64,000 nt of DNA, from contig NZ_SJPU01000003.1 in assembly GCF_007860105.1 (NCBI RefSeq), forward strand, positions 310,001 to 374,000. Reading direction: 5' to 3'. A program made the position numbers and the translations under genes. This DNA comes from Allorhodopirellula heiligendammensis. GTDB lineage: Bacteria > Planctomycetota > Planctomycetia > Pirellulales > Pirellulaceae. This document shows, in pieces, positions 1 to 64,000 of the stretch (position 1 is its first letter; every line of letters starts with the position of its first letter). The notes beneath the pieces were generated by a model, which saw only the letters and a list, made by a program, of their open reading frames with translations, was not told the DNA's origin and made no database searches.

Positions 1-2
1 TC

Positions 3-341
3 ATGATCGCCCTGATCGTAGCCCCCAACGGAGCACCTGAATCGCCCGCGTCGGCTGCTCCGGCGACTGCTGTTTCGGCATCCCCAGCGGTGCTCACCGA
101 AGCGGGCACCTTGACATTGGAAGTGCCCAGCATGCATTGCCAATTTGCTTGTTACCCCCGGGTTAAAGAGACTTTGGAAAACAGTGACGGGGTGAGCGAA
201 GTGACCCTTGTTGAGCAGCCCGACCCCGAAACGCTGACCGTGAAAAAGGTAGTCGTTCAATACGATGCTGGTTTCGATGTGGAAAAGGCGCTTGCTAGTT
301 TAAAGCAGGAAGGCTTCGGCGACGCTGCCCGCGTTCAGTAA
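3..341 (+). CDS. Heavy-metal-associated (HMA-like) domain protein, probably 5'-truncated by window edge
   Basis: The 112-residue reading frame has an Ala/Ser/Pro-rich N-terminal stretch (about residues 10-35) and a C-terminal ferredoxin-like segment resembling an HMA domain. That segment begins LEVPSMHCQFACYPRV, with a CxxxC pair where copper-type HMA domains carry CxxC. The start lies only two bases from the window edge and the first residues look like the end of a hydrophobic segment, so the true start may lie upstream. It is followed after one base by the chelatase gene, suggesting an operon. Metal binding is inferred from the fold-like pattern; the altered Cys spacing makes the ligand uncertain. 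Confidence 0.6.
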   Translation: MIALIVAPNGAPESPASAAPATAVSASPAVLTEAGTLTLEVPSMHCQFACYPRVKETLENSDGVSEVTLVEQPDPETLTVKKVVVQYDAGFDVEKALASLKQEGFGDAARVQ

Positions 342-342
342 G

Positions 343-1161
343 TTGGGTGGCCCCAGCGGCGTTCTGTTGGTCGGCCACGGCACGCGAGACGCCACTGGCA
401 CTGCTGAATTTTTTCATCTCAGCGATCGCTTAGCCGAACAACTCGCCAGCGACACGGTCGTGCGTCCGTGTCTGCTCGAGTTTCAACAGCCTACGATTTC
501 GGAGGCATGGCAATCGCTGATGAGGTGCGGTGTTCGACGTGTGACCGTCGCGCCGCTCCTGCTTTTTTCGGCGGGCCACGCCAAGGGCGATATTCCTGGG
601 GAGGTCGCTGCTGCTCAGGCTGTCACGGCCGCTAGTGAAACGGTTCGTGTCAGTTATGCCCGTCCCATTTCTCGCCAGGCGGCGATGATCGGTATCGTTC
701 GCGATCGACTGCGGGAAACTCTGCAGAACTCAGCAGACACCATGCACGCTGGCGGACGGACTGCGATTGTTATGGTTGGTCGCGGGAGTCGAGATGTGTG
801 TGCGAGTGCGGATATGCAGCTGCTCAGCGAGGTTGCGGTTCGGGGATATGATGCTCAAACTCAGCGATCGCTCGCCCGTGAATTTGGGATTTCATCGCGT
901 GGCCTGTTCACCACGTTCTATGCGATGGCCGAACCGTGTTTGACTGACACGCTCAACGCCGTCGCCACATCGGGACAGTTCGACCGCATTGTTGTCCAAC
1001 CGCATCTATTGTTTGCCGGCCGGTTGTACGACGCGATCTCGGCGCAGACTCATCGTGTTGCGGTTGCCAATGCAGCAGTTCGATTCGAAGTGTCGGCGTA
1101 CCTCGGCCCGAGTGCAGGAGTCGCGAGTGCCATCGCGGCTCGCATTCGGGAGGCTCAATAG
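343..1161 (+). CDS. cbiX: CbiX/SirB-type sirohydrochlorin chelatase
   Basis: Class II chelatases insert Co2+ or Fe2+ into sirohydrochlorin on the route to cobalamin or siroheme. This 272-aa protein is a two-domain form. The N-terminal half has the active-site pair H12 (LLVGHGTRD) and H79 (LLLFSAGHAKGD). The C-terminal half repeats the fold but has VGRGSRD and LLFAGRLYD, so both histidines are arginine and only the first half can be the classical active site. The start is TTG, one base after the preceding stop, consistent with co-translation. The class is well supported; which metal it inserts cannot be told from sequence. Confidence 0.88.
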   Translation: MGGPSGVLLVGHGTRDATGTAEFFHLSDRLAEQLASDTVVRPCLLEFQQPTISEAWQSLMRCGVRRVTVAPLLLFSAGHAKGDIPGEVAAAQAVTAASETVRVSYARPISRQAAMIGIVRDRLRETLQNSADTMHAGGRTAIVMVGRGSRDVCASADMQLLSEVAVRGYDAQTQRSLAREFGISSRGLFTTFYAMAEPCLTDTLNAVATSGQFDRIVVQPHLLFAGRLYDAISAQTHRVAVANAAVRFEVSAYLGPSAGVASAIAARIREAQ

Positions 1162-1423
1162 CTCGACGTGCAGACCTCGGTTAGGTACGTGCCCCGCGAA
1201 GCGATCCGCCAGCAGGCTGGGCGGGAGCACATTGCGCGGCCAGTCTGATCCAGAGGCTTCGCCAAGCTCGCCCCTTTCGCCGCTAGGCTGCGGTTGGCGA
1301 AAGAAACGAGACGGAGAGAAATGAGACCCTGTGTGCGGGCCTCAATGGGAGGCCCTCTTGACGCTCGGCACGGTGCTGCCAGGATATCGCCATCACGATC
1401 CCTCCTTCCCCGCAAAATGATGA

Positions 1424-2380
<957 letters not shown>

Positions 2381-2579
2381 CGGCTCCGCTGATTGGGTAA
2401 GCCACGTTGCGCAACCGGCCGGTTTTTCTACGCACCCGGCGTCCTACCACACGCGGCTCACCCTGGCGTCACCGGCGTCAACCCAATCGACGAGCTGCTG
2501 CGGAGGTGGACGTTCTTGTATACCGTCCGGTAACGCGTTTGTGCGCTCGTCCTTCGACGCGATCACGCGGTCTCGGTTA

Positions 2580-2611
2580 GAATCGCAAGACATTCCACTG
2601 TTTTGCGATTC
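2580..2611 (+). promoter_or_regulatory. 9-bp inverted repeat just upstream of the large heme protein
   Basis: GAATCGCAA at 2580-2588 is matched by its exact reverse complement at 2603-2611, separated by 14 nt. It ends 17 nt before the ATG at 2629. It could be an operator or a 5'-leader hairpin; the sequence does not distinguish these. Confidence 0.4.
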
Positions 2612-2628
2612 ACCACTGCAGCCCCGCC

Positions 2629-5600
2629 ATGATCCCACCTTCAGCCTCGCCCCTCACCGCGTTTTTCGTTGGGTTCGCTTTGCTCCTTTCGCCGCCGATG
2701 GCCGGGGCGCAGCAATCTCTGTCGAGCGTTCAGATTGGCGCAGCTGAACCGGTGTCTCCAGCGAGTTGGTACGGGGAGGGAGTTCGGCCCACCGAACCGC
2801 AATCACCGGACGATGAGCGAGCTGGGTTCCATCTTCCTGCGGGATTCGAGGTTCGGCTGTTCGCTGCTGAGCCTGAGATCGCCAAACCCATGAACATGGC
2901 GTTTGATGATCGTGGCAGGATGTGGGTCACCGACAGCTTTGAATATCCCTATCCGGTGCGGGATAGCAAAACGCCCACTGATTCAGTGCGCATCCTCGAG
3001 GACACCGATGGGGACGGCCGAGCTGACCGTTCAACTGTATTTGCTGACGGATTGAACATTCCCATCGGTGTGCTGCCTTATGGGGAAGGCTGCCTTTGTT
3101 TTAGCATCCCAAACATCTACTACCTGCGCGACACCGACGGTGATGACGTCTGTGATCAACGTGACATCGTGCTCGGGCCGTTTGATACCACGCGAGATAC
3201 CCACGGTATGGTGAATTCCCTGCGGATGGGTGACGACGGCTGGATCTATGCGAACCACGGTTTTAACAATCAGTCGACAGTTGCGGGGGCAGACGGGCAC
3301 AAAATCGTCATGCACTCGGGCAATACCTTTCGGTTCCGGCCCGATGGCTCGCGGGTTGAACATGTTACCTGGGGACAGGTCAATCCGTTTGGCCGAACGC
3401 ACGACGACTGGGGCAATGATTTCACGGCAGACTGTCATAGCAAACCGATCAGCGAGCTGGTCCGCGGTGGCCACTATCCGAGTTTTGGAAAGCCTGATGA
3501 TGGCTTGGGCATGATTCCACCGATGATGGATCATCTGCACGGCAGTACTGCCATCTCAGGACTCGTGTTTGTACCGGAGTCGCTGGGCATTGCTGCCCTT
3601 GCTAACCACATGCTCAGCGGCAACGTGATGACATCGCGGATCAACCGCAACGCGGTAACTTACGATGGTGCGACGGCGGTAGCGCACGAGCTGCCTGACT
3701 TTCTCACCAGTGACGATCCATGGTTTCGGCCAGTCGACATCCAGCTCGGCCCGGATGGTTGCCTCTATGTAGCCGATTTTTACAATCGCATCATCGGACA
3801 TTATGAGGTGCCTCTGGACCATCCTGGACGCGACCGTCATCGGGGGCGAATCTGGCAGATCCGATCGCTGAACGCGCCGCCAGAAAAGCTAGCAACTCTG
3901 TCCGCCACAGCAGAGATTGCTCGAGCGTGGAATGCTGCCAATCCGACGGTGCGTCGTCTGGCTTTACAACACGCCATCGAGCATGCGACGGATGCCCTCG
4001 ATAATGAAGCAAAAGAAATCATCCGTTCTTCGGGGGACGCGAGTCAGCGTGCGCGCATCTCTGCAACCTGGTATCTACAACAACGCGAGTTGCTCGATGC
4101 CGATTTACTTGAGCAGCTCACCGGCGACCCGGCGGCGATGGTGCGAACCCACGGTTGCCGGGCGATGTCAGATTTACTCGCGCCTCGATCAGCGGTTTCG
4201 AGTCAGCTCGATGTAGCCGCGATGTTTGACCTCGCCGTAGCTAAACTCGGCGACGACAATGCGCACGTGCGCTGCGCGGCCGCCGCGGCGCTCGGTCGAA
4301 GTCATCGCAGCGAAGCAATCGTCCCATTGCTCGAGACCCTCGCCCAGGTCGGTGCGAACGATCCGATTCAGCGACAGACGATTCGCATTGCGCTGCGCGA
4401 CATCATTCAATCGCAGGACGATTTCGATTCGTCACTGCGGGGACTGACTGAATCGATGACCAACGATCAAAAACGAGAGCTCGCTGAGATTGCGTTAGCG
4501 GTCACCACGCCGGTTGCCGCTGATTTGCTTGTCATGCATCTGTCCGAGAGTGACCTGGGCACATCGGAATCGTTACCGATGATGCAGCACATCATTGAGC
4601 AGGCGTCCCCGGATCGCGCCGATGATGTGGTCGATCTGGCCAAACAGATATCCGCTGATCAACCAGGCGTGCAGCACACTCTGGCAGACGCTCTCCTGGA
4701 CGCCTGTGGCAAGCGAGGAGAGGGCGTGCCGTCGCGTTTGAGAGCATGGTTGGACGAACTCATTCAGTTAGATATCGATCAAGTCAAATTACGACTCCAT
4801 CAGGGTCAGCCACTCGCGATCATGTGGCATGACGACAGTGGAGAGGCATGGCCGCCTCAAATTCGTCAAAACGCTGATAGCGGGCAACCGCTCAACATGC
4901 TCAGCTCGTTTCCATTGGGAGAGACGCATACCGGTCAATTGGTGAGCAGTCCCTTTGAATGTCCGACGGAAATATCATTTCGCATCGCTGGCCACAATCG
5001 ACGGCCCGATGTGGAGGATAGTCATCTCAATCGTTTTGAACTGGTGGATGCGAACACAGGGCAGGTCCTCCATCGAGCATTCCCACCGCGCGATGATGCA
5101 GCAGTTCTCATCAAGTGGGACTGCCGAGCCGCGCAAAGCACCTCGGTCATTTTACGCTGTATCGATGGCGATGCTGGGACAGCCTACGCATGGATTGCGG
5201 TCGGAGCGTTCCAGCCCGCGTGGCTCTGGGAGACAGACGATTCATTGGACCGAATCCTCACGATGCTTGTGCGGTATCGAATGCTCGATCAACGCGCCGA
5301 CCTGCTCGAATTGCTAGCCCTGCTGTCGAAGGATCGGCACAATCGAACTCGCGTTGCCGCGGCGATTGCAGAACTCGATGGACATCAACCACTCGCCCGG
5401 CTCCTACAGCGAGCATTGGAGTTGGGAGTGGATTTGCCACTTGTCGACGATTGGATTTCTCTGGCGGCAGGGGGGGAAACGCTGGATGAGTTGGAGCATA
5501 CCGCGAAGTTCGCCAAGCACCTCACGGCCGCCCAACAGACGCTGCTAGCGATCTCATTGGCCAGTGACATTCAAACTGTCCCGATTTTGATCCAGCTGAT

Positions 5601-6195
5601 TGAGGACGGTTCGCTGGCACCAGACGTGTTGCTAGAGAAGACCGTTTGGGAACCAATGCAAACCATCGCTGATGCCAATTTGATGGCCCGTGCAGAAGTG
5701 ATCCGTTTGAAAGCGAAACCGTTCGATGCCGCTCGAGAACAAGCGATAAACAGGATGGGTGATCGCCTGATCGATTTCCGAGGAGACAGCGAGTTAGGGC
5801 GAACGCTGTTCACCAAACATTGTGCAGTGTGCCATCAACTTGCGGGGCAAGGTGAACTGGTCGGCCCGCAACTCGATGGCGTCGGCAGCCGAAATGTGCA
5901 GCGATTGCTTGAAGATATCACGGTGCCTGATCGAAATGTTGACAGAGCATTTCGGACGTCCACGTTCTTGACCGAGGACGGTGCCGTTATCAATGGTCTC
6001 ATACGTGACGAGAACGATGCACGTGTATTGGTTGTTACCCCCGATGGAAAGGTGCAGAACCTGCCGCTCAGCGAGATTGAGTTGCGCCGTGAGGCGACAA
6101 CCTCACTCATGCCGAGTAATTTGCATCAAACGCTGGGGGAGGATGCCATCGTGGAAATCGTTCAGTATCTACGAAACGCTGCTTCCCAGAACTGA
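2629..6195 (+). CDS. Exported PVC-type dehydrogenase / HEAT-repeat / CxxCH cytochrome protein
   Basis: This 1188-aa protein begins with a signal peptide (hydrophobic core FFVGFALLLS, Ala-Gly-Ala cleavage region near residue 27). Residues about 65-420 resemble the PVC-type membrane-bound dehydrogenase domain, a beta-propeller with Asp-rich repeats such as EDTDGDGRAD. Residues about 430-700 are HEAT-like helical repeats. The C-terminus has a cytochrome c-like domain with C1065-x2-C1068-H1069 (CAVCH) for covalent heme. Such multi-domain proteins are expanded in Planctomycetes and are thought to oxidise sugars or polysaccharide-derived substrates in the periplasm, but the substrate is unknown. 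It is monocistronic. Confidence 0.9.
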   Translation: MIPPSASPLTAFFVGFALLLSPPMAGAQQSLSSVQIGAAEPVSPASWYGEGVRPTEPQSPDDERAGFHLPAGFEVRLFAAEPEIAKPMNMAFDDRGRMWVTDSFEYPYPVRDSKTPTDSVRILEDTDGDGRADRSTVFADGLNIPIGVLPYGEGCLCFSIPNIYYLRDTDGDDVCDQRDIVLGPFDTTRDTHGMVNSLRMGDDGWIYANHGFNNQSTVAGADGHKIVMHSGNTFRFRPDGSRVEHVTWGQVNPFGRTHDDWGNDFTADCHSKPISELVRGGHYPSFGKPDDGLGMIPPMMDHLHGSTAISGLVFVPESLGIAALANHMLSGNVMTSRINRNAVTYDGATAVAHELPDFLTSDDPWFRPVDIQLGPDGCLYVADFYNRIIGHYEVPLDHPGRDRHRGRIWQIRSLNAPPEKLATLSATAEIARAWNAANPTVRRLALQHAIEHATDALDNEAKEIIRSSGDASQRARISATWYLQQRELLDADLLEQLTGDPAAMVRTHGCRAMSDLLAPRSAVSSQLDVAAMFDLAVAKLGDDNAHVRCAAAAALGRSHRSEAIVPLLETLAQVGANDPIQRQTIRIALRDIIQSQDDFDSSLRGLTESMTNDQKRELAEIALAVTTPVAADLLVMHLSESDLGTSESLPMMQHIIEQASPDRADDVVDLAKQISADQPGVQHTLADALLDACGKRGEGVPSRLRAWLDELIQLDIDQVKLRLHQGQPLAIMWHDDSGEAWPPQIRQNADSGQPLNMLSSFPLGETHTGQLVSSPFECPTEISFRIAGHNRRPDVEDSHLNRFELVDANTGQVLHRAFPPRDDAAVLIKWDCRAAQSTSVILRCIDGDAGTAYAWIAVGAFQPAWLWETDDSLDRILTMLVRYRMLDQRADLLELLALLSKDRHNRTRVAAAIAELDGHQPLARLLQRALELGVDLPLVDDWISLAAGGETLDELEHTAKFAKHLTAAQQTLLAISLASDIQTVPILIQLIEDGSLAPDVLLEKTVWEPMQTIADANLMARAEVIRLKAKPFDAAREQAINRMGDRLIDFRGDSELGRTLFTKHCAVCHQLAGQGELVGPQLDGVGSRNVQRLLEDITVPDRNVDRAFRTSTFLTEDGAVINGLIRDENDARVLVVTPDGKVQNLPLSEIELRREATTSLMPSNLHQTLGEDAIVEIVQYLRNAASQN

Positions 6196-6369
6196 GAAGT
6201 TATGTTTTGATACCACGCGGTATGCTGCCCGTTGGAGTGAATGGCCGAGTATTTCTGAGTCTCGGTTCAGTTTGCTCGACGAGACGCTGCGTCTTCAGTT
6301 TGGTTCAGCGTCTTGGAGAGACGTTGTCACTTATCGAATCGCTCAACAATGCGGCGGAATTAACTTGAT

Positions 6370-7398
6370 ATGAAAGCACTCGTCAAACGCGAACGCGAAC
6401 GTGGCTTATGGCTCGAAGACGTACCGATGCCGGAGTATGGTATTAATGATGTGCTGATTCGAGTTGATCGGACAGGCATCTGCGGTACCGACGTTCATAT
6501 TTACGCGTGGGATAGTTGGGCACAGAAGACGATCCCAGTACCCATGGTAGTGGGGCATGAATTCGTCGGTGAGATTGTGGAGGTTGGCGCCAACGTTGTC
6601 GATTTTCATCCCGGCGATGTTGTCAGTGGCGAGGGGCATGTGGTTTGTGGACGCTGTCGAAACTGCATGGCCGGACGCCGGCACCTATGCGCCGACACCA
6701 AGGGCATCGGTGTGAACCGCCCTGGTGCATTTGCCGAATACATTGCGTTGCCGATGACGAATGTGTGGCATCATGACCATGCCATCGACCGCGACATCGC
6801 GGCAATTTTTGATCCTTATGGCAATGCGGTCCACACCGCATTGACTTTTCCGATTTTGGGCGAGGATGTGCTGATCACTGGTGCCGGACCGATCGGTTGT
6901 ATGGCGGCCGCCGTCGTCCGGCATGCGGGAGCACGCCACGTTGTGGTGACTGATGTAAACCCCTGGCGGTTAGAACTTGCCACGAAACTGGGGGCAACTC
7001 GAACGGTCGACGTACGGAGCGAAAAGCTGCGAGACGTGCAGCGAGAACTCGGCATGCGGGAGGGTTTTGATGTCGGCCTAGAAATGTCTGGCAACGCCAG
7101 TGCGTTCCGGGACATGATCTCACAGATGGGACACGGCGGCAAAATAGCAATGCTTGGGATACCGGCGGAAGAGATCGCCATTGACTGGAATACGGTTGTC
7201 TTCAATATGCTGACACTGAAAGGTATCTACGGGCGTGAAATGTACGACACGTGGTACAAGATGACGGTGATGTTGCAGAGCGGGTTAAATCTTTCGTCCA
7301 TTATCACCCACCGTTTTGACTATCACGAATTCGAGCAAGGTTTTGACGTGATGATGTCAGGCCGATCCGGAAAAGTAATCCTCAACTGGAATGTTTAA
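6370..7398 (+). CDS. tdh: L-threonine 3-dehydrogenase
   Basis: Tdh oxidises L-threonine to 2-amino-3-ketobutyrate with NAD+. The 342-aa medium-chain zinc dehydrogenase has catalytic zinc residues C38 ([10 protein letters not shown]) and H63-E64 (GHEFVGEI), the four-Cys structural zinc loop [15 protein letters not shown], and the Rossmann motif [10 protein letters not shown]. Length matches the E. coli enzyme. Its TAATG stop-start overlap with kbl at 7398 shows an operon for the two-step threonine-to-glycine pathway. Confidence 0.96.
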
Positions 7399-8585
7399 TG
7401 TACGGAAAATTTCAAGCGCACCTGGCCAGTGAACTCAGCCAAATTCGCGAGGCTGGTCTTTATAAGTCCGAAAGAACGATTCAATCGCCGCAGGATATGC
7501 ACATCCGAGTAGGTGATGATCGTGAGGTGCTTAATTTATGCGCGAATAACTATCTCGGGCTTTCCGAACATCCCGCGATCGCAGCAGCAGCTGCTGAGGG
7601 GCTGCAAAAGTGGGGCTATGGCCTCTCTTCGGTGCGTTTTATCTGCGGCACCCAAGCGATTCACAAACAACTGGAACTACGGTTGAGCGAGTTCCTCGGT
7701 ACGGAGGATACGATTCTTTACACATCTTGTTTCGATGCCAACGGCGGCTTGTTCGAAACAATGCTCAACGATCAAGACGCAGTCATCTCCGACGAACTCA
7801 ATCACGCCTCGATCATTGATGGGATTCGGTTATGCAAAGCCAAACGCTTTCGTTACCGCAATAACGATTTAGCAGATCTCGAAGCGAAACTGAAGGAAGC
7901 TGCCTCGGCGAGGTTCCGAATGATCGCTACCGATGGTGTGTTTTCGATGGATGGCACCATTGCAAACCTACCTGGCATTTGTGATTTGGCCGACCGCTAT
8001 GATGCACTTGTGATGGTGGATGATTCACACTCAGTGGGATTCATGGGGCCTCATGGCCGGGGGACTCATGAGCATCATCACGTCATGGATCGCGTTGATA
8101 TCATTACGGGCACGCTCGGCAAGGCACTCGGCGGTGCCAGCGGCGGTTACACCAGTGGACGGCGTGAAATTATCGAACTGCTTCGTCAACGATCGCGTCC
8201 CTATCTGTTTTCCAATTCGGTCGCGCCTCCCATCGTGGCGGGATCGCTGGCTGCGATCGACCTGCTGACCGAATCGACTGACCTGCGTGATCGCTTAGCT
8301 GAGAATACCGCGTTTTTCCGTGACGGTTTGGAGCAGGCTGGTTTTGATCTCGTTCCTGGCGAGCATCCCATCGTGCCAATCATGCTCGGAGACGCGGGCT
8401 TAGCTGTCCGGATGGCGGACTTGATGCTGGCTAAAGGCGTTTACGTCATCGGATTTTCCTACCCGGTGGTGCCCATGGGGAAAGCGAGGATTCGGACGCA
8501 GGTTTCGGCGGCGCATACTCGTGAGGACTTGAGCTTTGCGATCGAGAAGTTCACCGAAGCGAAGAGTGAATTGGCGATGGGCTAA
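7398..8585 (+). CDS. kbl: 2-amino-3-ketobutyrate CoA ligase (glycine C-acetyltransferase)
   Basis: Kbl cleaves 2-amino-3-ketobutyrate with CoA to glycine and acetyl-CoA, completing threonine degradation begun by the overlapping tdh. The 395-aa sequence is a fold-type I PLP enzyme of the alpha-oxoamine synthase family. It has the CANNYLGLS segment, the [11 protein letters not shown] aspartate/histidine region, and the PLP lysine K242 in GTLGKALGG. Its end overlaps by 4 bp the convergent CYTH gene. Confidence 0.96.
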
Positions 8586-9160
8586 GTTTCCAATACCATC
8601 CGAAGGTAGCTACGCGACTCGGACTGCGTCAGTCCAAGTGTCGCTGCCGTGTCGGTGACTCGCGCTCGCGCAACTCGAATTTCAGCGTCGGTGGGTGCGT
8701 CACTCGCCAAGACGCACTCAACCTCAGCAAATAGCCCGCCGCGTCCAGCGACTTGTAGAGCGGGTACGTGATCGATCGTGATTGTCAAATAATCATTGTT
8801 GCTGCCAAGATGATAGGTTTGCCGGCATTTGCTGACCGTGGTCACTTTGACAAAGCCAAGATGCGTGAGCAGTCGCTCCATGGCCTGCCCGTCGACGTCC
8901 CCTGGATCGAGTCGCCATTCGAGCTCTTCCCGCGCTTTCACGTCACCCGATCGTTTCTTCCCCTTATATGTCACCAGGGGAACGCCATCGACACGCCGCA
9001 CCCGAAGTGCTTCCCCGGTTTGTGCGAAATCGCGACAGGGATGATTGTAGTACGCATCATCATTTTGCTGCGTGGAAACCATGAGCGCTCCCGCTGCCTG
9101 GAGTCTCTCCATCAACGACTCGCGGTCGTCGACATGGTATTTCTGTTCAATCTCAAACAT
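8582..9160 (-). CDS. CYTH-domain protein (CyaB-like class IV adenylate cyclase / triphosphatase family)
   Basis: This 192-aa protein starts with FEIEQKYHV, an ExExK-like signature of the CYTH triphosphate tunnel metalloenzymes. It continues with the expected basic and acidic strand residues ([29 protein letters not shown]). Members hydrolyse triphosphorylated substrates, make cAMP (CyaB) or act as thiamine triphosphatases. Sequence alone does not choose among these. It converges on kbl and is not obviously co-transcribed with the minus-strand cluster starting at 10121. Confidence 0.85.
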
Positions 9161-9206
9161 TTGGTCTAAATCGCATTCGATTAAAAACGGAGTAGGGGGC
9201 GGACGA

Positions 9207-10121
9207 CTACTTCAGTCGTCCCAGTTTCGTGGGATTTCCTTCGCTGGTAATCCAGACCTGAGAGTGGTTGTCGACGGCAATCGCTTCGATCTGCCGCCAA
9301 CGCGGCATTTCGACGGCGATGGGAACAGCGCTAAGCTGTTCTTGAACGCTGGAATGGTCGCCCCGTGGAAAACAGAACGCTTGGAAGTAACTCGACACCC
9401 AGATGTCCCCTGACGCGCGATCGAGATCAGCGCCTGTGGCCATCGGCAACGCAACCGACGTGACCTTGAATGCGGTGGTGATTTCGACTGGCGCCTCGAC
9501 GACGGGTGATACGCCCGGTGCACGTTGCCGTTGCTGGCTGTCGCTCCACTGCGAATCCGCAACGCGGTATACACGTGCGAGCGCCAAACGTCCTTTCGTC
9601 ATCAGCATGAGGTTTTCCTCACCTGCGTCGTACCATACCGCTTCGCAATCTGCGGGTCCGTCGGGAAAACGCACGTGCAGTGTTTGGAACTCCGACGCAG
9701 AGAGTTTGGTGGAGCGGTGCGGGTCGGGCTCTTCAAAGCGGTACATCGTGAGGTGCTTGCGAAGTGCATCGTTATCTCCGCAGTCAGCAACGATCAGTTC
9801 CTGATAATCCAGGCCAGCTGTGGTGAGCGATTCCCAGTCGACCGCTTTAACCCCAGTGAGTCGGCATTCACCGGTCAATTCACCCGTCCGGTGGTCGAAA
9901 GCATAGAGTCGGGCGGAGTTTCCTGAGTCATTGTGCGTCCAGACGCAGTTGGGATCTCGCGTCGAAAACACGAGACCACTGCTCTCGTTTAACTTTGTGG
10001 TGCCAGTAAGTGAGACGGCGTCCTTGACGAGCTCGGCGGGCGGTTGGGGCACGCAGGCGGTGAACGAAGTCACCACCTGATTGGCGAAGATCAATATAAA
10101 GATAGTGAGGCGGGTCATCAT
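9207..10121 (-). CDS. Exported beta-propeller-like protein of unknown function
   Basis: A hydrophobic N-terminus (TIFILIFANQVVTSFTAC) suggests export; a Cys follows but the lipobox is imperfect. The 304-aa body has a pattern seen in secreted propeller-like proteins: ESSGLVFSTRDPNCVWTHND, then DWESLT, VADCGDN and YRFEEPDPH, and later IWVSS and IEAIAVDNHSQVWITSEG. I recognise the architecture but no named function. The start codon overlaps the thiE stop (ATGA), so it is probably co-translated with thiE. Confidence 0.7.
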   Translation of the reverse strand: MMTRLTIFILIFANQVVTSFTACVPQPPAELVKDAVSLTGTTKLNESSGLVFSTRDPNCVWTHNDSGNSARLYAFDHRTGELTGECRLTGVKAVDWESLTTAGLDYQELIVADCGDNDALRKHLTMYRFEEPDPHRSTKLSASEFQTLHVRFPDGPADCEAVWYDAGEENLMLMTKGRLALARVYRVADSQWSDSQQRQRAPGVSPVVEAPVEITTAFKVTSVALPMATGADLDRASGDIWVSSYFQAFCFPRGDHSSVQEQLSAVPIAVEMPRWRQIEAIAVDNHSQVWITSEGNPTKLGRLK

Positions 10122-11239
10122 GGGATCTTGGTCGTCGATAGAGGAACGTGCTGAAGGCAGCGCCGCAGCGCCGCAGCGTTGCTCGATTCGCAGCCTTCGC
10201 TCAAAGCGGACGTGACCGCGACACGGCCGAAGCCGACCGCGGCGACTCGCGCGGCATTGGCGGGAGTGATCCCTCCAATCGCGAAGGCCGCCAGCGTCGG
10301 AGGGGGACCATTGACGTCGTTTAATTCAGAGACGATTTCCTGTAAGAAACCACAACCAGGAAACTCGTCAAATGACTTGGTGGTGCCTGGGAAAACGGGG
10401 CCACAGCCGATGTAGTCGGCTGTCGAGCGTACCGCATCACGTACCTGTTCGATGTTATGAGTGGATAATCCAATCAGTTTTTCAGCGCCAACGATTCGAC
10501 GAACCTGCGAAACCGGCAGTTCATCTTGCCCCACATGGACACCATCGGCGTCAGCGGCCGCCGCGATATCGGCGCGATCGTTGATGATCCACAACACCCC
10601 GAGCTCACGAGCGAGATGAGTCCCCGCGGCAGCCCGTTTCCACAGGGTGCGGTCATCCACACTTGATTCTCGCAACTGGATGATATCAACGCCAGCTGCA
10701 GCTAAACTGCGTATCCGATCGAGCATTTTCCGCTCGCTGGCACAAGTATCCATCAAGCAGTACAAGCGAGCGTTCTGCAAGCGGTTCAAACGATCCCTGC
10801 TCCCAAGGCATAACTGTTCGAGACGCGAACAAATGTCGTAGCACTGATAACGAAGCTGTTCGACTTCAGTCGCAAACGTGACATCGATGAGTTTGCCATA
10901 TTCTTCCAAGCACCTCATGGCTTGCTGAGTCCGTCCTGCTGCTGCGGCGACGATCTGCGTGACCGAGCCTCGCTGTTGCTCACGCTGAGTCGATGCCGCA
11001 GTGCCCACATCGAGTCCGGAATTACGCGCCTCCAGCAGCTCCTTACGCGGCAGTCGCTCCATCGACGCAGCGAACCGATGACGAAGCGATTTCAGCTGTT
11101 GGGTCAGGGAGCTAGCGTTCAGGATAAATCTCGCGGTCTCCTCCATCGACCGCAGTCCTTCAGAGGTGCGATTCGAGTTGGCGTCCAGTACACGCATGAC
11201 CGTTTGGCGGTTGGCAGCCGATGGTGGTGAACTCGTCAT
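10118..11239 (-). CDS. thiE: ThiD2-ThiE fusion: thiamine phosphate synthase
   Basis: The N-terminal ~140 residues match the ThiD2 family (RVLDANSNRTSEGLRSMEET), reported as an HMP-phosphate kinase. The C-terminal ~210 residues are a ThiE TIM barrel with QLRESSVDDRTLW, INDRADIAAAADADGVHVGQ and YIGCGPVFPGTTKS. Together they would phosphorylate HMP-P and couple HMP-PP to thiazole phosphate, giving thiamine phosphate. The open frame extends to 11302, but the extra 21 residues look non-coding. I prefer the ATG at 11239, which places RVLDAN 15 residues in. Confidence 0.9.
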   Translation of the reverse strand: MTSSPPSAANRQTVMRVLDANSNRTSEGLRSMEETARFILNASSLTQQLKSLRHRFAASMERLPRKELLEARNSGLDVGTAASTQREQQRGSVTQIVAAAAGRTQQAMRCLEEYGKLIDVTFATEVEQLRYQCYDICSRLEQLCLGSRDRLNRLQNARLYCLMDTCASERKMLDRIRSLAAAGVDIIQLRESSVDDRTLWKRAAAGTHLARELGVLWIINDRADIAAAADADGVHVGQDELPVSQVRRIVGAEKLIGLSTHNIEQVRDAVRSTADYIGCGPVFPGTTKSFDEFPGCGFLQEIVSELNDVNGPPPTLAAFAIGGITPANAARVAAVGFGRVAVTSALSEGCESSNAAALRRCLQHVPLSTTKIP

Positions 11240-11302
11240 AGGGAGTGGTTGCGGACAAATAGCGGAGTCGAAGCGGTGTCGCCCCATTGGAAGCCAAGAC
11301 AC

Positions 11303-11619
11303 GTGAATCGAAAATAGGGAGCAATGTCTGCTGCGGGCTCCGCCCCTCTTGCGGAGTCTACCGCGGGCTCCGCCCCTCGTGCGGATCCCGGCTGAACTCG
11401 CTCAACTGGACGGAGCCATCTGGCTAGCATCGAAACCAGTGGAAGGGGGCGCCCGCGGCGATCCCGGTGCGCACTCGATCGCCGGTTCAGCGCAAAAAAA
11501 GTGCTTTCAAAGCGAGTTGCTAGCAAATAGTTAAAATAGGCAGGCTGCATAGGTCGGGATTTCAGCCTTACGTTCCCATTAAGCGGGGTTCTGGGCTCCC
11601 TTGGCAAAGGATTCCGAAA
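11303..11619. other. Intergenic gap (317 bp)
   Basis: Apart from the tandem repeat at 11333-11390 I see no gene, RNA or clear promoter here. A possible ribosome-binding site (AAAGGA, 11606-11611) sits eight bases before the ATG at 11620. Confidence 0.5.
11333..11390. repeat. Two tandem ~30-bp GC-rich repeats
   Basis: Two adjacent copies begin GCGGGCTCCGCCCCTC (11333 and 11363) and continue with a matching TGCGGA core. They lie in the gap upstream of thiE. The open frame crossing them on the minus strand (11236-11685) is explained by the repeat, not by a gene. Confidence 0.8.
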
Positions 11620-11946
11620 ATGCTGATTCTGCTGGTTGCATGGGCTACCTGCATTTCTACAATCCTCGCCAGCGTGAACGAACAATATCGCTCACCCATT
11701 TGGGGTCTGTTTCGAATGGAAACTCTCGAACTGGATGAGGTGAGCGATGGTGTTTCTCACGCCAAAGTCATTTCCTACGTTGGCGTGGAGTACGCGACGG
11801 GAGCCGACTTACTGCGAAGCGATATGTTGCCAACCCTGGAGAAGCTACGGAAGGGAATTTCCGGAGACTTCGATAGTGGGCGGCTTTACATTTTGTCCGG
11901 ACAGTTCATTTCTTCTTTTTTCGAGCCTGGTTCCATACGGCGCTGA
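11620..11946 (+). CDS. Small hypothetical protein with hydrophobic N-terminus
   Basis: The 108-aa frame begins with a hydrophobic segment (MLILLVAWATCISTILASV) that could be a signal peptide or anchor. The rest is mixed and has no motif I recognise. In its favour are an AAAGGA ribosome-binding site with eight-base spacing and codon use without obvious anomalies. Against it are its size and lack of recognisable homology. It may be co-transcribed with the downstream thioredoxin gene. Confidence 0.4.
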   Translation: MLILLVAWATCISTILASVNEQYRSPIWGLFRMETLELDEVSDGVSHAKVISYVGVEYATGADLLRSDMLPTLEKLRKGISGDFDSGRLYILSGQFISSFFEPGSIRR

Positions 11947-12070
11947 CGCGAATTGCTAATTCAGCCCGGATGACTTGGATATCCATTGGCGCATGACTTG
12001 CCAAATCTCGATGCCGTCGGCTTGGTGCCGCGACTGTCTTGACCTACTAACTTGCATTAGGAAGCATGGA

Positions 12071-12514
12071 ATGTTGTCACTGTTCTTGGGTCTTACTCTT
12101 TCGTTCGTTACCACCGGCTCGTCGATGTTGGAACCTGCGAAGGAAACTCCCACTCATCCGAGTGACCAGAACTACACTTTGGCATACAAGAAATCAGTCG
12201 AGGAACATAAGCCGTTGATGGTTGTTGTCAGTGCCCCGTACTGCCCGGCCTGCCAAGTCCTCAAACAGACCACGATCGCCGACATGACTCGCTCAGGCGA
12301 GCTCGATAACGTGAGCGTTGCTGTCGTTGATCGCGATGCCGAGCCTGAACTGGCGGCACAATTGATGGAGGGAGAGAACCTCATCCCGCAAATCATCTTG
12401 TTCAGTAAAACAGAGGATGGACACTGGAAGCGTCGTCGCCTGATGGGATTTCAACCTGTTCAGCCCATTCGCAATTTACTTCAGAAGGTTCGCGACGGCC
12501 TGACCCGCGGCTAA
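12071..12514 (+). CDS. Exported thioredoxin-fold protein
   Basis: From the ATG at 12071 the protein has a signal-like N-terminus (MLSLFLGLTLSFVTTG) and a thioredoxin-like domain with VVVSAPYCPACQVLKQT. The CPAC active site is a CxxC variant. The rest of the fold is present, including the LIPQIILFSK cis-proline region. It probably acts as a periplasmic thiol oxidoreductase, partner unknown. An upstream in-frame start at 11975 would add 32 residues with no signal-peptide character, so the later ATG is preferred. Confidence 0.75.
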   Translation: MLSLFLGLTLSFVTTGSSMLEPAKETPTHPSDQNYTLAYKKSVEEHKPLMVVVSAPYCPACQVLKQTTIADMTRSGELDNVSVAVVDRDAEPELAAQLMEGENLIPQIILFSKTEDGHWKRRRLMGFQPVQPIRNLLQKVRDGLTRG

Positions 12515-12601
12515 TCAAGCAACCCGATACCCCCAGCCGACTGCCAGTGGTTTAATTGCAATCGGTTAGGGAAACGGTAGGAAGGGAGGGCATTTTCGCC
12601 C

Positions 12602-13603
12602 TCACCTCACCTCAGCCAGCTGAGCGGCGTTTGCGATCGCACGGTATCCGGCGGCGTTGAGATGGCCGTTGCCAATCACGCCGTTTTGGAAACCGTGTGG
12701 GAAGACGCCATGATCGACTGAGCGTTTGAGCTCGTCACGGCAATCGACGACATGTACGCCGTGTCGACTCATTTCTAGGGCGAGTGGTTCAAAGGCAGCG
12801 TTCTGTGGATCCTCTCCCAAGATTTCCCCACCGACGATCCGTGGTACTCGCGGAGCGTAGAGCATGGTGATGGGGCGAGTTGTTGAACGCGCCAGTCTGG
12901 TGGCGATCGCGGCCGCGGGAATGTGCTGGTTTCGGGGCGGCTGATCCGATGGCCTTTGAGGGGCACTTTCGATCGGACCGACTCCGAACCGTAGTCGCCT
13001 GAGTGCGAGTGAATCACGTTGGAGGATCAGCGCTCGCAGCGCATCGATCACAAAATCGGGAGCGGCATCAAGCATCCGATCGCCTCGGACTGAAAGCCCC
13101 TGGGGTGTCGCGTTAGCAACGGGATGAGCCAGTGGCATGAGATCATCGAGTTCGCATATCAGAAGAATATGTGCGGTGACGCCGAGCTGTTGTTCGGACT
13201 CTGAAAATCCCCGTGTCCAATTCGCGGCGTTCTCGCCACTGTGTGCCAGTGGCAGAACTTCGACCGGATTCGCGCCGCCTGCGGACAGCCGAGCTTGCAG
13301 CACCCGCCACAACTTGTCGTCGTCCGGGACGCACACACCTTCGGCTTGGGAATCACCCCACAAGGCAATCACGGGATTGGTAGATTGTCGGGGGACGGTT
13401 TCTCGTCCCGGCATTCCATGCGGTCCCATGGCGGTCGTTGCGTAACCCTCACTACGCCAACGGTAGGTCGTTCCGGCGGGGTACACCCAATTCTGACAGA
13501 CTGGATCATAAACCTTCGAGTGATAGCTGCGCACAAATAACGGCGATGTCACCCATACGAGCATCGTGCCTATGAGCGAACCGATGATCCAGCGTCTTAT
13601 CAT
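12602..13603 (-). CDS. Membrane-anchored SGNH/GDSL-like hydrolase
   Basis: The 333-aa protein has an N-terminal hydrophobic anchor (IGSLIGTMLVWVTSPLFV). Its block-I motif is VIALWGDSQAEGV, with Ser of GDS as expected nucleophile. The C-terminal block has HLNAAGYRAIANAAQL, the usual His/Asn-containing end of SGNH enzymes. Substrate is unknown; such domains can be esterases or modify exported polysaccharides. Its ATG overlaps the stop of the FG-GAP protein gene (13600-13603), so the two are coupled. Confidence 0.75.
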   Translation of the reverse strand: MIRRWIIGSLIGTMLVWVTSPLFVRSYHSKVYDPVCQNWVYPAGTTYRWRSEGYATTAMGPHGMPGRETVPRQSTNPVIALWGDSQAEGVCVPDDDKLWRVLQARLSAGGANPVEVLPLAHSGENAANWTRGFSESEQQLGVTAHILLICELDDLMPLAHPVANATPQGLSVRGDRMLDAAPDFVIDALRALILQRDSLALRRLRFGVGPIESAPQRPSDQPPRNQHIPAAAIATRLARSTTRPITMLYAPRVPRIVGGEILGEDPQNAAFEPLALEMSRHGVHVVDCRDELKRSVDHGVFPHGFQNGVIGNGHLNAAGYRAIANAAQLAEVR

Positions 13604-15357
13604 GGCTTGACCGATACTGCGATTTTGCGTGTCAATTCAACCGGTCGCAGGCATTGCTTGGCATTACATGCTTGATAGGCAAGCGAGCATGTCAGCTCGT
13701 AGTCGCCTGGCTCGATGTCTTCGGCGACGGGGATCTCCTTGTAAAAAGTCACATTGCCATGATAGGCGGGGCCTCGACCGGGAGTACTCGATGGCATCTG
13801 GGGCGGTTCTTCCCAAGATTTCGCGTCAGAGAATCCATGCGGTAGGTCGAGTTCCAGACGCGTCGCTGTGGCGCGGGGCATCACCTCCAAGGCATGGATT
13901 TCGTACCCGGGTGCGATTCTGACGTTCACCGTGATGTGGACAGAGTCACCGGGACGAACGGTTTGTCTGGAGGACTCGAATTTGACAGCGACCGGCTCGT
14001 CGCCACCATGTGATTTGCGCACGTAAACCCACACATAACCATGAGCCTGGGATAGGTCATACAATGCATCACCATCACCTCGAGTCGAAGACAAATACGG
14101 CCTCAATGCGGCAGCGGCTTTTTTCTCGGCGGAGGCCATTTGCTGTGCCTCCACGCCCTCGCCGAGAGCCTCGTATTCCTGTTGCCACATTTGGCTCGCT
14201 TCATCGCTATACAGCGCATCTCCGGGGAAACGTTCCGTCAGACGCGCTTGCAAGGCATCTCTTTTTTCGAGATACGCTTTCACGACGGCATTGAAATGCT
14301 CGAGTCGTTTCTCAATGTCCGCTTTCACTTCAGCGGAAATATCTTGTTTAAAATGCAGTGCGGTATAAAAATCGCCCAGGAGCAGATCGAGTTGGCCGTC
14401 ACCATTAAAATCCGTCACGTCAACCTGGGAGCGGATTCCGGGTACGAGTGTCCCGGCGTCCCAATTAGCGATGTTGTATCCACTCCCTTCGTGCGGTGGC
14501 ACCAACACTTGGCCTGCGGCGAACTCTGGTGTAGTAACGTCGCCTACGTTGCGAAAGTACGTGACACTGCCGTCTTCGCTGCCAGCGATGATATCCCACA
14601 CGCCATCATCGTCCCAATCAGCGACAACCGGGCATAGGTGGCCTGCGACTTTCAATGGCCCCGTTCTCGTTTGGACATCACTATTCTGTTCTGCAAACTC
14701 AGGCTGAGTTTTGGTGCCTTCGTTAATTCGCAGTTTTAAGTCACCATTGAAGCAGCCAATCAACAGATCGAGATCGCCATCGTTCTCCCAATCCACGAGC
14801 TCGTAAAAACTGCCGAAAGATTGGGAGTCTTGTTGCTGTTTCGGCGCCGCCCGTACAGGCACTCCCGCTTTATCGAGCAGTTCTTTTTGAGCGGCGAATT
14901 GGTGATCGGGCAATCCAAGAAAGAGATAGCAATGACCGGGATCGTAAGAGTTCGAAATGATGTCGAGAATGCCATCCCCATTGAGATCGCCCATCCGGGC
15001 CTGGCTGCCGATGCAGCAATAGATCCATACCTTGGCATCGACACCGCCCGCCTGCAGCATTCCGTCGTCCTTATAGGCTGGCTCTGTTGCCGAACCGACA
15101 TTGCGGTAAACATGAAACTTGCCGCTGAAGTCGCCTAAAATCAAATCGTCGAGTCCATCGCCGTCGAGATCCGCCACGCAGGGACTGCTGTGCCCCCATG
15201 ACGGGCCCGTGTCGATCTCCTCACCGTCGGCAAGCAGTCGGACAGGTGGCTCAAAGACATTCTGAACGACAGCAGGACGTTCCTCGGCGCTGACCAAACT
15301 CGTGGTTGATGTCAGCAGCCCCATAGTGATAGCCCAAAAACTCAGCAATCTGTTCAT
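13600..15357 (-). CDS. Secreted FG-GAP/VCBS-repeat protein with DsbD-N-like C-terminal domain
   Basis: A signal peptide (LLSFWAITMGLLTSTTSLVSA) precedes FG-GAP/VCBS-like repeats with calcium-binding-type DxDxDG cores (VADLDGDGLDDLILGD, MGDLNGDGILDII, VTDFNGDGQLDLLLGD) over about residues 50-330. A charged helical segment (about 335-410) links to a C-terminal domain. That domain ends ELTCSLAYQACNAKQCLRPV and resembles the immunoglobulin-like N-terminal domain of DsbD with its Cys pair. It is probably a cell-surface or periplasmic protein; the propeller may bind a ligand while the C-terminal Cys pair exchanges disulfides. It is coupled to the SGNH gene. Confidence 0.8.
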   Translation of the reverse strand: MNRLLSFWAITMGLLTSTTSLVSAEERPAVVQNVFEPPVRLLADGEEIDTGPSWGHSSPCVADLDGDGLDDLILGDFSGKFHVYRNVGSATEPAYKDDGMLQAGGVDAKVWIYCCIGSQARMGDLNGDGILDIISNSYDPGHCYLFLGLPDHQFAAQKELLDKAGVPVRAAPKQQQDSQSFGSFYELVDWENDGDLDLLIGCFNGDLKLRINEGTKTQPEFAEQNSDVQTRTGPLKVAGHLCPVVADWDDDGVWDIIAGSEDGSVTYFRNVGDVTTPEFAAGQVLVPPHEGSGYNIANWDAGTLVPGIRSQVDVTDFNGDGQLDLLLGDFYTALHFKQDISAEVKADIEKRLEHFNAVVKAYLEKRDALQARLTERFPGDALYSDEASQMWQQEYEALGEGVEAQQMASAEKKAAAALRPYLSSTRGDGDALYDLSQAHGYVWVYVRKSHGGDEPVAVKFESSRQTVRPGDSVHITVNVRIAPGYEIHALEVMPRATATRLELDLPHGFSDAKSWEEPPQMPSSTPGRGPAYHGNVTFYKEIPVAEDIEPGDYELTCSLAYQACNAKQCLRPVELTRKIAVSVKP

Positions 15358-15610
15358 GGTTCTACTCGCGAATTGTTCTGATTCCAGGACGACGTGCAGG
15401 GGACGACGTGCGAAGCGACTCCTAGCATAGTGTAGTCCATCACAGGTGGCCGCACGTCAGGCTACCCTGCTGCTTTGTCTTCAGGGAATCAGCAGTGGGA
15501 AACCTACTGACGTCTGCTCGAGATTCCGAGCAACCATCAACATCCAAGCGATGGAACGAATGCGAAAGATTCGTTTTCACTTCAGAGTTCAGTCCATTTG
15601 CGTAACAATG

Positions 15611-15645
15611 TGATCTGTGATCTGTGATCTGTGATCTGTGATCTG
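15611..15645. repeat. Five perfect tandem copies of TGATCTG
   Basis: The 7-bp unit TGATCTG repeats five times without mismatch, followed by TGGCAG. It lies immediately upstream of the decayed sialidase fragment. A simple sequence repeat of this kind may vary in copy number between strains. Confidence 0.95.
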
Positions 15646-15684
15646 TGGCAGCGTTATCACCACGATTGGCACCGCAGCGTCCCC

Positions 15685-15960
15685 CGATTTATCGTCGACT
15701 TGGCGAAGATTCAACGTCCAACAGCGCGACGGTGCTCGCGAATCGTTTGATGACGGAGAAACTTGGCCGGTTTGTAAATTGTTGACTCCTGGCGAAGGCA
15801 CGTATAATGGCGGTGCGTGGACACAGGAATTCACTGCCACGCCGCACAACGCGGATCAGCCAGGCCAGATGGCGGCTACCCAAACGCCTGACAATGTGGT
15901 TCATTTGAGTAGCAGTCCACTTCCTCAGCGGGTCAATCTCCCTTGGCGCCAGACTCCGGC
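15685..15960 (+). pseudogene. Remnant of a sialidase/BNR-repeat family protein (C-terminal part)
   Basis: The plus-strand frame reads ESFDDGETWPVCKLLTPGEG, then TYNGGAWTQEF, MAATQTPDNVVHLSSS and RVNLPW. This order matches the C-terminal region of exo-sialidase-like BNR proteins: an Asp-box SxDxGxTW, followed by LLTPGxGxYxGGAW, AATQTPDxxIHLxSS and FNLxW. Only this ~90-residue tail is present; no start, signal peptide or earlier repeats are visible, and the last motifs are degenerate. It is best read as a gene fragment left by deletion. The family assignment rests on motif memory, not alignment. Confidence 0.7.
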
Positions 15961-16169
15961 CTTCGACGCGAGCTCGAATCGCTGACGAATGGGCCTCTGA
16001 GGCATACCGTCAGAGGGTTGCTGTTTGGCGCGGGCGGGTCGCACGGCCTCCATCAACGGGGTGATTGTCAAACGCCGCCTGCATATCACGATGCGCTGGC
16101 ATTTACGTCTCGACCGGCGAAGTGACATTTTAGGTCGTGCCGGTTCGTTCCCCTCTTCTCGAAGCGAAT

Positions 16170-17528
16170 ATGTTTCAATATCTCAGCTCGCTCGCAAAGT
16201 GTCATCGAGGCAACTGCCGTGAGGTCACCGTCCTGACGGAAGTCTCTTTAACCGTCACGCTGCTGATGTTGGCTGCGGTAGGTTGCAAAACCCAGGACGG
16301 GCCACCCCCTCCGCCGCCGCCACCGCCAGCGGTTGAGGTCGCCACTGCTACGACTCGACAGATCATCGATTATCGTGAGTTCACCGGGCGTACCTCTGCG
16401 ATGGAGTCGGTCGAGATTCGCGCCCGTGTGAGCGGGTATCTTCTTCGCAGTCCGCGTAGTAAACCGAAGAAGAATGCAGCGGATTCGCCATCCCCTGACG
16501 ATCGCGAAAATGCCGATTGGCAGATCACAGCCAAGGAAGGTGAGTTGGTAAAAAAGGGGGCCCCGCTTTTTCTCATCGATCGCAAACCCTACCAACTCGC
16601 TTTGGACCAGTCGCTGGGATCCCTGAAAGCCTCCCAGGCCAGGCTCACGCAAGCGACTCAGGACCTATCTCGCTCTCGTGAGCTACTCGGACGGGACGCA
16701 ACCAGCGAGGCCGAATATGACCAAGCTGTTGCGGCGGTTGCCGAACTTCGTGGGCAGATTGAAAACCTGAAAGCAACCGCTGAGCGTAATTTACTGGACC
16801 TCACCTACACCCAAGTCGAGTCACCAATCGATGGGCTCCTCGGTAGTACCATGGTCACCGAAGGTAATTTGGTGGTCGCCGACACGACGGTGCTCACGAC
16901 GGTCGTGAGCACCGATCCTATCTATGTAGATTTCAATGTCGACGAGCAGTCGGTGCTGGATTATCGCAAGCGGATCGCGGCCGGTGAGGTCAAGAGTGCG
17001 CGGGATGTCAACATTCCCATCCGCATGGGGTTAGCAAATGAAGAGGGGTATCCTCATGAGGGAACCATCGATTTCGTCGATAACCGCACGGATCCCAACA
17101 CGGGTAACACCCGTATCCGGGGAGTCTTTGAAAACTCAACGGGGATCTTGTCACCAGGACTGTTTTCGCGAGTGCAAACGCCGTTCACGCAAGCGCATGA
17201 GGCGATTCTCATTCCATCGCCCGCCATCGCGATGGATCAACAGGGGCGCTACGTGATGGTTGTGGGTAGTGAGAACGAGGTCAGTCGACGCAGCGTGACA
17301 CTCGGTCAAATCATTGAGGACAAAACGGTGGTTACCGAAGGTCTGCAAGCGGGCGAACAAGTGATTATCTCGGGTTTACAAAAGGTGCGTCCCGGCGTCA
17401 CGGTGACGATCAAGGATCCCCAACCGCAACCCAAGATGACAGAAGACATGCCTTCCACAAACTCGGATGCGCCGCAGGCGTCTGAGCACACTGATGATGC
17501 AGCGCAGCAATCGGGAGAGTCAATTTGA
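16170..17528 (+). CDS. RND efflux periplasmic adaptor (membrane fusion lipoprotein), pump 1
   Basis: This is an AcrA/MexA-type adaptor. It has a lipobox (LMLAAVGC) that would anchor it to a membrane, a nine-proline tract, a lipoyl/barrel-sandwich domain, an alpha-helical hairpin (SQARLTQATQDLSRSRELLG) and beta-barrel/membrane-proximal domains ending with LQAGEQVIISGLQKVRPG. The open frame extends to a GTG at 16137, but the ATG at 16170 is a more likely start. A TTGA overlap links it to the pump gene. No TolC-type outer-membrane channel gene is nearby. Confidence 0.9.
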   Translation: MFQYLSSLAKCHRGNCREVTVLTEVSLTVTLLMLAAVGCKTQDGPPPPPPPPPAVEVATATTRQIIDYREFTGRTSAMESVEIRARVSGYLLRSPRSKPKKNAADSPSPDDRENADWQITAKEGELVKKGAPLFLIDRKPYQLALDQSLGSLKASQARLTQATQDLSRSRELLGRDATSEAEYDQAVAAVAELRGQIENLKATAERNLLDLTYTQVESPIDGLLGSTMVTEGNLVVADTTVLTTVVSTDPIYVDFNVDEQSVLDYRKRIAAGEVKSARDVNIPIRMGLANEEGYPHEGTIDFVDNRTDPNTGNTRIRGVFENSTGILSPGLFSRVQTPFTQAHEAILIPSPAIAMDQQGRYVMVVGSENEVSRRSVTLGQIIEDKTVVTEGLQAGEQVIISGLQKVRPGVTVTIKDPQPQPKMTEDMPSTNSDAPQASEHTDDAAQQSGESI

Positions 17529-20500
17529 TCTCCAACTTCTTCATCAACCGCCCCGTCGCCGCCAACGTGATCGCGTTGATGACCCTGATTTTGGGCGCGG
17601 TAGGGCTCTGGAATTTACCCGTCGAGCGGTACCCCAACATTACGCCGCCCACGATCCAGGTCACAGCCAGCTACCCGGGTGCAAGCGCCCAGGTGGTTAC
17701 CGATACCGTTGCGGCGCCACTGGAACAACAGATCAACGGCGTCGAAAACATGATGTACATGTCATCGACGTCTTCATCCAATGGCAGCTACTCGTTGACG
17801 GTCACCTTTGACGTGGGCACCGACCTCGAAGAGGCTCAGGTGCTGGTTCAGAACCGCGTGGCGCTCGCCGAACCGTTCTTGCCCGCCGACGTCCGCCAGC
17901 TTGGCATCTCGGTCAAGAAGCAATCGACCAATATTCTCCTCGCCGTCTCGCTAACGTCACCAGATGAATCCTTTGATAGCTTGTACATGTCCAACTACGC
18001 AACGCTGCGAGTCAAGGATGAACTCAGCCGCGTCGAAGGAGTCGGCGACGTCATGGTCAGCGGCACGGGCGCGTACAGCATGCGGATTTGGGTGGATCCC
18101 ACCAAGCTTGATGCTCGCAATCTCACATTCAATGACCTGCTCAGCCAATTAAGGCAACAGAACGTGCAGGTCGCCGCGGGGCAAATCGCGCAGCCGCCGT
18201 TGAACGATCCGCAGGCTTTTCAGTACACGATGACGGCACTCGGTCGATTGTCGACCCCGGAACAGTTTGAAGACATAATCGTCAATGTCGGCAGCGATGG
18301 CAGCCTGACTTACCTGCGCGATGTGGCTCGCGTGGAGCTCGGTGCGGAGACCTACGATACCTTCGCTCAGAAAGGTGGCATGCCCTCGGCCACTGTTCTG
18401 GTTTATCAACTTCCGGGCGCCAACGCCCTGGATGTAGCTGATCGCGTCAAAGCCGACATGGAGGCGCTCTCACAGAGCTTTCCCAAAGGTTTGGAATACG
18501 ACATTCCGTTCGACACCACCACATTCGTGTCATCGGCCATCCATGAAGTTTACAAGACGCTGTTTGAGGCGGGCGTCTTAGTACTCATCGTGATTCTTGT
18601 CTTCCTACAGGACTGGCGTGCCGTTCTGATCCCAGCGACCACCGTTCCTGTCACGATCATCGGCGCATTTGCGATCATGCCCCTGTTGGGCTTCTCGATC
18701 AACCTGTTGACGCTGTTCGGACTCGTACTCGCGATCGGCATCGTGGTCGATGACGCCATTGTGATCGTTGAGAATGCGGCGCACCATATTGAACGCGGTG
18801 AGGCACCCAAGGCCGCGACGGTGCGGGCGATGTCGGAAGTCACGGGGCCGGTGATCGGCATCACCGCAGTGCTGATGGCGGTGTTCATCCCGACCACATT
18901 CCTGGCGGGTATCACCGGACAGCTCTATCGGCAGTTTGCGCTAACGATTGCCGCAACCGCACTACTAAGTGCCATCAACGCGTTGACGCTCAAACCCGCA
19001 CAGTGCGCATTATGGCTGCGACCGGCCAAGGAGAATCACAAAAAATTCTTCCTCTCGCGGTGGTTCAACACGGTGTTTGGATGGGTGGAATCCGTCTATA
19101 CCGCCTGCGTGGCCGGAATGATTCGGGCATGGCCGATCATGTTGATCATTTTCGCGATCACACTCGGCGGCACCGTATGGTGGTACCAGAAAGTGCCTAC
19201 GGGGTTTCTGCCTACTGAGGATCAAGGTTACTTGATCGTGGCAGTGCAGTTGCCCGATGCAGCATCGCAAGACCGGACCCGCCACGTCGTTGAAGAGATC
19301 AACGGTATCCTCGCCGAACAACCGGGCGTCAAGACATGGTTTACGCTCGGTGGCCAATCACTACTCGAGGGCAGTCAGTCCTCCAACGCGGCGACAATGT
19401 TCATCGGCTTGCAGGATTGGGAGGATCGCACGACTGCGGACTTGCAACAGGGACATTTGATCGGCGAAATCACTCAAAAGTTTTCGGCGATTGAGGATGC
19501 CTTCATTCTGGTGATCCCTCCGCCTGCCATTCAGGGCTTGGGAACCAGCGGTGGATTCGAAATGCAGGTTGAAGATCGCGGTGGCGCGGGGCTGGTCGAA
19601 TTGCAGCAGGCCGTCAACGGTCTGCTGGCCGCCGCCGCAGAAGAGAAACAATTGCAACGAGTTAGCTCGACGTTCCGTGCGGGTGTGCCGCAGCTTTACG
19701 CGGATGTCAATCGCGATGAGGTGCTTAGCATGCAAGTGCCTCTGGGTGAAGTATTCACGACGCTGCAGTCCGCGCTGGGGTCGATCTACGTCAATGACTT
19801 CAACAAGTTCGGGCGAACCTACCGGGTCACACTACAAGCGGAATCGCAGTTTCGGGACAACGTCGATGATGTGCGTCGCCTGAACGTTCGCAACGCCTAC
19901 GGCGACATGGTTTCGCTGGGCAGTCTGATGACCATCGACGAGACCTTTGGCCCTCAAATCATCCGTAGATTTAACCTCTATCCGGCCGCCAATGTGACCG
20001 GTTCCGCAGCTCCAGGAGTCAGTTCTGGGCAAGCACTGCAATTGATGGCGGGGCTGGCCAAGGAGAACTTTCCCGAAGCGGTCTGGTACGACTGGAGTGG
20101 CGTCTCTTATCAGGAGAGCCAAGCCAAGGGTGAAGAGGTGTACATTTTCGGATTGGCGATCTTGATCGTTTATCTCGTGCTCGCGTTTTTGTACGAGAGC
20201 TGGGTATTGCCCCTGGCCGTCATTCTCGTCGTGCCTTTGGGTCTGCTGGGGACCGTCGCAGCAATTTCTCTGTTGGGGATGGATAACAATACCTACGTGC
20301 AAATCGGTGTCGTGCTGATCATTGCTCTGGCGAGCAAGAACGCGATCCTGATCGTTGAATTTGCGCGTGACCTGCGGATGCAGGGCAGGTCGATTCGGGA
20401 GTCCGCGGTGGATGCCGCCCGGATGCGTTTCCGTCCCATCCTGATGACATCTTTCGCGTTCATCCTGGGTGTTTTCCCGTTAGTCTTCGCCACTGGGGCC

Positions 20501-20659
20501 GCGGCAGCGAGCCGTCGTTCGTTGGGGACAGCTGTGTGCGGCGGCATGATTACCTCCACCGTCCTGGCTGTGTTCTTCACGCCTGTGTTCTTCGTCGTAT
20601 TTCAGTGGCTCAGTGAGTGTCGTGAGAAACGCGAGGATGATGCCACGGCAGGGGATTGA
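17525..20659 (+). CDS. RND multidrug efflux permease, pump 1
   Basis: This is a 1044-aa HAE1-type resistance-nodulation-division inner-membrane pump exporting hydrophobic compounds in exchange for protons. It begins MISNFFINRPVAANVIALM and has the duplicated 12-TM plan with two large periplasmic loops. TM4 contains the proton-relay motif GIVVDDAIVIVEN (adjacent Asp pair). The TTG start overlaps the adaptor stop. Substrate specificity is not readable. It is about 45-50% similar by eye to the second pump at 40263-43409, with conserved blocks throughout. Confidence 0.95.
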   Translation: MISNFFINRPVAANVIALMTLILGAVGLWNLPVERYPNITPPTIQVTASYPGASAQVVTDTVAAPLEQQINGVENMMYMSSTSSSNGSYSLTVTFDVGTDLEEAQVLVQNRVALAEPFLPADVRQLGISVKKQSTNILLAVSLTSPDESFDSLYMSNYATLRVKDELSRVEGVGDVMVSGTGAYSMRIWVDPTKLDARNLTFNDLLSQLRQQNVQVAAGQIAQPPLNDPQAFQYTMTALGRLSTPEQFEDIIVNVGSDGSLTYLRDVARVELGAETYDTFAQKGGMPSATVLVYQLPGANALDVADRVKADMEALSQSFPKGLEYDIPFDTTTFVSSAIHEVYKTLFEAGVLVLIVILVFLQDWRAVLIPATTVPVTIIGAFAIMPLLGFSINLLTLFGLVLAIGIVVDDAIVIVENAAHHIERGEAPKAATVRAMSEVTGPVIGITAVLMAVFIPTTFLAGITGQLYRQFALTIAATALLSAINALTLKPAQCALWLRPAKENHKKFFLSRWFNTVFGWVESVYTACVAGMIRAWPIMLIIFAITLGGTVWWYQKVPTGFLPTEDQGYLIVAVQLPDAASQDRTRHVVEEINGILAEQPGVKTWFTLGGQSLLEGSQSSNAATMFIGLQDWEDRTTADLQQGHLIGEITQKFSAIEDAFILVIPPPAIQGLGTSGGFEMQVEDRGGAGLVELQQAVNGLLAAAAEEKQLQRVSSTFRAGVPQLYADVNRDEVLSMQVPLGEVFTTLQSALGSIYVNDFNKFGRTYRVTLQAESQFRDNVDDVRRLNVRNAYGDMVSLGSLMTIDETFGPQIIRRFNLYPAANVTGSAAPGVSSGQALQLMAGLAKENFPEAVWYDWSGVSYQESQAKGEEVYIFGLAILIVYLVLAFLYESWVLPLAVILVVPLGLLGTVAAISLLGMDNNTYVQIGVVLIIALASKNAILIVEFARDLRMQGRSIRESAVDAARMRFRPILMTSFAFILGVFPLVFATGAAAASRRSLGTAVCGGMITSTVLAVFFTPVFFVVFQWLSECREKREDDATAGD

Positions 20660-20712
20660 GAAATGTCAGGATGGTTCGTCCCAACGACCCACGGTGCGAT
20701 CCACGACTTCGC

Positions 20713-21618
20713 TTAGACGTCCGTGACGCGACGAGGACGTTGGCGGGCGGTGGCAGGTTTGACTCGGATTGGATCGTGCGGCTGGTCAATTCGAGTTTGC
20801 ACGTCAGGCTCGCTCGACCGCTTGGTCGTGCCGGCGGCAGCATCGAGGTCACCAAGGTACTCTTCGCGTACCTTGGGATGCCGCTTGACTTCATCGGGCG
20901 TCCCGTCAATCAAGACTTGGCCCTGGTAGATGACATAGCATCGATCCACGGTCGTCAGGATTTCGCGGGCGGCGTGATCTGTGATCAATACGCTGATCCC
21001 TGAATCTCGAAGCTGAGTGATCACCCCTTGGATGGACTGGACGGTCACCGGGTCGATGCCCGCAAAAGGCTCATCGAGCATGACGATTTTGGGGTTCGAT
21101 ACGAGACAGCGAGCGATTTCGAGCCTCCGACGTTCACCACCACTGAGTCCCGCAGCAGGGCTTTTGCGAATGTGCGTGATATTGAATTCTTCGAGTAATT
21201 CGTTGGTGCGTTCTTTCCGACGCTTGCGATCAAAGCCGAGCAGTTCTAAGAGCGCCGATATATTTTGTTCGACCGAGAGTTTCTTGAACACACTCGGTTC
21301 TTGTGGCAGGTAGCCCATGTTTCCATCGCGGGCGCGGCGGAACATTGGCCAATCGGTGACGTCTTGGCCGGCGAGATAAACGCGACCACGGTCGGGTTGG
21401 ACCAAGCCGCAGATCATCCGGAAACTGGTTGATTTACCGGCTCCATTGGGCCCGAGCAAGCCAACGATTTCCGCTTCGTCGACGGTCAAGTTGACGCCAT
21501 CGACTACCCGCCTGCGCCCATAGGTCTTCTGCAGACCGATGGCTTCGAGAATCGGTTCCCGCTCGACGACGTCCGTATGAGCGTTCGGTAGCGTGGCGGT
21601 ATCGAAATCGTCGGACAT
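20713..21618 (-). CDS. lptB: LPS export ABC transporter ATP-binding protein
   Basis: LptB is the cytoplasmic ATPase that drives LPS extraction by LptFG. The 301-aa sequence has Walker A GPNGAGKST, the Q-loop region GYLPQEPSVFKKLSV typical of LptB, the signature LSGGERRRLEIAR, Walker B IVMLDEPFAGIDP, and an ITDHAAREIL switch segment. It is longer than E. coli LptB (241 aa). There is a variable N-terminus of about 20 residues and a basic Arg/Pro-rich C-terminal tail. The other lpt genes are not adjacent. Confidence 0.9.
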   Translation of the reverse strand: MSDDFDTATLPNAHTDVVEREPILEAIGLQKTYGRRRVVDGVNLTVDEAEIVGLLGPNGAGKSTSFRMICGLVQPDRGRVYLAGQDVTDWPMFRRARDGNMGYLPQEPSVFKKLSVEQNISALLELLGFDRKRRKERTNELLEEFNITHIRKSPAAGLSGGERRRLEIARCLVSNPKIVMLDEPFAGIDPVTVQSIQGVITQLRDSGISVLITDHAAREILTTVDRCYVIYQGQVLIDGTPDEVKRHPKVREEYLGDLDAAAGTTKRSSEPDVQTRIDQPHDPIRVKPATARQRPRRVTDV

Positions 21619-22267
21619 GGCGGCGGCCCGGCATCTCAGGAGGGATGAATTAGGTGGGGTCGTTTGCTACCATCGCAAAAGTCCGCTGCCAGCACAATCT
21701 CGACTCAACGAATCAGACCCATACGCTGAAAATTAGGGATAAACGGCGCTGGGCTCGACGATAGATGGGGCCTGGAAATCGCCAGTGGCTGACCCACCAG
21801 CGGATCCCGCGGCACGAAGGCGGCATTGGCGAGCCGGTAGAAAGTCGGAATCCACGCTTCGATCCGCCCCGTAACGCAGCGTGGTCCCTGCCCAGCGTCT
21901 CCCGCCCAGGCTCTCTGGGCTGTTGTCGCTCATGGGAGAAAACTGCTCTTCGCCCATGGAATTGGTGACGTGACGCCGGGGCGCTTAACCGGGGAATTCG
22001 GCCCAGACCTTAGGCTCCGTCATGATCGCCTGAATTTCCTCGCCGTATACGTAAAAGACGGTACCGGACACCATTTCGATAGGCTGGACTCCTTTTCGAT
22101 AGGCTGGACGCCTGTTCGAGAGGCTCGAGGCGCAGGAGCGGGAGACTCCTCCCAAGCCGGGACTGAGAGAGATGGAGGAAATTTCTCAGATACGTTGCAA
22201 CCGCATGACTGCCGACGACCCATTCTCCTTATTTTCGCCAAAATCCGACTGTTTTCTCAGCAGATGC
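21619..22267. other. Intergenic gap between lptB and the BMC operon
   Basis: The gap contains a 20-bp tandem repeat (22075-22124). It also has a 74-codon minus-strand frame (21733-21957) upstream of lptB that has no motif I recognise and which I do not call. Nothing else is supported. Confidence 0.4.
22075..22124. repeat. 20-bp tandem repeat, about 2.5 copies
   Basis: TTCGATAGGCTGGAC occurs at 22075 and 22095 with a 20-bp period. A third, degenerate copy (TTCGAGAGGCT) starts at 22115. Confidence 0.85.
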
Positions 22268-22318
22268 TTGAAAAACACCATTCATGCGTGAATACTATCT
22301 TGTGTTGAATGAATTCTG
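22268..22318 (+). promoter_or_regulatory. Candidate promoter and operator of the BMC operon
   Basis: TTGAAA (22268-22273) and AATACT (22291-22296), separated by 17 bp, form a plausible sigma-70-type promoter. The palindrome ATTCATGCGTGAAT (22280-22293) sits in the spacer and touches the -10. A further TTGAATGAATTC lies at 22305-22316. This is where a DeoR-type repressor encoded just downstream could bind and regulate itself and the operon. Positions are read from the sequence; the regulatory role is inferred. Confidence 0.45.
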
Positions 22319-22339
22319 TCACTGCCTGAAAGAAAAGCT

Positions 22340-23215
22340 TTGTCCACTGACGCTCGACGCGAACGGCTTCGCGACCATGTCCGCACTCAAGGGTTTGCGG
22401 CATTGGGCGAGCTGACGTCTATCCTTGGAGTCAGCGAGTCGACGGTTCGCCGCGACTTGGAGACCCTTGAGGATGCAGGCGAGGCACGGCGGACTCACGG
22501 TGGCGTGTATTGGACGGGGCAGTCGGAAACGATTACCACTTTCCGTGGCCATCGCGACGATGGCTGGCCTCGAAAGCAGGCAATCGGCCGCGCTGCTGCT
22601 GAATTGATTGACGACGGCGACACGATTCTGCTCGATGGCGGCAGCACGGTGTATGAATTGGCTCGATTGATTGTCAACCGACCGCTCCAGGTCGTGACCA
22701 ATTCACTGCCCGTGGCCCATTTGCTGTCCACGAGTGATTCCATCGACTTGATCATGATCGGTGGCTGTGTTCGTCGTCGCACTTCGGTGACGATCGGGCC
22801 GATGGCCGATGCGATGTTGGCGGATATTAACGTTGCCAAAACGTTCCTGTCCGTCGCAGGAGTTACCGAGCGAGGCTTTTTCAATAGCGACATGATGCTG
22901 GTCGAGAGTGAACGCGCGATGCTGGCGGCGGCCGATCAAACGATCGTGTTGGCTGACAGCAGCAAGTTTGGCAAAGTCAGCCTGTCCCAAATATGCGGAT
23001 TGAATGACGTGGGCAGGGTGGTTACCGACAGTGAATTGGATAATCGCTGGATCCAGACATTCGATTCCTGTCTCGCCGAACTAATGTTAGCTACGTCGAG
23101 CAACAGCGATACCCAACCCACCTCTGCGGCACCGTCATCGACCAGTTGCCCGCCGCTGCCTCCGCAATCCTCCTCTATTTCCTCTAACCAAGCCGATTCG
23201 GCCAACTCCTTATGA
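22340..23215 (+). CDS. DeoR-family transcriptional regulator of the BMC operon
   Basis: This 291-aa protein has the DeoR N-terminal winged helix ([20 protein letters not shown]) and a C-terminal sugar-phosphate-sensing domain with [30 protein letters not shown] and [18 protein letters not shown]. DeoR-type proteins usually repress sugar operons until a phosphorylated intermediate binds. Here the likely effector is a deoxyketose phosphate or downstream product. The start is TTG. Its C-terminal ~35 residues are a Ser/Pro-rich tail. Its stop overlaps the pduL start (ATGA), tying it to the BMC operon. Confidence 0.92.
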
Positions 23216-23952
23216 GCATGACAGTCGATCGAATGCAGATCGAGGCGCTCGTCCGCAGCGCGATTCGCCAAGCCCAGTCTCAGGGTGCCCCCGCTGCACA
23301 TCAAGCGAGCTCCACTTCAATTGAGTCGCCGCTGGGGTGGGTTGATGGCAAGCCCAATCTCCGCGTTAGTATTTCGGCACGCCACTGTCACCTGACAGAT
23401 GAGCACGTTGAGATTCTCTTTGGCAAAGGCAGCGTGCTGGAGCCGGACAAGGATCTCTATCAAGACGGCTTTTTTGCAGCCAAGCAGACCGTGATGGTCG
23501 TTGGTCCGCGGCGCCGGATGCTCCCGAGTGTCCGTGTACTCGGCCCGACGCGTCCCTTCAGCCAGTTAGAGCTGGCATTCACCGATTCCATTTCATTGGG
23601 CATCAAAGCTCCCGTTCGACACAGCGGCAAGATTGAAGGAACACCTGGTTGTGTGCTGGTCGGACCGGCCGGCTCGGTGCAGCTTGATCAAGGCGTGATT
23701 CGTGCGGCGCGTCACGTCCACATGAACGATCACGATGCGGCGCACTTCGGTGTCGCCAACGGTGACATGATGCAACTCGTCGTCACGAGCAACGACTGCA
23801 GCATGACTTTCGACGATGTTCTCGTGCGTGCCGACAAGGCTGCCAAGCTCGAAGTCCATATTGATACTGACGAAGGCAATGCATGCAACTTGGACGCCGC
23901 CAGTGCAGTACACCTTCAACCGATGCCCAAGCCGTGTGCGTGCGGGCATTAA
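23212..23952 (+). CDS. pduL: PduL-type phosphotransacylase of the BMC
   Basis: PduL exchanges CoA and phosphate on acyl groups, recycling CoA inside the shell. The 246-aa sequence has the two metal-binding HxH motifs, H58-C-H60 ([13 protein letters not shown]) and H168-V-H170 ([13 protein letters not shown]), plus [18 protein letters not shown]. Residues about 5-20 ([20 protein letters not shown]) form a short amphipathic helix joined by a Ser/Ala/Pro-rich linker. This looks like an encapsulation peptide. In this pathway it would convert lactoyl-CoA to lactoyl-phosphate. It is translationally coupled to the DeoR gene. Confidence 0.93.
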
Positions 23953-24041
23953 ATCGAGCTACTAGCGATTAGCTGTTAGTTTTCCCCTTCTCTTTCAATA
24001 TCCCCACTACCTATTTCCACTCTCCATAAGGGTTTGATTCG

Positions 24042-24344
24042 ATGGCAAAAATTAAAGAAGCGCTCGGCATGATCGAGACCAAAGGGTTTGTCGCCCTGGT
24101 CGAAGCGTCCGACGCAATGATGAAGGCTGCCAATGTGCAGTTCCTCGGTTGGGACAAAGTCGGCGCTGGTCTGGCGGCCGTCTTCGTCACCGGCGACGTC
24201 GCGGCTGTGAAGGCGGCTACTGATGCCGGAGCTGCAGCAGCAGGCCGGATTGGCGAAGTCGTCAGCGTGCAGGTCATTCCTCGACCCCACGCTGACCTCG
24301 AGAAGGTCATGAAGCTGCCCGCCGCCCCGGCCGTGAAGAAATAA
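24042..24344 (+). CDS. BMC-H hexameric shell protein 1
   Basis: This is a canonical single-domain BMC protein of the PduA/EutM type (100 aa). It begins [20 protein letters not shown] and contains a pore loop KVGAGLAAV, then [16 protein letters not shown] and [13 protein letters not shown]. Hexamers tile the facets of the shell and conduct small metabolites through the central pore. It has a short Ala/Pro/Lys tail. It is adjacent to a second BMC-H gene, separated by a pyrimidine-rich spacer. Confidence 0.97.
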
Positions 24345-24414
24345 GCCCGGCTGCGATTTCCCCCCCTGAATACTCATCTCTCTCTGAAATCTTAAACCCT
24401 AAAACTCTGAACTC

Positions 24415-24690
24415 ATGATTATGAATGATGCAATCGGTTTGATCGAAACCAAAGGTCTGCTTCCTCTCATCGAAGCGACCGACGCGATGGCCAAGGCGGC
24501 CAACGTGGAGATCGTCAAGCGTGTCGACCTCGGTGGCGGTTTGGTCACGACCGTCGTCAGCGGCGACGTCGGCAGCGTTCGCGCGGCTGTCGAAGCGGGT
24601 GCTGCAGCGGCTGCCCAAATCGGCGAACTGGTCAGCAGCCACATCATCCCACGTCCTGCCGACGGCTTGGTTGCAGCTTACTTTAGCTGA
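24415..24690 (+). CDS. BMC-H hexameric shell protein 2
   Basis: This is a second 91-aa BMC-domain shell protein: AIGLIETKGLLPLIEATDAM, pore loop DLGGGLVTT, VSGDVGSVRAAVEAGAAAA and SHIIPRPADGLVAA. The pore loop differs from the first copy (DLGGG versus KVGAG), suggesting different pore charge. Two ATGs are available (24415 and 24421), giving MIMND or MND; either fits. Confidence 0.96.
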   Translation: MIMNDAIGLIETKGLLPLIEATDAMAKAANVEIVKRVDLGGGLVTTVVSGDVGSVRAAVEAGAAAAAQIGELVSSHIIPRPADGLVAAYFS

Positions 24691-24732
24691 ACCCCTCGAC
24701 GCCTGACCTCTGTCTCTCAAGGAAGATTTTCC

Positions 24733-25971
24733 ATGCTCATCCTCGTTGCGAATCTGGGTTCGACCAGTTTCAAATACAAACTGCTCGACGTCAGCGGTGA
24801 CTTGCAGTCGTCGGACGTTCGTCCCGATTCACGCGTGCTCGCACGCGGAGCGGTCGAACGCATCGGAGACGCATCGACGAGTCGTTGTGAGGTCACGATC
24901 GGTGATTTTCACGACGTTTCGGAGATGCCTGTTCCCGATCACGGCGTCGCTGTGCAGGCGTGTTTGGACCAGTTGACGCATCCGCAGCATGGTTGTGTGA
25001 AGGATCCCTCCGACGTCGCTGCGATTGGCTTCAAGGCTGTCCATGGTGGACGCAAGAGCGGAACGTTTTTAGTGGATGACGATTTACTCGTTGCGATGGC
25101 GGAGATGAACGCGGCTGCACCCGCGCACAACCCGCCCTATATCGCGGCGATGAAGTTGTTACGAGAGCGATTCCCAGACCTGCCCTTGGTCGCCGCTTTT
25201 GAAACTGAGTTCCACGACACCATTCCCGAAGCCCGTCGGCTGTACGCCGTCCCTCCGGGGTGGCGAGAGGATTTCCAGGTTCAAAAATGGGGATTTCATG
25301 GCGCAAGCCATCGGTTCATCGCCGAGCGAGCCGCGGAGCTACTCCAACGCGATGATGCACGAATTGTCTCCTGTCACCTGGGTGGCAGCAGTTCATTGAC
25401 CGCCATCCAAAGCGGTCAGAGCGTGATGACGACAATGGGGATGACTCCACAGACAGGTTTGCCGCAGAACAACCGGGTCGGCGATTTTGATCCGTTCGCA
25501 CTGCCACTACTGATCGAGCGAACTGGCAAGTCACTGGAGCAGTTGTTAACTCAGCTAGCGAGCGAAGGAGGACTCAAGGGGCTCAGTGGTCGTGGCAGTG
25601 ACCTTCGTGATATCGAAGCGGCTGCTGATGAGGGTGACGAACGCTCCCAACTCGCCTTGCAGGTTTTTGTCGAAGAAATTCGTCGGCACCTCGGTGGCAT
25701 GGTGGTCGCCATGGGCGGCCTTGATGCCATCGTGTTCACCGGCGGAATCGGAGAAAACTCGGAAGTTGTCCGCGAAGCCGTTTGCAAGAACCTAGAGTTC
25801 CTTGGTGTCGAACTCGATAGCGTACGGAATCAAAACCACCGCGAGCATGCTAAGCAAAGCGGTGGCGAAGATCGTCTGAATAGCGACTCCAGCGGAGTCC
25901 AAATTTGGGTCATCCCCACCAACGAAGAATGGGTTGTCGCCAAGCGAACAAAACAAGCGGTTGGCCTCTAG
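24733..25971 (+). CDS. ackA: Acetate/propionate/lactate-type kinase
   Basis: AckA-family kinases make ATP from acyl-phosphates. The 412-aa protein has the family's LILVANLGSTSFKYKLLD start, VVHGG-like AVHGGRKSG, KWGFHGASHRFI, ISCHLGGSSSLTAI-like SCHLGGSSSL, and VFTGGIGENSEVVRE. In this operon its likely substrate is lactoyl-phosphate made by PduL. I see no encapsulation helix at either end, so it may act outside the shell. An AAGGA ribosome-binding site precedes the ATG by about ten bases. Confidence 0.95.
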   Translation: MLILVANLGSTSFKYKLLDVSGDLQSSDVRPDSRVLARGAVERIGDASTSRCEVTIGDFHDVSEMPVPDHGVAVQACLDQLTHPQHGCVKDPSDVAAIGFKAVHGGRKSGTFLVDDDLLVAMAEMNAAAPAHNPPYIAAMKLLRERFPDLPLVAAFETEFHDTIPEARRLYAVPPGWREDFQVQKWGFHGASHRFIAERAAELLQRDDARIVSCHLGGSSSLTAIQSGQSVMTTMGMTPQTGLPQNNRVGDFDPFALPLLIERTGKSLEQLLTQLASEGGLKGLSGRGSDLRDIEAAADEGDERSQLALQVFVEEIRRHLGGMVVAMGGLDAIVFTGGIGENSEVVREAVCKNLEFLGVELDSVRNQNHREHAKQSGGEDRLNSDSSGVQIWVIPTNEEWVVAKRTKQAVGL

Positions 25972-26022
25972 CGTGAATCCCCACTCCACTTTACTCCTTC
26001 TCCCCTACTCTCCCTCTCTCCC

Positions 26023-26340
26023 ATGTTCCTAGCCCGCGTGATTGGATCGATCGTTTCGACGCAAAAAGTAGCGTCGATGAAAGGTCACAAGCTGTTGATC
26101 GTTGAGCCGTACCGGCTCGATGCGGACACGCGTGCGTCGTTGGTCACGACCGGGCGAACGTTCATCGCGGTCGACACGCTGGGGTCTGGCGAGGGGGATC
26201 TCGTCCTCGTCTGCCAAGGCAGCTCGGCACGGCTGACACCAGAAACCAAAACACTTCCCATCGACGCAGTCATTACTGGCATTGTCGACAGCGTTCACAT
26301 CGAAAAGAAATCTGTCTTTGACAGAACAAAGGAAGCTTAA
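26023..26340 (+). CDS. BMC-P pentameric vertex protein 1 (EutN/CcmL family)
   Basis: This is a 105-aa EutN/CcmL-type protein. It starts MFLARVIGSIVSTQKVASMK and contains KLLIVEPYRLD, the VDTLGSGEGDLVLVCQGSSA turn, and PIDAVITGIVDSVHI. Pentamers cap the icosahedral vertices of the shell. It is the first of three BMC-P paralogs in the operon and is followed five bases later by the aldehyde dehydrogenase. Confidence 0.96.
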   Translation: MFLARVIGSIVSTQKVASMKGHKLLIVEPYRLDADTRASLVTTGRTFIAVDTLGSGEGDLVLVCQGSSARLTPETKTLPIDAVITGIVDSVHIEKKSVFDRTKEA

Positions 26341-26345
26341 ATATC

Positions 26346-27785
26346 ATGCAATTTGACGAAACTCTGATTCGCAATGTCGTCTCCGCGGTGCTCGCGGAGG
26401 TCGGTCCCATGCCGGCCGGAGCAGCACAGCCGCTCACTCGCAACGTGCCCCCCGGCGCGGGAAAACACGGCATCTTCACGGATGTCAACGAAGCTGTGGC
26501 GGCAGCTAGGTCGGCCCACGAGCAATTGCGTAGCCGCACGATGGAGGAACGCAAGCAGGTCATCGACATCATTCGCCGGATCAGTATCGATCAGTGCGAA
26601 GAGCTTGGTCTGATGGAGATGCGGGAGACGGGTATCGGTCGGCCAGAGCATAAGATTGAAAAGCTGCGTACCCTTGGTGAACTTTCGCCCGGCACTGAGT
26701 TCCTTGAGACCAAGGCATTCAGCGGCGATCACGGACTCGCGGTAATCGAGCGTGCTCCTTTCGGCGTGATTGCTGCGATCACTCCGGTCACCCATAGCTT
26801 GCCCACGATCACAGGCAACGCGGTGAGCATGATCGCCGGTGGAAACGCGGTTGTCGTCAACCCGCATCCATCGGGCAAAAAAGTTGCCGCTGAAGGGGTG
26901 CGACGCTTCAACGAAGCGATCGCGGCGGAGGTGGGAATTGATAATCTGATTTGCGTGATTGCTGAACCCACTCTGGAGACGGCGGACGCTCTGTTCGCTC
27001 ACCGTGACATCGCATTGATTTGCGTGACCGGCGGTCCCGCAGTCGGACGGGCGGCACTTCGCAGCGGCAAGCGTGCGATCGTTGCCGGTCCCGGTAACCC
27101 ACCTGTGGTAGTCGATGAGACGGCCGATCTCGACAACGCCGCTCGTTGCATCATTCAGGGAGCTTCGTACGATAACAACCTGCTATGCATTTCCGAGAAG
27201 GAGGTGTTTGTGGTCGAGAGTGTATTCGATGAGATGATGGCAGCCATGCGACGGGCCGGAGCGTTGCAGCTCGATGCCGCTCAAATCGCGACCTTGACGT
27301 CTCAAGCGATCACCAAAGTTGGTGACGATCAACATGACGCCGCAGCCAAAGAATTTATCGGCCAGGACGCTAGTGTGCTCGCACGTGCTGCGGGTGCAAA
27401 CCCGCCCGCAGGTTGCGAGCTAGTGTTTGGCGAGACCGACGAGCACCACCCCTTCGTTACTGTCGAGCAGATGATGCCGTTCGTACCATTCGTGCGAGCT
27501 CGCAATGTTGATCATGCGATCGCGATGGCGAAACATTATGAGCACGGATTCCGACATACCGCGATTATCCACTCACGCAACGTTCGCAACATGACAAAGA
27601 TGGGCCGGGAACTCGACACGACGCTCTACGTAAAGAACGGCCCGTGCATGGCGAGCCTCGGCTTGGGTGGCGAAGGATACCTTTCGTTCTCGATCGCGGG
27701 CCCCACGGGCGAAGGCGTGACCAGTCCCAACACGTTCACGCGGGAACGCCGCTGCAGCATGGTCGACGAATTGCGGGTGGTCTAG
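26346..27785 (+). CDS. CoA-acylating aldehyde dehydrogenase of the BMC (PduP-like)
   Basis: The 479-aa enzyme oxidises an aldehyde with NAD+ and CoA to acyl-CoA; here lactaldehyde to lactoyl-CoA is inferred. Catalytic C281 lies in DNNLLCISEKE, matching PduP/EutE. Cofactor-binding segments include AAITPVTHSLPTITGNA and VTGGPAVGRAALRSGKRAIV. Residues 1-20 (MQFDETLIRNVVSAVLAEVG) form an amphipathic helix followed by a Pro/Ala-rich linker, a classic N-terminal encapsulation peptide. It sits between two BMC-P genes. Confidence 0.95.
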   Translation: MQFDETLIRNVVSAVLAEVGPMPAGAAQPLTRNVPPGAGKHGIFTDVNEAVAAARSAHEQLRSRTMEERKQVIDIIRRISIDQCEELGLMEMRETGIGRPEHKIEKLRTLGELSPGTEFLETKAFSGDHGLAVIERAPFGVIAAITPVTHSLPTITGNAVSMIAGGNAVVVNPHPSGKKVAAEGVRRFNEAIAAEVGIDNLICVIAEPTLETADALFAHRDIALICVTGGPAVGRAALRSGKRAIVAGPGNPPVVVDETADLDNAARCIIQGASYDNNLLCISEKEVFVVESVFDEMMAAMRRAGALQLDAAQIATLTSQAITKVGDDQHDAAAKEFIGQDASVLARAAGANPPAGCELVFGETDEHHPFVTVEQMMPFVPFVRARNVDHAIAMAKHYEHGFRHTAIIHSRNVRNMTKMGRELDTTLYVKNGPCMASLGLGGEGYLSFSIAGPTGEGVTSPNTFTRERRCSMVDELRVV

Positions 27786-27792
27786 GACGCAA

Positions 27793-28047
27793 ATGCAAAC
27801 GGCCAAAGTCATCGGGCATGCCCGCGCTACTGTCAAAGATCGATCGCTGGTCGGCCGTCGGCTGGTGATCGCCCAAATGCTCACGCTCGATGATGGTCCT
27901 GACGGGCCGCCACTATTGATACTTGATCCACTGGGTTGCCGCGTCGGCGATCGGGTCATGATCACCAGCGACGGAACAGCGGTGAGCGACATCACCGGCA
28001 GCGAATACTGTCCAGCACGCTGGAGTGTCTGCGGCATTATCGACTGA
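27793..28047 (+). CDS. BMC-P pentameric vertex protein 2 (EutN/CcmL family)
   Basis: This is a compact 84-aa EutN/CcmL-type protein: MQTAKVIGHARATVKDRSLV, GRRLVIAQML, DPLGCRVGDRVMITSDGTAV and the C-terminal WSVCGIID. It lacks the longer loop of the other two BMC-P proteins. It starts seven bases after the aldehyde dehydrogenase stop. Confidence 0.94.
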   Translation: MQTAKVIGHARATVKDRSLVGRRLVIAQMLTLDDGPDGPPLLILDPLGCRVGDRVMITSDGTAVSDITGSEYCPARWSVCGIID

Positions 28048-28092
28048 TGTCCTGGAAGCTCATTCAGATTTCTATTTTCATTCTCGTCTAGG

Positions 28093-28818
28093 TTGCCTCT
28101 CCCACCCGTGTCTCGCATCGTTGCTCGCCCAGCCGATTCCGCCCTTCCGGACACCTCAATCGATATTGAGGCAATCGTCCGTCGCGTGCTGATGCAGTTG
28201 CGCCCCGAAACTGCGAGCGGCGACGCGAGTGCTCGGAGCGAGCCAGCGGTGCCCACGTCACTTTCATTCGACGCGGGTGTTTGCTCGCTCGAAGATATCA
28301 ACACCATCGACGTATCGATCAAGCACTTGCAGCTCTCCAGTCGCACGGTGGTTACCCCAGCGGCCCGAGACGAGTTGCGCCGCCGCGGGATCGTCACTGA
28401 AAAATCAGCTGCCACGTCGAACTCCGACCGCCATCGTTCAAAGCCCCAGCCGGGCACGCGAGCAATCAACTTGCAATGTGATGGCGAAGTTGCAGAACAC
28501 TTGTTCGCAGCCGTCAAGAAGCAGGTTCGCACTCGCGGTGTCCGACTGTGCGATCGAGCATCAGTCGAAGTGATTTTATCGAGCCGGCCTGCGACGACGG
28601 CGCATCAGCGGACCGGCCCGGATCGCTGTGTCGTTGCGATCAATCGAGTGGATGACGTTTCCCGGTTCATCGCCGAACTCAGTCCCAACACCTTCGTGCT
28701 CGACATCGCGCACCTGCACTTGGTAGCCATCGCCACCACGATAGCCTCCATTGCCAAACCAACGTCGCAAGCGTTCACATCGATACCCAGGATCACCGTA
28801 GCCGGAGGCCTGTCATGA
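28093..28818 (+). CDS. BMC-associated protein of unknown function with an N-terminal encapsulation-like helix
   Basis: I do not recognise the 241-aa protein's function. Residues about 16-36 include IDIEAIVRRVLMQLRPET, an amphipathic helix closely resembling the N-terminal helices of PduL and the aldehyde dehydrogenase. A segment about residues 78-101 (SSRTVVTPAARDELRRRGIV) resembles a TP-A-RD-L-GI motif I associate with other BMC accessory proteins. The C-terminal half (RCVVAINRVDDVSRFIAELS, then FVLDIAHLHLVAI) faintly recalls RpiB/LacAB folds, without confirmed catalytic residues. The start is TTG 28093 or GTG 28108. Its stop overlaps the next BMC-P start. Luminal location is inferred. Confidence 0.8.
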   Translation: MPLPPVSRIVARPADSALPDTSIDIEAIVRRVLMQLRPETASGDASARSEPAVPTSLSFDAGVCSLEDINTIDVSIKHLQLSSRTVVTPAARDELRRRGIVTEKSAATSNSDRHRSKPQPGTRAINLQCDGEVAEHLFAAVKKQVRTRGVRLCDRASVEVILSSRPATTAHQRTGPDRCVVAINRVDDVSRFIAELSPNTFVLDIAHLHLVAIATTIASIAKPTSQAFTSIPRITVAGGLS

Positions 28819-29120
28819 AGATCGCTCGAGTGCTCGGTAATGCGACGCTCAGTCGCATGCATCCCATGATGCACGCGGCCACCTTGCGATGTGTGGAAGT
28901 CGTCGAGCGTATCGACGACCTCGATGCTGCTGCGTCTGGCACCGCCGTCACAGGAACCGATTTAATCATCGCTTGGGATTTGTGCGGTTGCGGTGAAGGT
29001 GACTTCGTTGCGCTTGCCGAGGGCCCCGAAGCCGCAGCACCGTTCGGACCGGACGTGAAGCCCATCGATGCTTCGATCGTCGCGATTTTAGACCATATCG
29101 ATATCCAGTCTCCAAACTAA
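28815..29120 (+). CDS. BMC-P pentameric vertex protein 3 (EutN/CcmL family)
   Basis: This is a 101-aa EutN/CcmL-type protein: MKIARVLGNATLSRMHPMMH, DLIIAWDLCGCGEGDFVALA, PIDASIVAILDHIDI. The long insert between strands (VVERIDDLDAAASGTAVTGT) resembles that of the first BMC-P. Its ATG overlaps the stop of the 241-aa gene, indicating coupled translation. Confidence 0.95.
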   Translation: MKIARVLGNATLSRMHPMMHAATLRCVEVVERIDDLDAAASGTAVTGTDLIIAWDLCGCGEGDFVALAEGPEAAAPFGPDVKPIDASIVAILDHIDIQSPN

Positions 29121-29170
29121 CCTACTGACTCTTTGCCGGTCATTTTCTTTCCAACCCCAAAAGCAAGATC

Positions 29171-30043
29171 ATGGATAATATTCACAAGATCAAACAAGAC
29201 ATGTGCGACATCGGCAGCCGGATTTACAACCGGCAATTCGCTGCCGCTAACGACGGTAACATCACTGTCCGCATCAGTGAGAACGAAGTCTTGTGCACAC
29301 CGACGTTGCACTGCAAAGGGTTCCTCAAACCCGACGACATTTCATTGGTGGATATGACGGGCAAACAACTCTCCGGACGCAAAAAGCGATCCAGCGAAGC
29401 ACTGCTGCATTTAGAAATCTACAAACAACGCGATGACATTCGTAGCGTCGTCCACTGCCATCCGCCGCACGCGACAGCGTTTGCGATCGCACGCGAGCCG
29501 ATTCCGCAGTGCATTCTGCCGGAAGTCGAGGTGTTTCTCGGCGACGTGCCCATCACCAAGTACGAAACTCCTGGCGGGCAGTCCTTCGCCGACACAATCA
29601 TCCCGTACGTTAACAAAACCAACGTGATGATCCTCGCCAACCACGGCACCGTTTCCTATGGCGAAACAGTCGAGCAGGCGTACTGGTGGACTGAGATTCT
29701 CGACGCCTATTGCCGCATGTTGATGCTTGCCAAGCAGCTCGGCAATGTGTCCTACCTCAACGAAGAGAAGTCGCGAGAACTGCTCGACCTCAAGCAAAAG
29801 TGGGGTTATGCCGATCCCCGCAATACTCCCGATTACAAGGACTGCGATATCTGCGCCAACGATATCTTCCGGGAGTCGTGGGCCGAGACCGGTGTTGAGC
29901 GTCGCGCCTTCGCACCACCGCCTCCGATCAAGACATCGGGAGATGCCAGCAGCAACGGTAAACCTGTTTTGCCCGCCGGCGTCGATGAAGCTCAGCTCGT
30001 CAAGGCGATCACCGACGAGGTCATTCGACAAATGGGAAGATAA
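29171..30043 (+). CDS. Class II aldolase of the BMC (fuculose/rhamnulose-1-phosphate type)
   Basis: This 290-aa zinc aldolase has metal ligands H95 and H97 (SVVHCHPPHATAFA) and H158 (LANHGTVSYG), with a Glu in SSEALLHLEIY. It is predicted to cleave L-fuculose-1-P or L-rhamnulose-1-P into DHAP and lactaldehyde, as described for the planctomycete BMC. After the catalytic domain (about residue 225) comes a Pro/Ser/Gly linker and a C-terminal amphipathic helix (DEAQLVKAITDEVIRQMGR) that looks like an encapsulation peptide at the opposite end from the other cargo enzymes. Confidence 0.95.
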   Translation: MDNIHKIKQDMCDIGSRIYNRQFAAANDGNITVRISENEVLCTPTLHCKGFLKPDDISLVDMTGKQLSGRKKRSSEALLHLEIYKQRDDIRSVVHCHPPHATAFAIAREPIPQCILPEVEVFLGDVPITKYETPGGQSFADTIIPYVNKTNVMILANHGTVSYGETVEQAYWWTEILDAYCRMLMLAKQLGNVSYLNEEKSRELLDLKQKWGYADPRNTPDYKDCDICANDIFRESWAETGVERRAFAPPPPIKTSGDASSNGKPVLPAGVDEAQLVKAITDEVIRQMGR

Positions 30044-30205
30044 CGATTCCTAGTTTGCTGCTAGCTTGGGACTGGTCTCTTGAGCGAGCAAACTACGGAC
30101 GGTGCACCCCAAAGATCGCGGGCGGGACAATCGTCCTATCCTACTCATCCTCTCACTCAACCCCAAAGCTGGCCGTAAATCGCTAGCAGCTAGTAGCTAA
30201 AAAAA

Positions 30206-31141
30206 ATGAAAATTTCAATCATTGGCGGTGGCGGACTCGTCGGTTCATGCGCCGCATATGCGCTCCAGTGTGGCGGCTTGGTAAACGAGATCGCGCTGTT
30301 GGACGTCAACGAAGAACTCGCCGTCGGGCATGCATTGGACCTGCGTCATGGCTCGACGAGCATTGCCAACCAAACGTTTGCCGGCGGCGGATATGAGCAC
30401 ATTCCAAGCAGCGACATCATCTGCATTACCGCGGGACTGCGTCGCAAGCCCGACGAGTCACGCTTGGACTTGATCAATCGGAACACCGATTTGTTCATGC
30501 AGATCTTGCGCGATGTCAAAGCTGCGGGGCCCAAGCCTTCGGCGATCGTGCTGGTAGTTAGCAACCCCGTCGACATTCTCACCTATGTGGCGGCGGATAA
30601 ACTCGATCTGCCGGTCGGCCAGGTTGTCGGCCTCGGTACGCAGCTTGATACGATTCGCTTCTGCTCGCTCATCGCAGAGCAACTGCAGGCACCACCCACA
30701 CAGACCAAGGCGTTGATCCTTGGTGAGCACGGTGAGTCGATGGTGCCAATTTGGAGCAGCGCGACGATCGCTGGGTTGCCTTTGGAAAAGTATCCTGGGT
30801 GGACGCCCGCCATGGCCGGAGAGCTCTTCACGCGCACGCGGGGCAGTGGTGCCGAAGTGATTAAGCGCAAAGGCGGAGCTGGCTTTGCCGTCGGCATCGC
30901 GATCCGCGACTGTGTCGATGCGATCGTGCTCGATTCACACGCAGTGCTCCCCGTCAGCAGCGTGCAAAACGGTTGCTACGGAATCCGAGACGTGGCCCTG
31001 AGCGTTCCGACCGTGCTCGGGCGAACCGGCGTGCAAGCCACGATGGAGATTGACTTGTGGCCGAAAGAGGTGCAGGGGATTCGTGCCAGTGGTGCGGCGC
31101 TGCGTAAGACTCTCGACACCGTCATGCAACGGGTCAAATAA
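30206..31141 (+). CDS. Lactate/malate dehydrogenase-family enzyme of the BMC operon
   Basis: The 311-aa protein has the NAD-binding motif IGGGGLVGSCAAY, the loop GLRRKPDESRLDL, VSNPVDILTY, GTQLDTIRF and catalytic LGEHGESMVPIW. The residue just before KP is Arg, as in malate dehydrogenases, but ESRLDL, GTxLDT and EHGES are lactate-dehydrogenase-like, so substrate choice is ambiguous. In this pathway it may regenerate NAD+ or handle lactate. No terminal encapsulation helix is apparent. A 160-bp spacer separates it from the aldolase, so it may have its own promoter. Confidence 0.9.
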   Translation: MKISIIGGGGLVGSCAAYALQCGGLVNEIALLDVNEELAVGHALDLRHGSTSIANQTFAGGGYEHIPSSDIICITAGLRRKPDESRLDLINRNTDLFMQILRDVKAAGPKPSAIVLVVSNPVDILTYVAADKLDLPVGQVVGLGTQLDTIRFCSLIAEQLQAPPTQTKALILGEHGESMVPIWSSATIAGLPLEKYPGWTPAMAGELFTRTRGSGAEVIKRKGGAGFAVGIAIRDCVDAIVLDSHAVLPVSSVQNGCYGIRDVALSVPTVLGRTGVQATMEIDLWPKEVQGIRASGAALRKTLDTVMQRVK

Positions 31142-31158
31142 TCACGCGTGATTTTGTT
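31140..31158 (+). terminator. Weak terminator-like palindrome at end of BMC operon
   Basis: AATCACGCGTGATT (31140-31153) is a perfect palindrome overlapping the stop codon and is followed by TTGTT. The stem is short and the T-run interrupted, so termination is only possible. Confidence 0.3.
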
Positions 31159-31537
31159 CGGCAATTGCACATCGGTGGCATCATGCGACTTCGTCACCGA
31201 CTCTTTTCTCATCGCCCCTGACGAATGATTTCTCATCTGACGTGGCGCCTCGGGCCACGCGTGTGTAAAGGAACGCGGGGCAAAGCCGGACCGCTCCCAC
31301 GAGATCTTCTCGCGTGATCTGCGGCCAACGCGATGGCGGATCGCGATGATAAAAACGGCGAGCCAGTTTCACTTCGTGTGTCCCTGACGCTCGCATTGTC
31401 GATTCCAGATCATATCACCAGAACGCTTCATCCATGAGACGCTTTGGAAACCAAGTCTGTTGACAAAGTGAATTGTCAATCAGTTATAAAAACTGCAAAC
31501 CGCAAGGAATCGACTAAAAAAAAGGGAGTGACGATCC
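31142..31537. other. Gap after the BMC operon
   Basis: Contains a candidate promoter with palindrome near its right end (31460-31489). A 71-codon minus-strand frame (31181-31396) shows no recognisable motif and is not called. Confidence 0.4.
31460..31489 (+). promoter_or_regulatory. Candidate promoter with embedded inverted repeat
   Basis: TTGACA (31460-31465) and TTATAA (31484-31489) are spaced by 18 bp. TTGACA is also the left arm of a perfect 6-bp inverted repeat with TGTCAA (31474-31479), suggesting an operator overlapping the -35. It lies about 50 bp before the small ORF at 31538. Confidence 0.5.
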
Positions 31538-31813
31538 GTGTCTCGAACATATAAGTTCGGTGGTGGCGTCCTTCTATTACCATCTCCCGATGACTCGTAC
31601 ACATTCATTGTGACGTACCATGAGACAACGCTGTCCTACGCGTTGACTAACGACTTGGAGATCAGCGACTTGACGACCATAAGGATTGTCGCTGGAAGGA
31701 AATTGCTGCGTGAGCGGTGTGTGGTGGAAACGACGTCTTTCGAGGTGAGTGAACTATGCACAGCGTGTTGTTTACTCGATCAAAATGCATCGTCGACACT
31801 CCGTTGGGAATAG
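31538..31813 (+). CDS. Small hypothetical protein
   Basis: The 91-aa product has no motif I know; it has a beta-rich appearance (SYTFIVTYHETTLSYAL) and two adjacent Cys in SELCTACCLLDQ. Support for a real gene is contextual: a good promoter at 31460-31489 and an AAAGGGAG ribosome-binding site (31521-31528) about ten bases before the GTG start. It is less GC-rich than its neighbours, which may indicate foreign origin. Confidence 0.5.
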   Translation: MSRTYKFGGGVLLLPSPDDSYTFIVTYHETTLSYALTNDLEISDLTTIRIVAGRKLLRERCVVETTSFEVSELCTACCLLDQNASSTLRWE

Positions 31814-32026
31814 CATGGAATTCGCAAGATAAGTGTTGGCCAAGGATGTCGATCGAGACGACCGACTCCCTCGCTGGCGTTTGCGAACTCCGTTTGGTGA
31901 AGCTCCCAAGAATTTGTCGTTAGCCGTCCGAAAAGTCAACAACAAAGTGGGGAGATGTTCCATAGATTTTTGGAAAGAGCGCGTTTGAGCGTGAAAATTA
32001 CGGTATGTTTGTGAGAAGTTTTTTTT

Positions 32027-32938
32027 GTGCAAAACTCGTCTGAAAGTGATCTGGGGCTGATCCTCCCGCCTGCCCTGCGCACCATGAATGAAGTCCCCCT
32101 CTCCTCCGCCCCTACACCGCCTCATGACACCGCTGCAAGTGGTCCAGTTGAACGCTGGTTCGCGACGGAATATGTCGAGAAAATGCAGCGTTTTCTGGGC
32201 CCAAATGCGTGTCGGCGGCTGGCGATCTTCGCCCTGCCTCCCGGCTTTGTGCTCAGCGTAATCGTGCCGGTTTACAACGAGTGCGCAACGGTCAGCGATG
32301 TCCTCGGGCGTCTGCGTGACACCGGGTTGCCACTGCAAATTATTCTCGTCGACGACGGCTCAAACGACGGCTCATCGGACATTCTCGATGCCTGCAGCCT
32401 GAGCCCCGATGTGCGGTTGATTCGACATCCCCATAACCGCGGCAAGGGCGCAGCGATTCGCAGCGGAGTCGCAGTTGCAACCGGTGATGTGATCGTGATT
32501 CAAGATGCTGATAGCGAGTATGATCCCGACGATATACGAGGACTGTTGCAACCACTCATCGAGAACTCTGCCGATGTGGTCTACGGAACACGTTATGGGC
32601 ATAGCGATCGCCAGGTCTCACCGTGGTGGCATCAAAGCGTTAATGGATTCATCACGCTTTTGGCCAGCGTTGCAATTGGTCCCAAGCTCAGCGATGTCGA
32701 GACATGCTACAAGATGTCAACACGTGAATCCTATCAAGCGATTTTGCCGCAATTAAAAGAGGATCGCTTCGGGATCGAAATTGAATTAACGGCGCGTTGG
32801 GCTCGACATGGCCTTCGCTTTGCCGAACGTCCCATTCGGTATCAACATCGATGGTACGACGAAGGCAAAAAGATCACTTGGAAAGATGGCGTGTCAGCGC
32901 TTTATTGCATTGTGAAATATGGAATTTTCCGCCGCTGA
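32027..32938 (+). CDS. Family 2 glycosyltransferase
   Basis: The GT-A fold domain begins near residue 75 with LSVIVPVYNECATVSDVLGR, followed by IILVDDGSNDGSSDILD, the metal-binding DADSEYDPDDI and KGAAIRSG. The C-terminus (RFGIEIELTARWARHGLRFA) is like DPM1/polyprenyl-phosphate sugar transferase relatives. There are no C-terminal membrane segments. It probably transfers a sugar from a nucleotide donor to a lipid or glycan acceptor. The GTG start at 32027 gives a long non-conserved N-terminus; an ATG at 32084 is an alternative. Confidence 0.9.
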   Translation: MQNSSESDLGLILPPALRTMNEVPLSSAPTPPHDTAASGPVERWFATEYVEKMQRFLGPNACRRLAIFALPPGFVLSVIVPVYNECATVSDVLGRLRDTGLPLQIILVDDGSNDGSSDILDACSLSPDVRLIRHPHNRGKGAAIRSGVAVATGDVIVIQDADSEYDPDDIRGLLQPLIENSADVVYGTRYGHSDRQVSPWWHQSVNGFITLLASVAIGPKLSDVETCYKMSTRESYQAILPQLKEDRFGIEIELTARWARHGLRFAERPIRYQHRWYDEGKKITWKDGVSALYCIVKYGIFRR

Positions 32939-33132
32939 AAAACGCAACCTACCATAGCGCACGGTACTCACGGACTATTGATTGAATCGACGTTGATGAG
33001 GCCAATGTGAGCCGAGTGCTGTTAGACACCGGATAGCGTCGGTTGCCCGGCAGCTTACGCGTCTCGGCTCACTCACTCAATAGAAGCTCAGGACGAGGGA
33101 CGGTGTTTCCGGAGTTATGAGGCGTGGTGAAT

Positions 33133-33894
33133 TCATTCGAACAGCTCTAGCTGTATCCGATCACTGTGGCGCCGGCTCGATTTTGGTTTAGCAAATTCTG
33201 GCAGTGCGAGCGGCTCAGTTTTCTGTTTCTTCTTGGGGGCTAGCGCAGCGTACTTGTTTAGCAGCTGGTCGTCGTAGCGTGGGACATTGTTGGCAGCGAA
33301 ACCGATGGCGCCAGCGTCCTCGAGTTCCGTCAATGCCAACATGCCAGCTTCAGGACTCGGCGCCCTCGCTTTAGCGACTGCGTGCAAGGTGCGCCGTCGT
33401 TTGGGACGCGAGTTCGCTCCGCGGCCGCACAATGAGCTCGCGAGTCGACTGGCCGCCGACGATACCGTAGCCTGCGATTTCTCTGGCGATTCGGGAAGTT
33501 GGGAGGAGTCGATCCGGTCGGCCTGGAATCCACTTCGCCGGAGTAGACTGACGGCGTGGTCGAGATCACGGTCCTTGGACGCGATTTTAAAAATGGTGTG
33601 TCGGGGCATCTCTGAGGACAATCTGCCGGCGACGAAGGTGATCCCAAAATCTGCCGCATTTTTGCCAGGCGGCATGGCCCAGATTTCAACACGACCCTGT
33701 GCCACTAATTGGCCCAGCACTGCGGCGACCCCCAAGGGCACACGCGGCTCTCGACTGCCGTGCGCAGCAATGATCAGGTCGTACCGTTGCGATGTCTCGG
33801 CAAGATCGAGGATTTCGTGCGGACAGTTATCCAGATCAATGAGCAGCACGCAGGAGCGGTCGCTCAAGTCGGAAGCCGGATTGGGACGCTTCAC
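33133..33894 (-). CDS. PIN/NYN-like domain protein
   Basis: The N-terminal ~140 residues contain acidic motifs typical of PIN-like nuclease folds: CVLLIDLDNCP, then PGKNAADFGITFVAGRL and IASKDRDLDHAVSLLRRSGF. This arrangement of Asp residues resembles the NYN/LabA-type metal-dependent RNase family. The C-terminal half is basic and low-complexity with no recognised domain. The nuclease role is inferred from motif order only. It stands alone on the minus strand between two plus-strand genes. Confidence 0.65.
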   Translation of the reverse strand: MKRPNPASDLSDRSCVLLIDLDNCPHEILDLAETSQRYDLIIAAHGSREPRVPLGVAAVLGQLVAQGRVEIWAMPPGKNAADFGITFVAGRLSSEMPRHTIFKIASKDRDLDHAVSLLRRSGFQADRIDSSQLPESPEKSQATVSSAASRLASSLCGRGANSRPKRRRTLHAVAKARAPSPEAGMLALTELEDAGAIGFAANNVPRYDDQLLNKYAALAPKKKQKTEPLALPEFAKPKSSRRHSDRIQLELFE

Positions 33895-34121
33895 TTGTAA
33901 ACCAGTAGCGCGAGGTGAATGGTTTCGATGCCGATTCTAGTGACCTTCGCCTGACCTCGCGCGGCATTTGTCGACTTTCCAAAGAAACTCATTGTTGCTA
34001 CGCCTTCATTTTGCAGCAACTTTGCCGATTATGCACATCCTGATTATCGGGTATAAAGACGCGAAAACGCTCTGTCGGCAAGTTGATGCCGCTCCCATCG
34101 CGATCTACATCTCGGATTTCC

Positions 34122-35054
34122 ATGTCGCTCAAAGTCGTTTCCCAAACTGTCACCGAGTCCAACTTTGGCAGGGCGGACGCGTTCGTGCGGGAGCTGTGCG
34201 CAACTTCGCACAGTCAATCGCGGGGTATGTTTGATCGCGGCTGCGTGAGCATTAATGGGGAGTCATGCAGCAATCCTGGCGCACCGCTTGAGGTGGGCGA
34301 TGAGGTCTCTGTTTCGTACGATCCGACGCAACGATACCGCGAGAAGAAAACGAGAACTTGGGACGACCGCACCTTCACCATTGCCTATGAAGACGAGCAT
34401 CTGATCGTCGTCGACAAGGCCGCTGGGACGCTCACAGTCCCCACCGATCGTGGAGACCCGAACACTCTTGTCGAGCGAGTATCGGTGTACCTTAGCCACT
34501 CACGCACCGAACGGGAGGCGTGTTTAGTGCACCGCTTGGACCGCGAGGTTAGCGGGCTGCTGATTTTTGGCAAACATGCAGCAATCGCCCAACTCTTAAT
34601 CGAGCAGTTCAAACTGCAGAAACCGCAGCGGATCTATAATGCGATCGTGGCGGGGAAACTGGCCGAGCAGGAGGGGACGTTTCGCGCGCATCTCGCGACG
34701 GGCAATAATCTGGATCGCTACGTCACGACACCTTTCAAGGATTCCGAAGAAGCGATCACGCACTATCGGGTGTTGAAAGACTTGGGCGACACAACGCTCG
34801 TCGAGGTCAAGCTGCAGACAGGCAAGCGAAACCAGATTCGAGTGCAGTTTGCCCATGCCCTGCATCCGGTGCTTGGCGATCTGCGCTATCGCCCTGATCT
34901 CTCGCAACACCAACGCTGGATTCGCAAGCGAATCGCGCTGCATGCAACCTCGCTCAGTTTTGTCCACCCCGTCACGGGCGAAGAGCTCAGCCTGCACTCA
35001 CCGTTGCCTGCCGCGATGTCAAAATTCATCAAGGGCAGCCCGAAGGTTCCTTGA
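34122..35054 (+). CDS. RluA-family pseudouridine synthase
   Basis: The protein combines an N-terminal S4-type RNA-binding domain (DAFVRELC, then GMFDRGCVSINGESCSNPGA) with a RluA catalytic domain. The catalytic Asp lies in VHRLDREVSGLLIFGK, and the family motif RIYNAIVAGKL and the C-terminal HPVLGDLRYRP and RIALHATSLSFVHP are present. It converts uridines in rRNA or tRNA to pseudouridine; the exact site is unknown. The frame opens at a TTG (34083), but the ATG at 34122 (MSLKVVSQTV) gives a more natural N-terminus. Confidence 0.9.
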   Translation: MSLKVVSQTVTESNFGRADAFVRELCATSHSQSRGMFDRGCVSINGESCSNPGAPLEVGDEVSVSYDPTQRYREKKTRTWDDRTFTIAYEDEHLIVVDKAAGTLTVPTDRGDPNTLVERVSVYLSHSRTEREACLVHRLDREVSGLLIFGKHAAIAQLLIEQFKLQKPQRIYNAIVAGKLAEQEGTFRAHLATGNNLDRYVTTPFKDSEEAITHYRVLKDLGDTTLVEVKLQTGKRNQIRVQFAHALHPVLGDLRYRPDLSQHQRWIRKRIALHATSLSFVHPVTGEELSLHSPLPAAMSKFIKGSPKVP

Positions 35055-35088
35055 TCCCGGAAGGATCGCCGATCCCGGAAGGATCGTC
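35053..35088. repeat. 18-bp tandem duplication at the end of the pseudouridine synthase gene
   Basis: GATCCCGGAAGGATCGCC (35053-35070) is repeated with one change at 35071-35088. The first copy overlaps the stop codon of the pseudouridine synthase gene. Confidence 0.9.
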
Positions 35089-35361
35089 GTCGTTGGCGAG
35101 TAGGAGTGACGCCGCGACGACTGCTGAATTTCCGACCTCTCGGTGGGCGCCGATGCGGGGCGACGTCGATTTAGAATTGACGACTTACTCCTCGCGAAAA
35201 CCGACGCCGCCTCGCAATGAGCGTGGCGCGCTGAGTGGATTGCTAGAGCGACTGGCGCCGCTCCTTGACATTGCGATTGCCGGGCTATGAAAACCCATGG
35301 CCGTGCGTGCTGCCTGCCGAACGCATGAAATCAGCGGATCACTGGCAAAACCCCAGCGGAC
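35089..35361. other. Gap between pseudouridine synthase and gnd
   Basis: A 79-codon plus-strand frame (35051-35290) overlaps the previous stop but begins with repeat-encoded residues and has no recognisable domain; it is not called. Nothing else is visible. Confidence 0.4.
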
Positions 35362-36834
35362 TCAGACAGGCTTACGAAGATCCAGCCATTCGCTATGGAA
35401 CACGCCTTCACGATCAACTCGCTGGTAGGTGTGGGCACCAAAATAGTCCCGCTGGGCTTGCAACAGATTGGCGGGGAGTCGCTCCAGGCGATAGCCGTCG
35501 TAGTAGTTCAGGGCGGCGCTGAAGGCCGGCACTGGGATGCCGAGTAGCGAAGCGGCAGAGACGACTGCTCGCCAACCGGCCTGGGCATTCTCGACAGCCT
35601 CTTCGAAGAACGGATAGAGGAGCAGGTTTTCAAGATTCGGCTGCTCGCCAAAGGCTTCCTTGATGCGATCAAGGAACTGGGCCCGAATGATGCACCCCCC
35701 CCGCCACAGCAATGCACACTGGCCGTAATCGAGTCCCCAGTCGTGTTCGTCAGAGGCAGCTTGGAGTTGGACAAAGCCCTGGGCATAGCTAACGATCTTC
35801 GATGCGTACAACGCGTTCTCAACGGCATCGATGAATGCCTGCTTGTCGCCGACCAATTTTTTCGCCAGTGCCGCCATCTCAGGGTTTTGGGACGCCCCAG
35901 GTCCATTGAGTTTCTTGCTGGCACGCACACGAGCGTCCTTCTGAGCGGACAACCCGCGGGCGAAGACCGCAGTCGTTACCAGCGTGCTCGGGACGCCAAG
36001 GTCCAGCGCCAGTTGGCTCATCCATTTTCCGGTACCCTTGGCGCCAGCGACATCGAGGATTTGATCGACGAGATAGCCGTCGCCACCCTGATCGTCTTTG
36101 GCGCTGAAAATGTCGCGCGTGATCTCGATCAGGTAGCTCTGCAGTTCGCCCTCGTTCCACTTGGCGAATACATCGTAGAGTTCGTCATTGGACAGACCAC
36201 CGAGTTCGTGCAACAACTGGTAGGCTTCGCAGATCAACTGCATATCGCCGTACTCGATGCCATTGTGGACCATTTTGACATAGTGGCCGGCACCGCGGGG
36301 GCCAACCCACTCGCAGCAGGGAATGTCATTGTTAGGGCCTACTTTTGCCGCGATCGCTTGAAACATCTCTTTGATTTCAGGCCATGCCGCCTTGGTGCCG
36401 CCCGGCATCAGGCTCGGCCCCTTCAACGCCCCTTCTTCTCCACCGGAAACGCCCGCCCCGACATAGAGCATCCCAGCAGCTTCCACGCGTTTGGTTCGCT
36501 CTTCGGTATCGGTGTAGTAGGTATTACCCCCATCGATGATAATGTCGCCTTCGTCGCACAAAGGGATCAGTTGATCGATGATCGCATCGACTGCTGGGCC
36601 AGCTTTGACCAGCATCATCAGTTTTCGTGGACGGGCAACCGCAGCGACGAAATCTTCCAGGCTGTGCGTGCCGACAAAGTTCTTGCCTTTTGCACGGCCA
36701 GCGATTAGCTCGTCAACCTTGCTGGTTGTTCGATTGTATACGGCCACCTTGTAGCCACGGCTCTCCACGTTGAGGGCCAAATTTTCGCCCATCACGGCCA
36801 AGCCGATCAGCCCAAAATCACAGTCACCACTCAT
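35362..36834 (-). CDS. gnd: 6-phosphogluconate dehydrogenase (decarboxylating)
   Basis: Gnd oxidatively decarboxylates 6-phosphogluconate to ribulose-5-phosphate with NADP+. The 490-aa length is of the long, dimeric type. Motifs are GLIGLAVMGENLALNVESRG with NRTTSKVDEL, DGGNTYYTDTEERTKR, GAGVSGGEEGALKGPSLMPG, HYVKMVHNGIEYGDMQLI and the C-terminal SAALNYYDGYR and RDYFGAHTYQRVDREGVFHS. It is monocistronic. Confidence 0.97.
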   Translation of the reverse strand: MSGDCDFGLIGLAVMGENLALNVESRGYKVAVYNRTTSKVDELIAGRAKGKNFVGTHSLEDFVAAVARPRKLMMLVKAGPAVDAIIDQLIPLCDEGDIIIDGGNTYYTDTEERTKRVEAAGMLYVGAGVSGGEEGALKGPSLMPGGTKAAWPEIKEMFQAIAAKVGPNNDIPCCEWVGPRGAGHYVKMVHNGIEYGDMQLICEAYQLLHELGGLSNDELYDVFAKWNEGELQSYLIEITRDIFSAKDDQGGDGYLVDQILDVAGAKGTGKWMSQLALDLGVPSTLVTTAVFARGLSAQKDARVRASKKLNGPGASQNPEMAALAKKLVGDKQAFIDAVENALYASKIVSYAQGFVQLQAASDEHDWGLDYGQCALLWRGGCIIRAQFLDRIKEAFGEQPNLENLLLYPFFEEAVENAQAGWRAVVSAASLLGIPVPAFSAALNYYDGYRLERLPANLLQAQRDYFGAHTYQRVDREGVFHSEWLDLRKPV

Positions 36835-36983
36835 ATCTCGCGTCCACTCAGGGGTAGGTTGTCAGAATACATTCGATCGAAATGTTGGCGGGATTCTAAA
36901 TGGTTCAGAGTCGTTCGTGAAGGTGTACGGCATCGCCTCCCCCCCAACCCCCTGGGCGCACCGCGCGGCCACCGCGGTTAAGT

Positions 36984-38297
36984 TCAGATGAGGGGCGGAA
37001 TCGACCGATTTCGATGCCCGGATAACATAGGGGCGATGACGTCGGTCGTCAGCAAACCCGCGACGATCGAGATGGTCGTCAGCATCATCGTCGACACGAT
37101 CCGTAAGCCGCCAGGGACGTCATTGTTGAGGATGATCGCCGACAAGCCGAAAAAACCCAGACTGCCGGGAACGAGTAGGATCAATGCAGGCATGAGCGTG
37201 ATCGCCGGCGGAATATGTCGCCAATGCGAGATCAGATGGCTACAAACACCTGCAATGACCGCAGCGGCCCATACGGCAGCAAAGGGCTGCAACCACCATC
37301 CCGCCAAGCGAAGTGAGCCATAGCCCACGAATGCCGAAGTCAACACCCACGCAATATCACGGTAACGGGCCTGAAAAAGGACCGCCAGCGACAATCCCAG
37401 CGGCAAAATCGAAATCATGGACGTCGCTATCTCCGGCGCACGTGCCGCCGATGAAGGCGGGATCGGCATCAGCGAATGGATCAGCGCATGGCCCATGTAA
37501 ACGCCGAACACGAGGGTTAGCAGTGACATCATTGCTCCCGCGAATCGTGCGGAACCCGATGCTAAATTCTGCGTGGCCAGCTCATTGATGCTGATCGTGA
37601 GTTGTAGCCCTGGGACCAGGACGATCAAGGCTGCGAGCGAGGTCAGTTCAACGCTGCTGCTTGTGAATCGCGTCTGCACGAGACTGGCGACGATATAGGC
37701 GCCAATGGCCGCAATGATATTGATCAGATGAGCGGGACAGTTTCGCTGGCTCAATCCGATCAGCAGTCCTCCGGTTAACAAGCCAGTCGCGCCGGCGGCG
37801 GCTACCACCGTGGCATTGCCTCCCACGAGCAACCCGAAGCATGCCGCGGCGATACCGCAGGCCAGGACCTGCAGCGGCTGGCTGTAAGTATTTGCTGTCG
37901 ATTCGAGCGTCTGAATTCGCTCCCAAGCCTGGGGCACCGAAAGGCCCTCGTGTTCGATCGCTCGCTGCGTCGCATAGAAGCCCGCGTATCGCCCCAGGTT
38001 GGTGTCACATGGGTAGACCCGTAGCAGTCGCGTCCGCCCCTCCTCGTGAGCGAAGGTGATGAACAGAGATGTCGGGGTGGAAAAAAAGGTGGCAGGACAG
38101 CCCAGATATGCAGCAACATCCTCCATACGCTGATCGAGCTCGTAAGCCGGTGATCCGCTGGCGTGCAGGTTGCGAGCGAGTTCAATGATGACGCGCTCCG
38201 CTGGAACGCTCGCGGAATTATTGTGATCTCTGTCGTCGGTGAGGGCCGAGGGTGGTGTCGTCGAGGGGTGCGTGACCGGGGGCATGTTAGTCATCAC
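36984..38297 (-). CDS. Threonine/serine exporter family protein (ThrE-type)
   Basis: The 437-aa protein combines the N-terminal ThrE domain (ERVIIELARNLHASGSPAYE, the cytosolic region) with ten or so membrane segments including the second half (AVWAAAVIAGVCSHLISHWR, ILLVPGSLGFFGLSAIIL). ThrE exports threonine and serine; homologs may act on other substrates. Its start overlaps the end of marR by about 11 bp, so it is downstream in the marR transcript and may be regulated with it. Confidence 0.88.
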   Translation of the reverse strand: MMTNMPPVTHPSTTPPSALTDDRDHNNSASVPAERVIIELARNLHASGSPAYELDQRMEDVAAYLGCPATFFSTPTSLFITFAHEEGRTRLLRVYPCDTNLGRYAGFYATQRAIEHEGLSVPQAWERIQTLESTANTYSQPLQVLACGIAAACFGLLVGGNATVVAAAGATGLLTGGLLIGLSQRNCPAHLINIIAAIGAYIVASLVQTRFTSSSVELTSLAALIVLVPGLQLTISINELATQNLASGSARFAGAMMSLLTLVFGVYMGHALIHSLMPIPPSSAARAPEIATSMISILPLGLSLAVLFQARYRDIAWVLTSAFVGYGSLRLAGWWLQPFAAVWAAAVIAGVCSHLISHWRHIPPAITLMPALILLVPGSLGFFGLSAIILNNDVPGGLRIVSTMMLTTISIVAGLLTTDVIAPMLSGHRNRSIPPLI

Positions 38298-38760
38298 TCG
38301 CGGCTATCGACTCACGCGTTTTTTCGAGCAATTCGAGCAATTGCTTCAGTTCTTTAGCGGTGATTTTTTTGAGTAAACTTTTTTCCAGTTCGGCCAACGC
38401 GGGCAGGAGCGAGTCGGATAGTTTTCGCCCCTTGCGGGTGATCGAAACATAGACGACACGTCGATCCGCGACACAACGATGGCGCTCCACCAAGGCATGC
38501 TTTTCCAACTGGTCAACGAGCGACGTGATCGCAGGCACTATCTGGATCATACGGTCTGCTATCTCGCCGCAAGTCAATCGGCGATCGGCCAGCGCTAAAC
38601 TCCGCAGCACATTGAAGCGGGACAGGGTCAAGTCATGTTCACGGAATAGTCGCGCCAGCCGATTCTCGATTTGATCGCCAGCACGTAATAGATTGAGCAG
38701 CGTCTCCTGCTGGATCGACGAGTAGGGCGCTGGTCGTTTAAGTTCGTCTTGCAGCTTCAT
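38287..38760 (-). CDS. MarR-family transcriptional regulator
   Basis: The protein has the MarR winged-helix: TLSRFNVLRSLALADRRLTC, GEIADRMIQIVPAITSLVDQ and the wing VERHRCVADRRVVYVSITRKG. It most likely represses itself and the divergent RND efflux pair at 38874-43409, and thrE downstream. The frame extends to an ATG at 38772, but a -10-like TATGAT overlaps that codon. I therefore prefer the second ATG at 38760 (MKLQDEL), which would leave little or no leader. Confidence 0.9.
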   Translation of the reverse strand: MKLQDELKRPAPYSSIQQETLLNLLRAGDQIENRLARLFREHDLTLSRFNVLRSLALADRRLTCGEIADRMIQIVPAITSLVDQLEKHALVERHRCVADRRVVYVSITRKGRKLSDSLLPALAELEKSLLKKITAKELKQLLELLEKTRESIAASDD

Positions 38761-38767
38761 GACGAAT

Positions 38768-38813
38768 ATCATAGCGATTGGTTATTGACTGACAAGTATT
38801 TGATTAGTAAAAT
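38768..38813. promoter_or_regulatory. Overlapping divergent promoters of marR and RND pump 2
   Basis: On the plus strand, TTGACT (38785-38790), a 17-bp spacer and TAAAAT (38808-38813) form a strong promoter for the efflux genes. On the minus strand, TTGTCA (38795-38790), a 16-bp spacer and TATGAT (38773-38768) form one for marR. The two -35 boxes abut and overlap, so one bound repressor could control both directions. Promoters are read by consensus; repression by MarR is inferred. Confidence 0.6.
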
Positions 38814-38873
38814 ATTTTCCCTGCCCACGCGGGGATTTCGCATGAAATAAAAACGAGCAACAGAAGATCATTC

Positions 38874-40262
38874 ATGAGACTTGCTGAAACAACGAGAGTT
38901 CCTTCCCAGTATGCCCCTCCCCGCAGTCGGTGGGTCGTGCTGTTCGGGCTGCTTGCCGTGGTCGGTTGCAGTCGCACGGCGCCACAGGGGGCCGCGCCGC
39001 CCCCGATGCCGGAAGTCACGGTTGCCAAGCCAATTGTCAAGAAAATCGTTGAATGGGATTCTTATTCCGGCAGGCTCGAGCCGATCGAATTCGTCGAAGT
39101 TCGCAGCCGCGTGGGTGGTTATCTTCAGTCGTTGCACTTTGAGGAGGGCGAGATCGTTAATAAAGGCGATCTGCTCTTCGTAATTGATCCGCGGCCCTTC
39201 GATGCCGAGTTGAAATCGATGGAGGCCGCGATGAGTCAAGCCAATGCTCAGCTCCTCCAGGCCCAGGCCGGGGTCGCTGAAGCGGAGGCCCAGCAGTTGC
39301 AATCCGATGCTTCCGTGAAGTTGGCCGATACGCGTCTGAAACGAGCGCGAACCTTGATGAGCCGCGACGCGACTAGTCAAGACGAGTTGGACCAACGAGA
39401 GGCTGAGTTCGATCAAGCCAATGCCGATCAAGCAGCGAGCCGCGCCAAAGTGAACTCCGCAAAGGCGATGATTGATGCCGCCCAGGCAGCAATCGAGTCC
39501 GCGAGTGCGGGCCTCGAAGCGGCAAAACTCAACGTCACCTACTCCAAGATCATCGCGCCCATCACAGGCCGGATCAGCAGTAATTTTGTTGACCAGGGCA
39601 ACCTCGTTAGCGGGGGTGCGTCAGCAACCGCGACACTGTTGACGACCATCACGTCAGTGGAACCGATTTACTGTACGTTTGACGTCAACGAACAGGAAGT
39701 TCTCAAATACATTCGCTTGGCCGCCTCGGGGAAACGTGGGAGCTCGCGTGAAGTCCGCAACCCTATCTATCTCGGACTTGTCGACGAGCAAGGGTTCCCA
39801 CATCAAGGACACATTGACTTTGTCGACAACCGCTTCGACCCTGCCACGGCAACCATGCGCGCTCGGGGGATCTTCCCCAATAAAAATCAGGTGCTGTTTC
39901 CGGGGATGTTCTCGCGGATTCGCATTCCAGGAAGTGCTCCTTATGAAGCTGTTTTGATTCCTGATTCTGCAATCGGAACCGACCAAGCCTCGCAGTTTGT
40001 GTTCATTGTTGTGGACGGATTGATTGAGCGAAAACAAGTTGAGCTCGGTCCGCTGGTGCATGGACTGAGAGTGGTTCGCGAAGGGCTATCTGGGGATGAG
40101 TCTTTGGTCATCGAGGGGCTGCTGAAAGCGCGACCTGAGTTGCAAGTCAAAGTGGATCAGCAGGAAATCGAGGTGATCGAAGACGGCCTGCCCGATGAAT
40201 ATGATCCCGTCCCCAAAGAGGAGTGGCTTTCTCTCCAGGTCGATAGTGAGGAGGCAAAGTAA
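38874..40262 (+). CDS. RND efflux periplasmic adaptor (membrane fusion lipoprotein), pump 2
   Basis: The 462-aa AcrA/MexA-type adaptor has a lipobox (LLAVVGC at about residue 27-33), a Pro-rich linker, and a barrel-sandwich domain (VGGYLQSLHFEEGEIVNKGD). A long Ala/Gln-rich helical hairpin (AMSQANAQLLQAQAGVAEAE) and beta-barrel segments follow. It ends exactly before the pump ATG with no spacer. It lies under the divergent marR-regulated promoter. No TolC-type gene is adjacent. Confidence 0.93.
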   Translation: MRLAETTRVPSQYAPPRSRWVVLFGLLAVVGCSRTAPQGAAPPPMPEVTVAKPIVKKIVEWDSYSGRLEPIEFVEVRSRVGGYLQSLHFEEGEIVNKGDLLFVIDPRPFDAELKSMEAAMSQANAQLLQAQAGVAEAEAQQLQSDASVKLADTRLKRARTLMSRDATSQDELDQREAEFDQANADQAASRAKVNSAKAMIDAAQAAIESASAGLEAAKLNVTYSKIIAPITGRISSNFVDQGNLVSGGASATATLLTTITSVEPIYCTFDVNEQEVLKYIRLAASGKRGSSREVRNPIYLGLVDEQGFPHQGHIDFVDNRFDPATATMRARGIFPNKNQVLFPGMFSRIRIPGSAPYEAVLIPDSAIGTDQASQFVFIVVDGLIERKQVELGPLVHGLRVVREGLSGDESLVIEGLLKARPELQVKVDQQEIEVIEDGLPDEYDPVPKEEWLSLQVDSEEAK

Positions 40263-43200
40263 ATGAAATTCCCTCACTTCTTTATCGAACGCCCCATCTT
40301 CGCGACCGTGCTATCGTTTTTGATCGTGCTCGTTGGTGGGATCACCTATGTGTCACTGCCGGTATCCCAGTATCCCAACGTCGCTCCGCCCACGATTCTC
40401 GTGCGTGCGAGCTACCCTGGGGCAACGCCGCAGGTCATCGCTGACACGGTTGCCACTCCGATCGAACAGGAGATGAACGGCGTCGACGATATGCTGTACA
40501 TGGAATCGTCTTCGAGTGCCGACGGCACCATGCAGTTGACGGTTACCTTCAAGCTTGGCACGGATCTGGATGATGCTCAGGTGCTCGTGCAAAACCGGGT
40601 GGCCGTGGCGTTGTCGAAGCTGCCTGAGCAGGTGCGGCAAATTGGTGTCACGACCACCAAGCAGATTCCCGACATGCTGATGGTGGTGCATTTGAAGTCG
40701 CCCGACGAGAGTCGCGATGAGCTCTACATCAGTAACTACGCATTCTTGCGAGTTCGCGATGCCCTGATGCGGCTTGACGGGGTCGGTGAGATCCGCATTG
40801 CTGGCGGTAATGAATACGCGATGCGAATTTGGCTGGATATCGAAAAAATGGCGCACGTCGATCTGACGGCGGGCGACGTGATCGCGGCGATTCGTGGCCA
40901 AAATGCGCAAGTCGCGGCGGGCGTTATCGGGCAACCTCCGATTGATTCCAGCGGTGATTTCCAGCTCAATGTGACCACCCATGGTCGCCTGATCGAAACG
41001 GAGGAGTTCGACGATATCATCGTCAAGCGTGGTGAGGACGGTCGCGTTACGCGGCTCAGCGACGTAGCACGCGTTGAGCTTGGCGCGCAGGACTATTCCC
41101 GTTTGAGCTACCTCGATGGCAAGCCCGCGATTGCCGTGCTCGTGTATCAGCGTCCGGGAACCAATGCGGTCGATACCGCTGCGGAAGTCAAGCAAACGAT
41201 GCAGGATATGAGCGAGACCTTTCCTGAGGGGATTGGCTATGAAATTGCTTACAACCCAACCGACTTTGTGGAAGAATCCATCGCGGAAGTGTTTTTCACG
41301 CTGCTGATTACGACGGCCTTCGTGGTGTTGACAGTGTTCTTGTTTCTACACCATTGGCGACCGACAATTATTCCGGTGGTGGCGATTCCGATTTCTCTGA
41401 TCGGCACCTTTGCGATCATGCAGTTGCTCGGGGTCACCCTCAACACGCTATCGCTCTTTGGGCTCGTTTTGGCGATCGGGATCGTCGTGGATGATGCGAT
41501 CGTTGTGGTGGAAAACGTCGAGCGGCTCATCGCGGAAGGGCTCTCGCCTCGCGAGGCTTCGCACAAAGCAATGGATGAGGTCGGTTCGGCCCTGATTGCA
41601 ACCACCCTGGTGTTGATCGCCGTGTTCGTTCCGACTGTTTTCATTCCCAGCATCAGTGGGAAGTTTTATCAGCAGTTCGCATTGACGATCTCAATATCGA
41701 CTGCGATCTCGACATTTGTATCGTTAACCTTGACCCCTGCGTTGTGCGCGCTCTTGCTGCAACCGCGAAACAAGGAATTGAGCCGTTCGGGCCGCATCGC
41801 CGATTTTCTATTCGGCTGGTTCTTCCGTTTGTTTAACCGGACCTTCGATGCGACGAGCAACGTCTATGCGAGCATCGTTTCGCGGTTAGTGCGTGTATCG
41901 GCGCTCATCCTGTTGATGTATGCCGGCCTCTTGGTCGCGACTGGATTCAGTTTCTCATTGGTGCCCACCGGATTCATCCCGGAGCAAGATCAAGGATATG
42001 TCATCGTCGCCATTCGCTTGCCCGACGGTGCTGCCTTATCACGCACCAATGAGGTTACGAAGGAGGTTGCGGCGATGGGCTTGAAGATCGATGGGGTTGC
42101 TCATGCGGTTGGTATCGTGGGGTTGTCCGGGTCGACTTTCACGATCAGTCCGAACGCTGCAGTTGCGTTTTTACCTCTTGAGGACGCCAAGGAACGTGCC
42201 GCTCGAGACCGTGGGGTTGAAAAAATTGTCGCCGATATGCGGGCAGCGGTGTCAACCATCAACGAGGCGGAGGTGTTTATTATCCCGCCTCCGCCGGTGC
42301 GTGGGATCGGTCGCGGCGGTGGTTTCAAGATGTATGTCCAGGACCGCAGCGGTGCGGGCTCGCGAGTCCTCAATCAGGTTGCTGAAGAGATGGTCGGCAA
42401 AGGAAACCAGGAGCCAGGAGTCGCGCAGGTCTTCACGAACTTTCGGATGAGCGTCCCACAGGTCTACGCGGACGTCGATCGTACCAAAGCGGAGATGCTA
42501 GACGTTCCCGTCAACCGAGTGTTTGAGGCACTGCAGGTCTACCTCGGTTCGGTCTACGTCAACGACTTTAACCTGCTCGGCCGAACCTACCGGGTGGTCG
42601 CACAGGCGGAGCCTGAGTTTCGTGATGAGCCATCGGATATTTTGAAACTGCGAACCCGCAGCGCAAGTGGTGCAACCGTGTCGTTGGGCTCGGTTGTCGA
42701 GGTCGATCAAATCGCTGGGCCGGATCGATTGGTGAGGTTCAACCTCTATCCTGCCGCTGACGTCAATGGAAGTACCATGCCGGGTTTCAGTACCGGACAG
42801 TCGCTGGCGTCGATGGAGAATCTCGCAGCGAGCACATTGCCTCCCGGTTTCGGATACGAGTGGACAGAACTGGCCTACCAAGAGAAACAGGCCGGCAACA
42901 CGATCGTGTATCTATTTCCCCTGGCTGTATTGTTCGTGTTCCTGGCGTTGGCGGCACAGTACGAGAGTTGGTTATTGCCATTGGCAATCGTGCTGATTGT
43001 GCCGCTGTGTCTATTGTTCGCCATTATTGGAATTTGGTTTCGCGGAATGGATAACAATATCCTGACACAAATTGGATTCATTGTGCTCATTGGACTCGCG
43101 TGCAAGAACGCGATTCTGATTGTTGAATTTGCCAAAGCCGAAGAAGACAAGGGCAAAGACCGCTTTACCGCAGCAGTCGATGCCTGTCGGATGCGCCTGC

Positions 43201-43409
43201 GTCCCATTTTAATGACGGCGTTCTCGTTCATCCTTGGCGTCATCCCGCTATTGGTTGCTACCGGTGCCGGCTTTGAGATGCGCCGCGTGCTCGGTACGGC
43301 CGTGTTCGCCGGGATGTTGGGCGTGACGATCTTTGGGCTGTTTTTAACGCCAGTGTTCTACGTCGTGCTTCGACGCTTTGCCAAGAAGCCTGCCTCAGAC
43401 GCATCATAG
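40263..43409 (+). CDS. RND multidrug efflux permease, pump 2
   Basis: This is a 1048-aa HAE1-type inner-membrane proton-drug antiporter. It begins MKFPHFFIERPIFATVLSFL and has the TM4 relay motif GIVVDDAIVVVEN, the porter-loop segment FIIPPPPVRGIGRGGGFKMY and the C-terminal KNAILIVEFAKAEEDKGKDR. The start codon follows the adaptor stop directly. It is likely induced when the MarR protein releases its operator. Substrate is not predictable. Confidence 0.96.
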   Translation: MKFPHFFIERPIFATVLSFLIVLVGGITYVSLPVSQYPNVAPPTILVRASYPGATPQVIADTVATPIEQEMNGVDDMLYMESSSSADGTMQLTVTFKLGTDLDDAQVLVQNRVAVALSKLPEQVRQIGVTTTKQIPDMLMVVHLKSPDESRDELYISNYAFLRVRDALMRLDGVGEIRIAGGNEYAMRIWLDIEKMAHVDLTAGDVIAAIRGQNAQVAAGVIGQPPIDSSGDFQLNVTTHGRLIETEEFDDIIVKRGEDGRVTRLSDVARVELGAQDYSRLSYLDGKPAIAVLVYQRPGTNAVDTAAEVKQTMQDMSETFPEGIGYEIAYNPTDFVEESIAEVFFTLLITTAFVVLTVFLFLHHWRPTIIPVVAIPISLIGTFAIMQLLGVTLNTLSLFGLVLAIGIVVDDAIVVVENVERLIAEGLSPREASHKAMDEVGSALIATTLVLIAVFVPTVFIPSISGKFYQQFALTISISTAISTFVSLTLTPALCALLLQPRNKELSRSGRIADFLFGWFFRLFNRTFDATSNVYASIVSRLVRVSALILLMYAGLLVATGFSFSLVPTGFIPEQDQGYVIVAIRLPDGAALSRTNEVTKEVAAMGLKIDGVAHAVGIVGLSGSTFTISPNAAVAFLPLEDAKERAARDRGVEKIVADMRAAVSTINEAEVFIIPPPPVRGIGRGGGFKMYVQDRSGAGSRVLNQVAEEMVGKGNQEPGVAQVFTNFRMSVPQVYADVDRTKAEMLDVPVNRVFEALQVYLGSVYVNDFNLLGRTYRVVAQAEPEFRDEPSDILKLRTRSASGATVSLGSVVEVDQIAGPDRLVRFNLYPAADVNGSTMPGFSTGQSLASMENLAASTLPPGFGYEWTELAYQEKQAGNTIVYLFPLAVLFVFLALAAQYESWLLPLAIVLIVPLCLLFAIIGIWFRGMDNNILTQIGFIVLIGLACKNAILIVEFAKAEEDKGKDRFTAAVDACRMRLRPILMTAFSFILGVIPLLVATGAGFEMRRVLGTAVFAGMLGVTIFGLFLTPVFYVVLRRFAKKPASDAS

Positions 43410-43533
43410 ACTTCCTTTTCCAGCGGATGGGGCCCTGTCCAGTCCGATCCGCTGTCCGGTCCGATCCGTGACCCTTGAGTGACCGCCGCCAACAGGCGCG
43501 GTCGGTCGGGGCGGCCCGGGCAATGCTCCTGGG

Positions 43534-43839
43534 CTACTTATCCAACACGTCTTCGACCCAGCTCTTCGCTCGCATCATGGTGGGGAATCCGATCGTCGGA
43601 GCCGTCAATAGTGCGACGTGCCGCAGATCGTCTCCACTGCAGCCTGCCTGGAGCGCCTTGCGGGTATGAGAGTGAGCTCCGCCTTCGAGCCCGGCGGTGA
43701 TTGAGATTGCGAGTTTAACTAACGCGACTTCCCGAACTGAAAGGGGCCCAGACTCGCGAGCGGCTTTGCCCATTGCCTCGTAGGCCTGCATGAATTCAGG
43801 AAAATCCACATGCATCTTCTCGTAGCTCTTGGGAATCAT
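43534..43839 (-). CDS. Carboxymuconolactone decarboxylase-like (AhpD-fold) protein
   Basis: This 101-aa protein belongs by pattern to the CMD/AhpD-like family: PLSVREVALVKLAISITAGL, then HSHTRKALQAGCSGDDLRHV and ALLTAPTIGFPTMM. The usual CxxC before the His is replaced by an LEGGAHSH-like segment, so peroxidase-type thiol chemistry through that pair is not expected. Its role may be a decarboxylase/hydrolase-like or unknown function. It is a small monocistronic gene. Confidence 0.85.
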   Translation of the reverse strand: MIPKSYEKMHVDFPEFMQAYEAMGKAARESGPLSVREVALVKLAISITAGLEGGAHSHTRKALQAGCSGDDLRHVALLTAPTIGFPTMMRAKSWVEDVLDK

Positions 43840-43878
43840 GGCTGCGTTTTCTCTTTAGAAACGAATGGATTGTGAGTG

Positions 43879-45912
43879 TCACGGGTCGATCATAGGTGAC
43901 TCACAGTGATAATCGCGGCAACGATACAGTGTACAGGAATCGCCCAGTGGTGCCTTGCCGGCAATTAACGCACCCGCCAATGGCGACTTTGCGGACGATC
44001 CGTTGGGGCGTACCCAGGCAATACTCAGGCCCGGTCGGTACGCAGCGATTTGCTGCCTCGCGATGCTGGTGATGCACGCCCCTTCACTGAGCGCGATCAC
44101 CAGCTCGCCTTGATGGTGGTGCAGTTCATCGAGCACACTGATCAAGGCTGAACAGGCTCGAGACTGAGTGCGGATGACTGTTTCCCCAGCGCGAAGGGTG
44201 TCACTGGCAGCTTTATAAAAACGCTCGCTTCCCGTTAACCGAGCCAGTTTCAGCAATGCCATGGATGCAGCAGCGTTGCCGCTAACAAGCGACCCATCAT
44301 GCCAGTCCTTGTTTCGCGTGATCAGTTCGCCGGAATCGTTGGCAGTGTAGTAGAAGCCTCCATCGCCCGCGTCGCTGAATCGGTCGACTATCTCATCGGA
44401 TAGGGCGACCGCCTGCTGCAACCACGCTTCGTCGGCAGTCGCCTCATAGAGAGTGATCATTGCTTCGGCTAGCAACGCGTGATCATCCACAAATGCCGTT
44501 CCGGGGGCGGTGCCATTCCGGTACACGTGCAACAATTTCCCGCTGTTGTCTCTCATCGAATCGTGAATGAAGTTGGCCGCTCGCGTCGCAGTTTCCAAGT
44601 AGTCGTCGCGTCCCATCACGACACTCGCAATCGCAAATGCTCGAATTGCGAGTGCGTTCCAGGCGACAACAATCTTATCGTCTCGCTGTGGTTTGACTCG
44701 TTGTTCGCGATGAAGGTGGAGCATTTTGCGACCTTCAGCGAGCTCGCTATCGAGTTCATCGAGTGGGATGGAATAGGTGTCCGCCCAGTCGGCCAAGGGA
44801 CGCGGCAGATTGGCGATGGAGTGGCCCTCAAAGTTTCCTCGCTCGGTGATATCGTACACCTGGCAGAATCGCTGGCCTCGTTCCGGTCCGAGCACGTCGG
44901 CCACGTCCGCTGGATGCCACACATAAAACTTGCCTTCGACGCCTTCGCTGTCAGCATCCTCGCTGCAATGAATCCCGCCCGATGAATCAATCAGGTCGCG
45001 TTGCACATAATTCAAAATCTCGGCGGCCACCACGCCGTGTCGAGCCTGCCCAGTGACCTGCATGGCGCGCGTGTAGATGATCGCGAGGAGGGCATTGTCG
45101 TAAAGCATCTTTTCAAAATGCGGGACCAACCAACGCCCATCAACGCTGTATCGTGAAAAGCCTCCGCCGATGTGGTCTCGGATTCCTCCCGAAGCCATTC
45201 TATCGAGCGTGAGTTCCACCGCGTCAATCAGACGGGTGTCGCCGGTTCGCGATCCCACGCGTAACATCAACTCCAGATCGGTTGCGTGAGGAAATTTAGG
45301 AGCACTGCCGAAGCCACCCCATGTTTGGTCGACGGTTTTGAGCAGTTGCTCGACGGCCACGCCGATACGATCCGCCCCCGGAACCCGGTCTCCGGTCGCT
45401 CCCGTGCCGATGGCGAGCTGCTGCAGCGCCTCGGTGATCTCCTCCGCATGAGTGGCGATGCTATCGCGACGATGCGTCCATGCATCGACCAGGGCGTCAA
45501 GAACTTGTGGAAAACCTGGCATCCCGCCTCGCGGTGTCAACGGCCAGTAGGTGCCCGCGTAGAAGGGACGCCCCTCATGGTCCAAAAAGACGCTCATCGG
45601 CCAGCCACCGTGCCCGGTCATCAACTGCACCGCATTCATGTAAATCTGGTCGATATCAGGGCGTTCTTCCCGATCGACTTTGATGCTGACGAAGTGTTCA
45701 TTCAGGTACGCCCCGACCTCCTCGTGCTCGAAACTTTCATGCGCCATCACGTGGCACCAATGACACGCGGCATAACCAACCGACAGAAAGATTGGCACGT
45801 CACGATCGCGTGCCAACTCAAACGCTTCATTACCCCATGGCATCCAGTCGACGGGATTGTTTTGGTGTTGGATCAGGTAGGGGCTGAGTGATTGGGCGAG
45901 TCGGTTTGCCAT
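43879..45912 (-). CDS. YyaL/DUF255 thioredoxin-domain protein
   Basis: The protein has an N-terminal thioredoxin-like domain with NPVDWMPWGNEAFELARDRD, SVGYAACHWCHVMAHESFE (CxxC) and FVSIKVDREERPDIDQIYM. An (alpha/alpha)6-barrel-like region follows (RTGDTRLIDAVELTLDRMAS, YDNALLAIIYTRAM, EDADSEGVEGKFYVW). Homologs are called spermatogenesis-associated protein 20/YyaL; the biochemical role is unproven. The frame extends to 46005, but MANRLAQSLSPYLIQHQNNP at 45912 is the conserved start. Confidence 0.92.
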   Translation of the reverse strand: MANRLAQSLSPYLIQHQNNPVDWMPWGNEAFELARDRDVPIFLSVGYAACHWCHVMAHESFEHEEVGAYLNEHFVSIKVDREERPDIDQIYMNAVQLMTGHGGWPMSVFLDHEGRPFYAGTYWPLTPRGGMPGFPQVLDALVDAWTHRRDSIATHAEEITEALQQLAIGTGATGDRVPGADRIGVAVEQLLKTVDQTWGGFGSAPKFPHATDLELMLRVGSRTGDTRLIDAVELTLDRMASGGIRDHIGGGFSRYSVDGRWLVPHFEKMLYDNALLAIIYTRAMQVTGQARHGVVAAEILNYVQRDLIDSSGGIHCSEDADSEGVEGKFYVWHPADVADVLGPERGQRFCQVYDITERGNFEGHSIANLPRPLADWADTYSIPLDELDSELAEGRKMLHLHREQRVKPQRDDKIVVAWNALAIRAFAIASVVMGRDDYLETATRAANFIHDSMRDNSGKLLHVYRNGTAPGTAFVDDHALLAEAMITLYEATADEAWLQQAVALSDEIVDRFSDAGDGGFYYTANDSGELITRNKDWHDGSLVSGNAAASMALLKLARLTGSERFYKAASDTLRAGETVIRTQSRACSALISVLDELHHHQGELVIALSEGACITSIARQQIAAYRPGLSIAWVRPNGSSAKSPLAGALIAGKAPLGDSCTLYRCRDYHCESPMIDP

Positions 45913-46055
45913 GAGAATCCTTAGGCTGGAAAGTGACGAATCGATTGGGTAGCTGGTTTCCCCGAGACTCCGTCGGAGGGGCTGGACGGGCTTGGAGCCT
46001 GGCAAGGAGTTGCTGCATCCTCCACGTGTCGGTTCAGCGTGTCGGAGCGACGCTC

Positions 46056-47216
46056 CTACTGGCGTGGTTTCAATCCATTCGGAGTCGCTTGCGCAGTTTG
46101 GGGGTCTTCAGGCCAATGATGTTTTGGGTACCGGCGCCGTAACTCTTTGCGAATCTCGCCGTATGTGTTATTCCAAAAACTTTCAAGATCGTCCGTGATT
46201 TGCTGGGGGCGACGATTGGGACCGAGCAAGTGCAATTGAACCGCGACTCGACCGCCAAGAATACGCGGCGTGCTCTGCCATCCAAAACACTCTTGGATCT
46301 TGGCCTCAATCCAAGGAGGACGTCCCGGGGCATAGCCGATCTTTACCCGATTGCCACTCGGTAGCAGCAGGTGTGTCGGCGCATCGGTTTGCACACGCTG
46401 CCAAACATCATAACCGATCTGCCCAATCAGATAATCCTTCCAGGGGGCTCGCCGGAGTTCAGCGAACGAGCGACGCCCGTGACAAAGTTCTCGACAAATC
46501 TGTTTCCAGAGCCTGTCCGGTGCCAGTGCGTCAGGTGTTCCGCTCCCACCAGAGTTCGCGAGCGTCAATTCGATCCTGAACAAACATGCCGCGACGTTAT
46601 TTTCGTCACCGGGCGCGGTGTCGGGAACCACACGTTCGGGAGACCGACAGGCTTCTGCGAAGAGGCATTGCGCCGTTGCTTCGCTATCGCGACATGCAAT
46701 CGGAGTTTCACTGAGAACGAGATCCACGTACCGCCTGATTTCGCGGCAGATGACCACCTCTCGCTCGGAGTCAAATCCCACCTCAATCCCCACATCGATA
46801 TGCTCCTGCGGCAGCCAGGACGCGTCGATGGCAACGGAACCACGCACTCGTGACTGCGACGAGCCTCCATCGACATCGTAGCAAACCAGAAACTCAGCTG
46901 AAGAATCTAAGTGCGGCACTGCCAACAATCCGACGACGCCTCGGCGGCCGACCATCACGCCACGATCAGGGTCGCTATCGCGTCGCATGACAACCCGGTC
47001 CGGATAGGCCGCTAGCAAGGCGAGTGCGATTGACTCATCGAACGATTGTTGCAGGTCTGTTGCCGGTGGAGGTTCGTCTGGTAGAGATCGCTCGATTTGT
47101 TGGGACACTCGGCGAAATGCACTACGCACACCATGCGGCTTATCAACAATCCATTTTGCTTTCTCCGCGAGCGAGAGTCGGTCCAGTTCGGGCGAGTCAC
47201 GCTCAAAAGAATCCAT
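46056..47216 (-). pseudogene. hrpB: C-terminal part of IS-disrupted hrpB
   Basis: This 386-codon stretch begins (in the interrupted gene's frame) with MDSFERDSPELDRLSLAEKA and contains HrpB-type C-terminal features: LALLAAYPDRVVMRR, then RVRGSVAIDASWL, LWKQICRELCHGRRSFAELR, and the ending NRRPQQITDDLESFWNNTYG, which is diagnostic of HrpB. It has no start of its own. Together with 49468-50829 it gives about 840 residues, the usual HrpB length. The open frame continues into the IS, but that extension antisense to the transposase is not a gene. It would be expressed only if the IS supplied a promoter. Confidence 0.88.
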
Positions 47217-47218
47217 GT

Positions 47219-47234
47219 AAGTCCAAGGTTTGAC
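47219..47234 (+). repeat. Left terminal/subterminal inverted repeat of the IS
   Basis: AAGTCCAAGGTTTGAC is an exact reverse complement of 49452-49467. Confidence 0.97.
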
Positions 47235-47342
47235 GGGTGGGAGCCATTCGTTAAAAAACTGGCGACTCAAACCCGTGATCTGGGCAGCTTGCGGCTGCCC
47301 GTCACATTCGCTCCACCCACCAAACACATGGACTGAAATCAC
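47235..47342 (+). other. IS left non-coding end with nested inverted repeats
   Basis: The 108 bp before the transposase hold a perfect 7-bp hairpin GGGCAGC/GCTGCCC (47282-47300, 5-nt loop). It is flanked by partly complementary GGGTGGGAGC and CATTCGCTCCACCC segments. It may be a structured leader or end-recognition region. Confidence 0.4.
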
Positions 47343-48707
47343 ATGAAGATTCTCGCACTTGACCTCGGCAAATTCAACTCCGTTTGCTGCTTTTTCGACT
47401 CCAAAACTCGCAAAACGAAGTTTGTCACGACACCCACTACGAGAGAACACTTCGGTGTCATCTTCCACGACACCAAGGCCGATCTGGTCGTCATGGAGGC
47501 CTGCGGCCCCTCGGGATGGATCAATGATCTGGCACAACATCAAGGGCATGAAACACTCGTCTGCTCCACCAACGAAGAAGCCTGGCGGTGGGCCAACGTC
47601 AAACGCAAAACCGATCGTGACGACGCTCTCAAGCTCGCTCGGATGGCCGCCATGGGCGAACTCAAAGGCGTCCACACACCGACGCTGGAACATCGTGAGT
47701 TCCGATCGCTCGTCAAATACCGCAAGACTCTCGACGGACGAATCAACAAAACCAAGAATGCCATCCGTGCTTGGTTCGTTAACCACGGGATCGAGATCGC
47801 CACGGGCGAGAAAGCCTGGTACTCCGGTCGCGAGCACATCAACTCGTTTCGCAAACCCCTGGCTGACTGCGGACCTGACGAACTTTGGAAAGGAGAGCTC
47901 GACATCGAACTGACCATCCTCGATTCGCTGACCGAGCAACTCACTGGTGTCGTCAAGAAGCTCGAAGCGATCGGCAAGAATGACGAACGCATCAAGCGAG
48001 TCCAAACGATCCCCGGAGTCGGACCACGAACCGCTGAAATCCTCGTCGCGTGTCTCGACGACCCGCACCGCTTTGAAAACGGACGACAAGTGTCGGCCTA
48101 CTTCGGCTTGGTTCCACGTCAGTATCAATCCGGCGAAACGGATCGCAACGGACGCATTACCAAGCGTGGCAACCCGCTGGCCCGAACGATCCTCGTCGAA
48201 TGTGCTTGGGCGTCGCTGCGATACAACCCATGGGCCAAAGGTGTCTACGAGAGGATCTGTGGCAAGCAAAAAACACGTAAGAAGAAAGCTGCGATCGCGT
48301 TGGCTCGCAAGATCGCTGTGATCGCCTGGGCGATGCTGCGAGACGAAAAGGATTGGGATCCCAAGCAAATGATCCAGGTCACTGAATCGTTCGGAAGGAT
48401 GCCGACGGGGCTCAAGGACTCACTGCAAAACATGAAACCCAAAGAGAATGCAGATCAGCGAAAAAGTCGTCTTCGCAAGGAAGCCCGCGCGGCGAGAGAG
48501 GCCGCCGAGAGGGGTGCTTCAAAAACAACTGGGCAGAATCCCGTGAAGAGAACGAGCACTGGATCTGCCAAACCGACCGCTTCCAAACGCAAAGCGACCA
48601 ACTCGCCGGCGACGCGCTCGCCTCGGTCCACTTCTCAACCCAACGAGAAACGACAAACGAAAACCTCCAAGCCACGGCGAGCAAGAAAGCCAGTAATCCC
48701 TGCCTGA
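47343..48707 (+). CDS. IS110-family transposase (DEDD recombinase)
   Basis: The 454-aa recombinase has the RuvC-like DEDD site: D7 (LALDLGKFNS), E52 (VVMEACGPSG), and D91/D94 (KTDRDDALKLA). The C-terminal Tnp20 domain has TIPGVGPRTAEIL and FGLVPRQYQSGE, with the probable nucleophile S263. In this family DNA exchange is directed by an RNA from the element's non-coding end. The frame is intact, so the copy may be active. The last ~85 residues form an unusual Lys/Arg/Ser/Thr/Pro-rich tail with no domain. Confidence 0.95.
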   Translation: MKILALDLGKFNSVCCFFDSKTRKTKFVTTPTTREHFGVIFHDTKADLVVMEACGPSGWINDLAQHQGHETLVCSTNEEAWRWANVKRKTDRDDALKLARMAAMGELKGVHTPTLEHREFRSLVKYRKTLDGRINKTKNAIRAWFVNHGIEIATGEKAWYSGREHINSFRKPLADCGPDELWKGELDIELTILDSLTEQLTGVVKKLEAIGKNDERIKRVQTIPGVGPRTAEILVACLDDPHRFENGRQVSAYFGLVPRQYQSGETDRNGRITKRGNPLARTILVECAWASLRYNPWAKGVYERICGKQKTRKKKAAIALARKIAVIAWAMLRDEKDWDPKQMIQVTESFGRMPTGLKDSLQNMKPKENADQRKSRLRKEARAAREAAERGASKTTGQNPVKRTSTGSAKPTASKRKATNSPATRSPRSTSQPNEKRQTKTSKPRRARKPVIPA

Positions 48708-48714
48708 TGCTCCG

Positions 48715-48838
48715 ACATCGGCGTAACGAATCGGCCTTGCTCGCCTTCTAATCAACTGATGAACCCAAGCCTGCAGGACAACCAGAACGGGCTGACTGAT
48801 GTGAAAACATCGTCGTAACGAATCGGACCTGCTGGCCA
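48715..48838. repeat. Pair of ~31-bp imperfect direct repeats
   Basis: ACATCGGCGTAACGAATCGG (48715-) and ACATCGTCGTAACGAATCGG (48808-) begin two copies that continue with CTTGCTCGCC or ACCTGCTGGCC. They are 93 bp apart, just after the transposase stop. Confidence 0.85.
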
Positions 48839-49335
48839 TTTAAACCATCTCATTACTCCAACCCTATCGTCATTCTTTCAGTCAACACCAACACCAACCC
48901 CGATCACCCCAGGAGCCCGCTGCCAGCCCACGACACGAACCACCAAGGAACAGACCTGCCCTCCGTACTGAGCACCGACCCAAGTTGATGCGGACCGTTC
49001 GATCTAGGATCGATCCATTGCAAAGGATCGTTAGAACTATCCGACACATCGCCCTAAAGAATGTGCCGTACCGAAGGAAGACCACTTGCTGCTCATTGAA
49101 GCCTTCAGGCAAGTGCTCGCCGAAACACGTCGCCAGTCTGAATCAAGTGGCTGGAACCGTGCAAGGATAACTGAGGGGACGCCGCCATCATGAATCATGT
49201 TGGCCCACCAGGACCAAGAGCGTTCACACCTCGAATAGTCGTTTAATCCAGCTCCTTACCCGTTCGTGTCAAAAGCCGTTGATGCATCCGTGATCGACAT
49301 CAACCGAGATGGAAACCGGTGCCATTCACCTGCGC

Positions 49336-49376
49336 CTTTTTTCGGTCGCCATGCTCTGGCGAGCGACCGAAAAAAG
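49336..49376. terminator. 14-bp perfect hairpin flanked by T and A runs
   Basis: CTTTTTTCGGTCGC (49336-49349) pairs exactly with GCGACCGAAAAAAG (49363-49376) around a 13-nt loop. The T6/A6 arms make it a possible bidirectional terminator that could shield the element from hrpB transcription, or a structural part of an RNA. Confidence 0.5.
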
Positions 49377-49451
49377 CCTCCGGCGAACGGCACCTCACCT
49401 CCACCAGCGGAAAAAAAAAGAAGTAAGACAAAAAACAACCCAACACCACTT

Positions 49452-49467
49452 GTCAAACCTTGGACTT
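49452..49467 (-). repeat. Right terminal/subterminal inverted repeat of the IS
   Basis: GTCAAACCTTGGACTT is the exact reverse complement of 47219-47234. Confidence 0.97.
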
Positions 49468-50829
49468 CATAGTCGGGTTGGGTTCACTCAACAATGCCGC
49501 TGCGATAGCTACCTGGGAGGGGTGCAGGTACTGCCGTGCGGCAAGTGCGAAACGTGCGATCCGAGGATCTAAAGGCAGAGCCGCGATTCGTCTCCCCAAT
49601 GCCGTTATTCGTCCCTGCGGATCAATCGCATCGAGCAGTTGCAGCCGCTCTTTGGCAGCGAGGAGGGAATGCTCCGGAGGCGGTGTCAGCCAAGCAAAGG
49701 ACTCGTCGACCGCCTCGCCCAGGCACGCCAACGTCAACACCGTCGCAGACAGATCGCCTCGTAAGATTTCGGGACGGTCGTACGTGTCTCGCGTGCGGTG
49801 TGCGGCGGCTGACCACAGGCGGTGGGCGACCCCTGGTGCGGTTCTGCCAGCCCGCCCCGCTCGCTGATCTGCTGATGCGATCGAGATCGGGCGAGTCTGT
49901 AGGCGGGTTAACCCCAGTCGAGAATCGAGAACGGGGATCTTCGCCAATCCTGAATCCACAACGGCCGTCACGCCTTCCACTGTGACAGAGGTTTCGGCAA
50001 TGTTCGTCGATAGAATGAGTTTGCGTCCGCCGCTGTTTCCACCCCGAATCGCATCGTCTTGCTGCTTCGGCGACAGCGAGCCATGCAACGTCACGATCTC
50101 CACGTCACGACCGAGCGGTAACGAGGCCAACGCACTGCGAACGCGGTGAATGTCAGCCAAACCGGGTAGGAACACCAGCACATGTCCCTTGGTCTCTTCG
50201 ACCGTGTGAGCGATCACTGGCGTTATGACGCTCTCGAGTCTCTGGTTCGGAACTGCGTCATGATGAGTGATGATCACCGGATAGCTTCGGCCCTGGCAGG
50301 ACACTGGCACGGCGCCAGAGCCGAGGTAGTCCGCAATTGGTTGCGGATCGAGGGTGGCCGACATCACGATCAGACGCAAATCATCGCGAAGTTCCGTGCG
50401 CAGTCGCTGCGTGAGTGCGAGTGACAAATCGAGATCAATGCTGCGTTCATGAAATTCATCGAGAATCACGCAGCCCGCTCGCTCGAGCAGCGGGTCGGAC
50501 TGCATTCGTCGGAGAAACATCCCCGTCGTCATGAGTAACACTCGCGTCGCTGCGGATTCCTTCCGGTCCAGTCGAACGTGATACCCGATCGTTTGCCCAA
50601 CGGGCTCATTGAGCGAGCGGGCGAGAAACTCGGCGACGCTGCGGGCCGCCAATCGCCGTGGCTGAACGACCCAAATCTGTTGACTGCCAAGTGTTTCCTC
50701 AGCCATCAGAGCCAGCGGCACGCCCGTCGTCTTGCCCGCCCCCGGCGGTGCTTTCAACACAACCGGATTGCCGCGGGAGACCGCTACAAGCACTTGCGGT
50801 AACACCTCGTCGATCGGCAGACGGCTCAA
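49468..50829 (-). pseudogene. hrpB: N-terminal part of IS-disrupted hrpB (ATP-dependent helicase)
   Basis: HrpB is a DExH-box RNA-type helicase of uncertain cellular role. This half has Walker A KAPPGAGKTTGVPLAL, QPRRLAARSVAEFLA, the DEFHERSIDLDLSLAL box, MSATLDPQPIADYLG, LVFLPGLADIHRVRSAL, STNIAETSVTVEGV and QRAGRAGRTAPGVAHRLW. It begins at a TTG (50829) and reads intact to LLSEPNPTM, then runs into IS sequence and stops after MKSKV. All helicase motifs I-VI are present, so a truncated helicase core of about 458 aa could still be made. The HrpB C-terminal domain is lost. Confidence 0.9.
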
Positions 50830-51077
50830 AACATAACCTCGGATATTAATCTAATTCTATACCAGCAGCTCAGGCAGCCGCGTGTCGATCGTACACGGTT
50901 GATACAAACCGGCTCCAGACGCATGCGACGCAATACGAAGGAGGAAAACTGCCATCAGCTTGGCGACCTGCGTTATCTCAGCGTGCAAAACATGCTCGAC
51001 CTCGGCGAAACTACCCCACCCTCGTGTTGCATATCCAGCGAGTGATCTCACTGATCCGCAAACTCATCGGGAGGCGT

Positions 51078-51671
51078 TCATGCTTGACTTGAAATGTCTG
51101 GTTCGGTTGGCAGTTTCAAATCGCCGTTGGCTGCTTGTGCGAGATTGGCAACAAACTCGTTGACGACCGCACGCTCAGTCAAACGCGGGTTAATATGCGG
51201 ACGTTTACTCAGCAAGAGTGCCTGTGCCTCGGCGGGGCTCAACTGACGATGCTCAATCAACCAGCAAATTGCCACTGTGGCACTTCGTGCGCGGCCCGCT
51301 TTGCAGTGGATATACACCACCTCGCCAGCTTGCACGTGTTTGTCGACGAAATCAACCGCCTGGCGGACGTTCTCGATCGTTGGATGGGTGAAATCAATCG
51401 TCGGAATGTGCAACTGAACAATTCCTAAACGACCGTACTCCTCGATTGGCCCCGTATACTCCTCGCAAGTATTCACAACTGCGCGGACCCCGAGCGACGC
51501 GAGTGTTTCCACGTCGCGGGTGAAGGGGCGAGCGCCGACAATCACATGGTCGTCGATAAAATCCCACCAGCGGCGTACTTTCAATACCCGTCCCAGCATC
51601 ACGTTCCATGCGAGCGTGGGATAAAAGACAGAGCCGGCATAAAGACGGTCGTAGAATGAGCGTGTTTTCAT
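51078..51671 (-). CDS. Dual-specificity/tyrosine phosphatase-like protein
   Basis: The 197-aa protein has the Cys-phosphatase signature VYIHCKAGRARSATVAICWL (HCxxGxxRS), with Asp-containing DDHVIVGARPFTRDVETLAS. It resembles PTPMT1-like phosphatases that act on phospholipid phosphates or proteins. It shares an ATGA overlap with panC upstream in the transcript, so both are in one operon. The substrate is unknown. Confidence 0.85.
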   Translation of the reverse strand: MKTRSFYDRLYAGSVFYPTLAWNVMLGRVLKVRRWWDFIDDHVIVGARPFTRDVETLASLGVRAVVNTCEEYTGPIEEYGRLGIVQLHIPTIDFTHPTIENVRQAVDFVDKHVQAGEVVYIHCKAGRARSATVAICWLIEHRQLSPAEAQALLLSKRPHINPRLTERAVVNEFVANLAQAANGDLKLPTEPDISSQA

Positions 51672-52501
51672 AGGACTCGGTTATCCAGCAGTCGCGTGTT
51701 GCCAACTCGAGCGGCGATCAATGCCACAGCGGGACGTTCAAACTTTCTCATCGGTTGTAAGGACTCTGAATCCGCCACGACCGCATAATCAACACTGTCA
51801 CAGTCCGATAGTGACTCCAGCATGATCTGCTCAATCGCCGCGGTGTTAATCTCGCCGGCGGCGACTGCAGCTGCCGCACGACTGAGTGCACGGGGGATCG
51901 CTAAGGCAGTGACTCGCTGTTCATCGCTGAGGTACCGGTTGCGGCTACTCATCGCGAGCCCATCCTCATCACGAACGATTGGACATGGCACAATCTCCGT
52001 CGGGACATTCAGGTCTCGCACCATGTCTTGGATAACTCGTAGCTGCTGAAAATCTTTCTGACCAAAAAAGGCGGCACTTGCCGGAACGATCTGCAGCAAC
52101 TTCATCACTACCGTCGTAACGCCGCGAAAGTGGTCTGGCCGCGACTGGCCTTCGAGCGACAAGCCAACCGGCGACGGCATCACGAAACTTCCAAACCCCG
52201 CTGGATACATACTGGCATTGGTGGGCAGAAAAACGGCATCTACTCCTTCACCTGCCAGAAGCTCGAGATCATGTTGAAGCGGTCGCGGATAGCGGCTGAG
52301 ATCTTCATTCGGCGCGAACTGGGTCGGATTTACAAAGATACTCACAACACACACGTCACACTGGGATTTGGCCTGCCGCGCCAGCGATAGATGCCCTTCG
52401 TGCAGCGCACCCATGGTCGGCACGAACCCAATGGATTGAGATTCAGCGTGTCGTTCACGGCACCACGTCCGCATCGCGTTGATGTCTGAGAAGGAGTTCA
52501 A
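51668..52501 (-). CDS. panC: Pantothenate synthetase
   Basis: PanC joins pantoate and beta-alanine using ATP to make pantothenate for CoA. The 277-aa sequence has FVPTMGALHEGHLSLAR, CVVSIFVNPTQFAPNEDLSR, FFGQKDFQQLRVIQDMV and the DGLAMSSRNRYL loop. Its length is normal. It is first in a two-gene unit with the phosphatase. Confidence 0.97.
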   Translation of the reverse strand: MNSFSDINAMRTWCRERHAESQSIGFVPTMGALHEGHLSLARQAKSQCDVCVVSIFVNPTQFAPNEDLSRYPRPLQHDLELLAGEGVDAVFLPTNASMYPAGFGSFVMPSPVGLSLEGQSRPDHFRGVTTVVMKLLQIVPASAAFFGQKDFQQLRVIQDMVRDLNVPTEIVPCPIVRDEDGLAMSSRNRYLSDEQRVTALAIPRALSRAAAAVAAGEINTAAIEQIMLESLSDCDSVDYAVVADSESLQPMRKFERPAVALIAARVGNTRLLDNRVL

Positions 52502-52667
52502 GGTGAGAGAGTGGGAAAAGGGGGAGATTGCCGTCAGACCGCACCGTCAGTCTGCACTCATTTCAAGTCATGCCAGAACATAACCATGGTACGAATCTCG
52601 ATTCTGCATGTGACGCACATCAGGCACCGCTAGAACCTCAATTCGAGTTCATCGAAAGACATGACAG

Positions 52668-53114
52668 CTAGAACTCAGGAGGCTCGTCGACATCACCTTC
52701 GGCGGTTGTTCCAGTGGCACTGGCCAAGACTTCTTCGGCAACGTAAATCGGCAGCGGCGGGTCGTACGTCACGGCGACCGCGATGGCATCGCTCGGCCGT
52801 GCATCGACTTCGATGATGTCACCTGTCGACGTTCGCAGATTGAGTTGAGCAAAATAAGTGTGCTCACTCAAATCACTAATGACGATACTCTCGATGACCG
52901 CGTCGAGCGACTCGGCAACCGAGACAATCAAATCGTGTGTCAATGGCCGCGGTGGAACATAGTCCTGCTTGACACGACGCTGGATATTAGTGGCTTCAAA
53001 GATCCCGATCATGATGGGAAATTGACGTTCGCCATCGACCTCCTTGAGATAGATGACTTGATTATCGGTAAGCTCGGAGATAATGATCCGAGCGAGCTGC
53101 ATTTCGACGCTCAT
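52668..53114 (-). CDS. Bifunctional nuclease family (DUF151) protein
   Basis: From the ATG at 53114 (MSVEMQLARIIISELTDNQV) the 148-aa protein has the BFN/DUF151 pattern: IMIGIFEATNIQRRV, RPLTHDLIVSVAESLDAVIE, NLRTSTGDIIEVDARPSDAI and an acidic C-terminal tail. In plants such proteins have RNase/DNase activity, but bacterial roles are unclear. The open frame upstream to 53171 adds residues unlike the family. Confidence 0.88.
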   Translation of the reverse strand: MSVEMQLARIIISELTDNQVIYLKEVDGERQFPIMIGIFEATNIQRRVKQDYVPPRPLTHDLIVSVAESLDAVIESIVISDLSEHTYFAQLNLRTSTGDIIEVDARPSDAIAVAVTYDPPLPIYVAEEVLASATGTTAEGDVDEPPEF

Positions 53115-53306
53115 GAAATATCCCGTTCGAGGATGATGTGGCCGGATAAGACTTAAATTAGGGCGTATCAATTAACAATGGATCACGCGTCTAACAACGT
53201 CATTGTTTGCTGAGCGAAGGCGACGTACAGGCAGCCTGGGCGGAGCAACACACGACGATGTGTAGCGGTGCGATCCTCACCGCGGCGTTCTCGTGCCGCT
53301 GGCAGG

Positions 53307-54152
53307 TTACTTTGCAATCAATTTTTCGACGAGCGGAACAATATCGTCTTCGTAGGTAAATCCGCCGGAGTGGCTTGCATCGGTAAATCGCTCGACCACA
53401 GTGCCTTGCTCATCAAGGACCAACACAGCGGGCAGTGCATTGATTTTAACACTCTTGAATACGTCTTCGCTTGGGGTCTGAGAAATATAGTTGGGAAAGG
53501 TTGCGTGAACCGCCGTTAGAAACTTTGTAATCTGCGGCTGATACGACTTAGGCGGATACTTCTCACCTCCATAGAAGTCGACATTGACACCGATAGCGCG
53601 CACCCGATCCGGGTATTTTTTTTGCAACGCCACGAGTTGTGGATACTCTCGCAGGCAGGGCACGCACGACAACGACCAGAAATCAACCACGGTTATGCGG
53701 CCGGCCTGCTTGGTCACAGCATCAATTTCCTGCCAAGGTGCCAACTGAATGTTCAACTTGACTTCCGCTGCATCTTCACTCTTGGTTTGCGTGCCCACAA
53801 TCATTCCCAAGCTTTCTCCGGCCGCGGTCGAACTCGTCTGGACGGGCTGGATGTCGTCGGGTAACTCCATCCCCTTCGGTTTTTCCCCATTGCTCTCACG
53901 AGGCTCGTTGATCTCCGATGGATCTGGTAGCGGAACGTCGTCGGGCAACATCATGCCGGGGTTAACCGGTTCGGCGGGCGGGTCGTCCTGGCCGGGCATC
54001 GATGGTGGAGCGGGTGTGAGATCATCCAAACCTGTCGACACACTATCCTCGGGGGAGGATTCTGATGGTGTGCTGCCGCCGCAGCCCACCGCGAGTGACA
54101 GTGCCAAGGGCAATGCAGCGGCGACAAGGAAGTTCTTCATCGAGCGATCCAT
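53307..54152 (-). CDS. TlpA/ResA-like thioredoxin lipoprotein
   Basis: The N-terminus has a signal peptide with lipobox LAVGC and a following GlyGly, giving a membrane-attached lipoprotein. A Ser/Pro/Asp-rich linker (about residues 30-135) precedes a redoxin domain with VVDFWSLSCVPCLREYPQLV (CxxC) and a cis-Pro ALPAVLVLDEQGTVVERF. It probably reduces exported disulfides or cytochrome c apoproteins. It is a single gene, separated from neighbours. Confidence 0.88.
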   Translation of the reverse strand: MDRSMKNFLVAAALPLALSLAVGCGGSTPSESSPEDSVSTGLDDLTPAPPSMPGQDDPPAEPVNPGMMLPDDVPLPDPSEINEPRESNGEKPKGMELPDDIQPVQTSSTAAGESLGMIVGTQTKSEDAAEVKLNIQLAPWQEIDAVTKQAGRITVVDFWSLSCVPCLREYPQLVALQKKYPDRVRAIGVNVDFYGGEKYPPKSYQPQITKFLTAVHATFPNYISQTPSEDVFKSVKINALPAVLVLDEQGTVVERFTDASHSGGFTYEDDIVPLVEKLIAK

Positions 54153-54383
54153 CGTTTAGTCTCGGTTTCGAATGAGGATAAGGAAAGTGAAAAGAGCCCT
54201 CTAATCATATACGATAGGGGCTGGGTTTGGCTAACGTGTACGGAATGCAGCCTGCGCCGGCAGTGGTCGCTTGGGTGCAACCTCGCGACGGACGGCCCCG
54301 GCAGTCATCCAAGCGGTTCACATAGCTCAACGGTGTTGTGCAGTTGGGCGGGACAGCGCGCTGACTCGATTTCGATCGTGCCT

Positions 54384-55187
54384 TCATTTCTTGCGGAGCA
54401 CAAACACGGCATCGGTAAGGTCTTCGTCGATCTTCCGCTCTTGATCAATGTCACAATCGAAATCGTAGATGCCTGCGATTTCGAAGATATCCGAGACGCT
54501 TTCGAGAAGCTTCTGCGCCTGCGTGGGAGTGTAGAGTCGCAGTGAGAACTCGCTGCGGATTCGCTCGATAATGCCGCTCGGTTTGGTGGCCTTGATCGAG
54601 ACCCGCAGTGTTTCCAAGCGACGTCGTCGCTGAAAATCGATCACGCGCAGCGTCACGCTGACCTGGGTCCCCGCATGGGCCGCTTTCCAGCGTTCGGTGC
54701 AGTTAGGGTCGGCGTCCAGCGGGATGCAGTGAAAACCGAGAATGTAAACGCCGCCCCGTCGCAGTGATCGAGCAAGGCTGCGGAGATGTCGTTCAGCGGA
54801 GTCGCCGTCGGTCAGATGCCGAAAAGTATTGAATGTACAGAATGCGGCATCGACGAGGGGCTGACAGACATGGCTGGTCATGTCGCCGAGCACCAACTCC
54901 GCATCGAGTCCGCGGCGCGACAATCGCCGCCGCAGGTAAGCAAGCATCGCGGCATTGTTGTCCACGGCGACAACATCGAAACCCTTGGCAGCCATCGCGG
55001 CAACGAGTCGCCCGCTACCGCACCCGGGCTCGTATAACCGCTTGGCGGGCCGCGTTAAATACTTCTCAAATACCTCTTGAAAGAAGGCGACTTCGTCAGC
55101 TGTCTCGTCCCGAAAAACCATGTCGAAGTATTGCGGATGATCATACCACGAGGTTGACTCATTTTTTTTGCTGGCACGGGCGTTCAT
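54384..55187 (-). CDS. Class I SAM-dependent methyltransferase
   Basis: The 267-aa protein has the SAM-binding motif RLYEPGCGSGRLVAAMAAKG, the acidic VVAVDNNAAMLAYLRRRL and ELVLGDMTSH, then DAAFCTFNTFRHLTD. Substrate is unknown. Its ATG overlaps the stop of the ABC-F gene (55184-55187), so the two are coupled. Confidence 0.88.
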   Translation of the reverse strand: MNARASKKNESTSWYDHPQYFDMVFRDETADEVAFFQEVFEKYLTRPAKRLYEPGCGSGRLVAAMAAKGFDVVAVDNNAAMLAYLRRRLSRRGLDAELVLGDMTSHVCQPLVDAAFCTFNTFRHLTDGDSAERHLRSLARSLRRGGVYILGFHCIPLDADPNCTERWKAAHAGTQVSVTLRVIDFQRRRRLETLRVSIKATKPSGIIERIRSEFSLRLYTPTQAQKLLESVSDIFEIAGIYDFDCDIDQERKIDEDLTDAVFVLRKK

Positions 55188-57064
55188 GAATTAGCCGCCG
55201 CGCGAGCTTCGAATTCTTCCCAGCGAGCGAACGCTGTTTCCAATTCCGCCTCTGTCTGGTGGAGCACCTTGGACGTCGCAGCGATTTTTTCGCCCCCCGA
55301 CTGATAAAAGGCGGGCTCTGCCATTTCGCTGTGCAGTTGTTCGATCTTGGCTTCGAGCGATTCGATCTTGGCTGGCAGCGATTTCAGTTCGCGTTGTTCG
55401 TTGTAACTTAATCGCGGCAACGTGGGGCTGGCGGGCTTCTCGTCCGGAGTGCCCTTCTTTGCGCCACCGCTTGTTGACCTGATCTTGGCCTTTGAGGTGC
55501 GCGTTGGCGATTCCTGATTGCGATTGGCTTTCGCCGCCTCCCACTCATCATATCCCCCGTTGTATTCCCTCACCGTGCCGGGCGCTTCGTCGTGTTCAAA
55601 GACAATGGTGCTGGTCACCACATTATTGAGAAATGTCCGGTCGTGGCTAACCATCAAGAGGGTGCCATCGAACCCCGCAAGCTGCTCCTCGAGCATTTCT
55701 AGCGTCTCGGCATCGAGGTCATTGGTTGGTTCGTCCAAGACAATAACATTGGCAGGCTGAGTCATCAGCTTCGCCAGCAAGGCCCGGTTTCGTTCTCCAC
55801 CGGACAAATATTTTACGGGAGTGCGAGCACGTTCCGGAGTGAACAGATAGTCTTGAAGGTAGCCAACGATGTGTTTGGTTTTGTCGCCGACTACGACCTT
55901 GTCACTGCCACCACCAACATTTTCTGTCACCGTCAGTTCTGGATCAAGCGTATCACGAAGTTGGTCAAAGTAAGCGATCTTCAAATTCGTCCCAAGTTTG
56001 ATATCCCCTTCGGTCGGTTCGAGACCGCCGAGAATCAACTTCAACAGTGTTGTTTTGCCAGCACCGTTGGGACCGATGATGCCGATCTTGTCACCGCGCA
56101 TCACGAGAGTGCTAAAGTCATTGACGATCGGTGCGTCTCCATAGGCGAACGATACATTCTCAAGCTTAGCGACGAGTGCACCCCCGCGAGCAGCACTTTG
56201 CAGATTAAGTTTTGCGGTCGCTTCGGTGGAGCGACGTTCGCTACGTTGCACTCGCATCTCTTTGAGGGCACGGACGCGTCCCTCATTACGAGTTCGTCTC
56301 GCTTTGATTCCCTGCCGAATCCAGACCTCTTCTTCAGCCAGTCGCTTATCGAACAGCGCATTCTGCTTCTCCTCGGCATCGAGCGCGTCGGCTTTGCGTT
56401 TGAGAAAAGTGGGGTAGTCGCACGTCCAATCAAACAATCGACCTCGGTCGACCTCCCAAATCCGGCTAGCCAACGACTGCAAGAACGAGCGATCGTGCGT
56501 GATGAACATCAGCGTTCCTGGCCAACTGCCCAAAAACTTTTCCAACCATAAAATCGAATGGATATCGAGGTGGTTGGTTGGTTCGTCTAGCAACAAGAGG
56601 TCTGGTTTGGCGGCGATGGTACGGGCCAGTAGAACGCGTCGTTTCATACCGCTGGACAGCGATTGAAAAAGCGCGTCTCCCGACAAGGCCATCCGAGAGA
56701 GAGTCTCTTCGATGAGCTGCTCGATTTCCCAATCGTCTTTCGTGGTTTTGTCAGCGGGGCCAAGTGACCCAGCCAAACCGGGAATGTCTTCCGCCTTGGC
56801 AAACATCAGCTCCTGCACGCTGCTTTGAATGTCTGCCGGCACATCCTGGGTCAGCCTCGCCACTCGCAGGCTCGCGCCCGCATCGGCAACGACGCTGCCG
56901 TGGTCGGGCGTGATATCACCAGCGAGGATTTTCAGCAGAGTTGTCTTTCCGGCCCCATTGCGGCCGAGCAAACCGATTCGATCACCCCGCCCGATCCGCA
57001 CGGTAACGTCGTCGAGTAGTTGAGGGCCGCGAAATCCGATTGAGATGTTTTCGAGTGTGATCAT
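55184..57064 (-). CDS. ABC-F family ATPase (Uup-like)
   Basis: The 626-aa protein contains two ABC domains: Walker A GRNGAGKTTLLKIL near residue 40 and GPNGAGKTTLLKLI near 340. Signature sequences are LSSGMKRRVLLARTIAAKPD and LSGGERNRALLAKLMTQPAN, with linker helices (RKADALDAEEKQNALFDKRL). A C-terminal coiled-coil (YNEQRELKSLPAKIESLEAK) is typical of Uup. ABC-F proteins act on ribosomes or DNA rather than transport. Stop/start overlaps link it to genes on both sides. Confidence 0.95.
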   Translation of the reverse strand: MITLENISIGFRGPQLLDDVTVRIGRGDRIGLLGRNGAGKTTLLKILAGDITPDHGSVVADAGASLRVARLTQDVPADIQSSVQELMFAKAEDIPGLAGSLGPADKTTKDDWEIEQLIEETLSRMALSGDALFQSLSSGMKRRVLLARTIAAKPDLLLLDEPTNHLDIHSILWLEKFLGSWPGTLMFITHDRSFLQSLASRIWEVDRGRLFDWTCDYPTFLKRKADALDAEEKQNALFDKRLAEEEVWIRQGIKARRTRNEGRVRALKEMRVQRSERRSTEATAKLNLQSAARGGALVAKLENVSFAYGDAPIVNDFSTLVMRGDKIGIIGPNGAGKTTLLKLILGGLEPTEGDIKLGTNLKIAYFDQLRDTLDPELTVTENVGGGSDKVVVGDKTKHIVGYLQDYLFTPERARTPVKYLSGGERNRALLAKLMTQPANVIVLDEPTNDLDAETLEMLEEQLAGFDGTLLMVSHDRTFLNNVVTSTIVFEHDEAPGTVREYNGGYDEWEAAKANRNQESPTRTSKAKIRSTSGGAKKGTPDEKPASPTLPRLSYNEQRELKSLPAKIESLEAKIEQLHSEMAEPAFYQSGGEKIAATSKVLHQTEAELETAFARWEEFEARAAANS

Positions 57065-58089
57065 ACGGAACTGGTAGAGGTGGTATTCGTTTTGGATTTG
57101 GTTTCATCATGCTGCATCGATTCGCGGAATAGATCCGCAATGACATCTTCGAGCGGCGGGTCTTCGACGACGATATCTTCGATCGCGTGATCTCTCAGCG
57201 TCTCGGCGAGCAGTCGCGGAACATCACCGCGAGGCACCCGGTATTGGATCTTCGGCCAATTCTCATTGACGATGCTACCAAGCGTTTTGGGCAACGTGAG
57301 CGATTCCGAAGCGGCAAACTGCAGCGTGACGAGTTTGTCACCGCTGAATTTATCGATAATTCCCGATAGCGATCCGTCGTACTGGATCGTCCCCCTGGCG
57401 ATCACGACAACGCGGCGGCAGAGTGCCGCAATGTCCTTCATGTAGTGGCTGGTCAGCAAGATCGTGATCTGCCGCTTCTCTTGGTAGTATCGCAAAAACT
57501 TCTGAATGTTGTGCTGGGCAATGACATCAAGACCGATCGTTGGCTCGTCAAGGAACAGCACTTCCGGATTATGTAACAACGCCGCGATCAATTCCATCTT
57601 CATGCGTTCGCCAAGAGACAACTCCCGCACCGGCTGATCGAGCAATCGCGTAACGTCGAGCAGATCACTCAGTTCGTCCAGTCGCGCAGTGAACTCCGCC
57701 GGATCCACGCCGTAGATATGTTGATGCAGCCGGTAGGATTCGCGTGCCGGGAGGTCCCACCAAAGTTGATTCTTTTGGCCCATGACGAGCGCGAACCGGC
57801 GGCGGTATTCATTCTGACGCAACCAGGGAACGTATCCCATGACGGTAGCCGTTCCACTGGTGGGCTGGATCACCCCTGAGAGCAGTTTCAAGGTGGTCGT
57901 CTTGCCTGCTCCGTTGGGGCCGAGAAAGGCGACGAATTCCCCCTGTTCGACCGTGAGATCGATGCCCTCGACAGCGTGCACATCTCGATATTCACGGTGA
58001 AACAACCCGCGGATGCTACCGCCAATTCCTTCCTGTTTCTGGTAAACACGGTAGTGCTTTGTCAGATCTTTGACTTCGATAATCGGCAT
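57061..58089 (-). CDS. ABC-2 type transporter ATP-binding protein
   Basis: From the ATG at 58089 (MPIIEVKDLTKHYRVYQKQE) the protein is an ABC ATPase of the export type, with Walker A GPNGAGKTTTLKLL, signature LSLGERMKMELIAALLHNPE, Walker B VLFLDEPTIGLDVIAQ and a C-terminal extra domain. The RLFHREYRDVHAVEGI-like N-terminal region recalls ABC-2 daunorubicin/YhaQ-type ATPases. No matching permease gene lies beside it. A 17-residue upstream extension in the frame is unlikely. Confidence 0.93.
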   Translation of the reverse strand: MPIIEVKDLTKHYRVYQKQEGIGGSIRGLFHREYRDVHAVEGIDLTVEQGEFVAFLGPNGAGKTTTLKLLSGVIQPTSGTATVMGYVPWLRQNEYRRRFALVMGQKNQLWWDLPARESYRLHQHIYGVDPAEFTARLDELSDLLDVTRLLDQPVRELSLGERMKMELIAALLHNPEVLFLDEPTIGLDVIAQHNIQKFLRYYQEKRQITILLTSHYMKDIAALCRRVVVIARGTIQYDGSLSGIIDKFSGDKLVTLQFAASESLTLPKTLGSIVNENWPKIQYRVPRGDVPRLLAETLRDHAIEDIVVEDPPLEDVIADLFRESMQHDETKSKTNTTSTSSV

Positions 58090-58275
58090 CGCTGGCTGCC
58101 TGGCACGTGAAAATGGCGCATTGTAGCGCGACGAGGCCAAGTGGGATAGGCTCTGCTCAGCGAGTCGTCACGCTCGCCAAAACGCCGCGCCCACCGCATG
58201 AAAGGCTGCATTGGCGAGAACGGCGACTCCATCCTCCCTGCGGCTTGACAGCCTCCCACAGCAAGGACGCCGTGC

Positions 58276-59946
58276 TCAGAGCGGCGACGCGTCAAAATCC
58301 GCGAATTTCGCTTTCAGTTTAGCGGTATCCTCCTCCGTCCAGTCCCGCGGCCGGGTGACTTCGATGAAGGCGTCGATGTACTCATCAGGCGCATAATTGT
58401 GCGCGTAACCGAGTGGTGCGGCAGTCGCCATCGGCACGTCAAAACCAACTTGCAAGAACGTGACCAGTGGAAACCAGTGAAAGTCAGGCGACACGTCCGG
58501 CCCGCGCTGCTCGCCCAACCAATGGGGTTTGCTGTAGGCCAACGATGGCGAGAAGAATACCATCGGATCACTGGCGTGCTGGATGTAAATCGTCCGCAAC
58601 ACGCCCCAGTCCGCGTCCGGCGGCGCAGCGATCCCCTCCTGGTTCATGAATCGCAGCAATGCCGCGTCACGAAAGACGGGGTGCCACTGGGGCGTCCCTG
58701 GATTTCGCTCTGCGACGATCTGCTGCCACAATCGACTGGGGAAGGGCGGCCCGCTCAACACCGCACCGTCGATGGGATCGCCCAATAACTGAAATAAATC
58801 CAGTGCCGCTTCGCTACCGAGCGACCCGAGGCTCAGCCCAAACAGGTAGAGTTCGGGACGGGACTCCTTCGGTAACGCTGTCCAGTGAGCGTACACCTGG
58901 TCAAACAACGCCTTGGCCGAACGACGGGAGATTTCAGGGTCCACTGCAATCGTCAGCCAGCTGGGCAGATACGAATACTGCATTGACACTATCGCCACGT
59001 CGCCATCATGCAAATAGGGCAGTGGTTGGATGGCGGATGGGTCCAGCCAACCAGTCCCCGTGGGAGTAGCCAACACGAGCACGCGCCGGTCAAAACCACC
59101 GACTCGTATTAATTCATCGACGGCAATCTTAGCGCGTTCCTGCAGGGTTTCCCCGGTGTTGTAGCCCGCATAAACGCGAATGGGTTCCAGTGCGGGGCGT
59201 CCGGTCAACTCGCTGATCTGTTCGCTCGTCGGCCCATTGAGAAGAAACCGTTTCCCATTCTTGCCAATTTCATCCCACTGAATCAGCGACTCTACGCCAC
59301 CGGAAGCAAATAGTGAGAGCGGTGGCTCCATCCCCTCGTCGATGGCTTGATCGATGGTCGCAAAGGTCTCGTCCATCATTCGCACCAGACGCTTGACGAT
59401 CATCCCGTTGATCAAGCTAATCAAAAGGATGCCGATGAGCGCATAGGACGTGACTACTGCGACACGTGGCGGCATCAATCTCTGCAATGCCCTCGCTAAC
59501 TTGCCTGACAGGCCTATTAACGCGCGAGCGGATAACAGAAAGATAAGTGCGGTCACCACCGCCACGGCAAAGACCGTCGTAGGATATCCACTGTCGACGG
59601 GTGGCATGTCCATCAGCGCGCGGATCGTATTCTGCCAATAGGCCATCCGAGTGAGCGTTGCCAGCAGCATGACTCCACTGATCACGAGGACGACGCGTCG
59701 GGCGATCTTTGCCGATCGACCCTGCCATTCTCGTAATTGCAGGAACCGATAGATCCCCAGTCCGATCACGCCCACACAGTAGCCGACCGCTAGTGAGATG
59801 CCGCTGAGTAGCCCTTGCGCCACCGGGTGGCGAGGCAACAGGGACGGTGTCAGCGAAACACAAAAAAAGTGTATGCCGATTAGCAAGCCAACTACCGAAA
59901 AACCCGTAGGAAGATAACGCCGCCAACGGTGCATCCGAAACTCCAT
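58276..59946 (-). CDS. Abhydrolase_9-type membrane alpha/beta-hydrolase protein
   Basis: The 556-aa protein has about four to five membrane segments in the first ~210 residues (FSVVGLLIGIHFFCVSLTPS, GISLAVGYCVGVIGLGIYRF, TVFAVAVVTALIFLLSARAL). A C-terminal domain has the serine-hydrolase-like elbow LYLFGLSLGSLGSEAALDLF and VYAGYNTGETLQERAKIAVD. This matches the predicted alpha/beta-hydrolase family PF10081 with its membrane N-terminal partner. The substrate is unknown. It is transcribed alone. Confidence 0.85.
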   Translation of the reverse strand: MEFRMHRWRRYLPTGFSVVGLLIGIHFFCVSLTPSLLPRHPVAQGLLSGISLAVGYCVGVIGLGIYRFLQLREWQGRSAKIARRVVLVISGVMLLATLTRMAYWQNTIRALMDMPPVDSGYPTTVFAVAVVTALIFLLSARALIGLSGKLARALQRLMPPRVAVVTSYALIGILLISLINGMIVKRLVRMMDETFATIDQAIDEGMEPPLSLFASGGVESLIQWDEIGKNGKRFLLNGPTSEQISELTGRPALEPIRVYAGYNTGETLQERAKIAVDELIRVGGFDRRVLVLATPTGTGWLDPSAIQPLPYLHDGDVAIVSMQYSYLPSWLTIAVDPEISRRSAKALFDQVYAHWTALPKESRPELYLFGLSLGSLGSEAALDLFQLLGDPIDGAVLSGPPFPSRLWQQIVAERNPGTPQWHPVFRDAALLRFMNQEGIAAPPDADWGVLRTIYIQHASDPMVFFSPSLAYSKPHWLGEQRGPDVSPDFHWFPLVTFLQVGFDVPMATAAPLGYAHNYAPDEYIDAFIEVTRPRDWTEEDTAKLKAKFADFDASPL

Positions 59947-60219
59947 GTTGATGTTTAACAGCGGACACCATTGTCGAGCTGCTGGTCGGGCGACAGAGGG
60001 TAATCAATTTAGTCAGATCCCGCACGGGACCACTCCCTGTACAACGTCCGACGCGGGCAAATCAATGGCTGCCACACGAATGCAAATCACGCCAACGATA
60101 AAACGCGATTGCGAGGCTCGCCACCCGCGCTCATCAGTGCAGAGGTACACAACCATCTCGCAGCATTTTCATGAATCGACTTCGCTCACCGGGGCGATCG
60201 TGATCACGCGACCGCGGCA

Positions 60220-61140
60220 TCATTCAATGCTCTTGCGCCGCAATGACTCGAGCGATTGAAACTCCAGCGGTAACTGGCCGTCTTGGCGATTGACGATCTG
60301 CTCCAAAATCTTCTGGTTCGTTTGAACCGTTTGGAACCGGATCTCCCCCGACCCGAAAAGCACATGGGTTCCGCCAGGATGATGACTTCCAATCGAGCCA
60401 ACCAGCGTAGGCGCTGGGGACTGAAACGAGTCGATTGAACTTCGAATCCCACCGCCGACGTTTCGCAAAGTCGCCCGCGTGCCGCTGAGCCAACCCAGGT
60501 CATCAGGCCATGACATCTTTTCCGACACGAACGCTGTGTTGGCCAGCCCATCGGTGATGTCGTTTCGACTGATCGGCTTATTCAAAATAAACACGCCCAG
60601 ATCGGTCTCAGCGATTTGCTTTTCGGAGGGGTGATGCAGTCCCACATAAGTGCTCGCGTTAGCTGGTTCTTGCGTCGCAGAGGGACATTGCACACCTGGA
60701 TACTGCAACTCCAACGCTGGAGCGTTAACCTTATCGTAAACACTGACACTGCGATCAATATGGGACTCAATCACCGGTTGGTCCATCAGTTCGAGTAAGC
60801 GTCCGAGCCAATTATGGTGATTTCCCTCCGCGACACTCTCAATCGGTCCCGTTGCGTCCACAGTCCCGACAGGAAAGTGCTGCCAACGATCGTGGTAACC
60901 TTGGAATGCCATTCCAACTGCCGTCAGCCGCGATTGGCATACCGCCCGGCGGGACGATTCCCGCATCGATTGCACCGCTGGAGCAGCCAAACCAACCAGC
61001 ACTCCAATGATGGCGATCACGACCAAGAGTTCTACAAGTGTGAAGGCGTTCCGGCGAATGGGCATGGCGATGAAGTGGGATTTGGGGGAGAAAGCGACGC
61101 CGGTGCGGCAGCCTGTAAGATCAGTGAACTGGATAGTCAT
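60220..61140 (-). CDS. DUF1559 / prepilin-like N-terminal protein
   Basis: The N-terminal prepilin motif AFTLVELLVVIAIIGVLVGL is followed by the DUF1559 region: APAVQSMRESSRRAVCQSRL and, near the end, SIGSHHPGGTHVLFGSGEIR. This protein type is greatly expanded in Planctomycetes, where it is thought to be a pseudopilin-like surface or periplasmic protein. The frame starts with an ATGA overlap (61140) that gives a 25-residue leader; an ATG at 61065 (MPIRRNAFTL) is more prepilin-like. It closes a coupled secretion operon. Confidence 0.92.
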   Translation of the reverse strand: MTIQFTDLTGCRTGVAFSPKSHFIAMPIRRNAFTLVELLVVIAIIGVLVGLAAPAVQSMRESSRRAVCQSRLTAVGMAFQGYHDRWQHFPVGTVDATGPIESVAEGNHHNWLGRLLELMDQPVIESHIDRSVSVYDKVNAPALELQYPGVQCPSATQEPANASTYVGLHHPSEKQIAETDLGVFILNKPISRNDITDGLANTAFVSEKMSWPDDLGWLSGTRATLRNVGGGIRSSIDSFQSPAPTLVGSIGSHHPGGTHVLFGSGEIRFQTVQTNQKILEQIVNRQDGQLPLEFQSLESLRRKSIE

Positions 61141-61538
61141 TCAACGGGGGTACTTCGCAGGATCGATAAACCAGGCCGATCATCCTGGAACTGGGTTGCC
61201 TGGTACAGGTGTAGTTCGTCGCCTGACTCTGACATCCGTCGAACTTCGATCCACCTGCCTGCATTTTCATCGATTGGTAGTCGGAGCGTTTCATCATCAG
61301 CGAAATCTGCTCGACTCACCCCATCAATTGCCGACTCCAACACGGCGATCGTTTGATGGTGCTGGGTCGCGCGGCGCTGCTGCGCTGCCCGACCGCTCAA
61401 CGATACTGCAAAGGTGCCAACCAAGAGTGCTAAGATCAACACCAGCATCAGTGAAACCGAACCGGTTTGCTGGCGAGCATCGCGATGTCGGCACCCCGAA
61501 TGGTCTGAACCAAGATATCGAGACTGCATCAGAGTCAT
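61137..61538 (-). CDS. Small single-pass protein in the secretion operon
   Basis: The 133-aa protein has one hydrophobic segment (VSLMLVLILALLVGTFAVSL) preceded by a basic N-terminus (CRHRDARQQTGS) and followed by a polar helix. It lacks a clear prepilin cleavage site, but position and size suggest a minor pilin-like or GspK/PilX-like component. ATGA overlaps join it to both neighbours. Function is not known. Confidence 0.65.
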   Translation of the reverse strand: MTLMQSRYLGSDHSGCRHRDARQQTGSVSLMLVLILALLVGTFAVSLSGRAAQQRRATQHHQTIAVLESAIDGVSRADFADDETLRLPIDENAGRWIEVRRMSESGDELHLYQATQFQDDRPGLSILRSTPVE

Positions 61539-62107
61539 TGCGTGAGCCTTTTCGATGCGATGATTTGGACGGGACTGTGGGGGCGATCAGTCGGCGTGAT
61601 CGTCCATCGGACTTGGGTGCCCTGTTCCAACCAATCAACAGCAATCATTGCGTTGTCGTCTATTCGATATTGATCTTGCCCTGCGGGTGACTCGTCAGTG
61701 CCGCTGGTCTGGCGACGTAGAAGCGAACCCCCGTCAGCTCGATAGACAATTTTTGATTCAGGCGATGCGAACATCAGGATGAGTTCCGACTCCCTGATTT
61801 CGGCGGCACTCGATGCGTGCATGTCACGGCGAACATCGTCGGCGAAGCGACGGATCTCTTGTCGATGCAGTAGATTTTGTTGGCCCCGATCGTTGCTGTT
61901 GTGGACGAGTGCTAACAAACCAATCGTGCCCCCAAGAAGAGTGCTGAGCATTGAGAGCACTAACAGCAATTCGATCAAGGTGAACCCACTCCGCCGATTC
62001 TCTCGCACCGCTCGACGATTGGCACGAAGGCCAGCACGACAATCCATCGATCTGTATGCTTGCTGGTGAGTTGGCATGAAAAACAACTTGCCTGTGCGAA
62101 CATTCAT
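61535..62107 (-). CDS. Type II secretion-like pseudopilin (GspJ-like)
   Basis: The 190-aa protein has the type IV prepilin motif NRRSGFTLIELLLVLSMLST (cleavage after Gly, Glu at +5). A globular C-terminal domain follows. Its long basic leader fits the ATGA overlap start at 62107. Size and position resemble GspJ. Confidence 0.78.
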   Translation of the reverse strand: MNVRTGKLFFMPTHQQAYRSMDCRAGLRANRRAVRENRRSGFTLIELLLVLSMLSTLLGGTIGLLALVHNSNDRGQQNLLHRQEIRRFADDVRRDMHASSAAEIRESELILMFASPESKIVYRADGGSLLRRQTSGTDESPAGQDQYRIDDNAMIAVDWLEQGTQVRWTITPTDRPHSPVQIIASKRLTQ

Positions 62108-62475
62108 GCCTCACCTTCCAGTCGCCACAAGTGATGGGTCAGCGGCCCACTTGGGGACTCAATCGTGATTGTGACATGCCAGCCTGATTTGGATCCCGAC
62201 TCAAATGGTTCGACGCTGATGTGCGTAGCCGACTCCTCTGCCAGCCGAGTGGCAGTATCGGTGAGCTCGGAATCAACTACTGTGGAAAGTTGCTCAGCCA
62301 AATTCTCAATCGCGAGCTGGTCAGTCAGCCGTTGCATCGCCACGCGATCAAAATTCATCTGGGTCTGATGCATTTTCAACGCTACTCCTGTAGCACTGGC
62401 CAGGAACGCAAGAGCGATGAGGGTCTCTACCAAGGTGAAGGCCCGACCAGGTCGATGATGATTTCGGATTTTCAC
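62104..62475 (-). CDS. Type II secretion-like pseudopilin (GspI-like)
   Basis: From a GTG at 62475 that overlaps the stop of the upstream gspF-like gene (GTGA), the product begins MKIRNHHRPGRAFTLVETLI, a short basic leader with prepilin cleavage before Phe. It then has a hydrophobic helix ALAFLASATGVALKM. It is about 123 aa, the size of GspI minor pseudopilins. The frame is open to 62592, but that part overlaps the upstream gene. Confidence 0.75.
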   Translation of the reverse strand: MKIRNHHRPGRAFTLVETLIALAFLASATGVALKMHQTQMNFDRVAMQRLTDQLAIENLAEQLSTVVDSELTDTATRLAEESATHISVEPFESGSKSGWHVTITIESPSGPLTHHLWRLEGEA

Positions 62476-63983
62476 GCGTTCCAACCAATCACCCTGCTTA
62501 AGAACTGAAAAACAACGACCCCGTGAACGAGCACGTAGATACCGACTCCCACGGTCGCCAGAGGCACCAGCCACGACTTGCGGACCTTCCATAATAGCGT
62601 TTGCCGGCGGCGAATGTTGTCGACAATTTGCTCGATCGTTTCGGCCAGCACGGCGTTCTTCTCCGCGCTATTCAGCCAAGATTCTTCGCGAGCCGCGATG
62701 AACTGGGCACGGCGCAACGATGCTGCCAGCCCCACACCATGGTCGACGGATTGCTTTGCGGTTTCGCAACCTCGCCGAATCCAACGCACCGGTGTCGTTG
62801 CCGATGCGAATTGCAAAATCTCGCTGGCCGATTGATGGCCGCGCACCCCATGGGCGATCGTCCGCAATACGCCGCATCGCCAGCGATCGATGGCGAGGCG
62901 GCCAAACCACGGTACCCATCGCACCATCCACAGCGGCAACTCCGCAATTGAAAACGCCGCCAGCAGCCAAACCACCATGACCGTGACCACGACATTGCCA
63001 ACCATGACGGTGAGGTCGAGCCCGGGCGTGGCAAAATCCTTTAAATTAAAGAACTCATCCGCCAATGATGTGAAAAAAGGCAGCGTGACTGACCGGACCA
63101 TGCGGCTGATCAACCACGCTAGTAAAACCGTCGCAACGACATAGACGAACTGCTCCGATACGAGCACGGGCGACTGGGAGGTGGAGTCGTCTCCCGAAAC
63201 GATCTGGCGACGCGTCCGCGTGCGATGGGGGGCTTCACTGGGCCGCCGCGTGGCCTCTTGACCGACGAGATTTGCAGGGGAGATCGCTAGTGCCGCCAAC
63301 GTATCGGCGTGCACCGGCAACTGCGAGCGACGGACAGCAGCGACCATGGATTCACCGCGTTTCATACGCGCGGCAAACGATCTTGCTTGTTCCGCGAGTC
63401 GGCCTTGAAATCCATCTGCCAGGCTTTCCACCAGCACTGGGATCGACATATTCGTATCGGTCGCTAATCGCAGCCAGGGATTGAGCGACTCAACCTCGTC
63501 ACGTTGACGCCACCTCCCTGCGATCACGAGCGACGCGATGATCATGACAGCCAGCACAATGGTGATTGGATGGGGCAATCCCACGACCAACGCCATCAAC
63601 CCTAAGCCCCAGAGCGACCACTCAGCACAAGTTAAAACCGCTGGCAGCAGCCAACGCCACCGGCCGCTGCCGCGATCTCGCGAGATGCGATTGACGCCAC
63701 GCAGTAGGGTGGCCACCAACAGGATGCCGAGGGCGATTGGGATCAGGGCCCATTCTGATATCCCCATCTCTGCTAACCACTTGATGGTATAGCTCGGCGA
63801 GTAAGTGAGCATCGACCATCCCTGAAGCATCCGATGGGTGATGGTGGCAGCCATTAACATGCCGAATGCTGCTAAGAACACCGCAGCCAACATGCACGAA
63901 ACAGAGATTGCCTGAGTCGTTCGTTTCAGGCGTCGTTGCGATTGTAAATGGCATTCCTCCGCAGCGTGATGCCATACTCGCAA
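62472..63983 (-). CDS. Type II secretion system inner-membrane protein (GspF-like), possibly incomplete
   Basis: The 503-aa protein has the GspF/PilC plan: hydrophobic segments in the first 130 residues, two cytoplasmic helical regions (FQGRLAEQARSFAARMKRGE and VDHGVGLAASLRRAQFIAAR) and a final membrane segment (ATVGVGIYVLVHGVVVFQFL). Near its end is an AEKNAVLAETIEQIVDNIRR motif. It probably anchors the assembly platform of the secretion/pilus system. The frame opens at a TTG (63983) and remains open to the window edge, so the N-terminus may extend further. Confidence 0.8.
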   Translation of the reverse strand: MRVWHHAAEECHLQSQRRLKRTTQAISVSCMLAAVFLAAFGMLMAATITHRMLQGWSMLTYSPSYTIKWLAEMGISEWALIPIALGILLVATLLRGVNRISRDRGSGRWRWLLPAVLTCAEWSLWGLGLMALVVGLPHPITIVLAVMIIASLVIAGRWRQRDEVESLNPWLRLATDTNMSIPVLVESLADGFQGRLAEQARSFAARMKRGESMVAAVRRSQLPVHADTLAALAISPANLVGQEATRRPSEAPHRTRTRRQIVSGDDSTSQSPVLVSEQFVYVVATVLLAWLISRMVRSVTLPFFTSLADEFFNLKDFATPGLDLTVMVGNVVVTVMVVWLLAAFSIAELPLWMVRWVPWFGRLAIDRWRCGVLRTIAHGVRGHQSASEILQFASATTPVRWIRRGCETAKQSVDHGVGLAASLRRAQFIAAREESWLNSAEKNAVLAETIEQIVDNIRRRQTLLWKVRKSWLVPLATVGVGIYVLVHGVVVFQFLSRVIGWNA

Positions 63984-64000
63984 TGTATCCGATTGCGAAA

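Follow-up and report, generated by a model that had tools for sequence, protein, structure and literature searches.

Gene X of Allorhodopirellula heiligendammensis (28108..28818, + strand, of the analysed stretch of 64,000 nucleotides, contig NZ_SJPU01000003.1 positions 310,001 to 374,000, here called the window) may well encode a structural adaptor of the PVM fucose/rhamnose microcompartment that works like PduM, a reading to which we give somewhat better than even odds (about 0.55). An N-terminal encapsulation-type helix would tie X to the enzyme core, and a TPxARD module would bind a second partner, most probably the shell (perhaps the BMC-P vertices) or else another core protein, and with these two contacts X could let shell and core assemble together. 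X itself is encoded between BMC-P genes. The RpiB/LacAB domain, devoid of its isomerase site, would be a body or binding surface that some lineages can dispense with, and such bodies may be interchangeable: an RpiB that is still alive, a dead one, a flavoprotein, the body of PduM, or none. We infer the luminal location, the binding partner and the assembly role of X. As X has both helix and module in kind, as PduM does, the simplest account would be that X does for the PVM compartment what PduM does for the Pdu compartment. The PVM locus type and the slot of X were already known; the openly accessible literature searched contained no description of the module, of its link to PduM, or of a dead RpiB in PVM. 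If the module is indeed shared by X, the TIGR02536 protein, the flavoprotein and the BMC RpiBs (and more weakly by EutT and EutQ), the coupling of core and shell becomes testable across compartment types with one small deletion, and the natural forms that consist of helix plus module offer a minimal unit for engineering.

Gene X and its slot in the PVM locus

The reading frame of X runs from a TTG codon at 28093 to 28818 (+), which gives 241 aa and contains SIDIEAIVRRVLMQLRPET. However, in full-length relatives the protein starts at the codon equivalent to the GTG at 28108 or close to it, mostly with (V/M)S, and the five residues that follow the TTG have no counterpart among them. The frame in the initial annotation is thus real, but the TTG start is not conserved, and we therefore take the protein to begin at the conserved GTG, to have 236 aa, and to be numbered from there. 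At the other end, the stop codon of X overlaps the ATG of BMC-P3 (28815..29120, +; PF03319, E = 2.3e-15) in an ATGA (28815..28818, +), which bears out the proposed coupling to a BMC-P gene and identifies BMC-P3 as the partner. The named relatives come from Rhodopirellula, Allorhodopirellula and Aporhodopirellula and are annotated as hypothetical. The protein can nevertheless no longer pass as unrecognised, as it had been called, because its gene occupies a fixed slot of a known locus type.

According to the accessible parts of the published descriptions, this locus is of the PVM type for fucose and rhamnose degradation (PMC4207490; PMC8217296), and the definition given in the former agrees with the window in having one aldolase, an aldehyde dehydrogenase (AldDH), PduL, two BMC-H and three BMC-P proteins. 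All genes lie on the + strand: a DeoR-type regulator (22340..23215), a PduL phosphotransacylase with an N-terminal helix (23212..23952; PF06130, 1.2e-70), BMC-H shell proteins 1 (24042..24344; PF00936, 1.1e-26) and 2 (24415..24690; PF00936, 2.2e-27), an acetate-kinase-type protein (24733..25971), BMC-P1 (26023..26340; PF03319, 2.1e-28), the CoA-acylating-type AldDH (26346..27785; NF011927, 1.9e-189), BMC-P2 (27793..28047; PF03319, 6.8e-21), X, BMC-P3, a class II aldolase that is the PVM signature enzyme (29171..30043), and a lactate/malate dehydrogenase-type enzyme (30206..31141). The last two were assigned by family-model matches, the regulator and the acetate-kinase-type protein only by reading and by comparison with the PVM genes already published. 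The PVM cluster of Planctopirus limnophila, a species in which gene deletion and a rhamnose-inducible promoter are reported to be available, is given as pvmABDEGHIJKLMNO in the part of PMC11958385 that was accessible, and the gene order makes it probable that X is pvmL. On both sides the BMC locus is flanked by RND-type efflux operons with a membrane fusion protein and a transporter (16137-20659 and 38874-43409, by reading only).

In 37 PVM loci, hand-picked mostly for an X match and in four cases for none, X was present in 33, and it lay between BMC-P2 and BMC-P3 in 32 of these, the remaining one being cut by a contig end. Among 396 genomes of the order, with only seven candidates per genome scored for X, X was found in 314 and a PVM-type AldDH (E≤1e-100) in 322. 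Counted by hand, 305 genomes had both, 9 only X and 17 only the AldDH. Three of the nine X-only matches are weak (E about 1e-4), and in four of the AldDH-only genomes the AldDH scores less well (1e-108 to 1e-129), so that these loci are perhaps not of the PVM type. Of four AldDH-only loci inspected, three (G040, G044, G453) lack X, with BMC-P2 followed directly by BMC-P3, and one (G547) ends with its contig; whole-genome scans of 13 of the 17 genomes found no module at E≤0.01. X is therefore not essential everywhere. A single profile search of contigs for X yielded 13 loci, all with planctomycete titles, and reached no Verrucomicrobiota. One sub-family of X (L066, L067, L074; named equivalents L181-L193, with planctomycete titles) has a conserved PPxGTCxG stretch and a WWxDG motif, neither of which was seen in the X type of the window.

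The encapsulation-type helix and the TPxARD module

The helix (28156..28209, +; residues 17-34) is predicted to be helical at residues 20-31, with a mean pLDDT of 69 for residues 21-30, and is followed, as in encapsulation peptides, by a flexible linker (residues 32-49 below pLDDT 50; linker pN/pS 0.86). Its amphipathicity was judged by eye only. A similarity to the helices of PduL and AldDH had been proposed for the proteins of the window, in whose PduL and AldDH frames the quoted helices do lie, and an HMM built on just the X helix (101 rows), applied to 18 PVM loci and the window with a threshold of 5 bits, confirms this at the level of the families: towards the N-terminus, 13 of 18 PduL and 12 of 19 AldDH open frames reach at least 5 bits, compared with none of the 164 remaining frames of these loci (AckA, aldolase, BMC-H, BMC-P, DeoR, LDH). 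In the window itself, however, PduL reaches 2.7 bits and AldDH stays below zero, so that the two proposed likenesses are weak here and their support comes from the families. A chance helix can be rejected at that same level by the 164 controls, with the window's own PduL and AldDH helices remaining under 5 bits. By its likeness to the helices of PVM PduL and AldDH, X thus has the N-terminal encapsulation-type helix that is a trait of the PduM family. The C-terminal end of the PVM aldolase is also an amphipathic helix by eye (DEAQLVKAITDEVIRQMGR), likely a C-terminal encapsulation peptide. With the X-helix HMM this protein (29171..30043) does not reach 5 bits.

The TPxARD module follows at 28258..28404 (+; residues 51-99, pLDDT about 72-84), and sequence comparison indicates that it is common to X, PduM, the TIGR02536 protein, a flavoprotein and the BMC RpiBs, and weakly to EutT and EutQ. 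A module HMM (104 rows; 49 columns covering residues 51-99) was run on 1621 ORFs from nine loci and the window. Three of these loci (L071-L073) had been fetched through an X-profile match and are not independent; they gave two RpiBs (6e-7 and 3e-5) and a 98-aa protein (7e-7). The independent loci gave the C-termini of a Rahnella flavoprotein (8e-10) and of the TIGR02536 protein (8e-5), and the EutT of C. difficile (6e-3). In the first search an unrelated ORF (E = 0.013) ranked above EutT (0.09) and EutQ (0.18) of E. coli, which makes EutT and EutQ the weakest members. When nine module proteins were left out one at a time, with kin of the same type kept in training, all nine were recovered at E = 0.04 or better. 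From the other direction, the NCBIfam model TIGR02536 matches the X relative P0046 over the module (E = 1e-3), and other X members show weaker matches to PduM and EutT models.

For PduM, all eight sequences outside the training set match the module HMM within residues 131-157 (E = 2.5e-7 to 0.054), six of them below 0.02, with the best unrelated ORF at 0.15. PduM is also the sole match at E≤1 (0.0015) on the complete plasmid of Kosakonia. A second match on the Ilyobacter plasmid (E = 0.057), in murI, looks like chance and counts against the specificity of the module, and a third match (E = 0.17), in a frame of 53 aa carried by the Rahnella plasmid, also looks like chance. A profile-profile alignment of X with PduM covers just the module (probability 45%, P = 2.2e-4), PduM aligns with the mixed module profile A6 at a probability of 93%, and none of 200 column-shuffled PduM alignments attains the real score. 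Neither the X of the window nor any other protein of its genome matches TIGR04493 or PF15953; some X relatives match these PduM models weakly and below the cut-off over the module, at best with E = 0.024 (PF15953) and 0.037 (TIGR04493). The predicted structure of PduM is unreliable (pLDDT 45) and too poor for a comparison with the X module. With the module, X has a second trait of the PduM family, at a different position in the chain. The PduM and TIGR02536 models also match below the cut-off in one of 14 control genomes, that of E. coli, where our guess is EutT or EutQ.

Beyond these loci, a search of 35 whole genomes (three with X, 13 with a PVM-type AldDH and no X, 19 with neither) gave four matches at E≤0.01, namely the three known X genes and one in genome G734 (E = 4.6e-4) that adjoins BMC-P and BMC-H genes. 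The latter and 20 regions around weak hits, hand-picked from 94 genomes with hits, were surveyed together; 15 of the 21 show BMC-H or BMC-P genes within the stretch retrieved, and of the others five are RpiBs and one is an ACT-type protein. As far as gene neighbourhoods tell, the module is tied to microcompartments. Across 27 diverse members of X four columns are invariant, three in the module and one in the helix. In other planctomycete loci (L161, L166, L167, L169-L171, L173, L175, L176, L179, L180) the module is followed by a C-terminal domain whose last residues are MHR-(I/L/V); BMC genes are in view in 10 of these 11, the domain is ACT by Pfam in one example scanned (L073; PF13740, 1e-10), and several module-ACT loci have an adjacent small, partly Cys-rich module protein.

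An RpiB fold with a lost active site

The RpiB/LacAB resemblance proposed for the C-terminal half proved to be one of fold: residues 114-217 (28447..28758, +) have the RpiB fold, although the X of the window has no match to PF02502. Some relatives do match, for example P0046 with 32 bits against a cut-off of 24.7. The initial annotation thus had the helix and the RpiB-like half right, but overlooked the module, the loss of the catalytic residues and the relation to PduM. In one MAFFT alignment of these very diverged domains (127 from X, 18 from cytosolic RpiBs, 9 from BMC RpiBs), we followed Asp9, His10, Cys66 and His99, which we take to be the RpiB catalytic residues, and Arg133 and Arg137, presumably the phosphate-binding arginines. 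Cytosolic RpiBs keep them, in this order, in 18, 18, 16, 17, 18 and 18 of 18, and the BMC RpiBs have all six intact except Cys66, which is Asp in 9/9 (DGAGIGS). The X domains keep Asp9 in 1, His10, Cys66 and His99 in 0, Arg133 in 14 and Arg137 in 44 of 127, and by this alignment the isomerase active site of X is lost. The source genome has two other PF02502 genes above the cut-off, and together with the missing catalytic residues this led us to reject an ordinary isomerase. In a tree of the RpiB domains (61 taxa), a long branch separates X from all other RpiBs, cytosolic and BMC alike; the descent of X from a working BMC RpiB is therefore suggested by domain order and gene order only, as the tree does not show it.

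Is the domain still needed? In 14 genomes X consists of helix and module without the RpiB domain, and the slot is unchanged. Eight of them belong to family f7, three to genus g50, two to g12 and one to g2. The gap to BMC-P3 is about 100 bases or less by coordinates, and the open frames measure 83-211 aa from stop to stop, the coding part being shorter. These forms were found among 24 hand-picked low-scoring genomes and two loci fetched earlier, and we take them to represent two to four separate losses. There are counter-examples to the retention of helix and module: G451 has the helix and the RpiB tail but no module, and G693 keeps the module with no clear helix. In the genus of the window the domain is under purifying selection. 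Comparison of the window with four relatives (10 pairs) gave pN/pS ratios of 0.31 (RpiB-like domain), 0.47 (helix), 0.48 (module), 0.51 (tail) and 0.86-0.87 (linkers), ratios that are crude because pS is near saturation (0.58-0.73), and mean amino-acid identities of 70% for the RpiB-like domain, 59% for the helix and 52% for the module. The RpiB-like domain is thus the most constrained part in the genus of the window, and it must have some use there.

This constraint speaks for an enzyme, and X could be an RpiB fold with a new active site that acts on a sugar phosphate or an aldehyde in fucose/rhamnose degradation. Such a role fits the many polar residues that are invariant in 16 close relatives, as does the occurrence of BMC RpiBs with intact Asp9, His10, His99, Arg133 and Arg137 between BMC-P genes in other loci. 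We nevertheless consider an enzyme unlikely, since the RpiB catalytic residues are gone, two other PF02502 genes are available in the genome, 14 genomes do without the domain, and the four columns invariant across diverse members lie in module and helix. The kept and constrained fold could also serve a metabolite sensor or regulator that binds a sugar phosphate (e.g., fuculose-1-phosphate) and reports to the shell or the enzymes. ACT is a fold often used in ligand sensing, and the ACT domain at the C-terminus of a module protein in another planctomycete BMC locus (PF13740, 1e-10) would agree with this; as the phosphate-binding arginines are mostly lost (Arg133 in 14/127, Arg137 in 44/127 retained) and the domain is absent in the 14 genomes, a sensor appears more doubtful still. 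Least probable is a decaying relic of a BMC RpiB that is kept by slow loss alone: catalytic residues, domain and whole gene have each been lost in some lineages, but X persists in 305 of the 322 genomes with a PVM-type AldDH, helix and module outlive the RpiB domain in the 14 genomes, and pN/pS below 1 in the structured parts (0.31-0.48) disfavours plain decay, with the caution that pS is near saturation.

Comparison with known systems

The adaptor role that we prefer for X can be set against several known proteins. RpiB/LacAB isomerases (PF02502) have the C-terminal fold in common with X, whereas X is without their catalytic residues and has an added N-terminal helix and module. Another group is that of the BMC RpiBs of other planctomycete loci (L162-L165, L168, L172, L174, L177, L178), for which the SPU-type loci, in the accessible part of PMC8217296, provide a comparison. 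They have the same order of module and RpiB domain as X, several have an N-terminal helix by eye, and in L162, L165, L172 and L174 the order BMC-P/RpiB/BMC-P forms a slot of the same kind; they differ from X in that they have retained the active-site residues, apart from Cys66. EutT and EutQ have a module-like stretch at the N-terminus, recovered when left out of training with E = 8e-4 (EutT of E. coli), 9e-3 (EutT of C. difficile) and 4e-3 (EutQ), the other EutT being kept in training in each EutT case. Unlike X, they are enzymes by annotation and have no encapsulation helix in front, and the module alone therefore does not mean that a protein is structural.

The TIGR02536 protein and the flavoprotein have the module at the C-terminus and, like X, a gene position before BMC-P, whereas their central domain is another one. 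The TIGR02536 and Ilyobacter proteins also have, as judged by eye, an N-terminal helix like that of X. In four named records the genes of PduM, of two flavoproteins and of TIGR02536, each with a terminal module, lie immediately 5' of the BMC-P gene. We tentatively propose, and hold it to be less probable than the adaptor role of X itself, that the TPxARD module is a docking domain specific to microcompartments, and that PduM, X/PvmL, TIGR02536 and the flavoprotein could form one functional class, in which an encapsulation helix and the docking module surround an interchangeable body, the gene is adjacent to BMC-P, and the protein couples core and shell, perhaps at the vertices. For EutT, EutQ, ACT and RpiB proteins the module would then be a means of entering the compartment or of anchoring in it.

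Among the closest counterparts of X is PduM (TIGR04493/PF15953), a structural protein of the Pdu microcompartment, which has an N-terminal helix as X does (MLDMIVSRVITLL in Kosakonia). According to the accessible part of PMC12108088, the N-terminus of PduM acts as a signal sequence, and the same source disputes one detail of the linker model for PduM, its binding to the N-terminus of PduB. The C-terminal module of PduM appears related to that of X, and its gene, like X, lies directly 5' of a BMC-P gene. The two proteins differ in that the module is terminal in PduM and internal, in the middle of the chain, in X, and in that the body is RpiB-like in X and another one in PduM.
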